IMG/VR virus record: IMGVR_UViG_3300036846_000310
Location: 1 to 44,411 of that record
DNA length: 44,411 bases
Source of the DNA: a virus
Strand: one strand, 5' to 3'
Part shown: piece by piece, positions 1 through 44,411 of the stretch
Numbering within the stretch: the stretch's first letter is position 1
Layout of the letters: each line of letters begins with the position of its first letter
The notes under the pieces: model-generated
Database searches by the model: none
The model's input: only the letters and a program-made list of their open reading frames with translations
What the model was told of the DNA's origin: nothing
Program-made: the position numbers and the translations under genes

Positions 1-184
1 AACCGAGCAGCACGCCGATCTGGTTGGCGCTCACGCCGTCATGCCACAGGTGCAGCAGCGCGGTGCTGGTGCGGTCGTCCCAGCGGAACCGCGACGCCCG
101 CCCGGCGCATTCGTCCGAGCAGTAGAGCGCGTGCGTGCGCACCGCCGCGAAACAGCCGTCCCGCATGCAGCGCAGGCCGGTCAT
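1..184 (-). CDS. GcrA-like regulator, left copy, cut by the contig edge
   Basis: Only the first 61 codons are present; the gene runs off base 1. They show an N-terminal Cys cluster (C6, C11, C22, C26) followed by the GcrA helix-turn-helix with the pattern WDDRTSTALLHLWHDG. The start ATG (182-184) overlaps the stop of the 64-residue gene upstream (ATGA). The sequence is nearly identical to the complete copy at 41614-42231, which shows the rest: a proline-rich linker and the C-terminal GcrA cysteine motif. GcrA is known as a sigma70-associated activator acting at methylated GANTC promoters in Alphaproteobacteria. The phage copy's targets are unknown. Confidence 0.85.
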   Translation of the reverse strand, partial: MTGLRCMRDGCFAAVRTHALYCSDECAGRASRFRWDDRTSTALLHLWHDGVSANQIGVLLG

Positions 185-190
185 ATGCGC
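1..190. repeat. Left copy of the ~42-kb terminal redundancy
   Basis: Positions 1-190 match 42048-42237 with only about four mismatches. Beyond 190 the two ends stay homologous in patches (around 371-430, 540-650, 1640-1680 and 1858 onward) but diverge, with gene-sized insertions and deletions between them. The offset of 42,047 bases fits a circularly permuted P22-sized genome read past its starting point. Whether this is an assembly wrap into another strain or a real duplication cannot be decided from the sequence. Confidence 0.85.
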
Positions 191-375
191 CCCCGCTGCC
201 ATTCGAGATAGGCCCGGTCGGCCTTGGTCATCCCATCGCCGACATACTCGCCGAGGAACCCCCCGATCCCGCCGCATCGGTCGCAGAACGGCTGCGGCCG
301 GTTGTTGATCCAGCCGCATCCCACGCACAGCTTGTTGGGGCCGTCGCGCACCGGCTGTTCGTATGGCGCGCTCAT
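181..375 (-). CDS. Small zinc-ribbon-like protein (64 aa)
   Basis: This 64-residue protein has two CxxC knuckles, CVGC at residues 17-20 and CDRC at 31-34, which suggests a single zinc ribbon. An acidic/aromatic tail follows. The start ATG at 375 overlaps the stop of the 30-residue gene, and its own stop overlaps the GcrA start, so it sits in a chain of ATGA overlaps. The right-end allele lacks this gene: there the 30-residue gene joins directly to gcrA, so this is a strain-variable insertion. No function is recognised. Confidence 0.7.
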   Translation of the reverse strand: MSAPYEQPVRDGPNKLCVGCGWINNRPQPFCDRCGGIGGFLGEYVGDGMTKADRAYLEWQRGRI

Positions 376-464
376 GTGCGCCCCCACCGGCGCTGCCACC
401 GCCGCGCCCGGCGCAGCGCCAGCCACAGCACACACCGCAGATGCAGGGCCTCGAGCGTGCGCAT
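372..464 (-). CDS. 30-residue cationic peptide, conserved in both end alleles
   Basis: A 30-codon frame reads MRTLEALHLRCVLWLALRRA and then an Arg/Trp-rich tail. Its start overlaps the stop of the 62-residue gene (ATGA) and its stop overlaps the next ATG. The right end carries the same peptide at 42228-42320 with only about four changes near the N-terminus, including the same overlaps, although the flanking genes differ. It looks like an amphipathic or membrane-associated basic peptide. It may instead serve mainly to couple translation of its neighbours. Confidence 0.6.
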   Translation of the reverse strand: MRTLEALHLRCVLWLALRRARRWQRRWGRT

Positions 465-652
465 CAGGCGGCCCCGAAAAGGCGCCGGCCCAGCGGAAGG
501 CACCAGGCCGGCGAGTGGCTGAATGCGGAAGTCACCGGCAGCCCCGCGCCGGCCGCGGATGCGCGCCACTGTTGGGGAGGCGGCGCGAATGTCTCACTAT
601 TGAGCGCGGATGAAACGCGCATGGCGGGCCACGGCAGGGCGCGCGCGTTCAC
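464..652 (-). CDS. 62-residue conserved phage protein, unknown function (GTG start)
   Basis: The frame begins at GTG (650-652), aligned with an ATG at the matching place in the right-end allele (42999). Both share the pattern ARALPW.AMRVS, then FAPPPQQWRASAAGAGLP, then diverge at the C-terminus. A 50-base stretch inside the gene (about 543-592) is identical between alleles. The stop overlaps the 30-residue peptide start. No domain is recognised. The internal ATG at 622 is an alternative start. Confidence 0.55.
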   Translation of the reverse strand: MNARALPWPAMRVSSALNSETFAPPPQQWRASAAGAGLPVTSAFSHSPAWCLPLGRRLFGAA

Positions 653-654
653 GC

Positions 655-696
655 CTAGATCCCGGCGGTTACAGGGTGGCTTGGTGTCCCGGTCAT
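655..696 (-). CDS. 13-residue micro-ORF, conserved between alleles
   Basis: A 13-codon ORF (MTGTPSHPVTAGI, TAG stop) begins inside the stop of the Cro-like gene (ATGA at 693-696) and ends two bases before the 62-residue gene. The right allele has MSGAPSHPVSAGL with a TGA stop, the same length and the same overlaps. The differences are four silent changes, four conservative substitutions and a changed stop codon, which suggests selection at the protein level. The function is unknown; a translational bridge or leader peptide is possible. Confidence 0.5.
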   Translation of the reverse strand: MTGTPSHPVTAGI

Positions 697-914
697 GCCG
701 CCCGACATCCGCAGTCGCGGGATGAAGGAACCGTTGCAAGCTGCTCGGCCGACAGCCGCACGCCGCGCTGCCTGGCCAGCAGCAGGAGGTCGAACTTGCG
801 CCCCGGCGGCAGCCCGCGGGAACGCCAGTTGCTCACCGCCGAGGCGCCGCACTTGCAGTGCGCCTGCACCGCCGCCTCGCCCCCAAGCATTGTGATGACC
901 TGGTCGAGCGTCAT
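693..914 (-). CDS. Cro/YdaS-like helix-turn-helix regulator (left allele)
   Basis: A 73-residue protein with a helix-turn-helix: TLDQVITMLGGEAAVQAHCK, then SAVSNWRSRGLPPGRKFDLL. This is the layout of YdaS/Cro-type phage switch proteins. The ATG at 914 is chosen because a promoter (-10 at 921-926) sits just upstream, making the GTG at 977 unlikely. It is divergent from the XRE-like gene at 1014, as in a lambda-type immunity switch. The right-end counterpart at 43040-43270 has a very different sequence, so the two probably have different DNA specificity. Confidence 0.75.
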   Translation of the reverse strand: MTLDQVITMLGGEAAVQAHCKCGASAVSNWRSRGLPPGRKFDLLLLARQRGVRLSAEQLATVPSSRDCGCRAA

Positions 915-920
915 GCTACC

Positions 921-949
921 ATATTTCACGGAAGGTGGCTGAGGCGCAA
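921..949 (-). promoter_or_regulatory. Candidate promoter with operator half-site for the Cro-like gene
   Basis: On the minus strand TTGCGC (949-944) and AAATAT (926-921) are separated by 17 bases. A TTTCAC half-site (922-929) overlaps the -10; the same motif forms a full palindrome at 1483-1503. The -10 is six bases from the ATG at 914, so the transcript would be leaderless or nearly so. Confidence 0.45.
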
Positions 950-964
950 GCCAGGGATGGAAAA

Positions 965-977
965 GTGACTTGTTCAC
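965..977. promoter_or_regulatory. Candidate operator between the divergent switch genes
   Basis: GTGA (965-968) and TCAC (974-977) form an inverted repeat with a five-base spacer, in the region between the Cro-like and XRE-like genes. Its GTGA/TCAC arms match those of the stronger palindrome at 1483-1503 in the opposite arrangement. It is probably a repressor or Cro site. Confidence 0.4.
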
Positions 978-1013
978 GGCTAGTGTAGTAGGGTGAGCGC
1001 CGTGGGAAAGCCG

Positions 1014-1295
1014 ATGGAAGCCGGGCTGCGGGAGACGCTCTGCGACCGATTTATCGCGGTCGCGGAGGCAACCGGGCTGACCCGGATCGAGTTCGGCAAG
1101 ATCGTCGGCCTCGGCAGCTCGCAGCTATCGAATATCGCGAACTATCGCAATCTGCCGTCCCACCACGCGATCTATCGCGCGGTCGAGCATTTCGGCATCC
1201 CCGTAGATTACTTTTACGGACGGATGTCGTTCGGCCTCGAGCGCATCACGCCCGTCAGGGTTGAGCGGGATCGCCGACAGGCTTGGGCTGCCTGA
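1014..1295 (+). CDS. XRE-like repressor (left immunity allele)
   Basis: A 93-residue protein with an XRE-type helix-turn-helix at about residues 12-60 (TGLTRIEFGKIVGLGSSQLS, then NIANYRNLPS). It is short and has no C-terminal peptidase or dimerisation domain. The ATG at 1014 is preferred over the GTG at 993 because GGGAAAG precedes it at 1004-1010. It is divergent from the Cro-like gene, as expected for a phage immunity repressor. It shares no obvious sequence with the repressor at 43377-43790 in the other end allele. Confidence 0.7.
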   Translation: MEAGLRETLCDRFIAVAEATGLTRIEFGKIVGLGSSQLSNIANYRNLPSHHAIYRAVEHFGIPVDYFYGRMSFGLERITPVRVERDRRQAWAA

Positions 1296-1476
1296 CCGGC
1301 CAGCCTTCCGTCGATCCGCGCGCCGCATAGTCCTCATCCTGTTTAGCCGCCTGAGCGCGACTTAGCCGCCGCGGCGGCCGATTCGCGGCTGGCTTCTGCG
1401 GCATCACCGCAGGCCTGGCGGGCCGCTTGCCGCTCTGAAGCACCCGGCCCAATTGCAGAAAAACTCCACAAACATA

Positions 1477-1505
1477 TTGCGCTATTTCACGGATAGTGAA
1501 ATACT
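1477..1505 (+). promoter_or_regulatory. Early rightward promoter with a perfect operator in its spacer
   Basis: TTGCGC (1477-1482) and AATACT (1500-1505) are 17 bases apart. Between and across them lies a perfect palindrome: TATTTCAC (1483-1490), five bases, GTGAAATA (1496-1503). The same TTGCGC -35 and TTTCAC half-site occur at the Cro-like promoter. A repressor bound here would block the rightward early operon. The start point near 1512 excludes GTG 1496 as the start of the next gene. The 200 bases from 1296 to this site show no convincing gene. Confidence 0.55.
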
Positions 1506-1540
1506 CGGCGCCAGAAATCACCAGGCAATGGGCCGTGAGC

Positions 1541-1858
1541 ATGCGTTTTTCCCCTGGATATGCCCCATCATCGGCGTCGGCCACGAGACGGTCGGCGACT
1601 GCAACTGGCGGCGGCTATCTGCCTCGCAGCGACGTGAGTGTAATCCCGGTGTCACCGGACGACGCAAGGATTCGTCTGCCGTTAATTTCCCGTGAAACGG
1701 GAAACGATCGCAGCGAAATCTTAAAAATCAACGCACCGGCCGACGGTATTACACCACCGCTGGCCTACAACCCCAGCATTCCCGCCCCGGTCATCCGCCA
1801 AGACCTCGCGGAACTCGGCGCCCTCGTCGTCGAGCGCATGGTGGAGCGCGCCCGATGA
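1541..1858 (+). CDS. First gene of the rightward early operon, unknown function
   Basis: A 105-residue frame from ATG 1541, the first in-frame start after the predicted transcription start. It is homologous to 43884-44246: both keep a SVI...S core (nucleotides about 1640-1680 and 43985-44020) and end in a conserved tail with NPSIPAP or NDSIPAP, a leucine-rich helix and VVERM or LVERM. The stop overlaps the next ATG (ATGA, 1855-1858). A palindrome with arms TTTCCCGT and ACGGGAAA (1686-1704) lies inside the gene. No known domain is seen. Confidence 0.6.
   Translation: MRFSPGYAPSSASATRRSATATGGGYLPRSDVSVIPVSPDDARIRLPLISRETGNDRSEILKINAPADGITPPLAYNPSIPAPVIRQDLAELGALVVERMVERAR
1686..1704. promoter_or_regulatory. 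Palindrome inside the first early gene
   Basis: TTTCCCGT (1686-1693) and ACGGGAAA (1697-1704) form a perfect eight-base inverted repeat around GAA. Its sequence differs from the TTTCAC operators. It may be a separate regulator site or an RNA hairpin; coding constraint alone is possible. Confidence 0.3.
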
Positions 1859-2094
1859 GCACGCACATCCCCTGCGAGCACTGCGAGGACGGCGTGCTGT
1901 GGGTGTCCCGCTGCGGCGGCCTCGATCCCGACGTGCGCCCCTACGAGTGCGACGCCTGCAACGGCAGCGGTGCGACATCCTGCGTCGAGACCGGCTGCAC
2001 CGAGCACGCAACGCACCTGCGGCACGAAGGCCAGCACTCTTACCCGTTATGCGCGGCCCATCACAGCCGCTGGGAGGAAGCATTCAATGCCTGA
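1855..2094 (+). CDS. Small DnaJ-type zinc-finger-like protein (79 aa)
   Basis: The protein has a series of cysteine pairs: CEHCEDG near residue 7, CDACNGSG near 33, then C.ETGC and a C-terminal C..HH, reminiscent of the CxxCxGxG repeats of the DnaJ zinc domain. The start overlaps the preceding stop by ATGA. A diverged copy begins at 44243. A zinc-binding structural role is likely; the partner is unknown. Confidence 0.65.
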   Translation: MSTHIPCEHCEDGVLWVSRCGGLDPDVRPYECDACNGSGATSCVETGCTEHATHLRHEGQHSYPLCAAHHSRWEEAFNA

Positions 2095-2290
2095 CGGACA
2101 CACCGAAATCCGCACCTTCCGCGACCTCGACCGCGCCCGCGCCGTGTGCGCCGAGCAGCGCGCCGTGGAACTCGTCGAGGTCTGCCGCAGCGCGCTCGCC
2201 GGCCACCCGCACTGGCGCCAGGACATGCGCGACATCCTCGGCGAGATCAGCCGCCTCGAATACCGCGAGCCTCCTGCAAGGAACTGGTGA
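2087..2290 (+). CDS. Hypothetical early protein (67 aa)
   Basis: The ATG at 2087 follows a strong purine-rich ribosome site (GGGAGGAAG, 2072-2080) and overlaps the previous gene by eight bases. The product is charged and predicted helical, with TFRDLDRARAVCAEQRAVEL near the N-terminus and a C-terminal helix ending ISRLEYREP. No domain is recognised. The tight packing with its neighbours argues that it is real. Confidence 0.55.
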   Translation: MPDGHTEIRTFRDLDRARAVCAEQRAVELVEVCRSALAGHPHWRQDMRDILGEISRLEYREPPARNW

Positions 2291-2291
2291 C

Positions 2292-2549
2292 ATGGCCCAT
2301 CGCATCGACGCAGCATTTCAACTGCTGCTGCCGGACAATCCCAAAGAGATGGCAACCGCGCTTGCCGAGGTGGCGGCAGCCTGGGCGGCTTTCACCGCAT
2401 CGCTCGACCAGTATCAGGCCGAGTTGAAGTTCAGCGTCAACGACGTGCGAACCTCGACGCCGCTCTATAAGCGCGGGCGCAAGAACGCCATCTCGCAGCA
2501 TGCCGCGGGGAAGCCTTTCCCGGTGCCCCAGCCGGATGACGCGGCATGA
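2292..2549 (+). CDS. Hypothetical early protein (85 aa)
   Basis: An 85-residue protein starting two bases after the previous stop and overlapping the Gp157-family gene by ATGA. The first half is an alanine-rich helix (MATALAEVAAAWAAFTASLD); the second half is basic and ends in a proline-rich tail. No known domain is seen. Its place directly before the Gp157-like gene suggests an accessory of recombination or early DNA metabolism. Confidence 0.55.
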   Translation: MAHRIDAAFQLLLPDNPKEMATALAEVAAAWAAFTASLDQYQAELKFSVNDVRTSTPLYKRGRKNAISQHAAGKPFPVPQPDDAA

Positions 2550-3013
2550 CCGAGGTATCACCCGCCAGGCTCATGCGGGCCATGAGTGCTGTCGGGCAAC
2601 TCAAAGAGCAGCTCGCAGGCCACGACGATGCCGACATATTGGCCTCGATCGAGAGTGAGACGAACGCCCTTGAACTGATGGACCGACTTATCGAGGCTGT
2701 CGTTGCCGACGAGGCGCTCGTCGAAATGGGCACCGACAGGCTCAGGCGGATCGAGGCGCGCGCCAATAAGCGGCGGGCGATCCTGGCGCGCATGATGGAA
2801 GAAATCGGCGAGCGGATCGAGCGACCGGCGGCAACGCTCTCCATCGGCGCCGGGCGGCAGAGAGCCATCATCACCGACGAGAAGGCTGTGCCTGAAACGT
2901 ATTTCCGAAGCGCCGTGGACAAGATGGAGTTGCTTCGCGCTCTCAAGGACGGCCCTGTGCCCGGCGCAGAGATTTCCAACGGGCCGGCCGTACTGCGGAT
3001 CTCAACTCGATGA
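2546..3013 (+). CDS. Siphovirus Gp157-family protein
   Basis: 155 residues with the Gp157 layout: an N-terminal helical segment, a long charged coiled coil (residues about 40-90), and the C-terminal signature TLSIGAGRQRAIITDEKAVP, then a lysine-containing helix and PGAEI...LRI. Gp157 proteins usually sit beside phage single-strand annealing and recombination genes, as here before the RecT-like gene. Their biochemical role is not firmly known; one early report linked the prototype to phage resistance. ATGA overlaps on both sides place it within one coupled operon. Confidence 0.8.
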   Translation: MTEVSPARLMRAMSAVGQLKEQLAGHDDADILASIESETNALELMDRLIEAVVADEALVEMGTDRLRRIEARANKRRAILARMMEEIGERIERPAATLSIGAGRQRAIITDEKAVPETYFRSAVDKMELLRALKDGPVPGAEISNGPAVLRISTR

Positions 3014-3549
3014 CGCGCGGCAGAATAAGCGCCGTTTGCGCTCAATGCGGGACGGAGTTCACGCGAATAGCCCACCGCATTAAGTCTGGCCAACGGTATT
3101 GTTCGCCAAGCTGTAATTACGCTGCAAAAAGAACAACAGCGGAGCAGGCGTTCAATAGCATTGTCAGGAAGACAGCAGACCCGGCTGCGTGTTGGGAATG
3201 GGTTGGCGGCACAACCAGCATAGGCTACGGCGCAGTGCGGAACACCACCGCTCATCGCATTTCCTACCGAATTCACATCGGCCCGATCCCTGTTGGGATG
3301 TTCGTCTGCCATACCTGCGATAATCCGCCATGCTGTAATCCCGCTCATCTGTTTCTTGGCACCCCTGCCGAAAACGTGGCCGATATGGAGGCCAAAGGTC
3401 GCAGGCGGGTTAAACTTTCCAAGGAAACTGTTCTCTTAATTCGCGCATCTTCCGTCCCCTCCGGCTCTGTGTTGGGGAAACGGTATGGCGTCTCGAAACA
3501 CCACATAAACCGCATCCGACGTGGCTTGGCTTGGAGATCTATCCCATGA
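3010..3549 (+). CDS. HNH homing-type endonuclease between Gp157 and the RecT-like gene
   Basis: 179 residues. The N-terminus has a Cys4-type finger (CAQCGTEF, then YCSPSC). The centre carries the HNH_3-like motif VCHTCDNPPCCNPAHLFLGT followed by PAENVADMEAKGR. The C-terminus ends in a small helix-turn-helix (VLGKRYGVSKHHINRIRRG), typical of free-standing phage homing endonucleases. Local base composition is less GC-rich than its neighbours. It overlaps both neighbours by ATGA, so it is well adapted to the operon. Likely a selfish element, not essential. Confidence 0.85.
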   Translation: MTRGRISAVCAQCGTEFTRIAHRIKSGQRYCSPSCNYAAKRTTAEQAFNSIVRKTADPAACWEWVGGTTSIGYGAVRNTTAHRISYRIHIGPIPVGMFVCHTCDNPPCCNPAHLFLGTPAENVADMEAKGRRRVKLSKETVLLIRASSVPSGSVLGKRYGVSKHHINRIRRGLAWRSIP

Positions 3550-4556
3550 ATGCAGTTACACACACTGAGCCGGTATCGTCCGAGACCTTGGAGTTGGTGC
3601 TCGGCACTGGCGACTTGGCGAAACTCACGCCGGGCCAGCGCGTCGAATACATGGTCCGCACCTGCCAGTCGCTCGGCCTTAACCCGCTGACACGACCCTT
3701 CCGCTTCCTGGCACTCAACGGCCAGGTGCAGCTTTACGCCACGCGCGACTGCACCGACCAGCTAAGGAAGCTGCACGGCATTAACCTGCAAATCGTTGAC
3801 AAGAAAATAGATAGCGACCTGTTCGTCGTGACCGTGCGTGCTCGAACCAAGGATGGTCGCGAGGACGAGGACATCGGCGCGGTAACGCTGGGCCAGCTTC
3901 GTGGCGACAGCAGAGCCAATGCCTTAATGAAGGGTCTTACCAAGGCGAAGCGCCGCGTGACGCTCTCCATCTGCGGCCTCGGGTTGATGTCGGAGGATGA
4001 GTTGGACACCGTGCCGGGCGCTCGCACCTTCGATGCCGAGATCCCGGTCGCGCCGATCGTGGAAGCCACATCCGAGAGGGAACGGATCAATCAAGAGATC
4101 CCGCTCGCCGACAACGCGCCGCCCAGGCCCCGCGGACGCACTGCACGGGAGTTCATCGAGGACGTGCGCGGCCGGATGAATGACGCCGCGGATCTGGATG
4201 CGGTGAACGCGATCATCGCTGACCAGACCGTGCAGCGAGCCATGGCCACCTTCCGCAATGGCGCAAAGGACGAGCTGGACGGCGTAATCGCCTACGGCAT
4301 TTCGCGCTTCGGCCGCGAGCCTGCCGCGGAGCAGCATGACTGGGACGACGAGGCGCCGGCCGAGGAGAACCGGCAGGTGACGACGGCGATCCAGCGGATG
4401 CAGCGCGACAGCCGGGCCGACCTCGAGGCGGTGAACAAGCTCACGGCGCACCAGACGTGGCTGCGCTCGCTGCCGCAGAGCGAGTATGACAGATATGCCA
4501 AGGCGCTCGAGGCGCGGTATGCCGACCTGGCGCGGCAGGCAGAGACGGTGGGATAA
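3546..4556 (+). CDS. Putative RecT/Bet-like single-strand annealing protein
   Basis: 336 residues; the ATG at 3546 overlaps the HNH stop. The core (residues about 25-165) has the RecT/Bet-like pattern of a helix, CQSLGLNPLTRPFRFLALNG, then YATRDCTDQLRKLHG, then a basic TKAKRRVTLSICGLG motif. The C-terminal half is acidic and helical with two repeat-like modules (about residues 205-250 and 285-330, each with DLDAVN or DLEAVN), probably for oligomerisation or partner binding. The Gp157 context supports a recombination role. The exact family is a judgement from pattern, not a database match. Confidence 0.6.
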   Translation: MNAVTHTEPVSSETLELVLGTGDLAKLTPGQRVEYMVRTCQSLGLNPLTRPFRFLALNGQVQLYATRDCTDQLRKLHGINLQIVDKKIDSDLFVVTVRARTKDGREDEDIGAVTLGQLRGDSRANALMKGLTKAKRRVTLSICGLGLMSEDELDTVPGARTFDAEIPVAPIVEATSERERINQEIPLADNAPPRPRGRTAREFIEDVRGRMNDAADLDAVNAIIADQTVQRAMATFRNGAKDELDGVIAYGISRFGREPAAEQHDWDDEAPAEENRQVTTAIQRMQRDSRADLEAVNKLTAHQTWLRSLPQSEYDRYAKALEARYADLARQAETVG

Positions 4557-4628
4557 ACCGGGGTTTGCGTCAGAGCGTCGGCGGCGTGTTTCGTACTGCT
4601 CTGGCGGCGATGTCTCGCGCCTCCTGCA

Positions 4629-4892
4629 ATGTGTCGGCAGGCCATGTTCGGGATGCTGGCCGTCTTCGCCGAGTTCGAGCGCGCCATTGCCCACGAGCGC
4701 ACGATGGCTGGCCTACAGGCGGCCAGGGCACGCGGCAGGATGGGCGGCAGGCGGTCGGAGTTCACCGACGAGCAGGTGTTGGAACTGCGGCACTTGAAAC
4801 CGCTCAGGCTGCCGGACGCGATGATCCTGTCCGACGTGAAGAAGCGTCTCGGCCGCGATGCGCAGGCCCATTTACTCAGGAGATTAGCATGA
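4629..4892 (+). pseudogene. C-terminal remnant of a serine recombinase/resolvase
   Basis: The 87-residue frame opens directly into the conserved helix E region of resolvases (FGMLAVFAEFERAIAHERTM, then GLQAARARGRMGGRR) and a C-terminal DNA-binding helix segment. The catalytic N-terminal ~100 residues, with the active serine and arginines, are missing. No matching sequence appears in any frame at 4557-4628. It could still act as a small DNA-binding protein, because its stop overlaps the next ATG and a ribosome site (AGGAG, 4878-4882) for the neighbour is intact. Confidence 0.7.
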
Positions 4893-5239
4893 GCGCAGAT
4901 CAGCCGCCGCACACCGATACGACCAAGAGGTATCCTCAAGATTGCGCGACACCATCTATGTGCCAATGGCCAGAGTGCTGGTGTGTGGCGCCTAGCGGCG
5001 AGGCAGCGCCAGAAGATCAGCCGAAGCCCACGCAAACCACCGAGCGCAAGCCGGGGGACGTTCTGACGTTCGGTGATTACGGCATGGTCACCATACATTT
5101 TGTTGAGAGCGGCCAAGTCTACTTCGCGTCAGCCAAGCGTGGTGACGAGGATAGTCCATGGCTCGCCAGGATGACGTTCGCCGACTTTGAGGCGTCCGTG
5201 ATGCGAACGGCCGAGAGATTGGAGAATCAGGATGCCTGA
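4889..5239 (+). CDS. Hypothetical protein with CxxxxCWC motif (116 aa)
   Basis: Start ATG 4889 follows AGGAG and overlaps the previous stop. The N-terminus (MSADQPPHTDTT) resembles that of the next two ORFs at 5417 and 5656. A cysteine cluster CQWPECWC lies near residues 25-32. The C-terminal half is a compact beta-rich fold (VLTFGDYGMVTIHFVESGQV) ending in an acidic helix. No function is recognised. Confidence 0.55.
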   Translation: MSADQPPHTDTTKRYPQDCATPSMCQWPECWCVAPSGEAAPEDQPKPTQTTERKPGDVLTFGDYGMVTIHFVESGQVYFASAKRGDEDSPWLARMTFADFEASVMRTAERLENQDA

Positions 5240-5420
5240 GAACTCAAGGACCCGTCGTATGAGCCTGCGCGGTCTGCCTCTGTGGATGCGTGTATTAGTT
5301 CTCATGGACAAGCCTCGCCCGTGGTGGCGGGCGCCCGTCAGGTCTCGTGGGCCACTGAGGCTCGCGCTTGCGCATCGCCGTGATTACATCCTGGGAGCTA
5401 GGGGGCTGCCGCTACCATGA
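5232..5420 (+). CDS. Hypothetical basic protein (62 aa)
   Basis: A 62-residue, strongly arginine-rich protein that overlaps the previous gene by eight bases and the next by ATGA. The middle (LPLWMRVLVLMDKPRPWWRA) is hydrophobic with tryptophans and might associate with membrane. No family is recognised; support rests on the coupled operon structure. Confidence 0.45.
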   Translation: MPENSRTRRMSLRGLPLWMRVLVLMDKPRPWWRAPVRSRGPLRLALAHRRDYILGARGLPLP

Positions 5421-5659
5421 GCGAAGATCAGACCAGAACATCCGATACGACCGCCAGCGTCGAAGTGGGAGAAACCCGCTACGACCACTACGGCCCACTG
5501 CGTGCCATGGCGATAGCCGATAACTACGTGATGTGCCGCCGCCCTCGCTGCGCCCCCTGGGTGCTGAGCGTAAAGGACTGGCTCAAGCTGAGCGAGACCG
5601 ACGATTGCGTCGGTAAATCATCGGCACCGCGAGCCATGCACTATGGAGTTCTGGCATGA
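5417..5659 (+). CDS. Hypothetical protein (80 aa) related in part to the 4889 gene
   Basis: An 80-residue protein starting MSEDQTRTSDTT, similar to MSADQPPHTDTT of the gene at 4889, with a Cys pair (CRRPRC) at a comparable spacing. The C-terminal part differs. ATGA overlaps occur on both sides. Probably a diverged partial duplicate; function unknown. Confidence 0.5.
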   Translation: MSEDQTRTSDTTASVEVGETRYDHYGPLRAMAIADNYVMCRRPRCAPWVLSVKDWLKLSETDDCVGKSSAPRAMHYGVLA

Positions 5660-5691
5660 GCGACAAGACGACGGAATTTACAGACTCATAA
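5656..5691 (+). CDS. 11-residue micro-ORF, truncated third copy of the MS-D-T leader
   Basis: MSDKTTEFTDS followed by TAA, starting within the previous stop (ATGA). It repeats the N-terminal theme of the genes at 4889 and 5417, so it may be the stub of a third paralogue. Expression cannot be judged. Confidence 0.3.
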   Translation: MSDKTTEFTDS

Positions 5692-5730
5692 GGTGCCAGC
5701 AAACCCTCGATTGATGGAGTGGCCACACCG

Positions 5731-5955
5731 ATGGAACGCCCGACCTTCGTGCCGCTATGGTGTGCCTGCAAGCTGTGCGGGCACTGGTGGGATGACTGGC
5801 AGCCCTGCAACGTGCCGGTGGCCACGTGGGTGGCGCACGTCCGCGCGCTGCGCTGTACGGGCTGCGGCGAGGGCCGACGGTCGGTGCTGTTGCGCTCCCA
5901 GCCTTTGAGCGAGAGGCCGGTGGCGTCCGCAATCGGGAATTGGCGGACGGAATAA
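5731..5955 (+). CDS. Small zinc-ribbon-like protein (74 aa)
   Basis: Cysteines occur in the pattern WCACKLCGHWW, a single Cys near residue 23 of the domain, then CTGCGEG, giving a zinc-ribbon-like arrangement with conserved tryptophans. The ATG at 5731 lies 12 bases after GGAG (5715-5718); the GTG at 5719 is an alternative start. Small proteins of this look are frequent in early regions of alphaproteobacterial phages. Role unknown. Confidence 0.6.
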   Translation: MERPTFVPLWCACKLCGHWWDDWQPCNVPVATWVAHVRALRCTGCGEGRRSVLLRSQPLSERPVASAIGNWRTE

Positions 5956-6031
5956 TTAGTGCGTGCCGCACTTTCCCTTGCAATCGTGCCGCACGGTTGC
6001 TATGTATCGCTCACCAAACGGAGTGAGTGAG

Positions 6032-6463
6032 ATGAGCGAAGCAGAGCGCCAATATGATCTGGTACACAACGAAGGCGGCGAGGGATACAACCCACATCGC
6101 GCAGCCCGCGAGCGCGCCGAGTTCGATGCGGCTCGCAACGAGCCGCTGACGCTGGACGATCTGCGGCGCCGGCTGGAGAGGCTCGATAACTCTCTGGCGC
6201 GCGAGAGTGGCACCTTTGACCAGACAAAGGTCGATGCCCTGCGCGCTCAGATCGCCGCCATGGAAGCCGAGCAGGACGCCGCTTTCCTGGCGGCCTGGCC
6301 GCGCGAATTGACCATGGAGCGGCGGGCGGCGTGGAACGCCTGGGTGCGGTCTGCCACGACGCCGAAGGGCGTGCCGGTGAGCGCCATTGCCGCGCAGGAG
6401 CGGGCCCAGGGTTGGGTGCCGTCCGACCTGCGCCGCGCCATTAAGCTGCACGGGTTGGCCTGA
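6032..6463 (+). CDS. Hypothetical coiled-coil protein (143 aa)
   Basis: The ATG at 6032 has GGAG eight bases upstream (6020-6023), favouring it over the upstream ATG at 6002. The middle (about residues 35-85) is a charged helix with heptad character (LTLDDLRRRLERLDNSLA). The C-terminal part (ERRAAWNAWVRSATTPKGVP, then IAAQERAQGW) is conserved-looking and could be a DNA-binding helical fold. Its stop overlaps the next ATG (TGATG). No family is recognised. Confidence 0.6.
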   Translation: MSEAERQYDLVHNEGGEGYNPHRAARERAEFDAARNEPLTLDDLRRRLERLDNSLARESGTFDQTKVDALRAQIAAMEAEQDAAFLAAWPRELTMERRAAWNAWVRSATTPKGVPVSAIAAQERAQGWVPSDLRRAIKLHGLA

Positions 6464-6657
6464 TGTCCCGCAGGCGCATAGGCGACCGCCCGATGACCGC
6501 CACCGAGCGGTCAGCCCGGCGCCGCGAGCAGGACAACCTGCGCGTCGCCCGCATGTTCCACGCGCTGGAGCGGGTGCGCGACGAGGCGGCCTCGATCGGC
6601 GAGGCGCGCAAGATCGCGGCGGCGGCGCTGCCAGTAGGGTCCACAAAGGAGGATTAG
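6463..6657 (+). CDS. Hypothetical basic protein (64 aa)
   Basis: Starts inside the previous stop (TGATG). The product is arginine-rich and helical, MSRRRIGDRPMTATERSARR then RMFHALERVRDEAA. It ends at TAG 6655-6657, and the same frame stays open for 37 more codons beyond it (see 6658-6771). A very strong ribosome site (AAAGGAGG, 6646-6653) overlaps its end although no start codon follows at normal distance. Confidence 0.5.
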   Translation: MSRRRIGDRPMTATERSARRREQDNLRVARMFHALERVRDEAASIGEARKIAAAALPVGSTKED

Positions 6658-6771
6658 CGGACAGAACCTGACCCCGAATTCACACGGGTTCGTGAGCGGC
6701 CCAATCCGCTTACCGCGCCTTATGCAGGAGAGATGCAGGCGCCGCCACAATTGCCGCCGCGGTCGTGCTAA
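6658..6771 (+). other. In-frame open extension after an amber stop, without a start codon
   Basis: Reading on in frame past TAG 6655-6657 gives 37 sense codons (TEPDPEFTRVRERPNPLTAP, then YAGEMQAPPQLPP) and a TAA. AAAGGAGG sits just upstream, followed by ATTAGC, the same spacer that precedes the ATG at 4889; here GGACAG stands in the start position. It may be a small gene that lost its ATG, or an amber-readthrough tail. Chance is not excluded. Confidence 0.3.
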
Positions 6772-6780
6772 GCTGTTGAA

Positions 6781-6876
6781 ATGTTTTGGATCGGATTCGC
6801 GGCGGGCTTCTTGCTCGGCGCCTGCGTGGTGCTCGGCTTCGGCGTCTGGGGCGCGCTCACTGATCCTGATCCGTAG
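6781..6876 (+). CDS. 31-residue single-pass membrane peptide
   Basis: MFWIGFAAGFLLGACVVLGF is a clear transmembrane helix with glycine-zipper spacing, followed by VWGALTDPDP. It is too short for standard gene calling. No strong ribosome site is seen upstream (CTGTTGAA). Its 3' end overlaps the antisense lipoprotein gene by 20 bases. A holin-like or regulatory membrane peptide is possible but unproven. Confidence 0.5.
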   Translation: MFWIGFAAGFLLGACVVLGFGVWGALTDPDP

Positions 6877-7015
6877 CCGCCCCGAGCGGCGGCCGGCAGT
6901 CGATCACCACGCTGCCCGGCCCCAACATCGTCAACCCCACCAGGCAACTCTCGAACCGCCGCGTGGCACAGCCGGCGAGCAGCAGCAGCACCGCAAGCAC
7001 CACCACTCGCTGCAT
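6857..7015 (-). CDS. Small lipoprotein, antisense to the early operon (52 aa)
   Basis: A minus-strand ORF with a good ribosome site (AAGAGGAAACC then ATG) and a textbook signal: MQRVVVLAVLLLLAGCATRR, lipobox LAGC with Cys16. The mature peptide is only 37 residues and contains two more cysteines. It stands alone on the minus strand inside the rightward operon, divergent from the ribbon-helix-helix gene. Size and lipobox fit an Rz1-like outer spanin or a superinfection-exclusion lipoprotein. There is no proline-rich Rz1 body, so the role is open. Confidence 0.65.
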   Translation of the reverse strand: MQRVVVLAVLLLLAGCATRRFESCLVGLTMLGPGSVVIDCRPPLGAATDQDQ

Positions 7016-7024
7016 GGTTTCCTC

Positions 7025-7052
7025 TTGATTTGGCAACGGCGTGCATTACATT
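7025..7052 (+). promoter_or_regulatory. Candidate promoter for the ribbon-helix-helix gene
   Basis: TTGATT (7025-7030) and TACATT (7047-7052) are 16 bases apart, and the ATG at 7060 follows seven bases after the -10, giving a leaderless transcript. TGCATTACATTGTGCA (7042-7057) is an imperfect palindrome over the -10 and could be the autoregulatory site of the encoded protein. Confidence 0.4.
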
Positions 7053-7059
7053 GTGCAGC

Positions 7060-7218
7060 ATGGAAAAGGACGCCGCGCTGAATATCCGCCTCTCCGCTGC
7101 CGACCTCGCCGCACTAAGGCAGCTCGCCGATGCAGACGGCCGCTCGACATCCGACGTGGTGCGCCGGCTGATCCAGAGCTTGCTGCGGCGGAAGCCGGCC
7201 GCGAAAGCCGGCGCGTGA
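7060..7218 (+). CDS. Ribbon-helix-helix regulator (Arc/CopG type)
   Basis: 52 residues with the full RHH pattern: a beta strand ALNIRLSAADLAAL, helix A (LAALRQLADADGRS), and helix B (STSDVVRRLIQSLLRR). Dimers of this fold bind short palindromes; one overlaps its own promoter at 7042-7057. The stop overlaps the GTG of the next gene (GTGA). Confidence 0.75.
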   Translation: MEKDAALNIRLSAADLAALRQLADADGRSTSDVVRRLIQSLLRRKPAAKAGA

Positions 7219-7451
7219 CGGACGACGAGGAACGCGAACTCAAGAGGCAACTGATGCAAGCCGATCTCAAGCTGAAGCAGAGACAGGCATTTTGGGAAAC
7301 ACCCCGTAATCTCTCGATCATCATCGGCACCGCCGTTGCCATCACCGCGGCCGGCGCTGGCATCCTCGGCTACAAGATCGGCCAGAAGGATACGCCCACG
7401 ACGTTCATCCAACTGCCGCCCGGCACCACCATCACCACGCCATCACACTGA
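7215..7451 (+). CDS. Small membrane protein (78 aa, GTG start)
   Basis: The GTG at 7215 overlaps the RHH stop. An N-terminal charged helix (residues 1-28) leads into one transmembrane segment (NLSIIIGTAVAITAAGAGIL, about residues 33-54) and a short proline/threonine tail. The topology resembles phage inner-membrane accessory or i-spanin-like proteins, but the soluble part is N-terminal. Function unknown. Confidence 0.55.
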   Translation: MTDDEERELKRQLMQADLKLKQRQAFWETPRNLSIIIGTAVAITAAGAGILGYKIGQKDTPTTFIQLPPGTTITTPSH

Positions 7452-7563
7452 CCTAGAGCCGAAGCCGCGCCAGATGCGCCACCCGCAGCCGCCTTTCCTC
7501 CACCAGCTTCGCCGCAAATCGGGCCTCGAACCCTCCGAGCGGCTCTCCAAAGGGAATTAGCAT

Positions 7564-8241
7564 ATGGAGGAGATTGCCGCATTCGTGGCTGACATCGACG
7601 GCCTTGACGCCCAGATCGAGCTTTTAGAGAAGCAGAAAAGCGAACGGCTAGAGGCTTTAGCCATTGCGGCGCGGGAGGCTTACGCCAAACGGAGCGTCGA
7701 AGCAGTCAATGCGATGTTTAACAAACTATATTGGTCGCTCATGAGCTTGCCTCCGTCATCGTTGGCCAAAGCATTTGGCCGCCACCTGAACTCATTTAAG
7801 ATCGAGCCGATATGGACCGGCATCCGATGCATGGCCTGCGACAAAGAGTTGGCGGCTGATAGCCGAACCAGGCTTTACCACATACATGCCTTGGCGCGTG
7901 ATGGGGCTTGCCTATGCCAACCATGCCAGCAATCTCGGAACGGCCGCACCCCTGACAACAAAGCAGAATGGTGGAGGCGTCAGAACGAGCTTAGGTCAAT
8001 GCCATATGGCGAATATCTTAGAACTCCAGAATGGCAAGATACCAGAAAGAGGGCCGTCGCCAGAGCGGCGTGGCGCTGTCAACTGTGCAACGTCAGCGGC
8101 AACGATGAGGGAATTGTTCTACAGGTCCATCATCGGACCTATGAGAACCGAGGCAGGGAATTAGCAGGCGACCTTACCGTTCTATGCAAGCCATGCCACG
8201 GGAGACATCATCGCCACTTCAGCGCCGAGGCCCCGCCATGA
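7564..8241 (+). CDS. HNH endonuclease with N-terminal coiled coil
   Basis: 225 residues. An N-terminal coiled coil (residues 1-45) is followed by a Cys4 pair (CMAC near 89 and CQPC near 116) and a C-terminal HNH domain: LRTPEWQDTRKRAVARAAWR, CQLC, then LQVHHRTYENRGRELAGDLT and VLCKPCHGRHH. The start follows AAAGGGA at 7550-7556. The nuclease fold is clear. A homing enzyme is likely; a DNA-maturation role is possible. The last codons overlap the next ATG. Confidence 0.85.
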   Translation: MEEIAAFVADIDGLDAQIELLEKQKSERLEALAIAAREAYAKRSVEAVNAMFNKLYWSLMSLPPSSLAKAFGRHLNSFKIEPIWTGIRCMACDKELAADSRTRLYHIHALARDGACLCQPCQQSRNGRTPDNKAEWWRRQNELRSMPYGEYLRTPEWQDTRKRAVARAAWRCQLCNVSGNDEGIVLQVHHRTYENRGRELAGDLTVLCKPCHGRHHRHFSAEAPP

Positions 8242-8315
8242 ACACCATCATTGTGCTACTCACCCCGTTCGTCCTGATCTTACTGCTGATCCTTGCAACC
8301 CCCACCTCGGGTTGA
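8238..8315 (+). CDS. 25-residue single-pass membrane peptide
   Basis: MNTIIVLLTPFVLILLLILA plus TPTSG, a lone transmembrane helix that starts within the HNH stop (ATGA) and ends within the TTG start of the next gene (TTGA). Its coupling to a multi-span membrane protein suggests that the pair works at the inner membrane, perhaps in lysis. No family is recognised. Confidence 0.5.
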   Translation: MNTIIVLLTPFVLILLLILATPTSG

Positions 8316-8680
8316 GCGCATTCCTGCGCCTCTCGGCCTCCAGGTTCGCCACCACTCCCGCCACCAAAGGAATATTCGACGTGGTGCTGCAAATTTTCAT
8401 CGGCGTTGCCGCCGTGGTCGTATTTCTAGCGGCATGGACAGAGGGCCTTCTGCTCGGCCGCATTATGGCTTTTCTGCTCCTGTCGGTCCTATTCGGGTGG
8501 GGGTTGTGGCTGTGGGGCGACACGCTGATCGATCCCAACCACCTGCACCGTGACGGCAATTCCGCGTGGGCACTCGTCGGCATTGCCCTGGCATGGCCCG
8601 TCAGTGGTATCCCTATCTATCGCGAGAATGCCGCTAAGCGCCGGGCTAGGCGCCAGGCCAAAGAGCGTTGGGGAGTGTAG
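8312..8680 (+). CDS. Multi-span membrane protein (122 aa, TTG start), holin-like topology
   Basis: A TTG start overlaps the preceding stop. Three hydrophobic segments are seen: VVLQIFIGVAAVVVFLAAW, IMAFLLLSVLFGWGLWLW and WALVGIALAWPVSGIPIY, followed by a strongly basic C-terminus (AAKRRARRQAKERW). Three spans and a charged tail are what class I holins show, but small phage membrane proteins are diverse. A GTG at 8381 would give a shorter form. It is convergent with the ejection-protein gene and overlaps it by 35 bases. Confidence 0.5.
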   Translation: MSAFLRLSASRFATTPATKGIFDVVLQIFIGVAAVVVFLAAWTEGLLLGRIMAFLLLSVLFGWGLWLWGDTLIDPNHLHRDGNSAWALVGIALAWPVSGIPIYRENAAKRRARRQAKERWGV

Positions 8681-10250
8681 TGGTGCCCTGATAGGCCCCA
8701 GGCGCCACCATTGGCAGTGCTGGCAGCGACTTCTGCAATAGCAGATTGGCACTCGACGGCGGCGAGTAGTCGGGCGCGAAGGCGCTGCCGGGCGGCGCGG
8801 CAGGCGCCCCCTTCCCCAAGGTATCGAAAGCCTTCCCGACGCGGCGTTCCATCAGTGCGTTACCCCAGGCCCGCAGTCGTTCGCCGCCGAAGTGCGACGT
8901 AATTGCCGCCATAAGGCCGGCTGAGGCGCCCCCCGTGCCGGCCTCTGCCGCTCCTGCCGCGATCGGAATGAGGCGGCTGCCCATGGCGTGCAGGAGAGTG
9001 CCTACCGTTCCGCGCTCGGCGGCCTGCTTCAAGGCGGCAATTTCCTCGTCGGAATAGCCGCGCGATTTGGTGGCGCTGTTGACGAGGTTCTTAATTTGCG
9101 TGCCAAACGATGTGGTCGGGTTCGCCGTTGCGTCGGCGCGTGCCTGAATGCGCTCTAGGTCGCTCATCTTCATGGCGGTGGACCACGCCTGACGGGCTGG
9201 CGCGAGTGCGTCGAAGCCTTCCTTGCCGCCAGCCACGTCATTCTCGCCCGCGCCATAGATCCGATCACGCCAAGCGTTCTGAATATCGACGAGCTGCTTG
9301 CCCACCTTGGACAAGCCTCGCACGCCGTATTCCTTATCGATGAGGCCGCCCATCTCCTCGTCCATCGCCTGGACGTTGGCGAGCGTGAGGGGCTTACCGC
9401 GCAACGCCTCAAGTCTGGCCTGCAGGGCTGTGACGGCATTATCGCCGGCCACCACCTTACCGGCCTCGTCCTGGGTTTTCGCCATCGCGTCGTCAAGCAG
9501 CTTGCCGCTGTATTCCGGCGTCAACGACGAGTCGTGCCCCTGGCTCTCGGCGATCTTGTAGTAGGCATTCGCGATGGTCCTGGCGTCGTCCGACGTGGTG
9601 ACGGTGCGGGGCATGCCTTGCGGTGGTGCCACAGGTGCCGGCTGCGGCGGGACGGCCGATGTCGGGCTTTGGGTCGCAGTTGCCCGCGCCGCTATAGCCG
9701 GGTCTACCTGGCCGACGCCGGTCAGCGGAGGCGCGGCGGCTGGCGGCACATCCGCCGCTCGCGGCGCGTTTCTGCCCAGCGTCGGCAGGATGTCGGCTCC
9801 GGTCCCGCGCGCCACGCTCGGGGCAACCCGGCCTCCCATCATTATCTGCGCCAGCGCATTGGTGCCTTCCGGCGTCACGGTGCCGGTCGTCGGCCCCTCG
9901 GCGAGATCCAGCACCCCAAGCGCCACATCCCGCAGACTGCTCGGGAGTGCCGGCCGCACCTGGCCGGTCGTCTCGTCCCTGGCAAGCGGCAGGACCGAGC
10001 CGTAGGTCGTATTCGGCGCTGGCGAGAGATACGCCCGAACGCCCGGCATAACCGTGTCGCCGTTGGCCGCGGGCATGGCCGACGGCGCGGCGGCTGGCGG
10101 TGCCGTCTGTGCCGCAATGGCTCGGCCGCGTGCGACATACGGGTCCGCATCGGCGGCAGGCGCGCTTGTGGCATCGCCCCCGCTACCGCCGGCCGCGATG
10201 GCTCGGCCGCGTGCGACATAGGGATCTTCGTCGGTCTGAGCGTCAGCCAT
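8646..10250 (-). CDS. Large ejection/internal virion protein
   Basis: 534 residues, the last gene of the leftward late operon. The N-terminus has two copies of DPYVARGRAIAA (residues 9-20 and 36-47). Proline/alanine-rich linkers follow to about residue 225, then a helical domain (ANAYYKIAESQGHDSSLTPE onward). A glycine/alanine-rich segment near residues 430-455 (IPIAAGAAEAGTGGASAGLM) could insert in membrane. Position after other ejection genes and composition fit the DNA-translocating internal proteins of P22-like phages. Sequence identity to a named family is not claimed. Confidence 0.6.
   Translation of the reverse strand: MADAQTDEDPYVARGRAIAAGGSGGDATSAPAADADPYVARGRAIAAQTAPPAAAPSAMPAANGDTVMPGVRAYLSPAPNTTYGSVLPLARDETTGQVRPALPSSLRDVALGVLDLAEGPTTGTVTPEGTNALAQIMMGGRVAPSVARGTGADILPTLGRNAPRAADVPPAAAPPLTGVGQVDPAIAARATATQSPTSAVPPQPAPVAPPQGMPRTVTTSDDARTIANAYYKIAESQGHDSSLTPEYSGKLLDDAMAKTQDEAGKVVAGDNAVTALQARLEALRGKPLTLANVQAMDEEMGGLIDKEYGVRGLSKVGKQLVDIQNAWRDRIYGAGENDVAGGKEGFDALAPARQAWSTAMKMSDLERIQARADATANPTTSFGTQIKNLVNSATKSRGYSDEEIAALKQAAERGTVGTLLHAMGSRLIPIAAGAAEAGTGGASAGLMAAITSHFGGERLRAWGNALMERRVGKAFDTLGKGAPAAPPGSAFAPDYSPPSSANLLLQKSLPALPMVAPGAYQGTTTLPNALWPGA
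10117..10220. repeat. Direct repeat pair inside the ejection gene (23 bp, period 81)
   Basis: A 23-base sequence beginning ATGGCTCGGCCGCGTGCG occurs at 10117-10139 and again, identical, at 10198-10220. It encodes the repeated motif YVARGRAIA near the protein N-terminus. Identity at the DNA level suggests a recent duplication or repair within the gene. Confidence 0.75.
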
Positions 10251-11079
10251 TGCCGTTGTCCTGGGGAGCCGCAGCAGCTACGGCAGGCTGCGCCGTCGGC
10301 AGCAGCGGGCGATAGTCCTTCGGGTGGATGCGATCGCCGGCGAGCGTCGTCGGGTCGATCGGCCGGAACGTCGCGCCCCCGTCCTGGGCAATCGCGGCCA
10401 ACTTGTCGTTGGCACCGGCGAGCGACGGATGATCGCCGACACCGAGCAGCGTCACACTGCGAGCACCGCGCGCCTTCAACTCGGCGATCTGCTCGGCAAC
10501 GGTGTCAGCCTGCGACGGGTCGTTGCTCAGCCCGCTGGACAGCACCACGTCGCGCCCCAGCACAGACCCCATTCCCGGCCCTGTGATGGCCGCCAGCACC
10601 TTCTGCGGGCCGATCCCTTGTATGGCAGTGGATGGCAGCTTGCCGGCGCCAGCGACGCCCTGAGCTAGGCTGTCGCCCACGACGTAGGGCGTGCCCGCCT
10701 CGGTGGACAGCGCCTTGAACTTCCCTGCCACCGCCGGCACGTAGCCTTGGCTTTCCGGCCCATACGCCTGCCGCCAGCCTGGGCCGCCGTGGTAATAGAG
10801 CAGCGCCGCGTCGGGCGACTTCTCGGCGTCCAGCGCCTGGCTCATGTATTTGGCGCCACCATAGATGCTCTGCACCGGGTCGGTCGGGTCGGTAATGCCA
10901 AGCGAGCGCGCGGTATCCGGCATGATCTGCATCACGCCCACCGCGCCCTTCGGCGATATCGCCTTGATGTTGCCGCCGCTCTCCTGTGCCGCCATGGCGC
11001 GCAGCAGCATCGGATCGACGTTCCATTCCTTGCCGGCTGCCTGAAAGATCGCGTCATACTTGGCGAGCGGATCAGCCAT
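10243..11079 (-). CDS. Lytic transglycosylase fused to an SGNH/GDSL-like hydrolase
   Basis: 278 residues. The N-terminus (about 5-115) is a Slt-type lysozyme-like fold: AMAAQESGGN with catalytic Glu33, GAVGVMQIMPDTA, and a tyrosine-rich LLYYHGGPGW. Residues about 130-260 show the SGNH blocks in order: VVGDSLAQG (Ser137), SSGLSND (Asn186), and DRIHP (Asp249, His252). It would cut murein glycan during DNA ejection; the second domain may deacylate peptidoglycan or cell-surface polysaccharide. It lies among ejection-protein genes and overlaps both neighbours by eight bases. Confidence 0.8.
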   Translation of the reverse strand: MADPLAKYDAIFQAAGKEWNVDPMLLRAMAAQESGGNIKAISPKGAVGVMQIMPDTARSLGITDPTDPVQSIYGGAKYMSQALDAEKSPDAALLYYHGGPGWRQAYGPESQGYVPAVAGKFKALSTEAGTPYVVGDSLAQGVAGAGKLPSTAIQGIGPQKVLAAITGPGMGSVLGRDVVLSSGLSNDPSQADTVAEQIAELKARGARSVTLLGVGDHPSLAGANDKLAAIAQDGGATFRPIDPTTLAGDRIHPKDYRPLLPTAQPAVAAAAPQDNGNG

Positions 11080-12814
11080 AGGCGGCGAGCGCGTTCTGAC
11101 CCGGCTGCGGCATCAACATGGCTCGTGGGCCGGGCGGCGTGACGACTGGCGCCGCCGGCACTCTCGGCGGCGTCTGGCCCGGCGTGACGTGCAGGTTAAG
11201 CATGTCCGCCATCCCCATCGCCTTGTAGAGCTTAGCCTCGGCCGCCTTGTTGCCCTTCACTTCGGTCAGGATCTTCTGCTGCTCGGCTGGCGTGTAGAGG
11301 TTCCAGGCGAAGCCGCGCGGATCGGTGGTGTTCGCGACAGACGCGCGCCGGCCGCCATAGCCATATCCGCTGCCGTTCTGGTCCTCGGTCATGATGGCCG
11401 CCATCTGCTGGCGGTTCTTCGCGATGTCGTTGCGCATGATCTCCATGTTTGCCGCCGTCGAAAACCCCGTCCCGGCATTGGACATGGCCGCCAGTTGTCT
11501 CCCCTGGTCAGTGCCGGCGGCGTTGCCAAGGTCGGCAATCACACGCTCGGTGTATTTCTTGAACAGGTCGTAATTCTTAACGTTGTCCTCCATCCCAGGC
11601 GGCAATGCGCCCTGAGCATTGAGGAAGCTGTAAAGAGCGTGCGTCGATTCGGTGGAGCGGCCAGTTGTTGTCAGCTTCAGGGCCTCGTAGGCGTGGCCCA
11701 GGTTCTGATCGGTGGTCTGCCATTTCGGCAGGTTGGTCTGGTCATTCTTGAACTGCGTCACATCTGATTTGACCGTCTCCTCCGTTCCCATCGGCGCCGA
11801 TGTGGCGACGCCCCCCGCTGGCGGCTGGGTGGCTGCGGGCGGTGGCGTTGTCGATGCAGGCGGTGGCGTTGTGCCGGGCGCAGGCGGCTCCTTGTTGGGA
11901 TTGGCCAGCGCCGGGTTCGGTGGGTTCGGCGTGCCGCGTCCCGTGTAGCCGGGCGCGAAGGCCGGCGGCGGCTGCCCCGGTGCAGCGCCGGGCGCCGCTG
12001 GTGCGGCTGATGTGGCTGGTGTCGGGATGATCGTGGCGCCCTGCGTTTCCGGGAACACCGTGCCGAACGGGGCAGTGAACTTGACCGGCGGCCCGACTGG
12101 GCTGCCGTCCGGGTTCTTCGGCTGGAATGTGTATTCCTGCGTCGCGTCGGGTCGCGGCCCCAGCTTCACGCCGCCCGGCGCCTGCTCCTGAGACCCGGTG
12201 TATGGGCCGGATTGAAGCGGCGACTGCGGACGGATCGGCACCGCGTAGCCGCCGGCGTCCTTCAGCGTCGAAGGCGGCCTTGCCGCATCGAGCGCCTGCT
12301 GCGTCGTCAGATTGTGGGTCATGCCCTGCACGATCGCCGCGGTGTTCGCGTGCGGATCGGCGCCGAACGCGCTGCGCAACTGCGGCACTTCCTCGTCGGT
12401 GACCAGGCCCTGCTTCCGCGCATTGTCGATCGCGGCAAAGGCTGCGGCTTGCGGCACGCCGTTGGGGTTGTCCGCGAGCAGTTGCGCCATGGACTGCATC
12501 GCCCCGCCCAGCCGCTTGCTGTGCAGGTCGTAGGTGTTGGTGTCGAGCGTCTGGCCCCTCTGCGCGCTCGCCTGCGCGGCCAGTGCCGCCGTCGGACTGG
12601 CCGCCAGACCGCGCATCAGCGCCGCCTGGTTCGGCTGACCGGTGACCGGATCGATGGACTGCTGGAATGCCTGCCCCGCCGCCTGGTCGGCCTGCGCCTG
12701 CCGGGTCGCCCAGATCGCGTTCGCGGTCTTGGCTGCGTCGCCGTAGACCTGCAGCGGATTGACCGTCGCCGGGTGCGCGATGCTGTCGAGCAGATTGCCG
12801 CTAAAGCCGCTCAT
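11072..12814 (-). CDS. Ejection/internal virion protein, proline-rich centre
   Basis: 580 residues. An alanine/glutamine-rich helical N-terminal third (AIWATRQAQADQAAGQAF onward) is followed by a long Pro/Ala/Thr linker (about residues 255-335), then a helical C-terminal domain (VTQFKNDQTNLPKWQTTDQN onward). The composition is like that of internal virion proteins that unfold on ejection. It sits between the small DNA-transfer protein and the transglycosylase. No specific family is claimed. Confidence 0.6.
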   Translation of the reverse strand: MSGFSGNLLDSIAHPATVNPLQVYGDAAKTANAIWATRQAQADQAAGQAFQQSIDPVTGQPNQAALMRGLAASPTAALAAQASAQRGQTLDTNTYDLHSKRLGGAMQSMAQLLADNPNGVPQAAAFAAIDNARKQGLVTDEEVPQLRSAFGADPHANTAAIVQGMTHNLTTQQALDAARPPSTLKDAGGYAVPIRPQSPLQSGPYTGSQEQAPGGVKLGPRPDATQEYTFQPKNPDGSPVGPPVKFTAPFGTVFPETQGATIIPTPATSAAPAAPGAAPGQPPPAFAPGYTGRGTPNPPNPALANPNKEPPAPGTTPPPASTTPPPAATQPPAGGVATSAPMGTEETVKSDVTQFKNDQTNLPKWQTTDQNLGHAYEALKLTTTGRSTESTHALYSFLNAQGALPPGMEDNVKNYDLFKKYTERVIADLGNAAGTDQGRQLAAMSNAGTGFSTAANMEIMRNDIAKNRQQMAAIMTEDQNGSGYGYGGRRASVANTTDPRGFAWNLYTPAEQQKILTEVKGNKAAEAKLYKAMGMADMLNLHVTPGQTPPRVPAAPVVTPPGPRAMLMPQPGQNALAAYG

Positions 12815-12829
12815 GGTGCGCTCCTGGTA

Positions 12830-13618
12830 TCAGGCTCTGGATGTGAGGGGCTGGTCGTCGCTGTATTGCGCCGGCGCGTTGGCGTTCGCGGCGTTGCCGG
12901 TCATCTGCTGCAGCGCGTTGTAGCCGAGATACGAGTTGATCCCGCCGGTGATCGCGTTGCCCACGCCCTGCGCCCCGGCCGCCTGCGCCGCACCGCCGGC
13001 AATCAGCGCGTTGCCCGCATTGGAGGCCAGCGTGGCCCCCGTCTGCCCGGTCTGCGCCGCGGCATTGGCGCCCAGCGTTGCGAGGTTCTGGATGCGGCCG
13101 AACTGGTTGGTAAGACGCGCCTGCTGCGCCGTGCCAAGAGCGCCGTAGTCCTCAAACCGCGCCTGTGCGTTCTTGAACTGGTTCTGATAGGTGTTATCGG
13201 CGAGACCGGAGGCGAACGCCGCGGCACCCTTCATCGCCGCCCCCGACACGCCGAGGCCACGCGCCGCATTTGACGATTGCACCGCCTTCAATCCCTGCGA
13301 CAGATTGAATTGGTAGCCCGGCGTCTGCTCCAACTCGGCCTGCGTCATCTGCCCCGGCAGATTGGCCTGCCCAAGCGCCACATAGTCCGGGCCGCCGCCG
13401 GTCGGGCTGCCGAGCGCCAGCGCGTTCATCGTCGGCAGCGCCGACTGGCCCGCTAAATTGTAGGGTTGCAGGTCGGCCCGTGTCTGGGTGTATCGTTGCT
13501 GGTTAAGGTCGGCTGCGTGATTGGCCGCATCCGCCGCCTTGCCCGCGGCTTTGTTGCTGAACAACCCGCCGATCAGGCCACTGGCGACGGACCCGCCGGC
13601 CGCGATCAATGCTGGCAT
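12830..13618 (-). CDS. DNA transfer (ejection) protein of common podovirus type
   Basis: 262 residues. The start MPALIAAGGSVASGLIGGLF is a glycine-rich membrane-active helix, followed by KAADAANHAADLNQQRYTQT and the recognisable LQPYNLAGQSALPTMNAL segment. The rest is Gln/Ala/Gly-rich, with LEQTPGYQFNLSQGLKAVQS and NAARGLGVSGAAMKG. This arrangement is seen in many P22-like phages as a small internal protein needed for DNA transfer across the envelope. Confidence 0.75.
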   Translation of the reverse strand: MPALIAAGGSVASGLIGGLFSNKAAGKAADAANHAADLNQQRYTQTRADLQPYNLAGQSALPTMNALALGSPTGGGPDYVALGQANLPGQMTQAELEQTPGYQFNLSQGLKAVQSSNAARGLGVSGAAMKGAAAFASGLADNTYQNQFKNAQARFEDYGALGTAQQARLTNQFGRIQNLATLGANAAAQTGQTGATLASNAGNALIAGGAAQAAGAQGVGNAITGGINSYLGYNALQQMTGNAANANAPAQYSDDQPLTSRA

Positions 13619-13623
13619 TTACC

Positions 13624-14544
13624 CTATCTCCATCGCACGTAGACCGGCTGGCCGTCGGCCGTCGGGATTGCGGGGGAAAAACCCATTACAGCCTGAAACT
13701 TGCACCACTTCGCACGGTCGCCGTCGTGCGGCTTGTCGGCCGTCGTGAACACCGGCCCGCCATGCAGCGCCATGATGACATCGCGGTCGCGTTGCAGATC
13801 CCGCATCACCCGCGCGTTCCACCGCTGCACCTCGACGTGGAAAAAAGTCTGGCCGCTGACGTTCTCCATGCCGAGCGTGTAGTCGCGCCGCCGCGCCACC
13901 GGCACGATGCGGTTCCACCGCGGCACCTCGAACGCGCGTTTCCCCCGCAGGATGGCAACGGTGCGCGCCTTCTCGGTCGCCGCCGCCTCGGCGATCTGCC
14001 GGCCATAGGCCCTGAAATACTCCATCATCCACGGCAGGCTCGTCTGCAGGTTCAGCGCCGCCATTGCGCGCCACCACGCCGGATCGTGCGGCATCCCGAG
14101 GCAGTGCTCGAACACCCTGGCGCACCCGGCCTCGCCCTCGAGGTCGGCAAACGGCACCGACAGCGCGCCGGGCCACCTCACCGCGATCTGGTCGAGTTTG
14201 GCGTCGAGCCGGCGCAGCGAGCGCGCGAGCGTCGCGGCATCGAACGAGCCGAGGCGCATGACGGAGTTGAACACGTCAGCCGGATCGCGCCGCACCAACA
14301 TCACGCGCATCTCGGGTGCCAGCCGCCGCAGCGTGCGCCACCACGGCGCGGCCGCCGTCTCGGCGGTGCCGGTGTAGGGCATCGACAGCCACGAGCGCAC
14401 GTCCTCGATCGAGCGCACATGGCGGATCTCGTCGTGGCCACAGTTCCATGGGCCGTATGAGAGATAGCGCGACAACCAGAACGATCTGCTGCGCGGCAAC
14501 GACAGAATGACAAACGGCTGAGTATGAGCGCCTGTAGCACTCAT
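13624..14544 (-). CDS. Sulfotransferase-like protein with a possible GNAT-like C-terminus
   Basis: 306 residues; ATG 14544 has GGAG five bases upstream. The N-terminal part shows a PAPS-binding-like loop (VILSLPRSRSFWLS, residues 12-25) and a 3'-phosphate-binding-like segment (VMLVRRDPADVFNSV, residues 81-95), as in phage and bacterial sulfotransferases. The C-terminal ~100 residues (QTFFHVEVQRWNARVMRDLQ and WCKFQAVMGF) resemble the GNAT-like fold of T7 gp13-type proteins. It may modify a surface polysaccharide or a virion component. The coding region for residues 34-45 is the match of the adjacent CRISPR spacer. Confidence 0.65.
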   Translation of the reverse strand: MSATGAHTQPFVILSLPRSRSFWLSRYLSYGPWNCGHDEIRHVRSIEDVRSWLSMPYTGTAETAAAPWWRTLRRLAPEMRVMLVRRDPADVFNSVMRLGSFDAATLARSLRRLDAKLDQIAVRWPGALSVPFADLEGEAGCARVFEHCLGMPHDPAWWRAMAALNLQTSLPWMMEYFRAYGRQIAEAAATEKARTVAILRGKRAFEVPRWNRIVPVARRRDYTLGMENVSGQTFFHVEVQRWNARVMRDLQRDRDVIMALHGGPVFTTADKPHDGDRAKWCKFQAVMGFSPAIPTADGQPVYVRWR

Positions 14545-14583
14545 GACTGCTCCATGGTATTCGCAGATCTGTTGCGCCGGCCC

Positions 14584-14673
14584 GCGTTCCCTGCACTGGC
14601 TGGGATGACCCGTCGCGCACATGGCGGATCTCGTCGTGGCCGCATTGTTCCCTGCGTCAGCGGGGATGAACCG
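14584..14673 (+). CRISPR. Mini-CRISPR: two type I-E-like repeats and one 32-nt spacer
   Basis: Repeat 2 (14645-14673) contains GTTCCCTGCGTCAGCGGGGA then TGAACCG and matches the E. coli type I-E repeat at about 24-25 of 29 bases, with the stem CCCTGC/GCGGGG. Repeat 1 (14584-14612) is degenerate, 21 of 29 identical to repeat 2, with one stem mismatch. The spacer is exactly 32 nt (14613-14644), the I-E standard, giving the 61-nt period. It matches 14411-14442 in the adjacent sulfotransferase-like gene at 29 of 32 bases; the mismatches are spacer positions 1, 2 and 30. The array fills most of the 136-bp intergenic gap. No cas gene or clear leader is present. Confidence 0.75.
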
Positions 14674-14680
14674 GGCGCCA

Positions 14681-15952
14681 TCACGCCACCAGGCTCTGCC
14701 GCGGGCCGGCGGTGGCCGCGACAGCGACCCGGAACAAGCCGGCGAACGCATCGACGGCCGCGCTTGGCGTGAGCGTCGCGGAGAACGCCCCCGATGGCGT
14801 CGCCGCCGGCAGCAGAGAGGAGAACCGCGAGCATGGCCCCGATGTGATTATGTCCAGATCCGACAGGCCCGCGGTGATCGCCGACCACGTGCCGGACGCT
14901 ACAATGCGGGTGCCGAAATAGGTGAGCAGCAGATCGGTAGCGCCGGCCGGCGTCAGTGATGGCGTTGCGACGGTGCCGGTTCCCGAGGCTACCCCGGAGC
15001 CGTCCAGCGTCACGTTGGCAGTGGCAATTCCCGCGCGCCGCAGGATCACCACATCGAGATTGAAGAATTGGCCGCCAGAGACCGTAAAAACCGGGCTCTG
15101 GGTGTCTCCGGTGCTCCACGTCCGGGCAAAAACCGTCGCGCCTTGCACCGACCCGAGTTGGGTCCAGCCCGCGAGGGGTTGCAGCGTGGAAGGCCCGCAG
15201 CTAAGTGCCGCGACAAGATCTCCGTTCTGGACGTTGAGAAGATTGAGCGGAAGCGTGACGGTCGCCGTATTCGTCTGCAGCTTATAGAAGCCGCCGAACG
15301 TCGGCCGCGGCGCGGCGAGAGTGGCGGCAGCAGCTCCGGCAGCCTTTAGCACGAGCGACATACCAAACTGTACGTTGGTGTCGGTCGTGCATGTTGCGTC
15401 CAAGTCGCCGGTCGGCGTGCCGTCGGTCAGCGCCTTCTCGCCGATCAGCGCCGCTGGTCCTGACGAGGTGGTGGCGCGGGAGGTTAGGCCAGCGGGTAGT
15501 GTAATTGCAGCGCTCGCGGTGGTGTTGCGCGAATAGAGTCCCATTAGCATAGCGTTGTTGAAATTCGGGCAGATCGACGGTGCGCGATAACGGTTCCCTG
15601 TCAGGGCGGTAGTTGGTATGTTGTAACAGAAGCTGGAAGCATCGACCGGGGTTGTCGTGTCGCAGCCGCTGTAGGTAACTGCCAGACTTTCCCAGAATGC
15701 CGCTGCCGACGACGTGGACGTGATGCCGGAGGTAGGGTCACCGGCCTGATAGACCCGATAGCAGACGATCACGCCGTTGCCGGCGCAGAGCGCGGTCCAG
15801 CCGGCCGGGACCGTCATGGTCGCGCCGGAACTCGCCTGCTGCGCCAGCAGCACCGTGACATCCCCGGTTGTGGTGCCGGCCGGCAGCGCGATCGCGGTGG
15901 TGGTCGCGTTGGAGTTGGGGCCGGTCGAGGTCGAGCGGAACGCGATCGCCAT
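14681..15952 (-). CDS. Virion adhesin/decoration protein with two tandem beta domains
   Basis: 423 residues made of two related halves (about 1-205 and 215-423). Each has the pattern NGDLVAAL or TGDVTVLL, then P.GWT.L or L.GWTQLG, then YRVYQAGD or RTWSTGDT, a SG core and a hydrophobic strand. Such modules appear in phage tail and decoration proteins that bind polysaccharide. It lies directly upstream of the sulfotransferase-like gene in the fibre cluster. Confidence 0.6.
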   Translation of the reverse strand: MAIAFRSTSTGPNSNATTTAIALPAGTTTGDVTVLLAQQASSGATMTVPAGWTALCAGNGVIVCYRVYQAGDPTSGITSTSSAAAFWESLAVTYSGCDTTTPVDASSFCYNIPTTALTGNRYRAPSICPNFNNAMLMGLYSRNTTASAAITLPAGLTSRATTSSGPAALIGEKALTDGTPTGDLDATCTTDTNVQFGMSLVLKAAGAAAATLAAPRPTFGGFYKLQTNTATVTLPLNLLNVQNGDLVAALSCGPSTLQPLAGWTQLGSVQGATVFARTWSTGDTQSPVFTVSGGQFFNLDVVILRRAGIATANVTLDGSGVASGTGTVATPSLTPAGATDLLLTYFGTRIVASGTWSAITAGLSDLDIITSGPCSRFSSLLPAATPSGAFSATLTPSAAVDAFAGLFRVAVAATAGPRQSLVA

Positions 15953-15955
15953 CCG

Positions 15956-16399
15956 CTAACTCCACGTCACGTTGAGGCTCAGCAGCGCGTCGGTCGGCGA
16001 GCCGGTGGCGGCGGTTATCACCACGCCGATCCTCTGCCCCGCCGTGAACGTATTGGCCGCCGTCGCCGTCGCTGTGGCCGGCGTGGCGCTGCTCACCGCG
16101 ACCGCGCCGAGGCCCGTCACCGATGTCCCCGCAATCTGCACGTTGCAGGTGAAACTACCGGCGCCGGTGAAGTAGGTCATCGCGTTGATGGTGCCGGCGT
16201 AGGGTGCGTCCCAGCAGAAATACACCGTGTCGTTGACGACAATGGCCGGGTTGTCCCACGCGATCTGCATCCGCGCGGCGTTGCGCGGCGTGACGGGCGA
16301 ACCCTGCGCCACCCACTTCGCGCCGTCCCACCTCCAGACGACGCTGCCTGGGCCGCTGAACGTGTCGCCCGTGGTGGGGGTGTTGGGGAAGTCGAGCAT
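15956..16399 (-). CDS. Tail fibre-associated protein (147 aa)
   Basis: Starts at ATG 16399, sharing a base with the previous stop (TGATG). The N-terminus has the fibre motif GDTFSGPGSVVWRWDGAKWV, widespread in podovirus fibre clusters. The remainder is a single beta-sandwich-like domain (VYFCWDAPYAGTINAMTYFT to FTAGQRIGVVIT). Likely a structural or adsorption subunit. Confidence 0.6.
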   Translation of the reverse strand: MLDFPNTPTTGDTFSGPGSVVWRWDGAKWVAQGSPVTPRNAARMQIAWDNPAIVVNDTVYFCWDAPYAGTINAMTYFTGAGSFTCNVQIAGTSVTGLGAVAVSSATPATATATAANTFTAGQRIGVVITAATGSPTDALLSLNVTWS

Positions 16400-16770
16400 C
16401 AGCCGAACACCGGCGGCGTGGTGGTGTCGGCCATATGCCCGTTGCACATCGCTTTCAGCGACTCCTCGAGCCGCAGCAGCCGCTCCTCGACGGACAGGCC
16501 GCCGGAACCACCGGCGGGCTCGATCTGCGGCGTGTTGGTGTTCCACGCATCCACCGCCCCGTCCACGCCGTTGTCCAGCCGCACGTTGGGATCAGGCGGC
16601 GGCGGCCCAGGATCGGGCGGCACGGGTGCCGGGTCGGTCGTGCCGCCCTCGGCCACGTATTGCTGATAGCGTTGCCAGTCGAAATTTGCCGGCTCGGGGG
16701 GGATCGTCGCTTGATCCACATACCGCAACACGGCGTCGGAGTTGTAGATATGCTGGTATTCGCTTGGCAT
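16399..16770 (-). CDS. Tail fibre-associated protein, proline-rich (123 aa)
   Basis: ATG 16770 opens MPSEYQHIYNSDAVLRYVDQ and ANFDWQRYQQYVAEGG, the pattern of small fibre-assembly or tail proteins that follow phage fibres. A proline/aspartate linker (PVPPDPGPPPPDPN) and a C-terminal helix (LSVEERLLRLEESLKAMCNG) follow. Its place next to the main fibre supports a fibre-assembly or anchor role. Confidence 0.55.
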   Translation of the reverse strand: MPSEYQHIYNSDAVLRYVDQATIPPEPANFDWQRYQQYVAEGGTTDPAPVPPDPGPPPPDPNVRLDNGVDGAVDAWNTNTPQIEPAGGSGGLSVEERLLRLEESLKAMCNGHMADTTTPPVFG

Positions 16771-16772
16771 GG

Positions 16773-18617
16773 TCACAAGTCCGCCGAGAGCGAGACGGCA
16801 GCAATCGCCCACGCGGCGCCGGTTGCGGTCAGAGTGGCGATCAGTTGTATGTTATTCGCCGTCACCGAGTTCTGATTGAAGCCCGAACAGTTTGAATAGC
16901 TGACCGTGCCTCTTACCGCGAAGGTCGGTGTCGTCCGCATGACGCTCCGCAATGCCACGTTGCCGAATATTGTCAGGCCGGATGTATTATAACCATTCAC
17001 GATAACCCCGTCGTAATTCTGGTAATAGCGTTCGCAGTGCCTTAGATCGTCGGCCAATTCCAGCTTTTCGAGTGGCGTCGCTTGCGTGCCGATTTCGAGT
17101 TGCACGCCCCATAGACTGACGGTGCCGGACTGCACGCCAATGTTGCCAGCAATAGCGTTGTTCGTGCTGCCCGACGAAAAGAAGAACCTGACGATTGTGT
17201 AGTCGTCGCCGTTCGTCCCAAGCGTCTTGCCTGCCGTGTTTGGCAATGCCACCGTTGTAGTAAAGTAAGTCCAGGTTGCCCCATTAAGCGTGACGCTGTT
17301 GCCTGTGGCTAGCACCACGACTGTTGCCGATGGCGAGCCGCCGGTGCCGAACACCTGATAAAAGTTTACCCCGAGCTTAGGCACCGTTCCCGCCGGGTTC
17401 TGTGCCCAGAACGACAGAGTGACGGTTTTGCCGGACAGCCGGCGCACTCGTTCGATGCGTTGATCCAGATAACTGAACGCGCCAGCCGCGCTATTGCCGG
17501 TAAAAGCGTTGGCCAGGCACTGCGTTGCCGCGTCGTCACCGATTGTTGCCCTGGCGGCGTCGCCCAGGGGTGAGATAGTATAACTGACTGTATCGGTTGC
17601 GCCGCCGTTGATCCACCGATCAGCGGTGTAGCTGCCGAGTGTCCACGGCCCCGCGCCGCGCTGCGCCACGTTGAACATCGCATTGTGCAACAGGTTGCGC
17701 CCGACGTTGTTGAGCGCCGGCGCCACGGCCGTCGTGACCTGCGCCGCCATCTGGTAGCCGCTCGGGTTGCTCGCGGCATAGCGGCTGGTGTCCGTCGGAT
17801 GCACATGGTCAGCGCGCGCCCATGTCGTGCCGGTGCCGATGGCGGCCGCGCCGTCCATCACGGGTGTGGTGCTCGATGCCGGCAGCACTGCGACCACATC
17901 GGCATTCGACAACACCACCGCGCCGGTGCGGGTGTTGAACGACGCGACGCCCGACGTGCCGCCGCTGATCTGGTTGCTCGCCGGCACCCACTGCGACGAG
18001 TTGGCATCGACATACCAGAGGTAAAGCTGGCCGCCGACGCTATCCCACCAGAGCAACCCGGGCGTCGGGGAGGCAGGCGGCGTGTCGGAGATAACCAGCG
18101 AGGCGCCACCACCGCCTGCCGTGCCGTTGGCCGCGGCGGTAATGCGGCCCTTGGCGTCGACGGTGATGTTGCTGTTGGTGTAGGCGCCGGCCGTCACCCC
18201 GCTGGTGGCCAGTGTGGGGTTCGGATAGCTGCCCGTGAGGTCGCCGCCCGCAGGCCCGGACGGTGGCGCCGAGGTGGGCACATGGGCATCGACGTAGCCC
18301 TTGGTGGCGGCCTGCAGCGCCGCCGTGGGGTCGGCTGCGAGGTTCAGCGGGCCGGTGAGCGAGCCGCCACTGAGCGGCAGCCGCGACGTGTCGGACGGAT
18401 GCACATGGTCGCCGCGCGACAGCGCCGTGGCGGTGCCGGCATTCGCCGTGCCGTCCATCGCCGGCAGCGCCGATGATGGCGTCGGCTGCGAGAACGTGGC
18501 GATCTCGCCGATGGTGACGCGATACGCTGAGGTGTCGGACACGCGCGCCAGCGGCAGCATGTCGGACGCAACGGGCGTGCCGATGTCAGCCGCACCACTG
18601 ATCTTCATATCAGCCAC
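16773..18617 (-). CDS. Main tail fibre with receptor-binding C-terminus
   Basis: 614 residues from GTG 18617. The N-terminal half has collagen-like Gly/Ala/Ser-rich beta segments with two copies of the fibre motif [11 protein letters not shown] (residues 69-79) and [11 protein letters not shown] (about 270-280). The C-terminal ~270 residues ([20 protein letters not shown], then [10 protein letters not shown]) form a carbohydrate-binding-like beta-sandwich ending in a second beta domain. The family is typical of host-range fibres binding cell-surface sugars. The sequence GCGCGTGGCTGATA at its start recurs near 21706-21719. Confidence 0.75.
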
Positions 18618-18623
18618 GCGCGC

Positions 18624-19226
18624 TTATCCCCACAGCCACTGGTCGGTGGTGCCGGCTTCCAGCATCCACTGGTCGATGCCGTTCTCTTGGCCGATGGGCG
18701 TCGGCGGCTGGCCTACGACGAGGTGCCCGTCGAGCAGCCACGGCTGGCCGTGCCCTGGATCGCTGCCCGGCAGGAAGTTGAAGTTGCATTGCGCCCACAT
18801 CGAGCAGAGCTGTGCGATGGGCACCAGCAGCGCGTCGGCCGCCTTGCGCGCCGCGGCCTCGGCCGCCACCGCCTGCTGGCCCAGGATGATGATCTCGTCG
18901 GCCTGCGCCGACTGGTGCAGATCCTCGGTGGCCCGCGCCCGCGCCTCATCGGCGAGGTTCTCGGCCAGCACCGCCTCGGCGTTCTGTGCGCGGGTCTGCT
19001 CGTTGGTGATCGCGGTGCCGAGTGCCGTGTCCGCGTCCTGCCGCCGCAGCGTCTCGGCAGCGAGTGCCGCCGTCAGCGCGGGGTTGGTGCTATCGACGCC
19101 CGGCCCCTGCCCGGTGCGGCGCCACAGCGCGAGCAGGAACTGGCGCCAGACCAGCGCGATATCGCCGGTGCCAGGATCGACGAACGGCGCCTGCGGCAGC
19201 GTGGCGGTGAGCGGCGAGATCGCCAT
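18624..19226 (-). CDS. Tail protein with coiled-coil stem (200 aa)
   Basis: The N-terminus (LPQAPFVDPGTGDIALVWRQ and FLLALWRRTG) is a common phage tail motif. A long alanine-rich coiled coil (about residues 50-135, AEAVLAENLADEARARATED) follows, then a compact C-terminal domain rich in Gln/Trp. It overlaps the gene upstream by a single base. Likely a trimeric tail stem or connector. Confidence 0.6.
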   Translation of the reverse strand: MAISPLTATLPQAPFVDPGTGDIALVWRQFLLALWRRTGQGPGVDSTNPALTAALAAETLRRQDADTALGTAITNEQTRAQNAEAVLAENLADEARARATEDLHQSAQADEIIILGQQAVAAEAAARKAADALLVPIAQLCSMWAQCNFNFLPGSDPGHGQPWLLDGHLVVGQPPTPIGQENGIDQWMLEAGTTDQWLWG

Positions 19227-20104
19227 CAGATGCCGTGCGACCGCCAGCTGATCGTCGCGTTGGTGACCGGCACCAACTCGCCGGACACGCTATCCACCAG
19301 CAACTGACACAGCACACCGCCGATACCGTTTACGGACGCCGGCAGCGGGTTGCCGTCGGCGGCGTTGAAGTTGAGCACATACATATTGCTGGTGTCGGTG
19401 TTCGGCCACTCGGGATAGGCGGTGCCGTATTGCCACGCCTCGAGGCCGGTCATGCGCGTCGGAAACGCCGGGTCGTTGGTGACGTTGAACCGCCCCACGC
19501 TGTCGGTCGTCGCCGTGCCGTTGCGGATGCCGGCGGTGCCGGCCGCGCCTGCCGTGGTGATCTGGCTTTGCAGCGCCGCCTCGGCCGCCTCGGCGCGGGC
19601 AATCTCGTTGTTCAGCGCCGTCTGTAGGGCCGCTTCCGCTGCCTCGGCGCGGTTGATTTCCGCCGTGAGCGCGGTCTGGTCGGCCTTGGCGTTGATCGCC
19701 GTCTGCAACGCGGCATCGGCGTTCTGCCGCGCCGTTGCCTCGGCGTCGATCAGATCCTGGATGCCGAGCAGCCGCACCGCCTCGGCGATGGTCGGTGCCA
19801 TGACAACGGGCGCCATCGCCTGCGACACGATCGTGGTGCTCAGTTGATCCCACACCAGATTGCCAGCGGCATCCGACAAAATAGTGCGGTAAACCCCACT
19901 CCCCCAGACAATACAGCGCCCGGCGGCATCGAGCACGATGGGGTTGGCGTTCAGCACCGTGCCACCCTGGTCGGCCCAGGTGTTCTTTGGCGTCGTGGTG
20001 CCAGGCGTGTAGGTCGCGAGTGTGCCTCCCGCAAATGGCACCCCGTTCGCATCGCAGAACTGCAGCTCTGGACTAGGCAGCAGCGTCAGATAGGTGCCGC
20101 TCAT
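19226..20104 (-). CDS. Tail fibre/tailspike-like protein A of a tandem pair
   Basis: 292 residues. The first ~100 (LQFCDANGVPFAGGTLATYT, PGTTTPKNTW, LDAAGRCIVWG) are a head- or tail-binding domain found on many phage fibres. A coiled coil of Ala/Glu repeats follows (about residues 118-185) with near-repeat units RAEAAEAALQ, then a short C-terminal domain. The gene at 20106-20891 has the same N-terminal domain, so the two arose by duplication and swapped ends. Confidence 0.7.
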   Translation of the reverse strand: MSGTYLTLLPSPELQFCDANGVPFAGGTLATYTPGTTTPKNTWADQGGTVLNANPIVLDAAGRCIVWGSGVYRTILSDAAGNLVWDQLSTTIVSQAMAPVVMAPTIAEAVRLLGIQDLIDAEATARQNADAALQTAINAKADQTALTAEINRAEAAEAALQTALNNEIARAEAAEAALQSQITTAGAAGTAGIRNGTATTDSVGRFNVTNDPAFPTRMTGLEAWQYGTAYPEWPNTDTSNMYVLNFNAADGNPLPASVNGIGGVLCQLLVDSVSGELVPVTNATISWRSHGI

Positions 20105-20105
20105 C

Positions 20106-20891
20106 TCAATGGCCGAACGCGATATAGAAGAATGGCGCCGGGCCTTTCTGCCAGTTCGCCGCGCTGAACGCCGGCGAGCGCGACACGCACGCGAAGCCTG
20201 CCGCCGTGAAGGCCGTCGGCATGATCCAGCAGCCGAGCACCGAGGTCGCCACCACGCCGTCGCAGGAATTGGCGAACGGCGTCGAGAACGTGACATTCGC
20301 CACGCCGTTGGCGTCGGTCGTCGTCTGGCCGATCCGCATGTTCGGCAGCACCGCACCGAGCGCCGTTTCCGCATCCTTGGCCCGCTGCGTCTCGGCGTCG
20401 ATGGCGTTCTGCAGCGCGGCCTCGGCGTTCTCGGCCCGCGTCGTCTCGGCGGCCAGTTCTGCGTCCGTCGCATAGCCGGACAGGCTCGAGATGATGCCCT
20501 GTTCGGCCGCCACCGCGCGGTCGGTCTCGGTCTGGATCGCCGCGGTGACGCCCATGGCATCGCGCGCCGCTTGCAGCGTGGGCGCCGACACCACCGGCAT
20601 CATCGCCGCAGAGATCAGCGTGGTGCCGGGTTGGTCGAAAATCAGGTTCCCGTCGGCGTCCGTCAGGACACAGCGATAATCCCCATCCCCCCAGACGATG
20701 CACCGTCCCGCCGCGTCGAGCGTCAGCGGGTTTTCGTTCAGCACCGTGCCCTGGTCGTCCGACCAGCTATCCTTCGGCGTGGTCGTGCCGGGCGTGTAGA
20801 GCGCGAGGTGGCCCGACGCATACGGCACCCCGTTCGCGTCGATAAACTGCAACTCGCCGAGCAGCAGAGGCACTGGCTGGCTTCCGCTCAC
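20106..20891 (-). CDS. Tail fibre/tailspike-like protein B of a tandem pair (GTG start)
   Basis: 261 residues from GTG 20891, overlapping the previous stop (GTGA). The N-terminal domain (LQFIDANGVPYASGHLALYT, PGTTTPKDSW, LDAAGRCIVWGDGDYR) parallels protein A, followed by a similar coiled coil, but the C-terminal ~70 residues (NVTFSTPFANSCDGVVATSV) are a different fold, like receptor-binding tips of fibres. Two fibres sharing an attachment domain may give alternative receptor use. Confidence 0.7.
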   Translation of the reverse strand: MSGSQPVPLLLGELQFIDANGVPYASGHLALYTPGTTTPKDSWSDDQGTVLNENPLTLDAAGRCIVWGDGDYRCVLTDADGNLIFDQPGTTLISAAMMPVVSAPTLQAARDAMGVTAAIQTETDRAVAAEQGIISSLSGYATDAELAAETTRAENAEAALQNAIDAETQRAKDAETALGAVLPNMRIGQTTTDANGVANVTFSTPFANSCDGVVATSVLGCWIMPTAFTAAGFACVSRSPAFSAANWQKGPAPFFYIAFGH

Positions 20892-21682
20892 GCGGCGACA
20901 CCTATGAACTGGCGCACGGGGATCTGCAGCGGCGCGAGCTTCGGTGGCACATAGGCCACGGGATAAACGCAGAAGCCTGGAGGCTCGAATGCCAGCGGGC
21001 GGGTGCCTGTCGGAAACGGCCCGCCGCTGCCGTTGTTGGTGGCGAAGTCGTTGGCCACGCCGCCCGGCCGCACTGTCAGGTAGGTGTAGGGCACGGTGCC
21101 GGTGACGGACGAGGCATTGGCGCCGAGATCGACCGGCGTGCCATCGGCGGCGATGAACTTGCGGCGGTTGGCGGTGACGCTCAGATCATAGAAAGCTGCG
21201 GGCGCGGTCGAATAGAAGTCGCCGACCGGCGTGCCAGGCGCCGCCGACCCGGCCGCGCCGAGGTTCCACTGTATCGACGGCCCCCCGAGATGGAAGTTGC
21301 TTGGAGCGCCGATCCAACTGGCGCCGCTCGATGGCTCCAGCGAAATGTCGTTGGCATAGACCTGTATGCGCTGGCCGAAGCTGTCCACCGAGACGATGAT
21401 ATTCGTGACGTTGACGCCGACGGTGATGGCATAATAGGCATCCAGCATCGCCGACTGCGATACCGCCGGCAGGAACCGCGTCCGTAGCGTGCTGTTATTC
21501 AGAGAGACTTCGCCCCAGGTGACGTTGTTCGCAAACACGAACGCGCGCTGGCCGCCGTTGCCAAGGCACACCCAATAGCTGACGAGATGATAGCGATAGT
21601 TCGCTGGGAACCCGCCCAGACCGGCCTGCACCACCCCAGTGCCGGTGCCCGGCATGACGACCTGCTGTAGCTGATACGCCAT
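20888..21682 (-). CDS. Tail fibre protein with lectin-like fold (264 aa)
   Basis: MAYQLQQVVMPGTGTGVV opens a beta-rich protein. The middle (ITVGVNVTNIIVSVDSFGQR, then IQVYANDISLEPSSG) has the look of a concanavalin/LamG-type sandwich. The C-terminus is proline-rich. ATG 21682 has no strong ribosome site; GTG 21712 in frame, preceded by AAGG, would add ten residues. The gene lies between gp10-like hub and the fibre pair, separated from gp10 by the GIY-YIG gene on the other strand. Confidence 0.6.
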   Translation of the reverse strand: MAYQLQQVVMPGTGTGVVQAGLGGFPANYRYHLVSYWVCLGNGGQRAFVFANNVTWGEVSLNNSTLRTRFLPAVSQSAMLDAYYAITVGVNVTNIIVSVDSFGQRIQVYANDISLEPSSGASWIGAPSNFHLGGPSIQWNLGAAGSAAPGTPVGDFYSTAPAAFYDLSVTANRRKFIAADGTPVDLGANASSVTGTVPYTYLTVRPGGVANDFATNNGSGGPFPTGTRPLAFEPPGFCVYPVAYVPPKLAPLQIPVRQFIGVAA

Positions 21683-21814
21683 CAGCTTTGCGCCGGGGTT
21701 GTTATCAGCCACGCGCCTTGAATGCTCGGTGCAATAGCGGTATAACCACGGCCTGACGCAGTGCTTGGAACACCGCGCCAGACCTGACCACAACGACTGA
21801 GGAAGCAGTGCATC

Positions 21815-22609
21815 GTGGCTTTCAGAAAGGTATCAGGCATCTACGCCATCCGCCATGTCGCGAGTGGTCGCGTCTATGTCGGGTCTGCGATTAGCGTCGC
21901 ACAGAGAATGGCCAGTCATCGCCATTTTCTCAATCGCGGCACTCACCCCAGCAAGCACTTGCAGAATGCATGGGCAAAATATGGTCCGGCGGCATTCGTA
22001 TTTGAGCTTCTTGAGGTGGTTCCAGACAAGATGGATCTCACTACTAGAGAACAGCATTGGATTGATGGATTGGGGGCGCATACCAAAAAGGGCGGCTTCA
22101 ATATGCGCCCGCAGGCTAAAAGCAACTTGGGCCTCGCGCGGTCGGCGGAGTCCCGAGAGAAGGGCCGCCTGAAAATGATCGAATATTGGAACGTTCCTGG
22201 GCGGCGAGAAGCCGAACGGCTGCGCGTGCTCGGGCGCAAGATGTCCCCCGAGGCAATCGCCAAGTCTGCCAATTCGCGTCGAGGAAAGAAGCTGTCTACC
22301 AAGCACCGCGCATCCCTTTCTGCCGCCCATACTGGCAAGCCTCTCGGCGCTCAGCACCGACAAGCGATCGGCGCGGGCTCTAAAGGCAAGAAACGCTCCC
22401 CTGAGTTTGCGGCCAAGGTTTCCGCCGGCATAAAGAAACACTGGGAACTCCGAAAGGCGGGGCGACCAGCCGACTGGACGCGCAAGGTGTATGTTCATGT
22501 GACCGCCCGGCGCTTCACCGCAGAACACAGAGCAAAGATCGCTGCTGGCACGAGGAAATGGCGCAGTGAGCGGAAGGCTCAGCTAGCAGCCGGAGTCACC
22601 TCCAGGTAG
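21815..22609 (+). CDS. GIY-YIG homing endonuclease with NUMOD3-type repeats
   Basis: 264 residues from GTG 21815, with GAGGAAG upstream. The catalytic fold is plain: GIYAIRHVASGRVYVGSA (the GIY and YVG strands), then RMASHRH and a TREQHWIDGL segment with the catalytic Glu. Three or four NUMOD3-like DNA-binding repeats follow (SPEAIAKSANSRRGKKLST, KHRASLSAAHTGKPL, SPEFAAKVSAG). It stands on the opposite strand to all surrounding tail genes and overlaps the gp10-like stop by 31 bases, the mark of an inserted selfish gene. Confidence 0.9.
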   Translation: MAFRKVSGIYAIRHVASGRVYVGSAISVAQRMASHRHFLNRGTHPSKHLQNAWAKYGPAAFVFELLEVVPDKMDLTTREQHWIDGLGAHTKKGGFNMRPQAKSNLGLARSAESREKGRLKMIEYWNVPGRREAERLRVLGRKMSPEAIAKSANSRRGKKLSTKHRASLSAAHTGKPLGAQHRQAIGAGSKGKKRSPEFAAKVSAGIKKHWELRKAGRPADWTRKVYVHVTARRFTAEHRAKIAAGTRKWRSERKAQLAAGVTSR

Positions 22610-24351
22610 CAGCCCTGAAGGCACGTGAGGTAAGGCGTAGACCAGAAAACGCGAAAAATTCTATCACGGCCGAGCCCGAGGCGTTGATAGTTGACAGATG
22701 AAACATAGTCGCCGGTCTCCCCTAGGTCTTGCCCTACAGGATTCGAAAAACTGTGCCCCCGATCATCACTCCACGATAAAAATACCTGCGGCGGTTCAGG
22801 GAATGTCAGATGCCCACCAGCACCACCCTCAATGTCCAATATCAGCGAGCGGAAGAACTGCCGCTTCATGTCGCTAATCATGTGAGGAAAGTTTCTCAAA
22901 CGTAGCACCGGCGCACCGTCGTCGGTGAACACCCGCAGGTCGTAGGCGTATAAATTCCCGTTTTCCCAATCGCCGCACACCACCTCGTTGTAAGCGGTGA
23001 AGGCGCAGTTTGCGCGATGCCGGTGCTCGGTGCCGTTGGTGTCGAGCCACACCAGTTCGGACCACGACTGCGTGGTGATGTCGTAGCACCACGTCTTGTC
23101 GGCACTCGGGAACGTCAGCACGTAGTAGCGGTGCCCGCCGATCTGGTAGCACATGCCGATCGCGTCATCGAGGCGCGGATACTTGGCGAACTCGTTGGTG
23201 ATCGCGAAGGTGCTGACGGGCTTCGCGGTGTAGTTCGAGGTCTCGAGCACCGAGCCGGTGCCGCCGCGGTCCTGCGTCAGCCAGTAAATCGCGCCGTCGG
23301 TCTCGGCCACGCTGTATTTCGCGATGGTGCCGCGATCGACGAACGTGCCGGGGATGATCTGGAACGTGAAGCCGGTGATGTCGGGCTGCGTGACGGACCC
23401 TTGCGCGCCGACGTTGGTCCAGATTTCCGTCGTCTCGTTGCCGATCAGCCAAAGCTGCCGCTGCGACACGATCGCCGCCATGAGCAGGTCGGAGAAACTT
23501 TCCTTGTTGGCGAAGTCGAGGGGATCGAATGCGGTGTCGAGGCTCAGCGAGATGTAGAACTGCGGCGTACCCGGCTTGTTGAAGATGAAATACGTGTCGA
23601 GGTAATCCACGCGATCGGCGCCGACGAACGGCGAGTCAATCGTGAGATCCTTATACAGCAGATGCACCGTCAGGCCGCTGCCGGCGCCGTCGTAACTGAA
23701 CGGCGTCGGGTCGTTTGGCTTCACCGAATAGGTGCATGTCGCCGAGTTCGTAAGGCCGGTCACGGCGCCATTGGCGTCAATGGTGGTCACGGTGAACTCG
23801 GCGGCCGACTGCCCGGTGATCGGCGTGCCGGTGAGCGCAAGCAACTTGTCGCCGACGCTGTAGGCTATGCCGGGGGTGACGATGGTCGCGTCGTAAGCCT
23901 GGAACTGCGGATAGGTCTTCGGCAGCGGCGCAAAGGCGTCGGATGTGAGGTCGATGGTCCAGCCGTTGGGCGTGCCGTCCACAATCACCGCCGTGATGCC
24001 GTTGTCGGCGATGCTGACGGGCGTGCGGCGCCCGGCGGTGATGTCGCCCAGGTGCGTGAAGGTCCAGTCGCTGGCGACGCTGTAGACGCCCGCGCCAGCC
24101 ACGACGTAGAGCTTCCCGTTCGTCGTCCGCTTGGCGCCGCGGATCGGGCCTTGCGGCAGAGAGCAGAGGCGACGCAGGCCTGGACTTGGGTAATGGGCCA
24201 CTGCCGCAGGCTCGCCGGATGCGGTGACGGTGCTGCCGGTGCTCGTGGCCTTGGTGGCGAGCGGCTCCATGACCAAGTTGACCGAACGTTGCGCCGACGC
24301 GATTAGACTGCGTGCGACATAAGCGCCCGTATTTAACGCGACCCTCGCCAT
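22579..24351 (-). CDS. P22 gp10-like packaged-DNA stabilisation / tail hub protein
   Basis: 590 residues from ATG 24351. The beta-propeller-like body has the features of P22 gp10-type proteins: an N-terminal strand, KLYVVAGAGVYSVASDWTFT, YLDTYFIFNKPGTPQFYISL, RQLWLIGNETTEIWTNVG, RGTIAKYSVAETDGAIYWLT, and a C-terminal sandwich with VFLSWSDDRGHSFS. gp10 plugs the portal after packaging and carries the needle and spikes. It follows the gp4-like gene directly, the same order as in P22. Confidence 0.85.
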   Translation of the reverse strand: MARVALNTGAYVARSLIASAQRSVNLVMEPLATKATSTGSTVTASGEPAAVAHYPSPGLRRLCSLPQGPIRGAKRTTNGKLYVVAGAGVYSVASDWTFTHLGDITAGRRTPVSIADNGITAVIVDGTPNGWTIDLTSDAFAPLPKTYPQFQAYDATIVTPGIAYSVGDKLLALTGTPITGQSAAEFTVTTIDANGAVTGLTNSATCTYSVKPNDPTPFSYDGAGSGLTVHLLYKDLTIDSPFVGADRVDYLDTYFIFNKPGTPQFYISLSLDTAFDPLDFANKESFSDLLMAAIVSQRQLWLIGNETTEIWTNVGAQGSVTQPDITGFTFQIIPGTFVDRGTIAKYSVAETDGAIYWLTQDRGGTGSVLETSNYTAKPVSTFAITNEFAKYPRLDDAIGMCYQIGGHRYYVLTFPSADKTWCYDITTQSWSELVWLDTNGTEHRHRANCAFTAYNEVVCGDWENGNLYAYDLRVFTDDGAPVLRLRNFPHMISDMKRQFFRSLILDIEGGAGGHLTFPEPPQVFLSWSDDRGHSFSNPVGQDLGETGDYVSSVNYQRLGLGRDRIFRVFWSTPYLTCLQGCYLEVTPAAS

Positions 24352-24352
24352 C

Positions 24353-25111
24353 TTATGATCCCGGAACCACCACGCTCTGGTGCGGCCCGACGACGCCGCT
24401 GATCCCGCCCTGGCCCGGCATCTGCGGCACCAGCGCGCCCGGCACATGCAGTTGCGCAACATGCGCGTTCGCCGCGCGGATCGTCGCCTTGACCCCCGTC
24501 ATCGCCGCGACGTGGCCCGCGTTCGCCGGCAGGCCGTAGTCCAACTGAACCATCACCGCCAGCTCATAGCGCGCCGCGCGGATATACTCGGGCGGCAGGT
24601 TCAGCGGATCGGTCAGCGCGGTGTAGGTCGGCAGTCCGGCGCGGTAGAAAACATGCAGGTCGAACTGACCGGACGGTGGCACCGGCCAGAAGTAGGCGCT
24701 CGAGGTCGGGAAGTCGGGCGACAGCCACACCGCGGCCGGAAACGTGGTGAGTTGCTTCACGCCGATCTCGTTGTATTCGTCGGCGCTGTCGATCAGGTAG
24801 AGCGGGAAATCCACCGGCCCGGCGTTGTTGATCCCCGCGATCTGCTGGCCGGTGAGCAGCCGCGCGTAGGCACTATCGAGCCGCGGCGGGCGGTCCTTCA
24901 GCGGGTAGAACTGCGCCCCCGTGCTCGGGAATATCTCCTCCACCAGCCGCCATGCCAGGAACCGCTCGCGCTGCCAGTTGCCGATCATCTCGACGAGTAG
25001 CTGGAAGCCAGTCGTGGCATCTTCCGCTTGGGCGGTCTGTCCTATCCCGAGCACGGATGACGTGCGTAAAACCGCAGTAATAAGGTCCTGACACGTCCGA
25101 ATTACCGGCAT
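24353..25111 (-). CDS. P22 gp4-like tail accessory (head completion) protein
   Basis: 252 residues. The N-terminal helices (CQDLITAVLRTSSVLGIGQT, AEDATTGFQLLVEMIGNWQR) match gp4-type accessory factors, which extend the portal. The middle is a beta domain (FYPLKDRPPRLDSAYARLLT) and the C-terminal helix includes RYELAVMVQLDYGLPA. The start overlaps the HNH stop (TAATG), which means an endonuclease gene has settled exactly at its 5' end. Confidence 0.75.
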   Translation of the reverse strand: MPVIRTCQDLITAVLRTSSVLGIGQTAQAEDATTGFQLLVEMIGNWQRERFLAWRLVEEIFPSTGAQFYPLKDRPPRLDSAYARLLTGQQIAGINNAGPVDFPLYLIDSADEYNEIGVKQLTTFPAAVWLSPDFPTSSAYFWPVPPSGQFDLHVFYRAGLPTYTALTDPLNLPPEYIRAARYELAVMVQLDYGLPANAGHVAAMTGVKATIRAANAHVAQLHVPGALVPQMPGQGGISGVVGPHQSVVVPGS

Positions 25112-25791
25112 TATACATGTCTCCAGATACGGCCTTTACGCACATAGCTGATTGTCGTCTGCGAGACATTTAGCAGTTTCGCGAGAGCGGCGCCCGTAGC
25201 TTTGCTGCGACGGATCATCCTGACATTCGCCTCGGTCAGCTTAGCCAGTCCGTTCTGCTCGCCTCTAGCCTGTGCGTTAACGCGGCGGCCCTTAGCATCC
25301 ATATCGGCGTTGTTCTCTGCCTTAGTGCCAAGCCACAGATGATCTGGATTGACGCACGCCGGATTGTCGCAGCGGTGGAGCACGAACAACCCATCCGGGA
25401 TCTCGCCGTGCGCCAATGTCCATGCTGTGCGATGGGCCATCGTGCTGGTGCCAGGCTTTTGAAATATGCCGTAGCCCTTCAGGTTCCTGCCGCCAGTCCA
25501 CTCCCAGCACCCCGGCCCGCGCGTCACAAAGATATTGAACCGCTCCTCTGTGGTCAGACCGTGATGCTGCGTCTGCACGACGATTGTCGGGTCACCGTGG
25601 CGCACCCACGCCTGATAGTGTCGATCGCACAGGCCGCGCGCGTCATGCACCCGGCCGCATCCCTTGACCGTGCATAGCTTGGTGCCGCGCTTGCCATGAC
25701 CGGCCTCGCGAAGCGCCCGGTTCGCGGCAATCTGCTCGCGATGGGCGATCTGATACGCCTTGTTGTAGGCGCGCTTTTCCTGCTTGTTCAT
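25111..25791 (-). CDS. HNH homing endonuclease upstream of the gp4-like gene
   Basis: 226 residues. A Cys/His finger (CTVKGCGRVHDARGLCDRHY) precedes the catalytic core: CWEWTGGRNLKGYG, LFVLHRCDNPACVNPDHLWL, GTKAENNADMDAKGR. The C-terminus ends in a helix-turn-helix (LAKLLNVSQTTISYVRKGRI), the usual target-recognition tail. It lies on the coding strand between the 168-residue gene and gp4, with TAATG coupling to gp4, so it need not disrupt expression. Confidence 0.9.
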   Translation of the reverse strand: MNKQEKRAYNKAYQIAHREQIAANRALREAGHGKRGTKLCTVKGCGRVHDARGLCDRHYQAWVRHGDPTIVVQTQHHGLTTEERFNIFVTRGPGCWEWTGGRNLKGYGIFQKPGTSTMAHRTAWTLAHGEIPDGLFVLHRCDNPACVNPDHLWLGTKAENNADMDAKGRRVNAQARGEQNGLAKLTEANVRMIRRSKATGAALAKLLNVSQTTISYVRKGRIWRHV

Positions 25792-25850
25792 AGCCGCAAC
25801 GATAGCAGATAAGCGGCATCGGCCAAACAGGAAAAGCGGTCGCCGACATC

Positions 25851-26357
25851 TTACAGCGGCTCGATCTGCGCGCGGCGGATGGCTTCGTCGGACTGCACCG
25901 AGTTGCGCACCACCGGCAGGCCCTTCTCCTCGAGTTCCTTCAGCTTGGCGATCTGGTTGTGCGTGCGCACCGCCTCGGCCTCGGTGTGGGTGCGTGCGAG
26001 GTCGGCGAGTTCCGCGCTGTCGAACCAGTCGCTCACCGGATAGAGCGCCGCCTCCTCGCCTTGGTCCTTCACCGTGATGCCGCCATGCACCGGGTGGTAT
26101 TTGAGCTTGGGATAGCCCTGCGGGTGCGTCGTGTCGGCGCCAGCGCGCAGGAACGCCGAGGCGTCGCGGCGCTCGGGCACCACCGTGTCGGCATAGGGCT
26201 GTGCCGGGTTGGCGACGCGGGTGCCGGGCGGTGCCGCGTCGGGCTGCGGCGCGTGCTCCTGCGCCTGGTGCTCGCCCTCGTGTGCCTGGTGCTGCTGCTG
26301 CGCCTCGCGCTGGTGCCGGTTGCTGTCGTTGCCGTGGTTGCGGGGTTCCTGGCTCAT
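25851..26357 (-). CDS. Hypothetical structural-region protein (168 aa)
   Basis: Starts at ATG 26357 within the stop of the 69-residue gene (ATGA). The first 60 residues are a His/Gln/Glu-rich disordered stretch (REAQQQHQAHEGEHQAQEHA). The rest is ordered-looking: LKYHPVHGGITVKDQGEEAA, then helices ending RNSVQSDEAIRRAQIEPL. Position between coat and gp4 suggests a head or head-completion role, but no family is recognised. Confidence 0.55.
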   Translation of the reverse strand: MSQEPRNHGNDSNRHQREAQQQHQAHEGEHQAQEHAPQPDAAPPGTRVANPAQPYADTVVPERRDASAFLRAGADTTHPQGYPKLKYHPVHGGITVKDQGEEAALYPVSDWFDSAELADLARTHTEAEAVRTHNQIAKLKELEEKGLPVVRNSVQSDEAIRRAQIEPL

Positions 26358-26563
26358 CGATCGGTCCTTTCCTGCCGGGTGCGCGTTATCGGCTCGATCA
26401 CCTCGGCGATGCAGCCGGTGGCCTTGCGAATGGCCATCAGCGCGTTGTCGTTCATCTGGTCGGACCAACCCGCGCCGCCGGCCTTTTCATCCTCGGCGCT
26501 GCGCACGGTGCGCGAGCGGCCATCCTCGTGGTACTGCATGCGTGGATATTTCTCGTCGGCCAT
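26354..26563 (-). CDS. Hypothetical structural-region protein (69 aa)
   Basis: ATG 26563 is chosen over 26602 because AGGGAG lies eight bases upstream. The product opens MADEKYPRMQYHEDGRSRTV and ends with an acidic/basic helix. It follows the coat gene and overlaps the next ORF by ATGA. Function unknown. Confidence 0.55.
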   Translation of the reverse strand: MADEKYPRMQYHEDGRSRTVRSAEDEKAGGAGWSDQMNDNALMAIRKATGCIAEVIEPITRTRQERTDR

Positions 26564-26629
26564 GCCGGATACTCCCTGGATATTAAGCGCCATCTCAGTC
26601 ACTCGCCTGTGTAGTAGTAGTATTGTTCC

Positions 26630-27862
26630 TCAGAGAGCGTCTGGTATTCTTACCGCCCACTCGGGCCGGACCCATTTGTAGCCGTAGAGCACATCGAGCC
26701 GGGTGATCTGCTGGTCGTTGATGCCGTCGTAGAAAGTAATCAGCCGGATGCTCACCCCGTCGTAGCTTTCGCGATAGCTCTCGACGACGCCGCGCGTCGG
26801 CATTTCCATGGGCACGATCGCCAGCGTCACCGCCAGCGGGTCAAAGATGAAGTTGTTGCGGTAGGTCTCGGAGGGGTTGGTGAGGCAGACGATCGCCGCA
26901 CCGGACGCCGGTGACACGGTGACGGTCTGATAGGGCGCCTGCGCCGGGCCGGCTGCTGCGGGGATCAATGCCGGATAGATCTGCACCGCGGTGGCACCCG
27001 GCGCCGCGGCCGCCGTCACCACGAACTGCGCAAGCTGCCCGGTGCTGATCTTCGTCACGCGGTTGACGGCGAACACGCCGGCGAAGGTGATGATGTCGCC
27101 CTTGGCCAGACCGGCGCCGGCAAATGCTGTCGTGGTGATCGTCGAGCCGGTCTGATTGGCACCCGCAACGGTCGGCAGCGCGCCGTAGGCGGGCGTCGCG
27201 TGGCTGAGCACGGTCGCGTCCTGTGCCCAATCCATACCCAGCACGTCCGTCTTAATCATCGCCGTTGAGTATTGCTCGCCGATCTTGCTCTGCTGGTTGA
27301 ACAGGCCGGAGAACGACCCGACGGTGCGCGCCATGGTGATGGGATCGAGGATGGCGCGGCGCTGATTGCGTGGGGTGGACAGCTTGTCGAGCAGCGCGCC
27401 GGCCTGCGCCCAGGTGTTCAGCGTCGGCGACAGCGTGTTGTTGCTGCCATCGACGTTGTGCACCAGGTTCGGGATCGCCTCGGCGCCCTGCATGATGGCC
27501 GCGGCAATGCCGCCGACGATGACGTTGACCGCCGGCGCGATGACGCGCGTCGAGTAGTCCTGCATCGACAGCGTGCGTTCCGCCATCGAGAACGCGATGT
27601 CCACGCCCATCTGGCTGGCGACAACCAGCGCGGTGGTCTGTTCGTTGGTGCTCTGCGCAACGGCCGTCGGGCCGCTTCTCAGAACGTAGTCGTTGGGCAG
27701 CCTGATCTGGATGGTGCTGCCGGGCTTCTGGCCGGCGACGGAGGGATTACCGAAGTCGTCCTGGTAGTCCCGGTCCACCATGCGGAGGAAGGCGTTTGAG
27801 TTGCGGAATAGCTCGATCGCGCGCCGCACGACGAGCGTGGGCGTGATGATAGAATTGGCCAT
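26630..27862 (-). CDS. Major capsid protein, P22 gp5-like
   Basis: 410 residues. N-terminal helix and strand (MANSIITPTLVVRRAIELFR, then FLRMVDRDYQDDFG) followed by PGSTIQIRLPNDYVLRSGPT and the gp5-like segments VVASQMGVDIAFSMAERTLS and GLFNQQSKIGEQYSTAM. The C-terminus has SYDGVSIRLITFYDGIND and RLDVLYGYKWVRPEWAVRI, typical of P22-type coat. The fold is HK97-like with an inserted domain, here about residues 225-330. The gene order scaffold-coat-gp4-gp10 is P22-like. Confidence 0.9.
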   Translation of the reverse strand: MANSIITPTLVVRRAIELFRNSNAFLRMVDRDYQDDFGNPSVAGQKPGSTIQIRLPNDYVLRSGPTAVAQSTNEQTTALVVASQMGVDIAFSMAERTLSMQDYSTRVIAPAVNVIVGGIAAAIMQGAEAIPNLVHNVDGSNNTLSPTLNTWAQAGALLDKLSTPRNQRRAILDPITMARTVGSFSGLFNQQSKIGEQYSTAMIKTDVLGMDWAQDATVLSHATPAYGALPTVAGANQTGSTITTTAFAGAGLAKGDIITFAGVFAVNRVTKISTGQLAQFVVTAAAAPGATAVQIYPALIPAAAGPAQAPYQTVTVSPASGAAIVCLTNPSETYRNNFIFDPLAVTLAIVPMEMPTRGVVESYRESYDGVSIRLITFYDGINDQQITRLDVLYGYKWVRPEWAVRIPDAL

Positions 27863-27974
27863 GCGGGTGGCTCATTTCCTGTCCTTTCGTGGAGGGGATG
27901 ACCGTCACCCGTGCGGGATCTTCGGCGCAGGAAGTGAGCCGCTTCCAGTCGGTGCCTGGGTTGAGCCACCCAGA

Positions 27975-28048
27975 GCCGGTGCGCTGTGACACGCACCGGC
28001 CGCAGAGGGATCTACGCCCTCAGTCGGTTGGACCCGCCTCGAGGCGGG
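27975..28048 (-). promoter_or_regulatory. Two strong hairpins between scaffold and coat genes
   Basis: In the 226-base gap there is a perfect 16-base palindrome CCCGCCTCGAGGCGGG (28033-28048), and a nine-base stem GCCGGTGCG (27975-27983) with CGCACCGGC (27992-28000). Neither is followed by a T-run in the direction of transcription, so simple termination is not shown. They may protect or process the coat messenger, raising coat over scaffold. No ORF is seen in the gap. Confidence 0.5.
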
Positions 28049-28088
28049 CGCATGGCGTTAGCCGCGCCAAGTCGGCAGGCACGTCACG

Positions 28089-28859
28089 TCAATAGCGGTT
28101 CCACTGCTGCTTTTCGCTCCATCGCTTGTAGTCATCCATGGAGCCGTTGGGATCAGGTTCACCGCGTGCCCGGCCAGCCGCCGGCGGCCGGATGGGCGGG
28201 GGCAGTCTCGACTGCTGCCGCGCTGGCGCCGCGGCCGGCTGTGCCAGCTTGGCGAGTGCCAGCGCCATGCGGTGCGGCGGCAGGGCAAGGATGCGCTCGG
28301 CCTCGTCGGGATCGTCGGCGAGTTCCATCAGCGCGCGCTGCCCGCCATCGAGGTCCATTGCCACCGTCTTGAGCGTGGTGCGCTGCTCGTCGGACGCCAT
28401 CTCGGCCACGACCTTGCAGGCGTCGCGGAACTTGTCGCGACCGTATTCCTTGATCCCGTCCTCGTCCCAGGCTTTGAAGCGTTCGTCGTCGGCCTGCTTC
28501 GCCGCGAGCTGCGCCGCTTCCTGCCGCACCGCGTGGTTGAACTGCTCCTGGGTGATCGGCGCATCGGCCTGTTGCGGCTGTATCTGCTGGCGCAACGCGC
28601 GCAACTCGGCAGCCAGCGCGTCGGCGCGTGCGCGCTCCTCGTATTTCTGCCGCGTCAGTTGGCCGATGCGGGCGCTCTCGCGGCGCCTCTCGGCCCTGCG
28701 CGCCTCCTCGGCGGTGTCAGCCTCGGGCTTTTCCTCCGCGCCGTCCTGCGGCTCCTGACGGGCTTCCTCGGGCGCCTGTAGCGGCGGCTCCTCAGAGGCC
28801 AGGACGTTCTGCGGGACGTATTCCGGCTCAGCGGGTTGGGTGGTTTGTGCGTCACTCAT
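28089..28859 (-). CDS. Scaffolding protein
   Basis: 256 residues, very acidic and almost all helix: an N-terminal Pro/Glu stretch, a coiled coil (RRAERRRESARIGQLTRQKY, then ERARADALAAELRALRQQIQ) and a C-terminal basic helix-turn-helix (SMDDYKRWSEKQQWNRY), the coat-binding element known from P22 gp8-type scaffolds. It lies directly upstream of the coat gene. Confidence 0.85.
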   Translation of the reverse strand: MSDAQTTQPAEPEYVPQNVLASEEPPLQAPEEARQEPQDGAEEKPEADTAEEARRAERRRESARIGQLTRQKYEERARADALAAELRALRQQIQPQQADAPITQEQFNHAVRQEAAQLAAKQADDERFKAWDEDGIKEYGRDKFRDACKVVAEMASDEQRTTLKTVAMDLDGGQRALMELADDPDEAERILALPPHRMALALAKLAQPAAAPARQQSRLPPPIRPPAAGRARGEPDPNGSMDDYKRWSEKQQWNRY

Positions 28860-29208
28860 TGCTTGCGATGTCTCTTATGGCGACCGCGAACAGGCGGTCC
28901 TCCGGTTGCGGGACCGGGCGGTCTGATGTGCCGGAGCGGAGCTTGAGCCAGCCGACGGCGCGCCCGACATCGGACGGGACGACCACGGCGCTTCCGGGCA
29001 CGACGTTCGGAACCACGACCTCGAAGCCGTCGAGGCCGCAGAGATCGTTGTAGAACACACCGTCAGAGCTGATCTGGAACGTGAGTTCGGCACGGCTCCA
29101 GGCTGCCGGCATTGTTATCCGCACGAGCATCCCGCCGGAGCAATCGATCTCGTTGGACAAAGCTTCGCCCGCGGCAATCACCGGGCCGTCTAAGACTTGC
29201 AGCGGCAT
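28852..29208 (-). CDS. Small structural protein, beta-rich (118 aa)
   Basis: Overlaps the scaffold gene by eight bases. The sequence alternates short strands (ALSNEIDCSGGMLVRITMPA, LTFQISSDGVFYNDL, LKLRSGTSDRPVPQPEDRLF), the pattern of small jelly-roll head or decoration proteins encoded next to scaffold and coat. No named family is claimed. Confidence 0.55.
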   Translation of the reverse strand: MPLQVLDGPVIAAGEALSNEIDCSGGMLVRITMPAAWSRAELTFQISSDGVFYNDLCGLDGFEVVVPNVVPGSAVVVPSDVGRAVGWLKLRSGTSDRPVPQPEDRLFAVAIRDIASNE

Positions 29209-29247
29209 ATTGGGTTCTCGCTTACGGGGGTTGGGTTTCGGTGTCGC

Positions 29248-29379
29248 TCATGGGTCAGTCTCTCGGGTGTTGCGGCCCGCCGCGGCGATGGCCGCGTATT
29301 TCAGCACCAGCACGCGCAGCCGGATGATCTCGGCGCGGCGCTCGGCCTCGGTCAGCGGGCTTGGATCGCGTCGCGGCAT
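29248..29379 (-). CDS. Small helical protein (43 aa)
   Basis: MPRRDPSPLTEAERRAEIIR then LRVLVLKYAAIAAAG, a short basic/amphipathic helix. It lies between the GH5-like gene and the 118-residue gene on the same strand. Its stop overlaps a further ATG that opens only nine codons (29222-29251), which is probably spurious. It is too short for standard calling; the composition is protein-like. Confidence 0.45.
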   Translation of the reverse strand: MPRRDPSPLTEAERRAEIIRLRVLVLKYAAIAAAGRNTRETDP

Positions 29380-29438
29380 CGCTTGCTGCCGTAGTCGGTT
29401 TGGTTGCTACCTAATCCAGACATAGAGAGTGAAACCCC

Positions 29439-29681
29439 ATGGCAGCCAAGGTCGTGCCCATTCGCGAGGACAGCATCGGCCCGGTTGAGTCGGGTGTTCC
29501 CATCCCTGCCAAGAGCATCAAATACCCGTTCGCCAAGATGAAGCCGGGCGACAGCTTCACTGCGCCCATGTCATTGGATGCTTCGCTCAGAAGTGCGGCG
29601 TCCGGGTATGGCAAGCGACACGGTATGACCTTCGTCACGCGCATTGTAGGCGGCCGCGTCCGCGTCTGGCGAACCAAGTAG
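29439..29681 (+). CDS. Small plus-strand protein in the late operon (80 aa)
   Basis: The only plus-strand gene in this stretch other than the GIY-YIG one. It ends one base before the GH5-like gene stop, convergent. Sequence: SIKYPFAKMKPGDSFTAPMS, then SAASGYGKRHGMTFVTRIVG and VRVWR. This resembles a common family of small phage proteins with a compact alpha/beta fold and basic C-terminus, function unknown. Reverse orientation and lack of operon linkage suggest a moron. Confidence 0.6.
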   Translation: MAAKVVPIREDSIGPVESGVPIPAKSIKYPFAKMKPGDSFTAPMSLDASLRSAASGYGKRHGMTFVTRIVGGRVRVWRTK

Positions 29682-30962
29682 CTACGCGCCAATCGCATCG
29701 CGGCACTGGACGCCGCCGTGCTCGGTGAGCGTCGAGCCGTCGAGGTTTGGCAATTTCAGCAGGTGCCCGATACCGTTATTGGCCGAGGTCTCGGGCGTGT
29801 TCCACATCCACTGCATCCAGCCGCCGAGGTTGCGGTTGCGATACACCGCGTCGATGACGAGCATCCCGTTCGGGTCGCACCAGAACTGATCCTCCACGAA
29901 GATCGCGTTGCTGCCCTGGAAACCGCACGGCGAGAACTCGCCGCATACGCTCGGGATCGGCCCGTCCAGGCTGTGATACGACATGCCCTGGTCGATCATC
30001 GACTGCAGCTTCCAGTCCACGTCTTGCTGGCTCATCGAGTAATTCGGCAGCCAGCCGTAATAGTGGATATCCCATGCCACGCCGTAGAGATCGGTATAGG
30101 ACGCCGGGTTCATGTCCTGGAACGTCCAGCCGCCGTTGATGCACATGAGGATGAGGTTCTCGTTCCCCGCGCCTCTGATCGCCTGGTAGATGCGCCGGAT
30201 TTCGTTGTCTGGCGGGCCGCCCGGCTCGTTCTGCGTGCCCCAGATCACCAGCGGCGTGTCCTTGTAGCGATCGGCGAGCGTCCCATACCAGCCGCATACG
30301 GCATCGAGGTCATTGCCCGCCAGCACGGTCGGGAACACGTGGCACTCGATCTCCACCGTGATGTTCTGCGCCACCATGCTGTCGATCAGCGGGCAGATGG
30401 CATCCGGCTGCGCGTGCGGGAACTGCGGCATGCTCTCGAAGGCATCGAAGCGCACGGTATCAATACCGGGGAATGTGTTGATGAGCGGCGTGCATTGGTC
30501 GGTGTCGCTGATACAATGATGGCCGACCGAGTTGGTGTTGTCCGGCCAATTCATCCAGCGCAGGTTGATGCCCCTGCCGTGCCAGCGGGCGCCCTCGGGC
30601 GTCCAGATGGCGCCATCGCGCACGGTGTAGATGCCGGTCGTGATCGGCGGCTTCGGCGGGTCCGGCGGCGACGGCCTGGCAAGCGGGCCTTCCCAAGCGC
30701 CAGGCTGGCCGTTGTAGCCGTACCAGTCGCCGGCGGCGTTCCACTGGTAGCAACGCCCGCCATCCATGAGCAGCAGCCGCACATTGGCCGTGATGGCATC
30801 GACAAAGGCGTTGATGCGGATTTGCAGGCCCTTGTCGGCGCTGCGCACGAGGCTGAACCGATTGCCCTGCGCGTCGATCAGCCAGCCGGTCGGCGTGGTG
30901 ATGATGGCGCCGTCGGGCGAGGTCTCGGGGTCGAGGTGTGCGGGGTCGATCTGCGGCGGCAT
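29682..30962 (-). CDS. GH5-like glycoside hydrolase (426 aa)
   Basis: An N-terminal module (residues 1-95, CYQWNAAGDWYGYNGQPGAW) leads through a proline linker to a TIM-barrel hydrolase (about 110-426). The clan GH-A marks are present: GINLRWMNWPDN after strand 1, VIWGTQNEPGG with acid/base Glu246, AWDIHYYGW, IPSVCGEFSP with nucleophile Glu342, and WMQWMWNT at strand 8. It would cleave a beta-linked polysaccharide, perhaps host exopolysaccharide. It lies between portal and scaffold, so it may be a virion part or an acquired depolymerase. Confidence 0.8.
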   Translation of the reverse strand: MPPQIDPAHLDPETSPDGAIITTPTGWLIDAQGNRFSLVRSADKGLQIRINAFVDAITANVRLLLMDGGRCYQWNAAGDWYGYNGQPGAWEGPLARPSPPDPPKPPITTGIYTVRDGAIWTPEGARWHGRGINLRWMNWPDNTNSVGHHCISDTDQCTPLINTFPGIDTVRFDAFESMPQFPHAQPDAICPLIDSMVAQNITVEIECHVFPTVLAGNDLDAVCGWYGTLADRYKDTPLVIWGTQNEPGGPPDNEIRRIYQAIRGAGNENLILMCINGGWTFQDMNPASYTDLYGVAWDIHYYGWLPNYSMSQQDVDWKLQSMIDQGMSYHSLDGPIPSVCGEFSPCGFQGSNAIFVEDQFWCDPNGMLVIDAVYRNRNLGGWMQWMWNTPETSANNGIGHLLKLPNLDGSTLTEHGGVQCRDAIGA

Positions 30963-30963
30963 G

Positions 30964-31137
30964 TCAAATTCTCCCGAACAGGAACAGCAGCAGCAGGATC
31001 AGCACCACGAGGCCGAGGCCGCCGATGCCGTAGCTGTAGGCCGGATAGGCACCGTAATAGCCGCCGCGGTAGCCCCAGCCGCCACCCACGAGCAGCAACA
31101 CCACCAGCACGACGACGATGAGTGCGACGGGACTCAT
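30964..31137 (-). CDS. DUF3309-like small membrane protein (57 aa)
   Basis: The protein has two hydrophobic segments, MSPVALIVVVLVVLLLVG and LGLVVLILLLLFLFG, flanking a Gly/Tyr-rich centre, the arrangement of small DUF3309-type proteins. It starts inside the portal stop (ATGA) and ends one base before the GH5-like start. It lies in a high-GC stretch and is too short for usual calling. Role unknown. Confidence 0.65.
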   Translation of the reverse strand: MSPVALIVVVLVVLLLVGGGWGYRGGYYGAYPAYSYGIGGLGLVVLILLLLFLFGRI

Positions 31138-33362
31138 TGCTGCGGCCCTCCTGCCGGTTGTTCGGCATCCGCCGGTTCTGGCTCGGGCGGCTGCGCGGCC
31201 TGCACGTTGCCCTGCAACGCCATCTCCATGCCGCCGTGGTGCGCGATCAGGCCCGGCAGCTCGGTCTGCAGCATGTCGCGCAGCAACTGCCGCACCACGA
31301 CCTGCATCGCCACCGGGTCGATCTGGCCCGCAGCCTTGAACCTGTCGGTTTCCGCGTCGTAGTCCTTGATGCGGATTTCGTCGCTCTTGTCCTTCAACTT
31401 CTCCGTCAGATGCACGACCTCGGCTTGCAATGACGCCACATGCGCGTCGGCCTTTTGCAGCGTCTGCTGCGCGAGTTGCGTCGTCTGCTGTAGCTGCTGC
31501 TGAAGCTGCGCCACCTGCGGATCGGGCGCGCTGTCCTTGTATTGCGGCGGCAGTCCTTGCTTCAGCCGTGCCGCCAACTCGTCGGAGCCAGGGAAGTCGG
31601 CATTGCGCGCCCAGAAGTCGCCGACCACCTGAAACGCCGCCTGGTTCTGCGCGAGGATCTGCGAGAAGGCGTTGAATGCCTCCTGCCGCTTCGTCGCATA
31701 CGCCGGCCCGACATCGGCGACCACCGAATACTGGCCGATCTTCGGATTGAAGATCGTGCGCAGGGCCGCGGCGCGCTGCGCGTCCGGGTCGGTCTGCCCG
31801 TTCATGCTCGGCTGCGGCGGCGGCGCGTTGGGATCGAGCGTCGTCTGGTGCGCCAGCGGTGCGTCGGGATCGAGATGCACCTGCGTCTGCGTCCCGTCCT
31901 CGCCCATGATGAGCAGGATGCGCTTGTTGTCGTAAACCTTGGGGATCAGATCGACGATAATCCGCCCGGTGAAGCGGATCGCCGAGGCCAGCCGGTCGAT
32001 GACGTGATAGGTGGCATTGTCGCCCTGCCGCTGGCGCGCGTTGATCGCCTTGCCGCTGGTTTCGTTGGATGGCTCGCCCATCACGGCCTGATACTGTCCG
32101 GTGGACATCATCATCTCGGCCTGGCTGATCTTCAGCCCTTCCATGTAGGCTTGCGCCATCTGCGGCACCTGGGCGCGCTCGGGCTTGGGGTTCTCCTTAC
32201 CGTCCTCTCGTATCGCTTGGTAAAGAATGACCGCTTTATTATCCGTGTTGGCGTTCTCCCAATCGCGCAGATACGGCCCCAACGCCTCGGCGGTGCCGAT
32301 GAACGGCGTCTTGGTCTGCAACGCGACGAACTCGGCAGCCTGCGACGTGTACCAGTTGTAGAGCCGCTGCGGATCGCGCAGATGCCGGACGTGCGACACC
32401 CAATCCAGCTTGCCCTCGATGATGACTTCCTCGCACGGCACGCGCACCAGCGGCACATACCGCCCTAGCCAGTCCTTGCGCTCGATGATGCGGCTGTCGG
32501 CGATCAGGAACCACTCGACCTTCGGCTCGGCGATGTCGCGCGTCTGAAGCGGTGTGATCCCGAGTTTCTTCTGCTGGTCCAGCCAGCCATCGGGAAGATC
32601 ACTTTCGCGCACCACGCTGCGGTCGTGCAGCTCGTGCAGCTTCGTGGTTTTCTGCCCGACGCGGAAATACTCGACCATCTGCACATGCTTGTCGTCGCCG
32701 CGCGGCCGCTCGTTGCTCATGCTCAGCGCCGCGTTGCTGGTGGCGGTGTCGTCCTCCTCGTCGGGATATTCGGCCTCGAAATCCTCCTTCGTCATCTCGT
32801 AGAACAGAAAGCCCCACTTCGCATCGGAGCCGTCGGCCTGCTGCACGTCGGGGTCCATATAGACCGAGGTCGGATCGGCGATGCGTTTGATGTATATTTC
32901 CTGGTCGAAACTGTCGTCGTGAGCATAGTCCAAGAGCACGCGCCAGTAGCCGACGCCGCCCATGACCTGGCAGTAGGTCGCGTTCGCATACGCCTGCTGG
33001 GCGTTCGAGATGTATTCGATGTGGCGAATGATGCCTTCGTAGATCTGCGCCGCTTCCTGCGTCGCATCGCCGCCGGTCGGGTTAACGCGCACCTGCACGG
33101 GGTTCTGGCGTGCATCGTTTATTATTTGGAGCGCGTGTACACGAGTTTTATTGACCGTCAGTGCTGGCCTCCCAGCTTGGGCTCGGCCAGCCGATACGTT
33201 GTCGGACCATTGCGCTTTGTTATCGTCATCACCATTAGCAAATTGCATGTCGGAAATATAATGCCGATGTGCATTCGCCTGATATTCATGTGCTCGCTCA
33301 AAGCGTTCTTGCGCTTCTTTGACGATGTCCGCGTTTGTCTCCGAAGTGCCCCGCCTAGCCAT
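31134..33362 (-). CDS. Portal protein, P22 gp1-like
   Basis: 742 residues with the P22-type portal layout: a short helical N-terminus, RPALTVNKTRVHALQIINDA, then RVNPTGGDATQEAAQIYEGI, YCQVMGGVGYWRVLLDYAHD, the wing (FLFYEMTKEDFEAEYP), a stem and crown, and a C-terminal Gln-rich coiled coil ending in an acidic barrel-like tail. The start at 33362 has AGGGG upstream. A diverged second copy of its first 20 codons lies at 34160-34224, on the other side of the HNH gene. Confidence 0.9.
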   Translation of the reverse strand: MARRGTSETNADIVKEAQERFERAHEYQANAHRHYISDMQFANGDDDNKAQWSDNVSAGRAQAGRPALTVNKTRVHALQIINDARQNPVQVRVNPTGGDATQEAAQIYEGIIRHIEYISNAQQAYANATYCQVMGGVGYWRVLLDYAHDDSFDQEIYIKRIADPTSVYMDPDVQQADGSDAKWGFLFYEMTKEDFEAEYPDEEDDTATSNAALSMSNERPRGDDKHVQMVEYFRVGQKTTKLHELHDRSVVRESDLPDGWLDQQKKLGITPLQTRDIAEPKVEWFLIADSRIIERKDWLGRYVPLVRVPCEEVIIEGKLDWVSHVRHLRDPQRLYNWYTSQAAEFVALQTKTPFIGTAEALGPYLRDWENANTDNKAVILYQAIREDGKENPKPERAQVPQMAQAYMEGLKISQAEMMMSTGQYQAVMGEPSNETSGKAINARQRQGDNATYHVIDRLASAIRFTGRIIVDLIPKVYDNKRILLIMGEDGTQTQVHLDPDAPLAHQTTLDPNAPPPQPSMNGQTDPDAQRAAALRTIFNPKIGQYSVVADVGPAYATKRQEAFNAFSQILAQNQAAFQVVGDFWARNADFPGSDELAARLKQGLPPQYKDSAPDPQVAQLQQQLQQTTQLAQQTLQKADAHVASLQAEVVHLTEKLKDKSDEIRIKDYDAETDRFKAAGQIDPVAMQVVVRQLLRDMLQTELPGLIAHHGGMEMALQGNVQAAQPPEPEPADAEQPAGGPQQ

Positions 33363-33374
33363 AGCTCACCCCTG

Positions 33375-34085
33375 CTACAGCAAACGCCCATTCTTCTGCG
33401 CCCACGCGACGGGATCGCTGTGCCCCTTGCTGAGATTGCAGGAGACGCACAACAACTGAATGTTGCCGATATCGTTGGTGCCGCCACGTGCCAGAGGCAC
33501 GATGTGGTCGGCGTGATATCCGGTTTTCAGGCTCGTGCGACACGACGCACACTTGTTCCTCTGTTTCTGCAGAAGCTCATGGATCTGGTCTGTGGTGTGC
33601 TTGCCGTCAGCATTACGGACGCGGGCGCGACGGTTTCTCCACATGCACCGCACAGCGGTCCGATTAGCTTCGCGCCACTCGTTAGCGACCTGATCGAACC
33701 GCTCGCGATTAGCAAGACGCCAAGCCTTGGTCGTGGCGCGCTGCTTTTCCTTGTTCGCGACGCGCCAGGATTTTTGATACGCCTTAACGCGCTCGGGGTT
33801 AGCGTCGGTCCACCGCTTGGCGTAGCCGTGGTATTTTTCCTTGTTGGCTTTCTGCCACGCTTTGGTCTGCGCTGTGCGCCTATCGCGGTGGCCGTGAGTG
33901 TTCTCGGCCCAGCGCCGAGCGGCATCCACCCTCTGGCAGCCGTCACATCGCCCACTCGCTGTCCACCGCTCGGTGACGTGGCCATGCGGGCACGGCTTGC
34001 CTGTGAAATAGCGTGTCGCGCCTGCGGCCTTCGCGGCGGCACGAGTGACAATCGGCCCATCATGGGGCACACACGCGGAAGCCAT
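33375..34085 (-). CDS. HNH endonuclease at the portal start
   Basis: 236 residues. The N-terminus has a Cys4 finger (CPHGHVTERWTASGRCDGC). The middle has repeated units of the type KAWQKANKEKYHGYAK, KSWRVANKEKQRATTK, likely DNA-binding. The C-terminal HNH core is QKQRNKCASCRTSLKTGYHA, DHIVPLARGGTNDIGNIQLL and CVSCNLSKG. It lies 12 bases upstream of the present portal start. Just upstream of it is a relict of the portal N-terminus, so the gene inserted there. Confidence 0.9.
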   Translation of the reverse strand: MASACVPHDGPIVTRAAAKAAGATRYFTGKPCPHGHVTERWTASGRCDGCQRVDAARRWAENTHGHRDRRTAQTKAWQKANKEKYHGYAKRWTDANPERVKAYQKSWRVANKEKQRATTKAWRLANRERFDQVANEWREANRTAVRCMWRNRRARVRNADGKHTTDQIHELLQKQRNKCASCRTSLKTGYHADHIVPLARGGTNDIGNIQLLCVSCNLSKGHSDPVAWAQKNGRLL

Positions 34086-34224
34086 ATCGGGTAGCGCCTC
34101 TACTCGGTTGGTCAGAGGCTCGCGGGTGTTTCAGCACCCTCGGGCCTCGCTCATTATAGCACCGCTCCTGCGCCTCGCGCACGATCTCGCTGTCGGTCTC
34201 GGATTGTTTGGGGCGACGTGCCAT
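34060..34224 (-). pseudogene. Relict portal N-terminus split off by the HNH insertion
   Basis: This ORF opens MARRPKQSETDSEIVREAQE then R; the present portal opens MARRGTSETNADIVKEAQER, 14 of about 21 positions identical. After that the frame runs into unrelated sequence and stops at 34060. Two hairpins lie beyond the match: GCCTCT (34096-34101) with AGAGGC (34114-34119), and GGGTG (34124-34128) with CACCC (34135-34139). It starts seven bases after the previous gene stop, where a portal start is expected. Probably the original start, replaced downstream by a recoded copy. Confidence 0.7.
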
Positions 34225-34231
34225 CAGTGTG

Positions 34232-34828
34232 TCAGCCAAAGAACCCTGGTGGTCCTGTCAGCCAGTCGTTCCAACGCTCTGCCGCCTCTGCAGGCGTCCA
34301 TCCCTTGCGGGCAACGAGCGCATTCCAGCGATCCATCAATGTAGTGGCCTGCCTCTCCTGCTGGGCCAGGAGATAATCGCGCGCTGCCTTCGCGGCAGCC
34401 GCAGCGGCTGATGCGGCGCGCGACAGGCGCTGCTCTTCGGCGGCCCACAGTGCGTCAGCCTCGGCCTGCCGTGCTTGTCGGCGGGCGAGTTGCTCGGCCT
34501 CCCATCGCTCCTGCTCGCGCTGCGCCCGCATCGACACCGGCCGCGGCGGGACGAAGTTGCTGCGCTGATATTCGGGCTGCCACTCGGTGAAGAACTCATA
34601 CGTGCCGTGGAAGCTGCAGAAGCCGTTCCAGCTATCGCCAGAGTTCGGCAGCACGAGTTCACCGGCCACGACCGTCCCGCAGCGGCGCACGCGCTCGATG
34701 ATCGCGTCCACCTCGTCGGGATCGTCGAACTCCTGCTCAAGCGGCGACCCCAGCGGGCGGAAGCCCAGCCACGCGCCACGCGGATACTGCCGCAACTCGC
34801 GCTGCGGGGGTGGAAGCTGATACCTCAC
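34232..34828 (-). CDS. Hypothetical protein between terminase and portal (198 aa, GTG start)
   Basis: GTG 34828 overlaps the terminase stop (GTGA). The first half has an ordered domain (GAWLGFRPLGSPLEQEFDDP, then VAGELVLPNSGDSWNGFCSF). The second is an Ala/Arg-rich helix (EQERWEAEQLARRQARQAEA) and a Trp-rich tail with a WNALVARKGWTPAEAAERWN motif. Its position suggests a packaging or head-assembly accessory. No family is recognised. Confidence 0.55.
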   Translation of the reverse strand: MRYQLPPPQRELRQYPRGAWLGFRPLGSPLEQEFDDPDEVDAIIERVRRCGTVVAGELVLPNSGDSWNGFCSFHGTYEFFTEWQPEYQRSNFVPPRPVSMRAQREQERWEAEQLARRQARQAEADALWAAEEQRLSRAASAAAAAAKAARDYLLAQQERQATTLMDRWNALVARKGWTPAEAAERWNDWLTGPPGFFG

Positions 34829-36135
34829 ATCCGCATCCAGCCGGCGCCGGCCTCGCCGGGCTGCGCGTATTCCCACGGCTCGCGCGGCGTGCGGTCGATG
34901 ACGGGGGGCGGGGCCGGCATTAGTGCGAGGCACAGATAGCGAAACGCATCGGCGTCGTGGGACGAAAAGTCGTGCAATGGCACCCGCTTCAGCGTGCCGG
35001 TCTTGTCGTCCATCTCATACCGATAATGCCGCAGCGACTGCAGCCCGTCGGCGCATTTCTCGGCATCGAACCAGCAGTTGGCGAACACCGTGCGGGCCGC
35101 GTTGATGCCGTCCTCGACGCTGAGCTTCGGCACGATGCGGACGCGACGACCTGCGGCGCGCATCAGTTCCTCGACCGAGCGGCCGGTGCCGAGTTGCCTG
35201 GCCTGCGCGTCGTGCGGCAGCCAGTCGGTGCCGTAGACGTAGCCGCGGGCCTGCAACTCACCGAGATAGGCGTTGAGCGGCTTCTGCGAGCCAGAGAGAT
35301 GGTCGATGACGCGATACTCGAAGCCGACGACCTGGGCGAACCAGATCGAGGTGTTGTCGGCCCAGCCGAGATCCCAGAAGGTATGCACCGGCTTGGTGGC
35401 GTCGTATGGCACCTTGCATATACGCCCGGCGTCGGTGGCGGCGCGCAGTTCCTTGGCATAGATCGCACCGTCGAGGTTCTGCCGCGGGTGGCCTTCCCAG
35501 ACGTTGAGCCACGCATCCTCGTCGCGCGACCGCAGCAGTTCCATCTCGTCACGCAGCACGTCGGGGAACCACGGGTTATCGGACCAGTTGAGCTTCTCGA
35601 CGACGGCGTTGGGCGGTGGGCGTGCGACGAAGCGTTGGTATGTCTCGTCGGTCTCAAGCTGCGCGTTGAAGGTGACCCAGATTTCCGAGCCGGCGAGGCG
35701 GATGGTGGGGATCAGCGTTTCCCACGACCGCTTGCGGATGTTCTCGGCTTCCTCGCACCAGCAATGGGTGATGCCTTCGTAGGACTTGATGGCCTGCACG
35801 TTGTTGGAGATGCCGGCGAAGCGGAACTCGGTGCCGTTCTGGCCGTAGATGGTGGCTTTCTCGATGGTGTAGAAATCGACGAGGCCGAGGTTGTCGATCT
35901 GGTCGGTGAGCAGGCGATGCACGCTGTCGGAGATGCTGGCCTGGAACTCGCGGGCGCAGAGCACGCGGATGGGCGATTGCGTGCCGAGGGTGAGCAGCGC
36001 GCGAGCGACGCTCCACGATTTGCCGCCGCCTCTGCCGCCGTGGATGATCTTGTATCTACACGGCTTGAACAGGAACTTTAGTTTCGGCGGAAACCTGACT
36101 TTAACAGTCGGTGATGGCATCGATGGTTTTGTCAT
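34825..36135 (-). CDS. Terminase large subunit
   Basis: 436 residues. The ATPase domain has Walker A GGRGGGKS (residues 33-40), Walker B THCWCEEAE (124-132) and a C-motif region WVTFNAQ. The nuclease domain has the FWDLGWADNTSIWF motif with Asp256 and C-terminal HDADAFRY. It is of the P22 gp2/PBSX (Terminase_3) type, consistent with headful packaging and circularly permuted ends. It overlaps the small subunit gene by 35 bases. Confidence 0.95.
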   Translation of the reverse strand: MTKPSMPSPTVKVRFPPKLKFLFKPCRYKIIHGGRGGGKSWSVARALLTLGTQSPIRVLCAREFQASISDSVHRLLTDQIDNLGLVDFYTIEKATIYGQNGTEFRFAGISNNVQAIKSYEGITHCWCEEAENIRKRSWETLIPTIRLAGSEIWVTFNAQLETDETYQRFVARPPPNAVVEKLNWSDNPWFPDVLRDEMELLRSRDEDAWLNVWEGHPRQNLDGAIYAKELRAATDAGRICKVPYDATKPVHTFWDLGWADNTSIWFAQVVGFEYRVIDHLSGSQKPLNAYLGELQARGYVYGTDWLPHDAQARQLGTGRSVEELMRAAGRRVRIVPKLSVEDGINAARTVFANCWFDAEKCADGLQSLRHYRYEMDDKTGTLKRVPLHDFSSHDADAFRYLCLALMPAPPPVIDRTPREPWEYAQPGEAGAGWMRM

Positions 36136-36451
36136 CGTCGAATGTGACGCCGAGCGGCACGTCGCCGTCCTTGCCGAACATCACGACGAGCTGCGGGAAC
36201 AGTGCCTTGCCGTCGGCGCCGGTGACGGCCTGGGTGGGTTTGCCCCAGCCGCGATCGAGCAGTGCGACGGCGGCGGGAACGGCGTGTGCGGGGCGCTTGA
36301 GGGCGCGGACGAGTGCGGCGATGGCTTCTGGGGTGTGCTCACGGGCAAGCGCCTCGATGCCGCGAGGCCGGCCTCCGGGGTTGCCGGACACGCCTTTCGG
36401 CCAAGTGCCTGGCTTCCTGTTGGTTTCCTGCCGTGAGGTGTCGTCACTCAT
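36101..36451 (-). CDS. Putative terminase small subunit (DUF5681-like)
   Basis: 116 residues. The N-terminus has the DUF5681-type motif WPKGVSGNPGGRPRG, then a helical middle (HTPEAIAALVRALKRPAHAV, AALLDRGWGKPTQAV). Position and overlap with the large subunit make the small subunit the natural reading; the fold is shorter than canonical TerS. The ATG lies three bases after a GC-rich hairpin (36455-36491) and no ribosome site is visible outside the stem. Confidence 0.7.
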   Translation of the reverse strand: MSDDTSRQETNRKPGTWPKGVSGNPGGRPRGIEALAREHTPEAIAALVRALKRPAHAVPAAVALLDRGWGKPTQAVTGADGKALFPQLVVMFGKDGDVPLGVTFDDDKTIDAITDC

Positions 36452-36454
36452 GCG

Positions 36455-36491
36455 GGGGCGGGCGTCTGCAACTGAATGAGGCGCCCGCCCC
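36455..36491 (-). promoter_or_regulatory. GC-rich hairpin at the start of the late operon
   Basis: GGGGCGGGCG (36455-36464) and CGCCCGCCCC (36482-36491) form a perfect ten-base stem around 17 bases. It sits between the NusG-like gene and terS and ends three bases before the terS ATG. No T-run follows. It may attenuate or pause transcription, giving the NusG-like factor a place to act, or block ribosome access to terS. Confidence 0.5.
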
Positions 36492-36557
36492 TGCCCGGCC
36501 TCAAACTCTCACATAAAAGGCCAGGCGCGTTGACGTTAGGCTGGGGCGCGGGCGTTG

Positions 36558-37151
36558 TCACGTTTCATCCCGCGAGGCGAGGCAGTGGGTGGGGACGAGC
36601 ACGTCGCGGAGGGCGCCGAAAATGAGGAAGCTGACCCGCGCCTCTGAGCCGTCCACGCTGACGACCACGCCGGGCATGCCGCACAATGCCCCGTAACGGG
36701 CCACACAGGCGGCTCCAGGCGCCCATAGGGCTTCCTGGGTGGTTGGCATGCGGCGAGAGGCTTCACTGGCCTGCAGCACGCTCACAGCGGCTTCTGGGCA
36801 CATGGTGGGTCCAGCCTGGGTTCCGACGAGGGTTCGGACGCCCTGGGTGTAGCGAATGGGCGTCCAGGGAGCGCCGATGGCGAGCTGCACGAACAGGTAG
36901 CCGGGAAAGAGGGGCGCCTCGACGAGGTGGACCATGCTGCGGGTGGCGCGGTCACGGCGGCGGACGAGGCAGAGCGGCAGGTATGTCGGGTATCCGGCGC
37001 GGGCGAGGTTGGCTTCGGCCCAGCGTTCGGCCTGGGGGTGGGACTGGACGACGAACCAGGCGTCGCGCATGCGTCCGCACCCGGCTTGCGGCTCGTTAGC
37101 GCGGGCTGTTGGTGAGGCTAATGCCACGGAAGCGTGAGCGTCAAGCGGCAT
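36558..37151 (-). CDS. NusG/RfaH-like transcription factor
   Basis: 197 residues from ATG 37151. The NGN domain starts at about residue 30: AWFVVQSHPQAERWAEANLA, RAGYPTYLPLCLVRRR, then LVEAPLFPGYLFVQL and RYTQGVRTLVG. The C-terminus is KOW-like (ARYGALCGMPGVVVSVDGSE, then VSFLIFGALRDVLVP). This is the layout of specialised NusG paralogues that suppress pausing and termination. It sits just upstream of the late operon. Starts at 37172 (good ribosome site GAGG) and 37070 (trims a low-complexity leader) are alternatives. Confidence 0.8.
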   Translation of the reverse strand: MPLDAHASVALASPTARANEPQAGCGRMRDAWFVVQSHPQAERWAEANLARAGYPTYLPLCLVRRRDRATRSMVHLVEAPLFPGYLFVQLAIGAPWTPIRYTQGVRTLVGTQAGPTMCPEAAVSVLQASEASRRMPTTQEALWAPGAACVARYGALCGMPGVVVSVDGSEARVSFLIFGALRDVLVPTHCLASRDET

Positions 37152-37401
37152 GGTGTGGGGCGCTCCGGTCATCGGTGGCCTCGAGGAACTCGGGCGGCAA
37201 CAGGCCGAGGTGCTGGGGCGCGTGGCGACGCACGGCGGCGGCGAGCATGCGCCCGAGGATCGGCCGCATCGGGTGGTCGCGCAGGGCGCGGACCTTGGCG
37301 TAGACGGCGATCTCGCTGAGGTTGCCCCACGACGCCTCGGCCGTCGCATGCTCGGCGGCGAGCTTGCGGCGCAGTGCGTCGTTGGGTGCCTCCTCGGTCA
37401 C
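37141..37401 (-). CDS. Hypothetical protein (86 aa)
   Basis: An 86-residue helical protein (LRRKLAAEHATAEASWGNLS, then YAKVRALRDHPMRPILGRML) that overlaps the replication initiator by ATGA and the NusG-like gene by 11 bases. Position suggests a replication accessory, but no family is recognised. Confidence 0.5.
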   Translation of the reverse strand: MTEEAPNDALRRKLAAEHATAEASWGNLSEIAVYAKVRALRDHPMRPILGRMLAAAVRRHAPQHLGLLPPEFLEATDDRSAPHHAA

Positions 37402-38210
37402 GCCGCGGCCCGCCTGGCGAGGTTCGCCCGCGCCTGCTCACGGACAACCCTGAGTTGCTCGTCGTTGAGTGACACCGGCTGCCACTTCGGCACCGCCGCG
37501 AGGGCTTTCTCGAGCGCCTGCTGGTGGGTCTGGTTTGGCTTCCGGCCTGGCGGTCCCTCGAAGTTTCGGAGCCTGCCGCCGAGGTGCAAAGCGACGCCGC
37601 CAGGCCTGCCTGCCGACCGCAGCTCAGCCGCCGCCTCGGCTCGTGCGGCGGCAATTTCGGCCTCGGACGGCGCAATCTCGGGCACGCGCGCGGGTTCAGA
37701 CTCATTAAGTAAGTTCTTATTAAGACTTACTTTCTTAGACTCTGCTTCTGATTCTGAGTCTGCTTCTAGAGTAATAGGCCCCCCACTAGGTTGCCTAATG
37801 GGGGGTATCGTAGGGTGGCTTGTGGGTGACCTATTAGGGGGGGTATTAGGGTCGGCGTGCCCATTCCAGCGTTTGGCGACGTGCTCCCTGCCCTCCTCCG
37901 ACCGGGTGGCATCGCGCACCATCCTGCGGCTGTAGATAACACCCTCGGTTGTGCGGCTGAACACGCCAGCCGCCTCCAGCTCGGCGGTCAGCTTGGCCGC
38001 TTCCTTCTCGCCGCACCCCGCGACCGAGGCGATCTGCTTCATCGTCGCCGCTCGCCCGTTGACCGTGACGTAGCCCTGCGGCGTGCCGTCGTGCGCCAGA
38101 CAGAGCAGTTCCATCCACAGGCCCCGTGCCGCGAGGCTGCACGTTCGCAGAGCGCCATCGCCCCGCCAGTCCTGCCACCAGAACTTCGACCAACGATGCC
38201 CATTGCTCAT
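37398..38210 (-). CDS. Phage replication initiator with N-terminal winged helix
   Basis: 270 residues. Residues 5-110 form a DNA-binding domain common in alphaproteobacterial phages: WSKFWWQDWRGDGALRTCSL, AARGLWMELLCLAHDG, then MKQIASVAGCGEKEAAKLTA and GVIYSRRMVRDATRSEEGRE. A Pro/Ser/Glu-rich linker (about 118-175) is encoded by an AT-rich, repeat-laden stretch that may be the origin. The C-terminal ~85 residues are helical and basic. The layout is that of lambda O: initiator with the origin inside its own gene. Confidence 0.7.
   Translation of the reverse strand: MSNGHRWSKFWWQDWRGDGALRTCSLAARGLWMELLCLAHDGTPQGYVTVNGRAATMKQIASVAGCGEKEAAKLTAELEAAGVFSRTTEGVIYSRRMVRDATRSEEGREHVAKRWNGHADPNTPPNRSPTSHPTIPPIRQPSGGPITLEADSESEAESKKVSLNKNLLNESEPARVPEIAPSEAEIAAARAEAAAELRSAGRPGGVALHLGGRLRNFEGPPGRKPNQTHQQALEKALAAVPKWQPVSLNDEQLRVVREQARANLARRAAA
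37705..37851. other. Candidate replication origin inside the initiator gene
   Basis: This stretch is much less GC-rich than its surroundings and full of repeats. AAGTAAGT (37705-37712) and ACTTACTT (37723-37730) are inverted arms. TCTGCTTCT occurs twice (37741-37749 and 37759-37767). CCCCCCACTAGG (37779-37790) and CCTAATGGGGGG (37794-37805) pair with one mismatch; CCTATTAGGGGGGGTAT recurs at 37830-37846. AT-rich DNA with G-tract iterons within a replication gene is the arrangement of lambdoid origins. Confidence 0.45.
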
Positions 38211-38536
38211 GCGACTGCCCTCAAAGCTATCCGGCGGCGGTTAACGCTTTCCCCGTGGTTCACGGCCTTCAGCATCGCCCACACCGTCTCGGCGAACGCC
38301 GCATCGGCCGCCATCAGCGCGTCGATCCGCCGCAGCGCATAGGCGACCGTGGTGTGGTCGCGGTTGCCGAACTCGCGGCCGATCTGCGGCAGGCTGGCCG
38401 GCGTCGCGTGCCGGCTCAGCCACATGCCGACCTGGCGCGACAAGGCGGCGCCCTGGCCGTTGCGGCGCGACAGCAGATCAAGCCGCGTCACGCCGAACCC
38501 GGCGCACACGGCCAACTGAATGTCATGAATGCTCAA
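38207..38536 (-). CDS. Stand-alone DnaA domain IV (DNA-binding) protein, TTG start
   Basis: 109 residues that correspond only to the C-terminal domain of DnaA: IQLAVCAGFGVTRLDLLSRR, GAALSRQVGMWLSRHATPAS, LPQIGREFGNRDHTTVAYAL, with the box-recognition motif GNRDHTTV at 57-64. The ATPase domain is absent. Such a protein could bind DnaA boxes at the host origin and compete with DnaA, or mark the phage origin; no clear DnaA box was found in the window. It starts TTG with TTGA overlap. Its ribosome site lies inside a hairpin (38539-38570). Confidence 0.85.
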   Translation of the reverse strand: MSIHDIQLAVCAGFGVTRLDLLSRRNGQGAALSRQVGMWLSRHATPASLPQIGREFGNRDHTTVAYALRRIDALMAADAAFAETVWAMLKAVNHGESVNRRRIALRAVA

Positions 38537-38706
38537 GACACACCTCCCTTGTCTGGACCCAAGAGGTGTGCGAAAAGGAGTTTGCTCGTGCTCCTTCTCG
38601 ACGCCCCCCGGCGTCCGGTGGAAACAAATACAGACCCGTCAGCGTCCTCATAACGCTGGCGGGTTTCGCTGTTATGCGCCTGAGAAATGAGTCGAGCAAC
38701 GCTCAT
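38533..38706 (-). CDS. 57-residue gene rich in RNA hairpins
   Basis: ATG 38706 overlaps the previous stop; TTGA links it to the DnaA-domain gene. The product is a basic, Ser/Arg-rich peptide (SVARLISQAHNSETRQRYED onward) with no recognised domain. Within its 174 bases lie three stable stems: 38634-38645 with 38653-38664, 38600-38605 with 38610-38615, and 38539-38546 with 38563-38570. The segment may act mainly as a regulatory RNA upstream of the DnaA-domain gene. Confidence 0.45.
   Translation of the reverse strand: MSVARLISQAHNSETRQRYEDADGSVFVSTGRRGASRRSTSKLLFAHLLGPDKGGVS
38539..38570 (-). promoter_or_regulatory. Hairpin covering the ribosome site of the DnaA-domain gene
   Basis: CACACCTC (38539-38546) pairs with GAGGTGTG (38563-38570). 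Read on the minus strand, the second arm contains GGGAGGTG, the only good ribosome site for the TTG at 38536. Folding would hide it unless ribosomes translating the 57-residue ORF open the stem, a translational-coupling switch. Confidence 0.5.
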
Positions 38707-39470
38707 GCCGCCGCGTCCTCGAACAGCGAGAACTGCCGGTCGAACACGTCCGGCCTGGCATGCACCGTGCCGCTGAACACCGAGATCACCAGCCACGAAT
38801 TGCGGAAGCGATTAAGATTGCCGCACAGAAGCGGTGGCGCCGTGGTCAGGTTCAGCGCCTCGCCCAGCGATAGCGCAGCCTCATCGCCGTGCTTGCGCAT
38901 CAGCTCGTAGCAGCCCCAATCCCGCAGCATTAGGTCGTGCCGGCCGCCCGCCTCGTCGATAAAGCGCAATCGCGGATGCCACCGGAACCGGCACGCCACC
39001 GACAACTCAGGCACGTCGCCGAACATATCCGGCGTCGGCGCCATCTCGGCGGTCTCGCCACGCTCGAGGTCGAGCTTAGGCAACTCAGTCGGTGCGATGA
39101 CACAGAGTGACAGCCGCCGCTCATTCGCCTGGGCGAGCGACGGCACCAGCAGGTCGCCGACGATCTCACGCTGTATGGCAGGCGCGATCTTGTCCTGCAC
39201 GCGGGCAATAACCCGGTTGATTTCCTCGTGCGCGCCCGGGCGCCGATCGCCACGGATCTTCCAGCTTTCTGCACGGCTGTCTTTGCCGTTGCGCTCCACC
39301 GGAATGCGCGACACCGACCAGCGTGGCGGCGAGCCGCGACGCGCCATCGGATAGATGCGAACCGGCTGCCGCAATTCGAGGCTATAACCGGCCGTGCATA
39401 CGAACTGCCGTCCGTCGCTGTTGGCTTCAGGCACCGTCTTGCCCAGCATGACGAAATCGTCGAGGGTCAT
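38703..39470 (-). CDS. Hypothetical phage protein (255 aa)
   Basis: ATG 39470 overlaps the previous stop. The N-terminal part has conserved-looking motifs (FVCTAGYSLELRQPVRIYPM, PPRWSVSRIPVERN, DSRAESWKIRG). The middle is a helix-beta region and the C-terminal ~50 residues include LLCGNLNRFRNSWLVISVFS. The first motifs look like a nucleotide- or nucleic-acid-binding fold, but no family name can be supported. It lies beside a DUF4326-containing protein, a pairing I believe recurs in phages. Confidence 0.55.
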   Translation of the reverse strand: MTLDDFVMLGKTVPEANSDGRQFVCTAGYSLELRQPVRIYPMARRGSPPRWSVSRIPVERNGKDSRAESWKIRGDRRPGAHEEINRVIARVQDKIAPAIQREIVGDLLVPSLAQANERRLSLCVIAPTELPKLDLERGETAEMAPTPDMFGDVPELSVACRFRWHPRLRFIDEAGGRHDLMLRDWGCYELMRKHGDEAALSLGEALNLTTAPPLLCGNLNRFRNSWLVISVFSGTVHARPDVFDRQFSLFEDAAA

Positions 39471-40195
39471 CCTTCCGCCCCCGCTAACTGGTCGGCGATC
39501 TCCTCCGCGCTGCCGTTGCCGCGCGCCTCCTGATTGACAATCTCCGCGATGATGTGGCCGTGGCATTGCTCGGGATGGCACCAGCAGCCGAGCACCTTGC
39601 CGCGCAACGTCGGTATAGTGCGCAACAGCGCCGCTTTGTGAGGCAGATAGAAACGCTCGAATAACGTGCAGACGGTATCGCGGTCGCCGTCGTCCGGCAT
39701 CTCAAACGGATTGCCCCAATCGGTCTTGCGGTCAATGCGCTCGTAACGGCTAGTCTCCTGCGCCCAGCCGATCAGCGCCTCGTCGAAGCCATCGCGCATA
39801 TTGGCGACAACGCATTCACCGGCCTCAGCCAAATCCCTGCGCGCAAGCTGGTCGTCCGTCCATATCGCCGCGGCAGCAGCCGATCCCTCGGACCTTTCCC
39901 GCGCTGCCTTCAACGCGCCGATCTGTCCCGCTTCCGCAATATCCGCTATCGATAGCGTCCGTTCTTCTACTGCATTGAATAGCTGTATATACCGCCTCGC
40001 CGTGCTCCACGGTACGCCGGCTTCTTGCTCGACCCAGCGTTCCCAGCCGCCACGCGGGATGCTCTCATCCGCTTTGGCCTCGGCAAGCCAGCGCCCGGCT
40101 TCAACGGCGCGCTCTGCCAGGTTCTCACTGGCACCTCGGACATCGTTGTGCGCCATACGGATTTCCGCCGCGAGCACTGTCAGACGATTGCTCAT
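39467..40195 (-). CDS. DUF3102-DUF4326 fusion protein
   Basis: 242 residues. Residues 1-75 fit DUF3102: AAEIRMAHNDVRGASENLAE, RAVEAGRWLAEAKADES, WVEQEAGVPWSTARRYIQLF, a phage helical domain. Residues about 155-230 fit DUF4326: YERIDRKTDWGNPFEMPDDG, then LFERFYLPHKAALLRTIPTL, RGKVLGCWCHPEQCHG with the CWC...CHG metal-binding motif. Both domains are of unknown function. ATGA overlaps on both sides. Confidence 0.75.
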   Translation of the reverse strand: MSNRLTVLAAEIRMAHNDVRGASENLAERAVEAGRWLAEAKADESIPRGGWERWVEQEAGVPWSTARRYIQLFNAVEERTLSIADIAEAGQIGALKAARERSEGSAAAAAIWTDDQLARRDLAEAGECVVANMRDGFDEALIGWAQETSRYERIDRKTDWGNPFEMPDDGDRDTVCTLFERFYLPHKAALLRTIPTLRGKVLGCWCHPEQCHGHIIAEIVNQEARGNGSAEEIADQLAGAEG

Positions 40196-40479
40196 CCCGC
40201 CACCTCGCTGAACACCAACTCGCCGCCGTGCCGCGGCCCGCTCACGTCCCACCACCCCGCGAACTCGGCCACGCGACCGCGATAGCACTCGCCCTCCGCG
40301 ATCAGGTGCCCGACGCCCACGAGGAACGTCCCGCAATCCCACAGGCTGACATCCAGCGCGCCGATGCCGCGCCGCGCCCGGACGGTGACCACCAGCTCGC
40401 CGCGCACCAGCTCGCCCTCCGACGTGCCCTCGCCGGTCGGACGCATGACGACGCGGTGCGTGGCGATGGTGGCGCTCAC
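40192..40479 (-). CDS. Hypothetical beta-rich protein (95 aa)
   Basis: The sequence alternates strands (ELVRGELVVTVRARRGIGAL, then FLVGVGHLIAEGECYRGRVA) and ends with a hydrophobic WWDVSG segment. ATGA overlaps link it to the C5 methyltransferase and the DUF3102 gene. No family is recognised. Confidence 0.5.
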   Translation of the reverse strand: MSATIATHRVVMRPTGEGTSEGELVRGELVVTVRARRGIGALDVSLWDCGTFLVGVGHLIAEGECYRGRVAEFAGWWDVSGPRHGGELVFSEVAG

Positions 40480-41219
40480 GACCCCGCCTCCGCGCGCAGG
40501 ATCGCCTCGCCGATAAGCTGGGGAATGTGCGGGATCAGGCTGTTGCCTATGGCTCGATTGCGCTCCATCCCGAAGGCAACGCCATCAGCGCCTCCGTAAA
40601 GCGCGGATGGATCTTCCAGCCATGCTCCCCAACCAGCGCGTGAACGCGCGAGACAGTCGATTGCCTGTATCGCCCGCTGCGATTGTGAAGCGGTATGCCG
40701 AACCCCCGCCCGTCCATGCTCGCCGTCGGGGTAGGCCACAACGAACACCCGCTGTCGCATGTGTGGGGCACCCATTGAGCACGCCGATACAACCGACCAC
40801 TCCGCATCGAACCCGCGCTCGGAAAGGTCGCGGAGAACTGCTCCCAGTTCCCCGTCAAGCAGGGCTGGGACGTTCTCCACCAGCGCGTATCCGGGTCGTA
40901 GCTCGCGAATAAGTCGTGCGAACTCGGACCAAAGACCTGAACGATCGCCGGCCAGGCCCCGTCCAGTTCCGGCGCGAGACAGGTCCTGGCAGGGAAATCC
41001 GCCACAAATGACATCGACGCCGATGCCATCAGCGGCAAGCCGCGCTGCCGTGAGGGATCGAACGTCGTCATAGATCGGCACTCCTGGCCAATGTTTCGCT
41101 AGGATGCGGCGGGGGAACGGCTCGCACTCGCAGAAGGCGACGGTGCGGAAGCCGCCGGTGCGTTCCAACCCGAGGCTGAAGGCACCCAAGCCGCTAAAGA
41201 GATCGAGCACGCGCATCAT
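40476..41219 (-). CDS. DNA cytosine-5 methyltransferase
   Basis: 247 residues from ATG 41219. Motifs in order: I DLFSGLGAFSLGLE (6-19), IV GGFPCQDLS with catalytic Cys77, VI ENVPALL (116-122), VIII RQRVFVVAYP (155-164), X GNSLIPHIPQLIGEAI. The target-recognition region is very short (about 50 residues). It may protect phage DNA from restriction. No partner restriction enzyme is seen nearby apart from the VRR-NUC nuclease downstream in sequence but upstream in transcription. Confidence 0.9.
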   Translation of the reverse strand: MMRVLDLFSGLGAFSLGLERTGGFRTVAFCECEPFPRRILAKHWPGVPIYDDVRSLTAARLAADGIGVDVICGGFPCQDLSRAGTGRGLAGDRSGLWSEFARLIRELRPGYALVENVPALLDGELGAVLRDLSERGFDAEWSVVSACSMGAPHMRQRVFVVAYPDGEHGRAGVRHTASQSQRAIQAIDCLARSRAGWGAWLEDPSALYGGADGVAFGMERNRAIGNSLIPHIPQLIGEAILRAEAGS

Positions 41220-41617
41220 GCCGCCACCGATGCCCGCAGCGGTACGCCACATTCGCGCAGGGATGCCTCAACCTGGCCAAGCGACCGGCACAGCATGACC
41301 TCGGCGCCGCAATAGATCAGTTTGCGCGCAACTGACCGCTGCGCCGGCGACTGCGTGCCCTTGGGGGCCTTCAGTTCAATGAACGCCGCGCGTCCGCGAT
41401 GAACGACCAGCAGATCCGGCGCACCTCGCAGGACACCGAGACCCGCAAGCCGCGCCGCGGCTTTCTTCGAGCGCAGGCCGCCGTTGGGGATGTGCATGAA
41501 GCAGGCGTCCGACGGCAGCGCCAACGCCAGGAACTTGCAGACATCGCGCTGCAAATCATCCTCGACGTGCCGCCGCACCACCGTCCGCTGCGGCAGCAGG
41601 TCCAGCGCCGCGCTCAT
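41216..41617 (-). CDS. VRR-NUC domain nuclease
   Basis: 133 residues. The core is the PD-(D/E)xK-type VRR-NUC fold: a leading helix (VVRRHVEDDLQRDVCKFLAL), then FMHIPNGGLRS, GAPDLLVVHRGRAAFIELKA with the D and ExK catalytic set, and SPAQRSVARKLIYCGAEVML. Phage versions are Holliday-junction or flap nucleases. ATGA overlaps link it to gcrA and the C5 methyltransferase. Confidence 0.9.
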   Translation of the reverse strand: MSAALDLLPQRTVVRRHVEDDLQRDVCKFLALALPSDACFMHIPNGGLRSKKAAARLAGLGVLRGAPDLLVVHRGRAAFIELKAPKGTQSPAQRSVARKLIYCGAEVMLCRSLGQVEASLRECGVPLRASVAA

Positions 41618-42231
41618 GCCGCGCTCTCCCATTGGGACGACCCGCGCACGAACGCCCGCCGCTTGTGCTCGATGCACCACGAATACCCCGGCACCGCCGG
41701 CTGCCCGCACATCGTCCAGTCCGGCTTTTCGCCGTCGATCCACTGGCAAGACCGCACCGTGCCCACTGGCCCCGTGACCGGCCCCGTCGCGGGCCTCGGA
41801 GGCACCGTCAGCGGCACCGGCGGCCGCTTGCCCAGCGACACCAGACGCGCCGTTTCGACGGCCTGAGCGCCCCGCCACTGCGCCAGCGTGGGCACCCGCT
41901 CGGGCTGCGGCATCGGCGGCCTGGCAGCGCGTGGATCGCGCTTCGGCTTCGGTGGCTTGGGTTGCGCCGCCTCCGGTCCCGGCTTGAGCGGCGACGGCCG
42001 GTGCAGGCCGATCCTGTGCGCGCGGCCGATGACAGCGTTCTTGCCGCAACCGAGCAGCACGCCGATCTGGTTGGCGCTCACGCCGTCATGCCACAGGTGC
42101 AGCAGCGCGGTGCTGGTGCGGTCGTCCCAGCGGAACCGCGACGCCCGCCCGGCGCATTCGTCGGAGCAGTAGAGCGCGTGCGTGCGCACCGCCGCGAAGC
42201 AGCCGTCCCGCATGCAGCGGAGGCCGGTCAT
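41614..42231 (-). CDS. GcrA-like cell-cycle regulator (complete copy)
   Basis: 205 residues. The N-terminal C-x4-C-x10-C-x3-C finger (C6, C11, C22, C26) precedes the GcrA helix-turn-helix: FRWDDRTSTALLHLWHDGVS, ANQIGVLLGCGKNAVIGRAH, RIGLHR (residues 33-78). A Pro/Arg linker and the typical GcrA C-terminus CQWIDGEKPDWTMCGQPAVP then CIEHKRRAF (162-193) complete it. GcrA recruits RNA polymerase sigma70 to methylated GANTC promoters in Alphaproteobacteria. The phage copy may redirect that regulon; the added zinc finger is unusual. Confidence 0.85.
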   Translation of the reverse strand: MTGLRCMRDGCFAAVRTHALYCSDECAGRASRFRWDDRTSTALLHLWHDGVSANQIGVLLGCGKNAVIGRAHRIGLHRPSPLKPGPEAAQPKPPKPKRDPRAARPPMPQPERVPTLAQWRGAQAVETARLVSLGKRPPVPLTVPPRPATGPVTGPVGTVRSCQWIDGEKPDWTMCGQPAVPGYSWCIEHKRRAFVRGSSQWESAA

Positions 42232-42237
42232 GTGCGC
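42048..42237. repeat. Right copy of the ~42-kb terminal redundancy
   Basis: Partner of 1-190, about 98% identical. Homology continues in patches to 44411 with a different immunity allele. See the left copy. Confidence 0.85.
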
Positions 42238-42320
42238 CCCCACCGGCGCTGCCACCGCCGCGCCCGGCGCAGCGCCAGCCACAGCAGCCAGCGGAGGTGG
42301 AGGGCTTGCAGCGCGCGCAT
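42228..42320 (-). CDS. 30-residue cationic peptide, right copy
   Basis: Reads MRALQALHLRWLLWLALRRA followed by an Arg/Trp tail; only the N-terminal third differs from the left copy at 372-464. The start overlaps the Dam-type methylase stop and the stop overlaps the gcrA start (both ATGA). Conservation with different flanking genes supports a real, or at least functionally coupled, ORF. Confidence 0.6.
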   Translation of the reverse strand: MRALQALHLRWLLWLALRRARRWQRRWGRT

Positions 42321-42814
42321 CAGTCTGCCGCCTCGTCGAACAACGACAACTGCCACGACGCGTTGATGCGGTAGACGTTCTCTTGGTCCGGCAGGACGCT
42401 GGGATCCACGACCTCCCGCGTCGGCTCAAGCACGAAAGCTGCGATGTGCCGCCCGGTGCCGGCGCCCGGCATGCCATCCTCGGTGGCGCACCATTTCACA
42501 TCGCGCAGGTTGCGGACCTTGGCGCCCGCCTCGAGCAGCAGCAACACCCACTTATCGACTGGGAACACGAACACTACCCGCTTGCCCTTGGCGTGCTCGC
42601 GCAGCGCCTTGCGCACCCAAGCGGTCGGCCCCTTGAATGGCGGATTGACGTAGTTCGACCGGCCCCACTCGCAGTGCAGCCCGTCGAAGCCCTCGGGCCG
42701 CGGGAACGGGCACGGGTCGAAGTCGAAGGCGAACTCGTTGTGCAGCGCCCGCATCAGTTCCGGCGGCGTCAGCCAATAGTGCCGCCCGTCGCGGCTGTTG
42801 GCTTCGTAGGTCAC
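42320..42814 (-). CDS. Phage Dam-type N6-adenine methyltransferase (GTG start)
   Basis: 164 residues from GTG 42814, overlapping the 62-residue ORF stop (GTGA). Signature: YWLTPPELMRALHNEFAFDF, DPCPFPRPEGFDG and SNYVNPPFKG with the catalytic NPPF (57-60), as in the compact Dam family of phages. It is absent from the left-end allele, where the 62-residue ORF joins the 30-residue peptide. It lies directly upstream of gcrA, whose host relatives read adenine methylation. The target site is not known. Confidence 0.85.
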   Translation of the reverse strand: MTYEANSRDGRHYWLTPPELMRALHNEFAFDFDPCPFPRPEGFDGLHCEWGRSNYVNPPFKGPTAWVRKALREHAKGKRVVFVFPVDKWVLLLLEAGAKVRNLRDVKWCATEDGMPGAGTGRHIAAFVLEPTREVVDPSVLPDQENVYRINASWQLSLFDEAAD

Positions 42815-42999
42815 GCCGCACCCGCGCAAAAAGGCCGGGCAGCGTTGTGGCCGCCGCCCGGCAAGTGCGGGGTATTGAGCGCCGGCAGCCCCGCGCCGGC
42901 CGCGGATGCGCGCCACTGTTGGGGAGGCGGCGCGAATAGATCAAAGTTGATTGATTGCGATACGCGCATGGCGAGCCACGGCAGGGCGCGCGCGTCCAT
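42811..42999 (-). CDS. 62-residue conserved phage protein, right copy
   Basis: Starts MDARALPWLAMRVSQSINFD, then FAPPPQQWRASAAGAGLP. The N-terminal 39 residues align with the left copy (464-652); the C-terminus differs. GTGA coupling to the Dam-type methylase. Function unknown. Confidence 0.55.
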   Translation of the reverse strand: MDARALPWLAMRVSQSINFDLFAPPPQQWRASAAGAGLPALNTPHLPGGGHNAARPFCAGAA

Positions 43000-43001
43000 A
43001 C

Positions 43002-43043
43002 TCAGAGACCGGCGGAAACGGGGTGGCTTGGTGCTCCGCTCAT
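43002..43043 (-). CDS. 13-residue micro-ORF, right copy
   Basis: MSGAPSHPVSAGL then TGA, starting in the stop of the Cro-like gene (ATGA, 43040-43043). Same length, position and overlaps as the left copy (655-696) despite 8 codon differences, half of them silent and the rest conservative. Confidence 0.5.
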   Translation of the reverse strand: MSGAPSHPVSAGL

Positions 43044-43270
43044 GGCGCGGCCGCCTCGCACAGCCGCCGCCGGCGCGGCGGGCCATCGTAGAGGTCGGGC
43101 CGGAGCCGACGGCGGGAAATGCCGGTGATCCTCGCCACCGCCCCTAAATGCCGCTCAGGCACGCGCCGCCACTGGCTGACGGCCGCGCGGGTGACGCCCA
43201 CCGCCGCCGCAATCCGCGTCACGGCCAGCCGTTCGCTCAACGCCAGTTCCAGGACGGCATCGCGCTCCAT
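43040..43270 (-). CDS. Cro/YdaS-like regulator (right allele)
   Basis: 76 residues with a YdaS-type helix-turn-helix: AVLELALSERLAVTRIAAAV, GVTRAAVSQWRRVPERHLGA, VARITGISRRRLRPDLYDG. It differs almost throughout from the left-allele protein at 693-914 but fills the same place. The start codon is seven bases from a candidate -10, so the message is probably leaderless. Confidence 0.8.
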   Translation of the reverse strand: MERDAVLELALSERLAVTRIAAAVGVTRAAVSQWRRVPERHLGAVARITGISRRRLRPDLYDGPPRRRRLCEAAAP

Positions 43271-43277
43271 GCAACCT

Positions 43278-43306
43278 AGCTTACGTAACCGGGCGCCGCT
43301 TTACAA
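43278..43306 (-). promoter_or_regulatory. Candidate promoter and operator of the right Cro-like gene
   Basis: On the minus strand TTGTAA (43306-43301) and TAAGCT (43283-43278) are 17 bases apart. TTACGTAA (43281-43288), a perfect palindrome, overlaps the -10. It matches the TTAC/GTAA arms of the two other right-allele operators. Confidence 0.45.
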
Positions 43307-43319
43307 TCCCGCAATCGGG

Positions 43320-43350
43320 TTGCGATAGATACCTTACGCGAGATAAGGTA
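43320..43350 (+). promoter_or_regulatory. Repressor promoter with operator (right allele)
   Basis: TTGCGA (43320-43325) and TAAGGT (43344-43349) are 18 bases apart. The inverted repeat TACCTTA (43330-43336) / TAAGGTA (43344-43350) overlaps the -10, so the repressor likely regulates itself. It shares CTTA/TAAG arms with the sites at 43281 and 43839, and differs from the TTTCAC operators of the left allele. Confidence 0.5.
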
Positions 43351-43376
43351 AGCCGCCTCAAGGAGTGGGCAGTGTG

Positions 43377-43790
43377 ATGCAGATCGGCGACCGGATGCGT
43401 GCCGCGCGCGAACGCTGCGGTATGACGCAAAGCGAACTTGCGGCCAAGCTGGGCGTCTCGGCGCCCACGGTGACGCTATGGGAAAATCAGCGAAACCGCC
43501 GGGCAGTAAATGTGAAATATCTCGAGCCGATAGCTGCGGCCCTCAATATCCGCGTGGGAGAACTACTTGGGGAAAGCCCGCCGAGTGAGCAGCCGCAACT
43601 GGTCGCGGAAGGCCCCGCCGAGATCCAGTTGCTCCGCCTGTTTAGGTTAATGCCTGAGAAATTGAAGCTCGTGCAGTTGGCACAGTTCGTCCAGTGCGCT
43701 GGTCTCAGCGATTTCAACAGCCAGGCTCGCAACAATGTCCGCGGGTATGACGCGCCCGTGTTTAGCGGCGAGGGCCACGAGTCGCGCTAG
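43377..43790 (+). CDS. XRE-family immunity repressor (right allele)
   Basis: 137 residues from ATG 43377 (AAGGAG at 43360-43365; GTG 43374 also possible). The XRE domain is classical: MRAARERCGMTQSELAAKLG, VSAPTVTLWENQRNRR, then YLEPIAAALNIRVGELL (residues 6-62). A C-terminal helical segment (LRLFRLMPEKLKLVQLAQFV) may dimerise. No peptidase domain. Unrelated in sequence to the left-end repressor at 1014-1295. Confidence 0.85.
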   Translation: MQIGDRMRAARERCGMTQSELAAKLGVSAPTVTLWENQRNRRAVNVKYLEPIAAALNIRVGELLGESPPSEQPQLVAEGPAEIQLLRLFRLMPEKLKLVQLAQFVQCAGLSDFNSQARNNVRGYDAPVFSGEGHESR

Positions 43791-43826
43791 ACGGCCAATA
43801 TTTTCGGCCGCATCGCAATCCGAGTA

Positions 43827-43855
43827 TTGCAAACATAGCTTACATTGCGTAAGGT
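43827..43855 (+). promoter_or_regulatory. Early rightward promoter with operator (right allele)
   Basis: TTGCAA (43827-43832) and TAAGGT (43850-43855) are 17 bases apart. The palindrome CTTAC (43839-43843), five bases, GTAAG (43849-43853) covers spacer and -10. It occupies the same relative place as the promoter/operator at 1477-1505 in the left allele. Confidence 0.55.
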
Positions 43856-43883
43856 GGCTTCCGGCATTTGACGGAAGCACATC

Positions 43884-44246
43884 ATGGTTGCCGGAAACGC
43901 GCATCGGCACGGCGACGGTTCTCCTCCCCAGGGGGTTGAAACGCCACAGCACAGCCTGGGCGACAACGCCGCCTCGCGGTCTAGTGTAATCCAGGCGTCA
44001 TCGGGTAACGCAAGTGGCTGCCGAGTCGTCCGGCCAGTCGTTGCGCCTGCAACCAGCGTTAACTTCTCGTTAATGGCTGATACATCATTGACGATAGAAG
44101 ATTGCGTACAGGTTGCGTTGGAAAAAATAATTTCGCGTCCCTGTCCGGCAATCCCCTACAACGACAGCATTCCTGCCCCGACGCTGAACCACGCGCTGGC
44201 CGAGGAAGGCCGCCGCCTCGTCGAGCGCATGCGGGGCATCCGATGA
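43884..44246 (+). CDS. First gene of the rightward early operon, right copy
   Basis: 120 residues from ATG 43884, with GGAAG six bases upstream. A weakly conserved N-terminal half is followed by MADTSLTIEDCVQVALEKII and the tail PYNDSIPAPTLNHALAEEGR, RLVERMRGIR, which matches the C-terminus of the left homologue 1541-1858. It overlaps the next ATG (ATGA). Function unknown. Confidence 0.6.
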   Translation: MVAGNAHRHGDGSPPQGVETPQHSLGDNAASRSSVIQASSGNASGCRVVRPVVAPATSVNFSLMADTSLTIEDCVQVALEKIISRPCPAIPYNDSIPAPTLNHALAEEGRRLVERMRGIR

Positions 44247-44411
44247 TCCCCTGCGAGCACTGCGAGGACGGCCTCGTCTGGACGAGCCGCTGCGGCGGTC
44301 TCGACCCCGACGTGCGCCCCGAGGAATGCACCGAGTGCTACGGCGGCAACGCCCGCTGCGTCGAGATCGGCTGCCCCGAGCACGCCACCACCGTCTGGCG
44401 CGAGGGCGATC
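44243..44411 (+). CDS. Zinc-finger-like protein, right copy, cut by the contig end
   Basis: The first 56 codons (MIPCEHCEDGLVWTSRCGGL, DPDVRPEECTECYGG, then C.EIGC) match the protein at 1855-2094 closely. The 3' end is missing. It starts within the preceding stop. Confidence 0.65.
   Translation, partial: MIPCEHCEDGLVWTSRCGGLDPDVRPEECTECYGGNARCVEIGCPEHATTVWREGD

Follow-up and report, generated by a model that had tools for sequence, protein, structure and literature searches.

The window analysed here, a 44,411-base IMG/VR virus record whose portal, terminase and head genes resemble those of P22, probably carries a phage-borne type I-E mini-CRISPR array that would act against sibling phages through the host's Cascade, with an escape allele of the targeted gene adjoining the array. 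This best reading rests, for the window, on the anatomy of the array and on a parallel group of phages, the L010 group. The kind is already known, and the window would be a further case of virus mini-arrays aimed at relatives. Support from other phages comprises perfect targets in siblings, escape alleles in carriers, adjacency of array and target, spacer turnover, and polymorphism between arrays and solitary repeats.

Structure of the array

The array is a type I-E-like repeat-spacer-repeat unit of 29, 32 and 29 nt, positioned inside a 136-bp gap at 14584-14673, where a sequence-only reading of this DNA had placed it. On the plus strand it consists of the upstream repeat R1 (14584-14612, 29 nt, GCGTTCCCTGCACTGGCTGGGATGACCCG), the spacer (14613-14644, 32 nt, TCGCGCACATGGCGGATCTCGTCGTGGCCGCA) and the repeat R2 (14645-14673, 29 nt, TTGTTCCCTGCGTCAGCGGGGATGAACCG). 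Compared with the E. coli I-E repeat, identity was 24/29 for R2 and 21/29 for R1, in keeping with the earlier description of one E. coli-like and one degenerate copy. A degenerate I-E repeat pattern had two sites only in the window, R1 and R2; shuffled sequences had a mean of 0.03 sites, and two sites were seen in 0/100 shuffles.

The better-preserved R2 has an intact hairpin with one G-U pair in the stem and a folding energy of -12.9 kcal/mol (z -2.8), compared to -14.4 for a canonical repeat. The R1 fold reached -8.1 kcal/mol, with one stem pair broken. Because R1 is degenerate, the array may be decaying. R1 would provide the crRNA 5' handle ATGACCCG, and its 3' ending GATGACCCG is also present in the intact repeats of the phage arrays L010, L017, L035 and L050.

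Both flanking genes lie on the minus strand, and the crRNA strand (+) runs antisense to them. The sulfotransferase-like gene P0001 (13624-14544, 306 aa) starts 39 nt from R1; its match to Sulfotransfer_3 had an E-value of 7.5e-4, below the family cut-off. The upstream gene P0002 (14681-15952, 423 aa), for which no family match was found, has its stop codon 7 nt from R2. No leader was recognised for the array, and a consensus scan, which other promoter kinds would escape, gave no sigma-70-type promoter nearby. A PADLOC scan of 20 window ORFs gave no convincing match to Cas genes, the single weak one being to Cmr5 (E 0.008). The array thus has one spacer between CRISPR repeats, with no cas gene recognised in these 20 ORFs.

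The near-protospacer in the adjoining gene

The spacer matches positions 14411-14442 (+) within P0001 at 29/32, differing at spacer positions 1, 2 and 30, which reproduces the alignment of the sequence-only reading. The best of 300 Markov-resampled spacers did not exceed 25/32 anywhere in the 44-kb window. The likeness between array and gene ends at the spacer borders, except for a short GTTCC on the 3' side that is offset by two bases. Mismatch 30 is indeed the silent TGT/TGC change noted earlier, and TGC is found in most of the 57 alleles compared.

In type I-E systems ATG is a usual PAM and ATC is not. The triplet in the PAM place of the own site (14408-14410, +) is ATC, as the sequence-only reading had it. 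One serine codon of the minus-strand gene, TCG at 14410-14412, takes in the last base of this triplet as well as spacer positions 1 and 2. The carrier's own site is thus altered against targeting, and with no usual I-E PAM and two seed mismatches the own copy is likely protected, as had been proposed. We predict that GAC (Asp) at 14410-14412 in a sibling would create a perfect PAM-side match together with the PAM ATG.

At the discriminating codon, the homologues mostly have serine, like the window; neither Asp nor Glu occurred in the 57-allele comparison. The perfect spacer match elsewhere that the sequence-only reading had looked to did not appear: no exact match to the 26-nt spacer core was found in IMG/VR or in GTDB genomes. 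Because of these two results, the differences at spacer positions 1 and 2 could instead have arisen by drift within the array. Homologues of P0001 were found at 56 viral loci, where no I-E-like repeat pairs were detected (weak matches with four mismatches only). A DNA search of the INPHARED phage collection gave no relatives of the window.

Proposed mechanism and cellular arrays with a similar repeat

Under the anti-sibling reading, the array would be transcribed in a type I-E host, whose Cas6e would cut the R2 hairpin, as well as R1 provided that the weaker hairpin there still functions. The crRNA, loaded into the host's Cascade, would then hit the sulfotransferase-like allele of a sibling beside an I-E PAM (the predicted GAC at 14410-14412, with ATG), and Cas3 would destroy the sibling genome in coinfection or superinfection. 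The carrier would be spared because its own allele lacks the PAM and the seed match, both through one codon.

The closest cellular I-E-type array that we found has a repeat matching R2 at 25/27 and is located in an Azoarcus-titled MAG, where the Cse1 profile had no match. Because this array exists, it cannot clearly be said that no similar array occurs in cells, the outcome that the sequence-only reading had held against itself. Against the window, the spacers of two MAGs with similar repeats scored at best about one base above shuffled spacers, and none of the examined cellular spacers matches the window phage. We also observed that three different phages, the window (R2, 14645-14673), L049 and L050/L059, have CCCTGCGTCAGCGGGGATG in common in their distal repeats, which may point to hosts whose CRISPR arrays are related.

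Comparable mini-arrays in viral genomes

A single scan of IMG/VR for I-E-like repeat-spacer-repeat units yielded 59 stretches. Each array of one to three spacers was judged by its best match to another place on the fetched locus, set against the matches of shuffled spacers. Nine independent arrays, the window included, had a near-match on their own contig above the shuffles: L022 (31/32), the window (29/32), L010 (28/32), L058 (27/32), L006 and L040 (26/32 each), L002 (25/34), L025 (24/32) and L049 (23/32). The last three exceeded the shuffle maxima (20 shuffles each) by two to three only and are the weaker cases.

The near-match site was at most 400 bp from the array in 8/9 cases, with a combined chance of such proximity of about 3e-6, as reckoned on the fetched locus lengths and for nine arrays whose choice was partly our own. 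Two arrays were left out: L051 has a match of 23/32 at a distance of 3.6 kb and its addition would give 8/10 arrays within 400 bp, while L016 was treated as a case of another type, since its self-match is perfect, lacks a PAM and lies at a distance of 1.55 kb.

The own sites differ in how they depart from a functional target. The best matches are flanked by a triplet that is no usual I-E PAM (ATC in the window, ACG in L022, CTT in L058). The own site of L010 retains the PAM and is changed at four seed positions. For L040, L025 and L002, the PAM and most seed positions are retained, with mismatches further along, and because of this a regulatory role may apply to these three. Searches for siblings of L022 and of L049 gave only themselves. 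The idea that the targets lie at start codons was true for L002, L010 and L049 and failed for L025 and the window.

A separate type of copy was seen in another set of loci. In L013, L016, L019, L028 and L032, an array interval copies a genomic site perfectly over 32-33 nt; L042 has the genomic copy. The copied site is the region around the ribosome-binding site and start codon of a gene that lies 1.55 kb off. It has no I-E PAM (TGA), and the crRNA would be antisense to the start.

Perfect targets and escape alleles in the L010 group

When 24 nt of the L010/L011 spacer were searched for, 15 contigs were returned. Spacer 2 of L010/L011 has a perfect 32/32 match with the PAM ATG in seven siblings (L050, L059, L122, L124, L125, L127 and L131). 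The target is situated where the gene downstream of the array begins; this gene encodes a major head protein (PHROG 1328, E 1e-62), and the one preceding the array a head scaffolding protein. In L010 and L011 themselves, the site is 299 bp from the array and has mismatches at positions 4, 5, 7 and 8. Here GAGATGGAC replaces GAGTAGACC, an escape allele that is also found in six contigs without an array at this place. The function against siblings suggested by the sequence-only reading thus gains support from seven siblings with perfect, PAM-flanked targets and from seed-mutant carriers.

L050 and L059 are potential targets, yet they bear their own arrays with other spacers nearby. At a second site, L050/L059 and L128/L129 have different spacers after a nearly identical repeat, a case of spacer turnover. 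The spacer of L128 matched siblings at up to 26/32, in some of them with ATG. In L010 and L011 the second site measures no more than some dozen bases and appears to be empty. The surroundings of the L010 target, compared in sliding steps, were mosaic in general, but too diffusely so to prove a clean converted tract.

Alternative explanations

The array might be a relic, a former anti-sibling mini-array that became inactive after decay of R1 and loss of the target allele. With a degenerate R1 and no recognised promoter, such a fate is conceivable, and we regard it as unlikely. The weakened R1 hairpin, the absence of a promoter consensus near the array and of an exact target from IMG/VR and GTDB genomes agree with it. 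However, the spacer is exactly 32 nt long with just three changes from the own gene, the R2 hairpin is intact, and the R1 handle ATGACCCG is found in intact phage repeats. Moreover, in CreTA, too, divergence is greater in the first repeat, which remains in use (PMC9458426).

It is considerably less probable that the crRNA is regulatory, as in CreTA or CreR, with Cascade binding the phage's own gene without cleavage and repressing it. Regulation of the own gene fails because the PAM and the seed match that it needs are absent from the own site, where the ATC and mismatches 1 and 2 should block Cascade binding. The target lies within the gene rather than at a promoter, and the perfect target of the L010 group is in siblings rather than in the carrier. 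These observations outweigh, in our judgement, that R1 is more degenerate than R2, as in CreTA (PMC9458426), that the target is just ~200 bp off, and that the self-sites of L040, L025 and L002 retain the PAM and most of the seed.

An RNA anti-CRISPR of the Racr kind, in which the repeats are decoys for the host's Cas proteins and the spacer is incidental, seems just as improbable. Racrs are known as phage-borne repeat mimics without cas genes (PMC10651486), and solitary repeats and mini-arrays do occur at the same sites in related phages (the L002 group and L142). Racrs are solitary repeat units, however, while the window has two repeats and a 32-nt spacer, and a decoy has no need of a spacer nearly matching the adjoining gene. 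The spacer does look like that gene, but chance resemblance or a local duplication of the gene can be dismissed with near certainty in view of two repeats at exact I-E spacing (0/100 shuffles), the 32-nt likeness bounded by the repeats, and the same architecture in unrelated phages.

Relation to known systems

Faure (2019) reportedly surveyed phage mini-arrays; those arrays and the arrays of SPV1 and SPV2 have one or two spacers, no cas genes and an intergenic position, and they resemble in this the one-spacer, intergenic array of the window, where no cas gene was recognised among the ORFs scanned. The spacers of SPV1 and SPV2 target related viruses near the position of the array, and the orthologous site of the carrier is mutated or deleted (PMC6858448). 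Medvedeva et al. (2019) described reciprocal targeting, altered own sites and, without an explanation, proximity (PMC6858448), and according to a review most mini-array spacers match similar viruses and not the carrier (PMC8616872). We counted these two papers and PMC11656645 in favour of the anti-sibling reading. On the other hand, the arrays of the SPV viruses come with host-like leaders and with repeats of the archaeal CRISPR-A type, whereas the window has I-E-like repeats, a degenerate R1 and no recognised leader, and its sibling target is absent from IMG/VR and GTDB genomes.

CreTA resembles the window in that a single spacer-like unit is flanked by two degenerate repeats, of which the first is more diverged, and in the use of the host's Cascade, as proposed for the window (PMC9458426). 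It differs in that CreA represses a toxin RNA; the near-target of the window is inside a coding gene, without a PAM, and we recognised no gene for a toxin. With Racr and solitary repeat units (PMC10651486) the window has in common phage-borne repeats, which may be host-like in the window too, without recognised cas genes; unlike them, it has a full repeat-spacer-repeat with a meaningful spacer.

Adjacency of array and target

Such cassettes usually adjoin the targeted gene, as seen in the nine I-E-like arrays compared, a pattern that earlier authors left unexplained. Free-standing homing endonucleases of phages, known from marker exclusion, are weapons encoded beside the locus that they attack in siblings, with a resistant allele in the carrier. 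By analogy, we put forward the speculative and, on present evidence, rather unlikely idea that an array with its adjoining escape allele is a natural homing or gene-drive-like element powered by host Cas proteins. A sibling would be cut beside the position of the array and repaired from the carrier, and array and escape allele would be copied and spread together. Such an element would differ from homing endonucleases in being RNA-guided via the host's Cas proteins. If true, homing would explain why phage mini-arrays adjoin the targeted gene. In a weaker version, adjacency may merely hold weapon and immunity linked under recombination. A literature search found no paper that proposes homing for mini-arrays, which is weak evidence of novelty. 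The proximity in nine arrays (eight within 400 bp), together with one sibling set that has perfect targets, escape alleles and empty sites, makes the choice between linkage and homing directly testable.

Solitary repeats and other observations

In L002, L037 and L046, one gene has a repeat-spacer-repeat before it and a single repeat after it. In the relative L142, the same gene has a single repeat before it and three repeats with two spacers after it. Because the arrangements are swapped, mini-arrays and solitary repeats share sites in related phages. This suggests that some solitary repeats of phages, usually read as anti-CRISPR RNAs, may be empty or collapsed mini-arrays. For the two L142 spacers, the compared loci offered no convincing target.

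Elsewhere in the window there are three HNH endonuclease-like genes, at 3010-3549 (+), 7564-8241 (+) and 25111-25791 (-), the first of which also matches a PADLOC homing-endonuclease model. A DNA cytosine methyltransferase-like gene is located at 40476-41252 (-), and the region 38703-39581 (-) matches the PADLOC candidate defence family PDC-M19B (E 1.3e-10).
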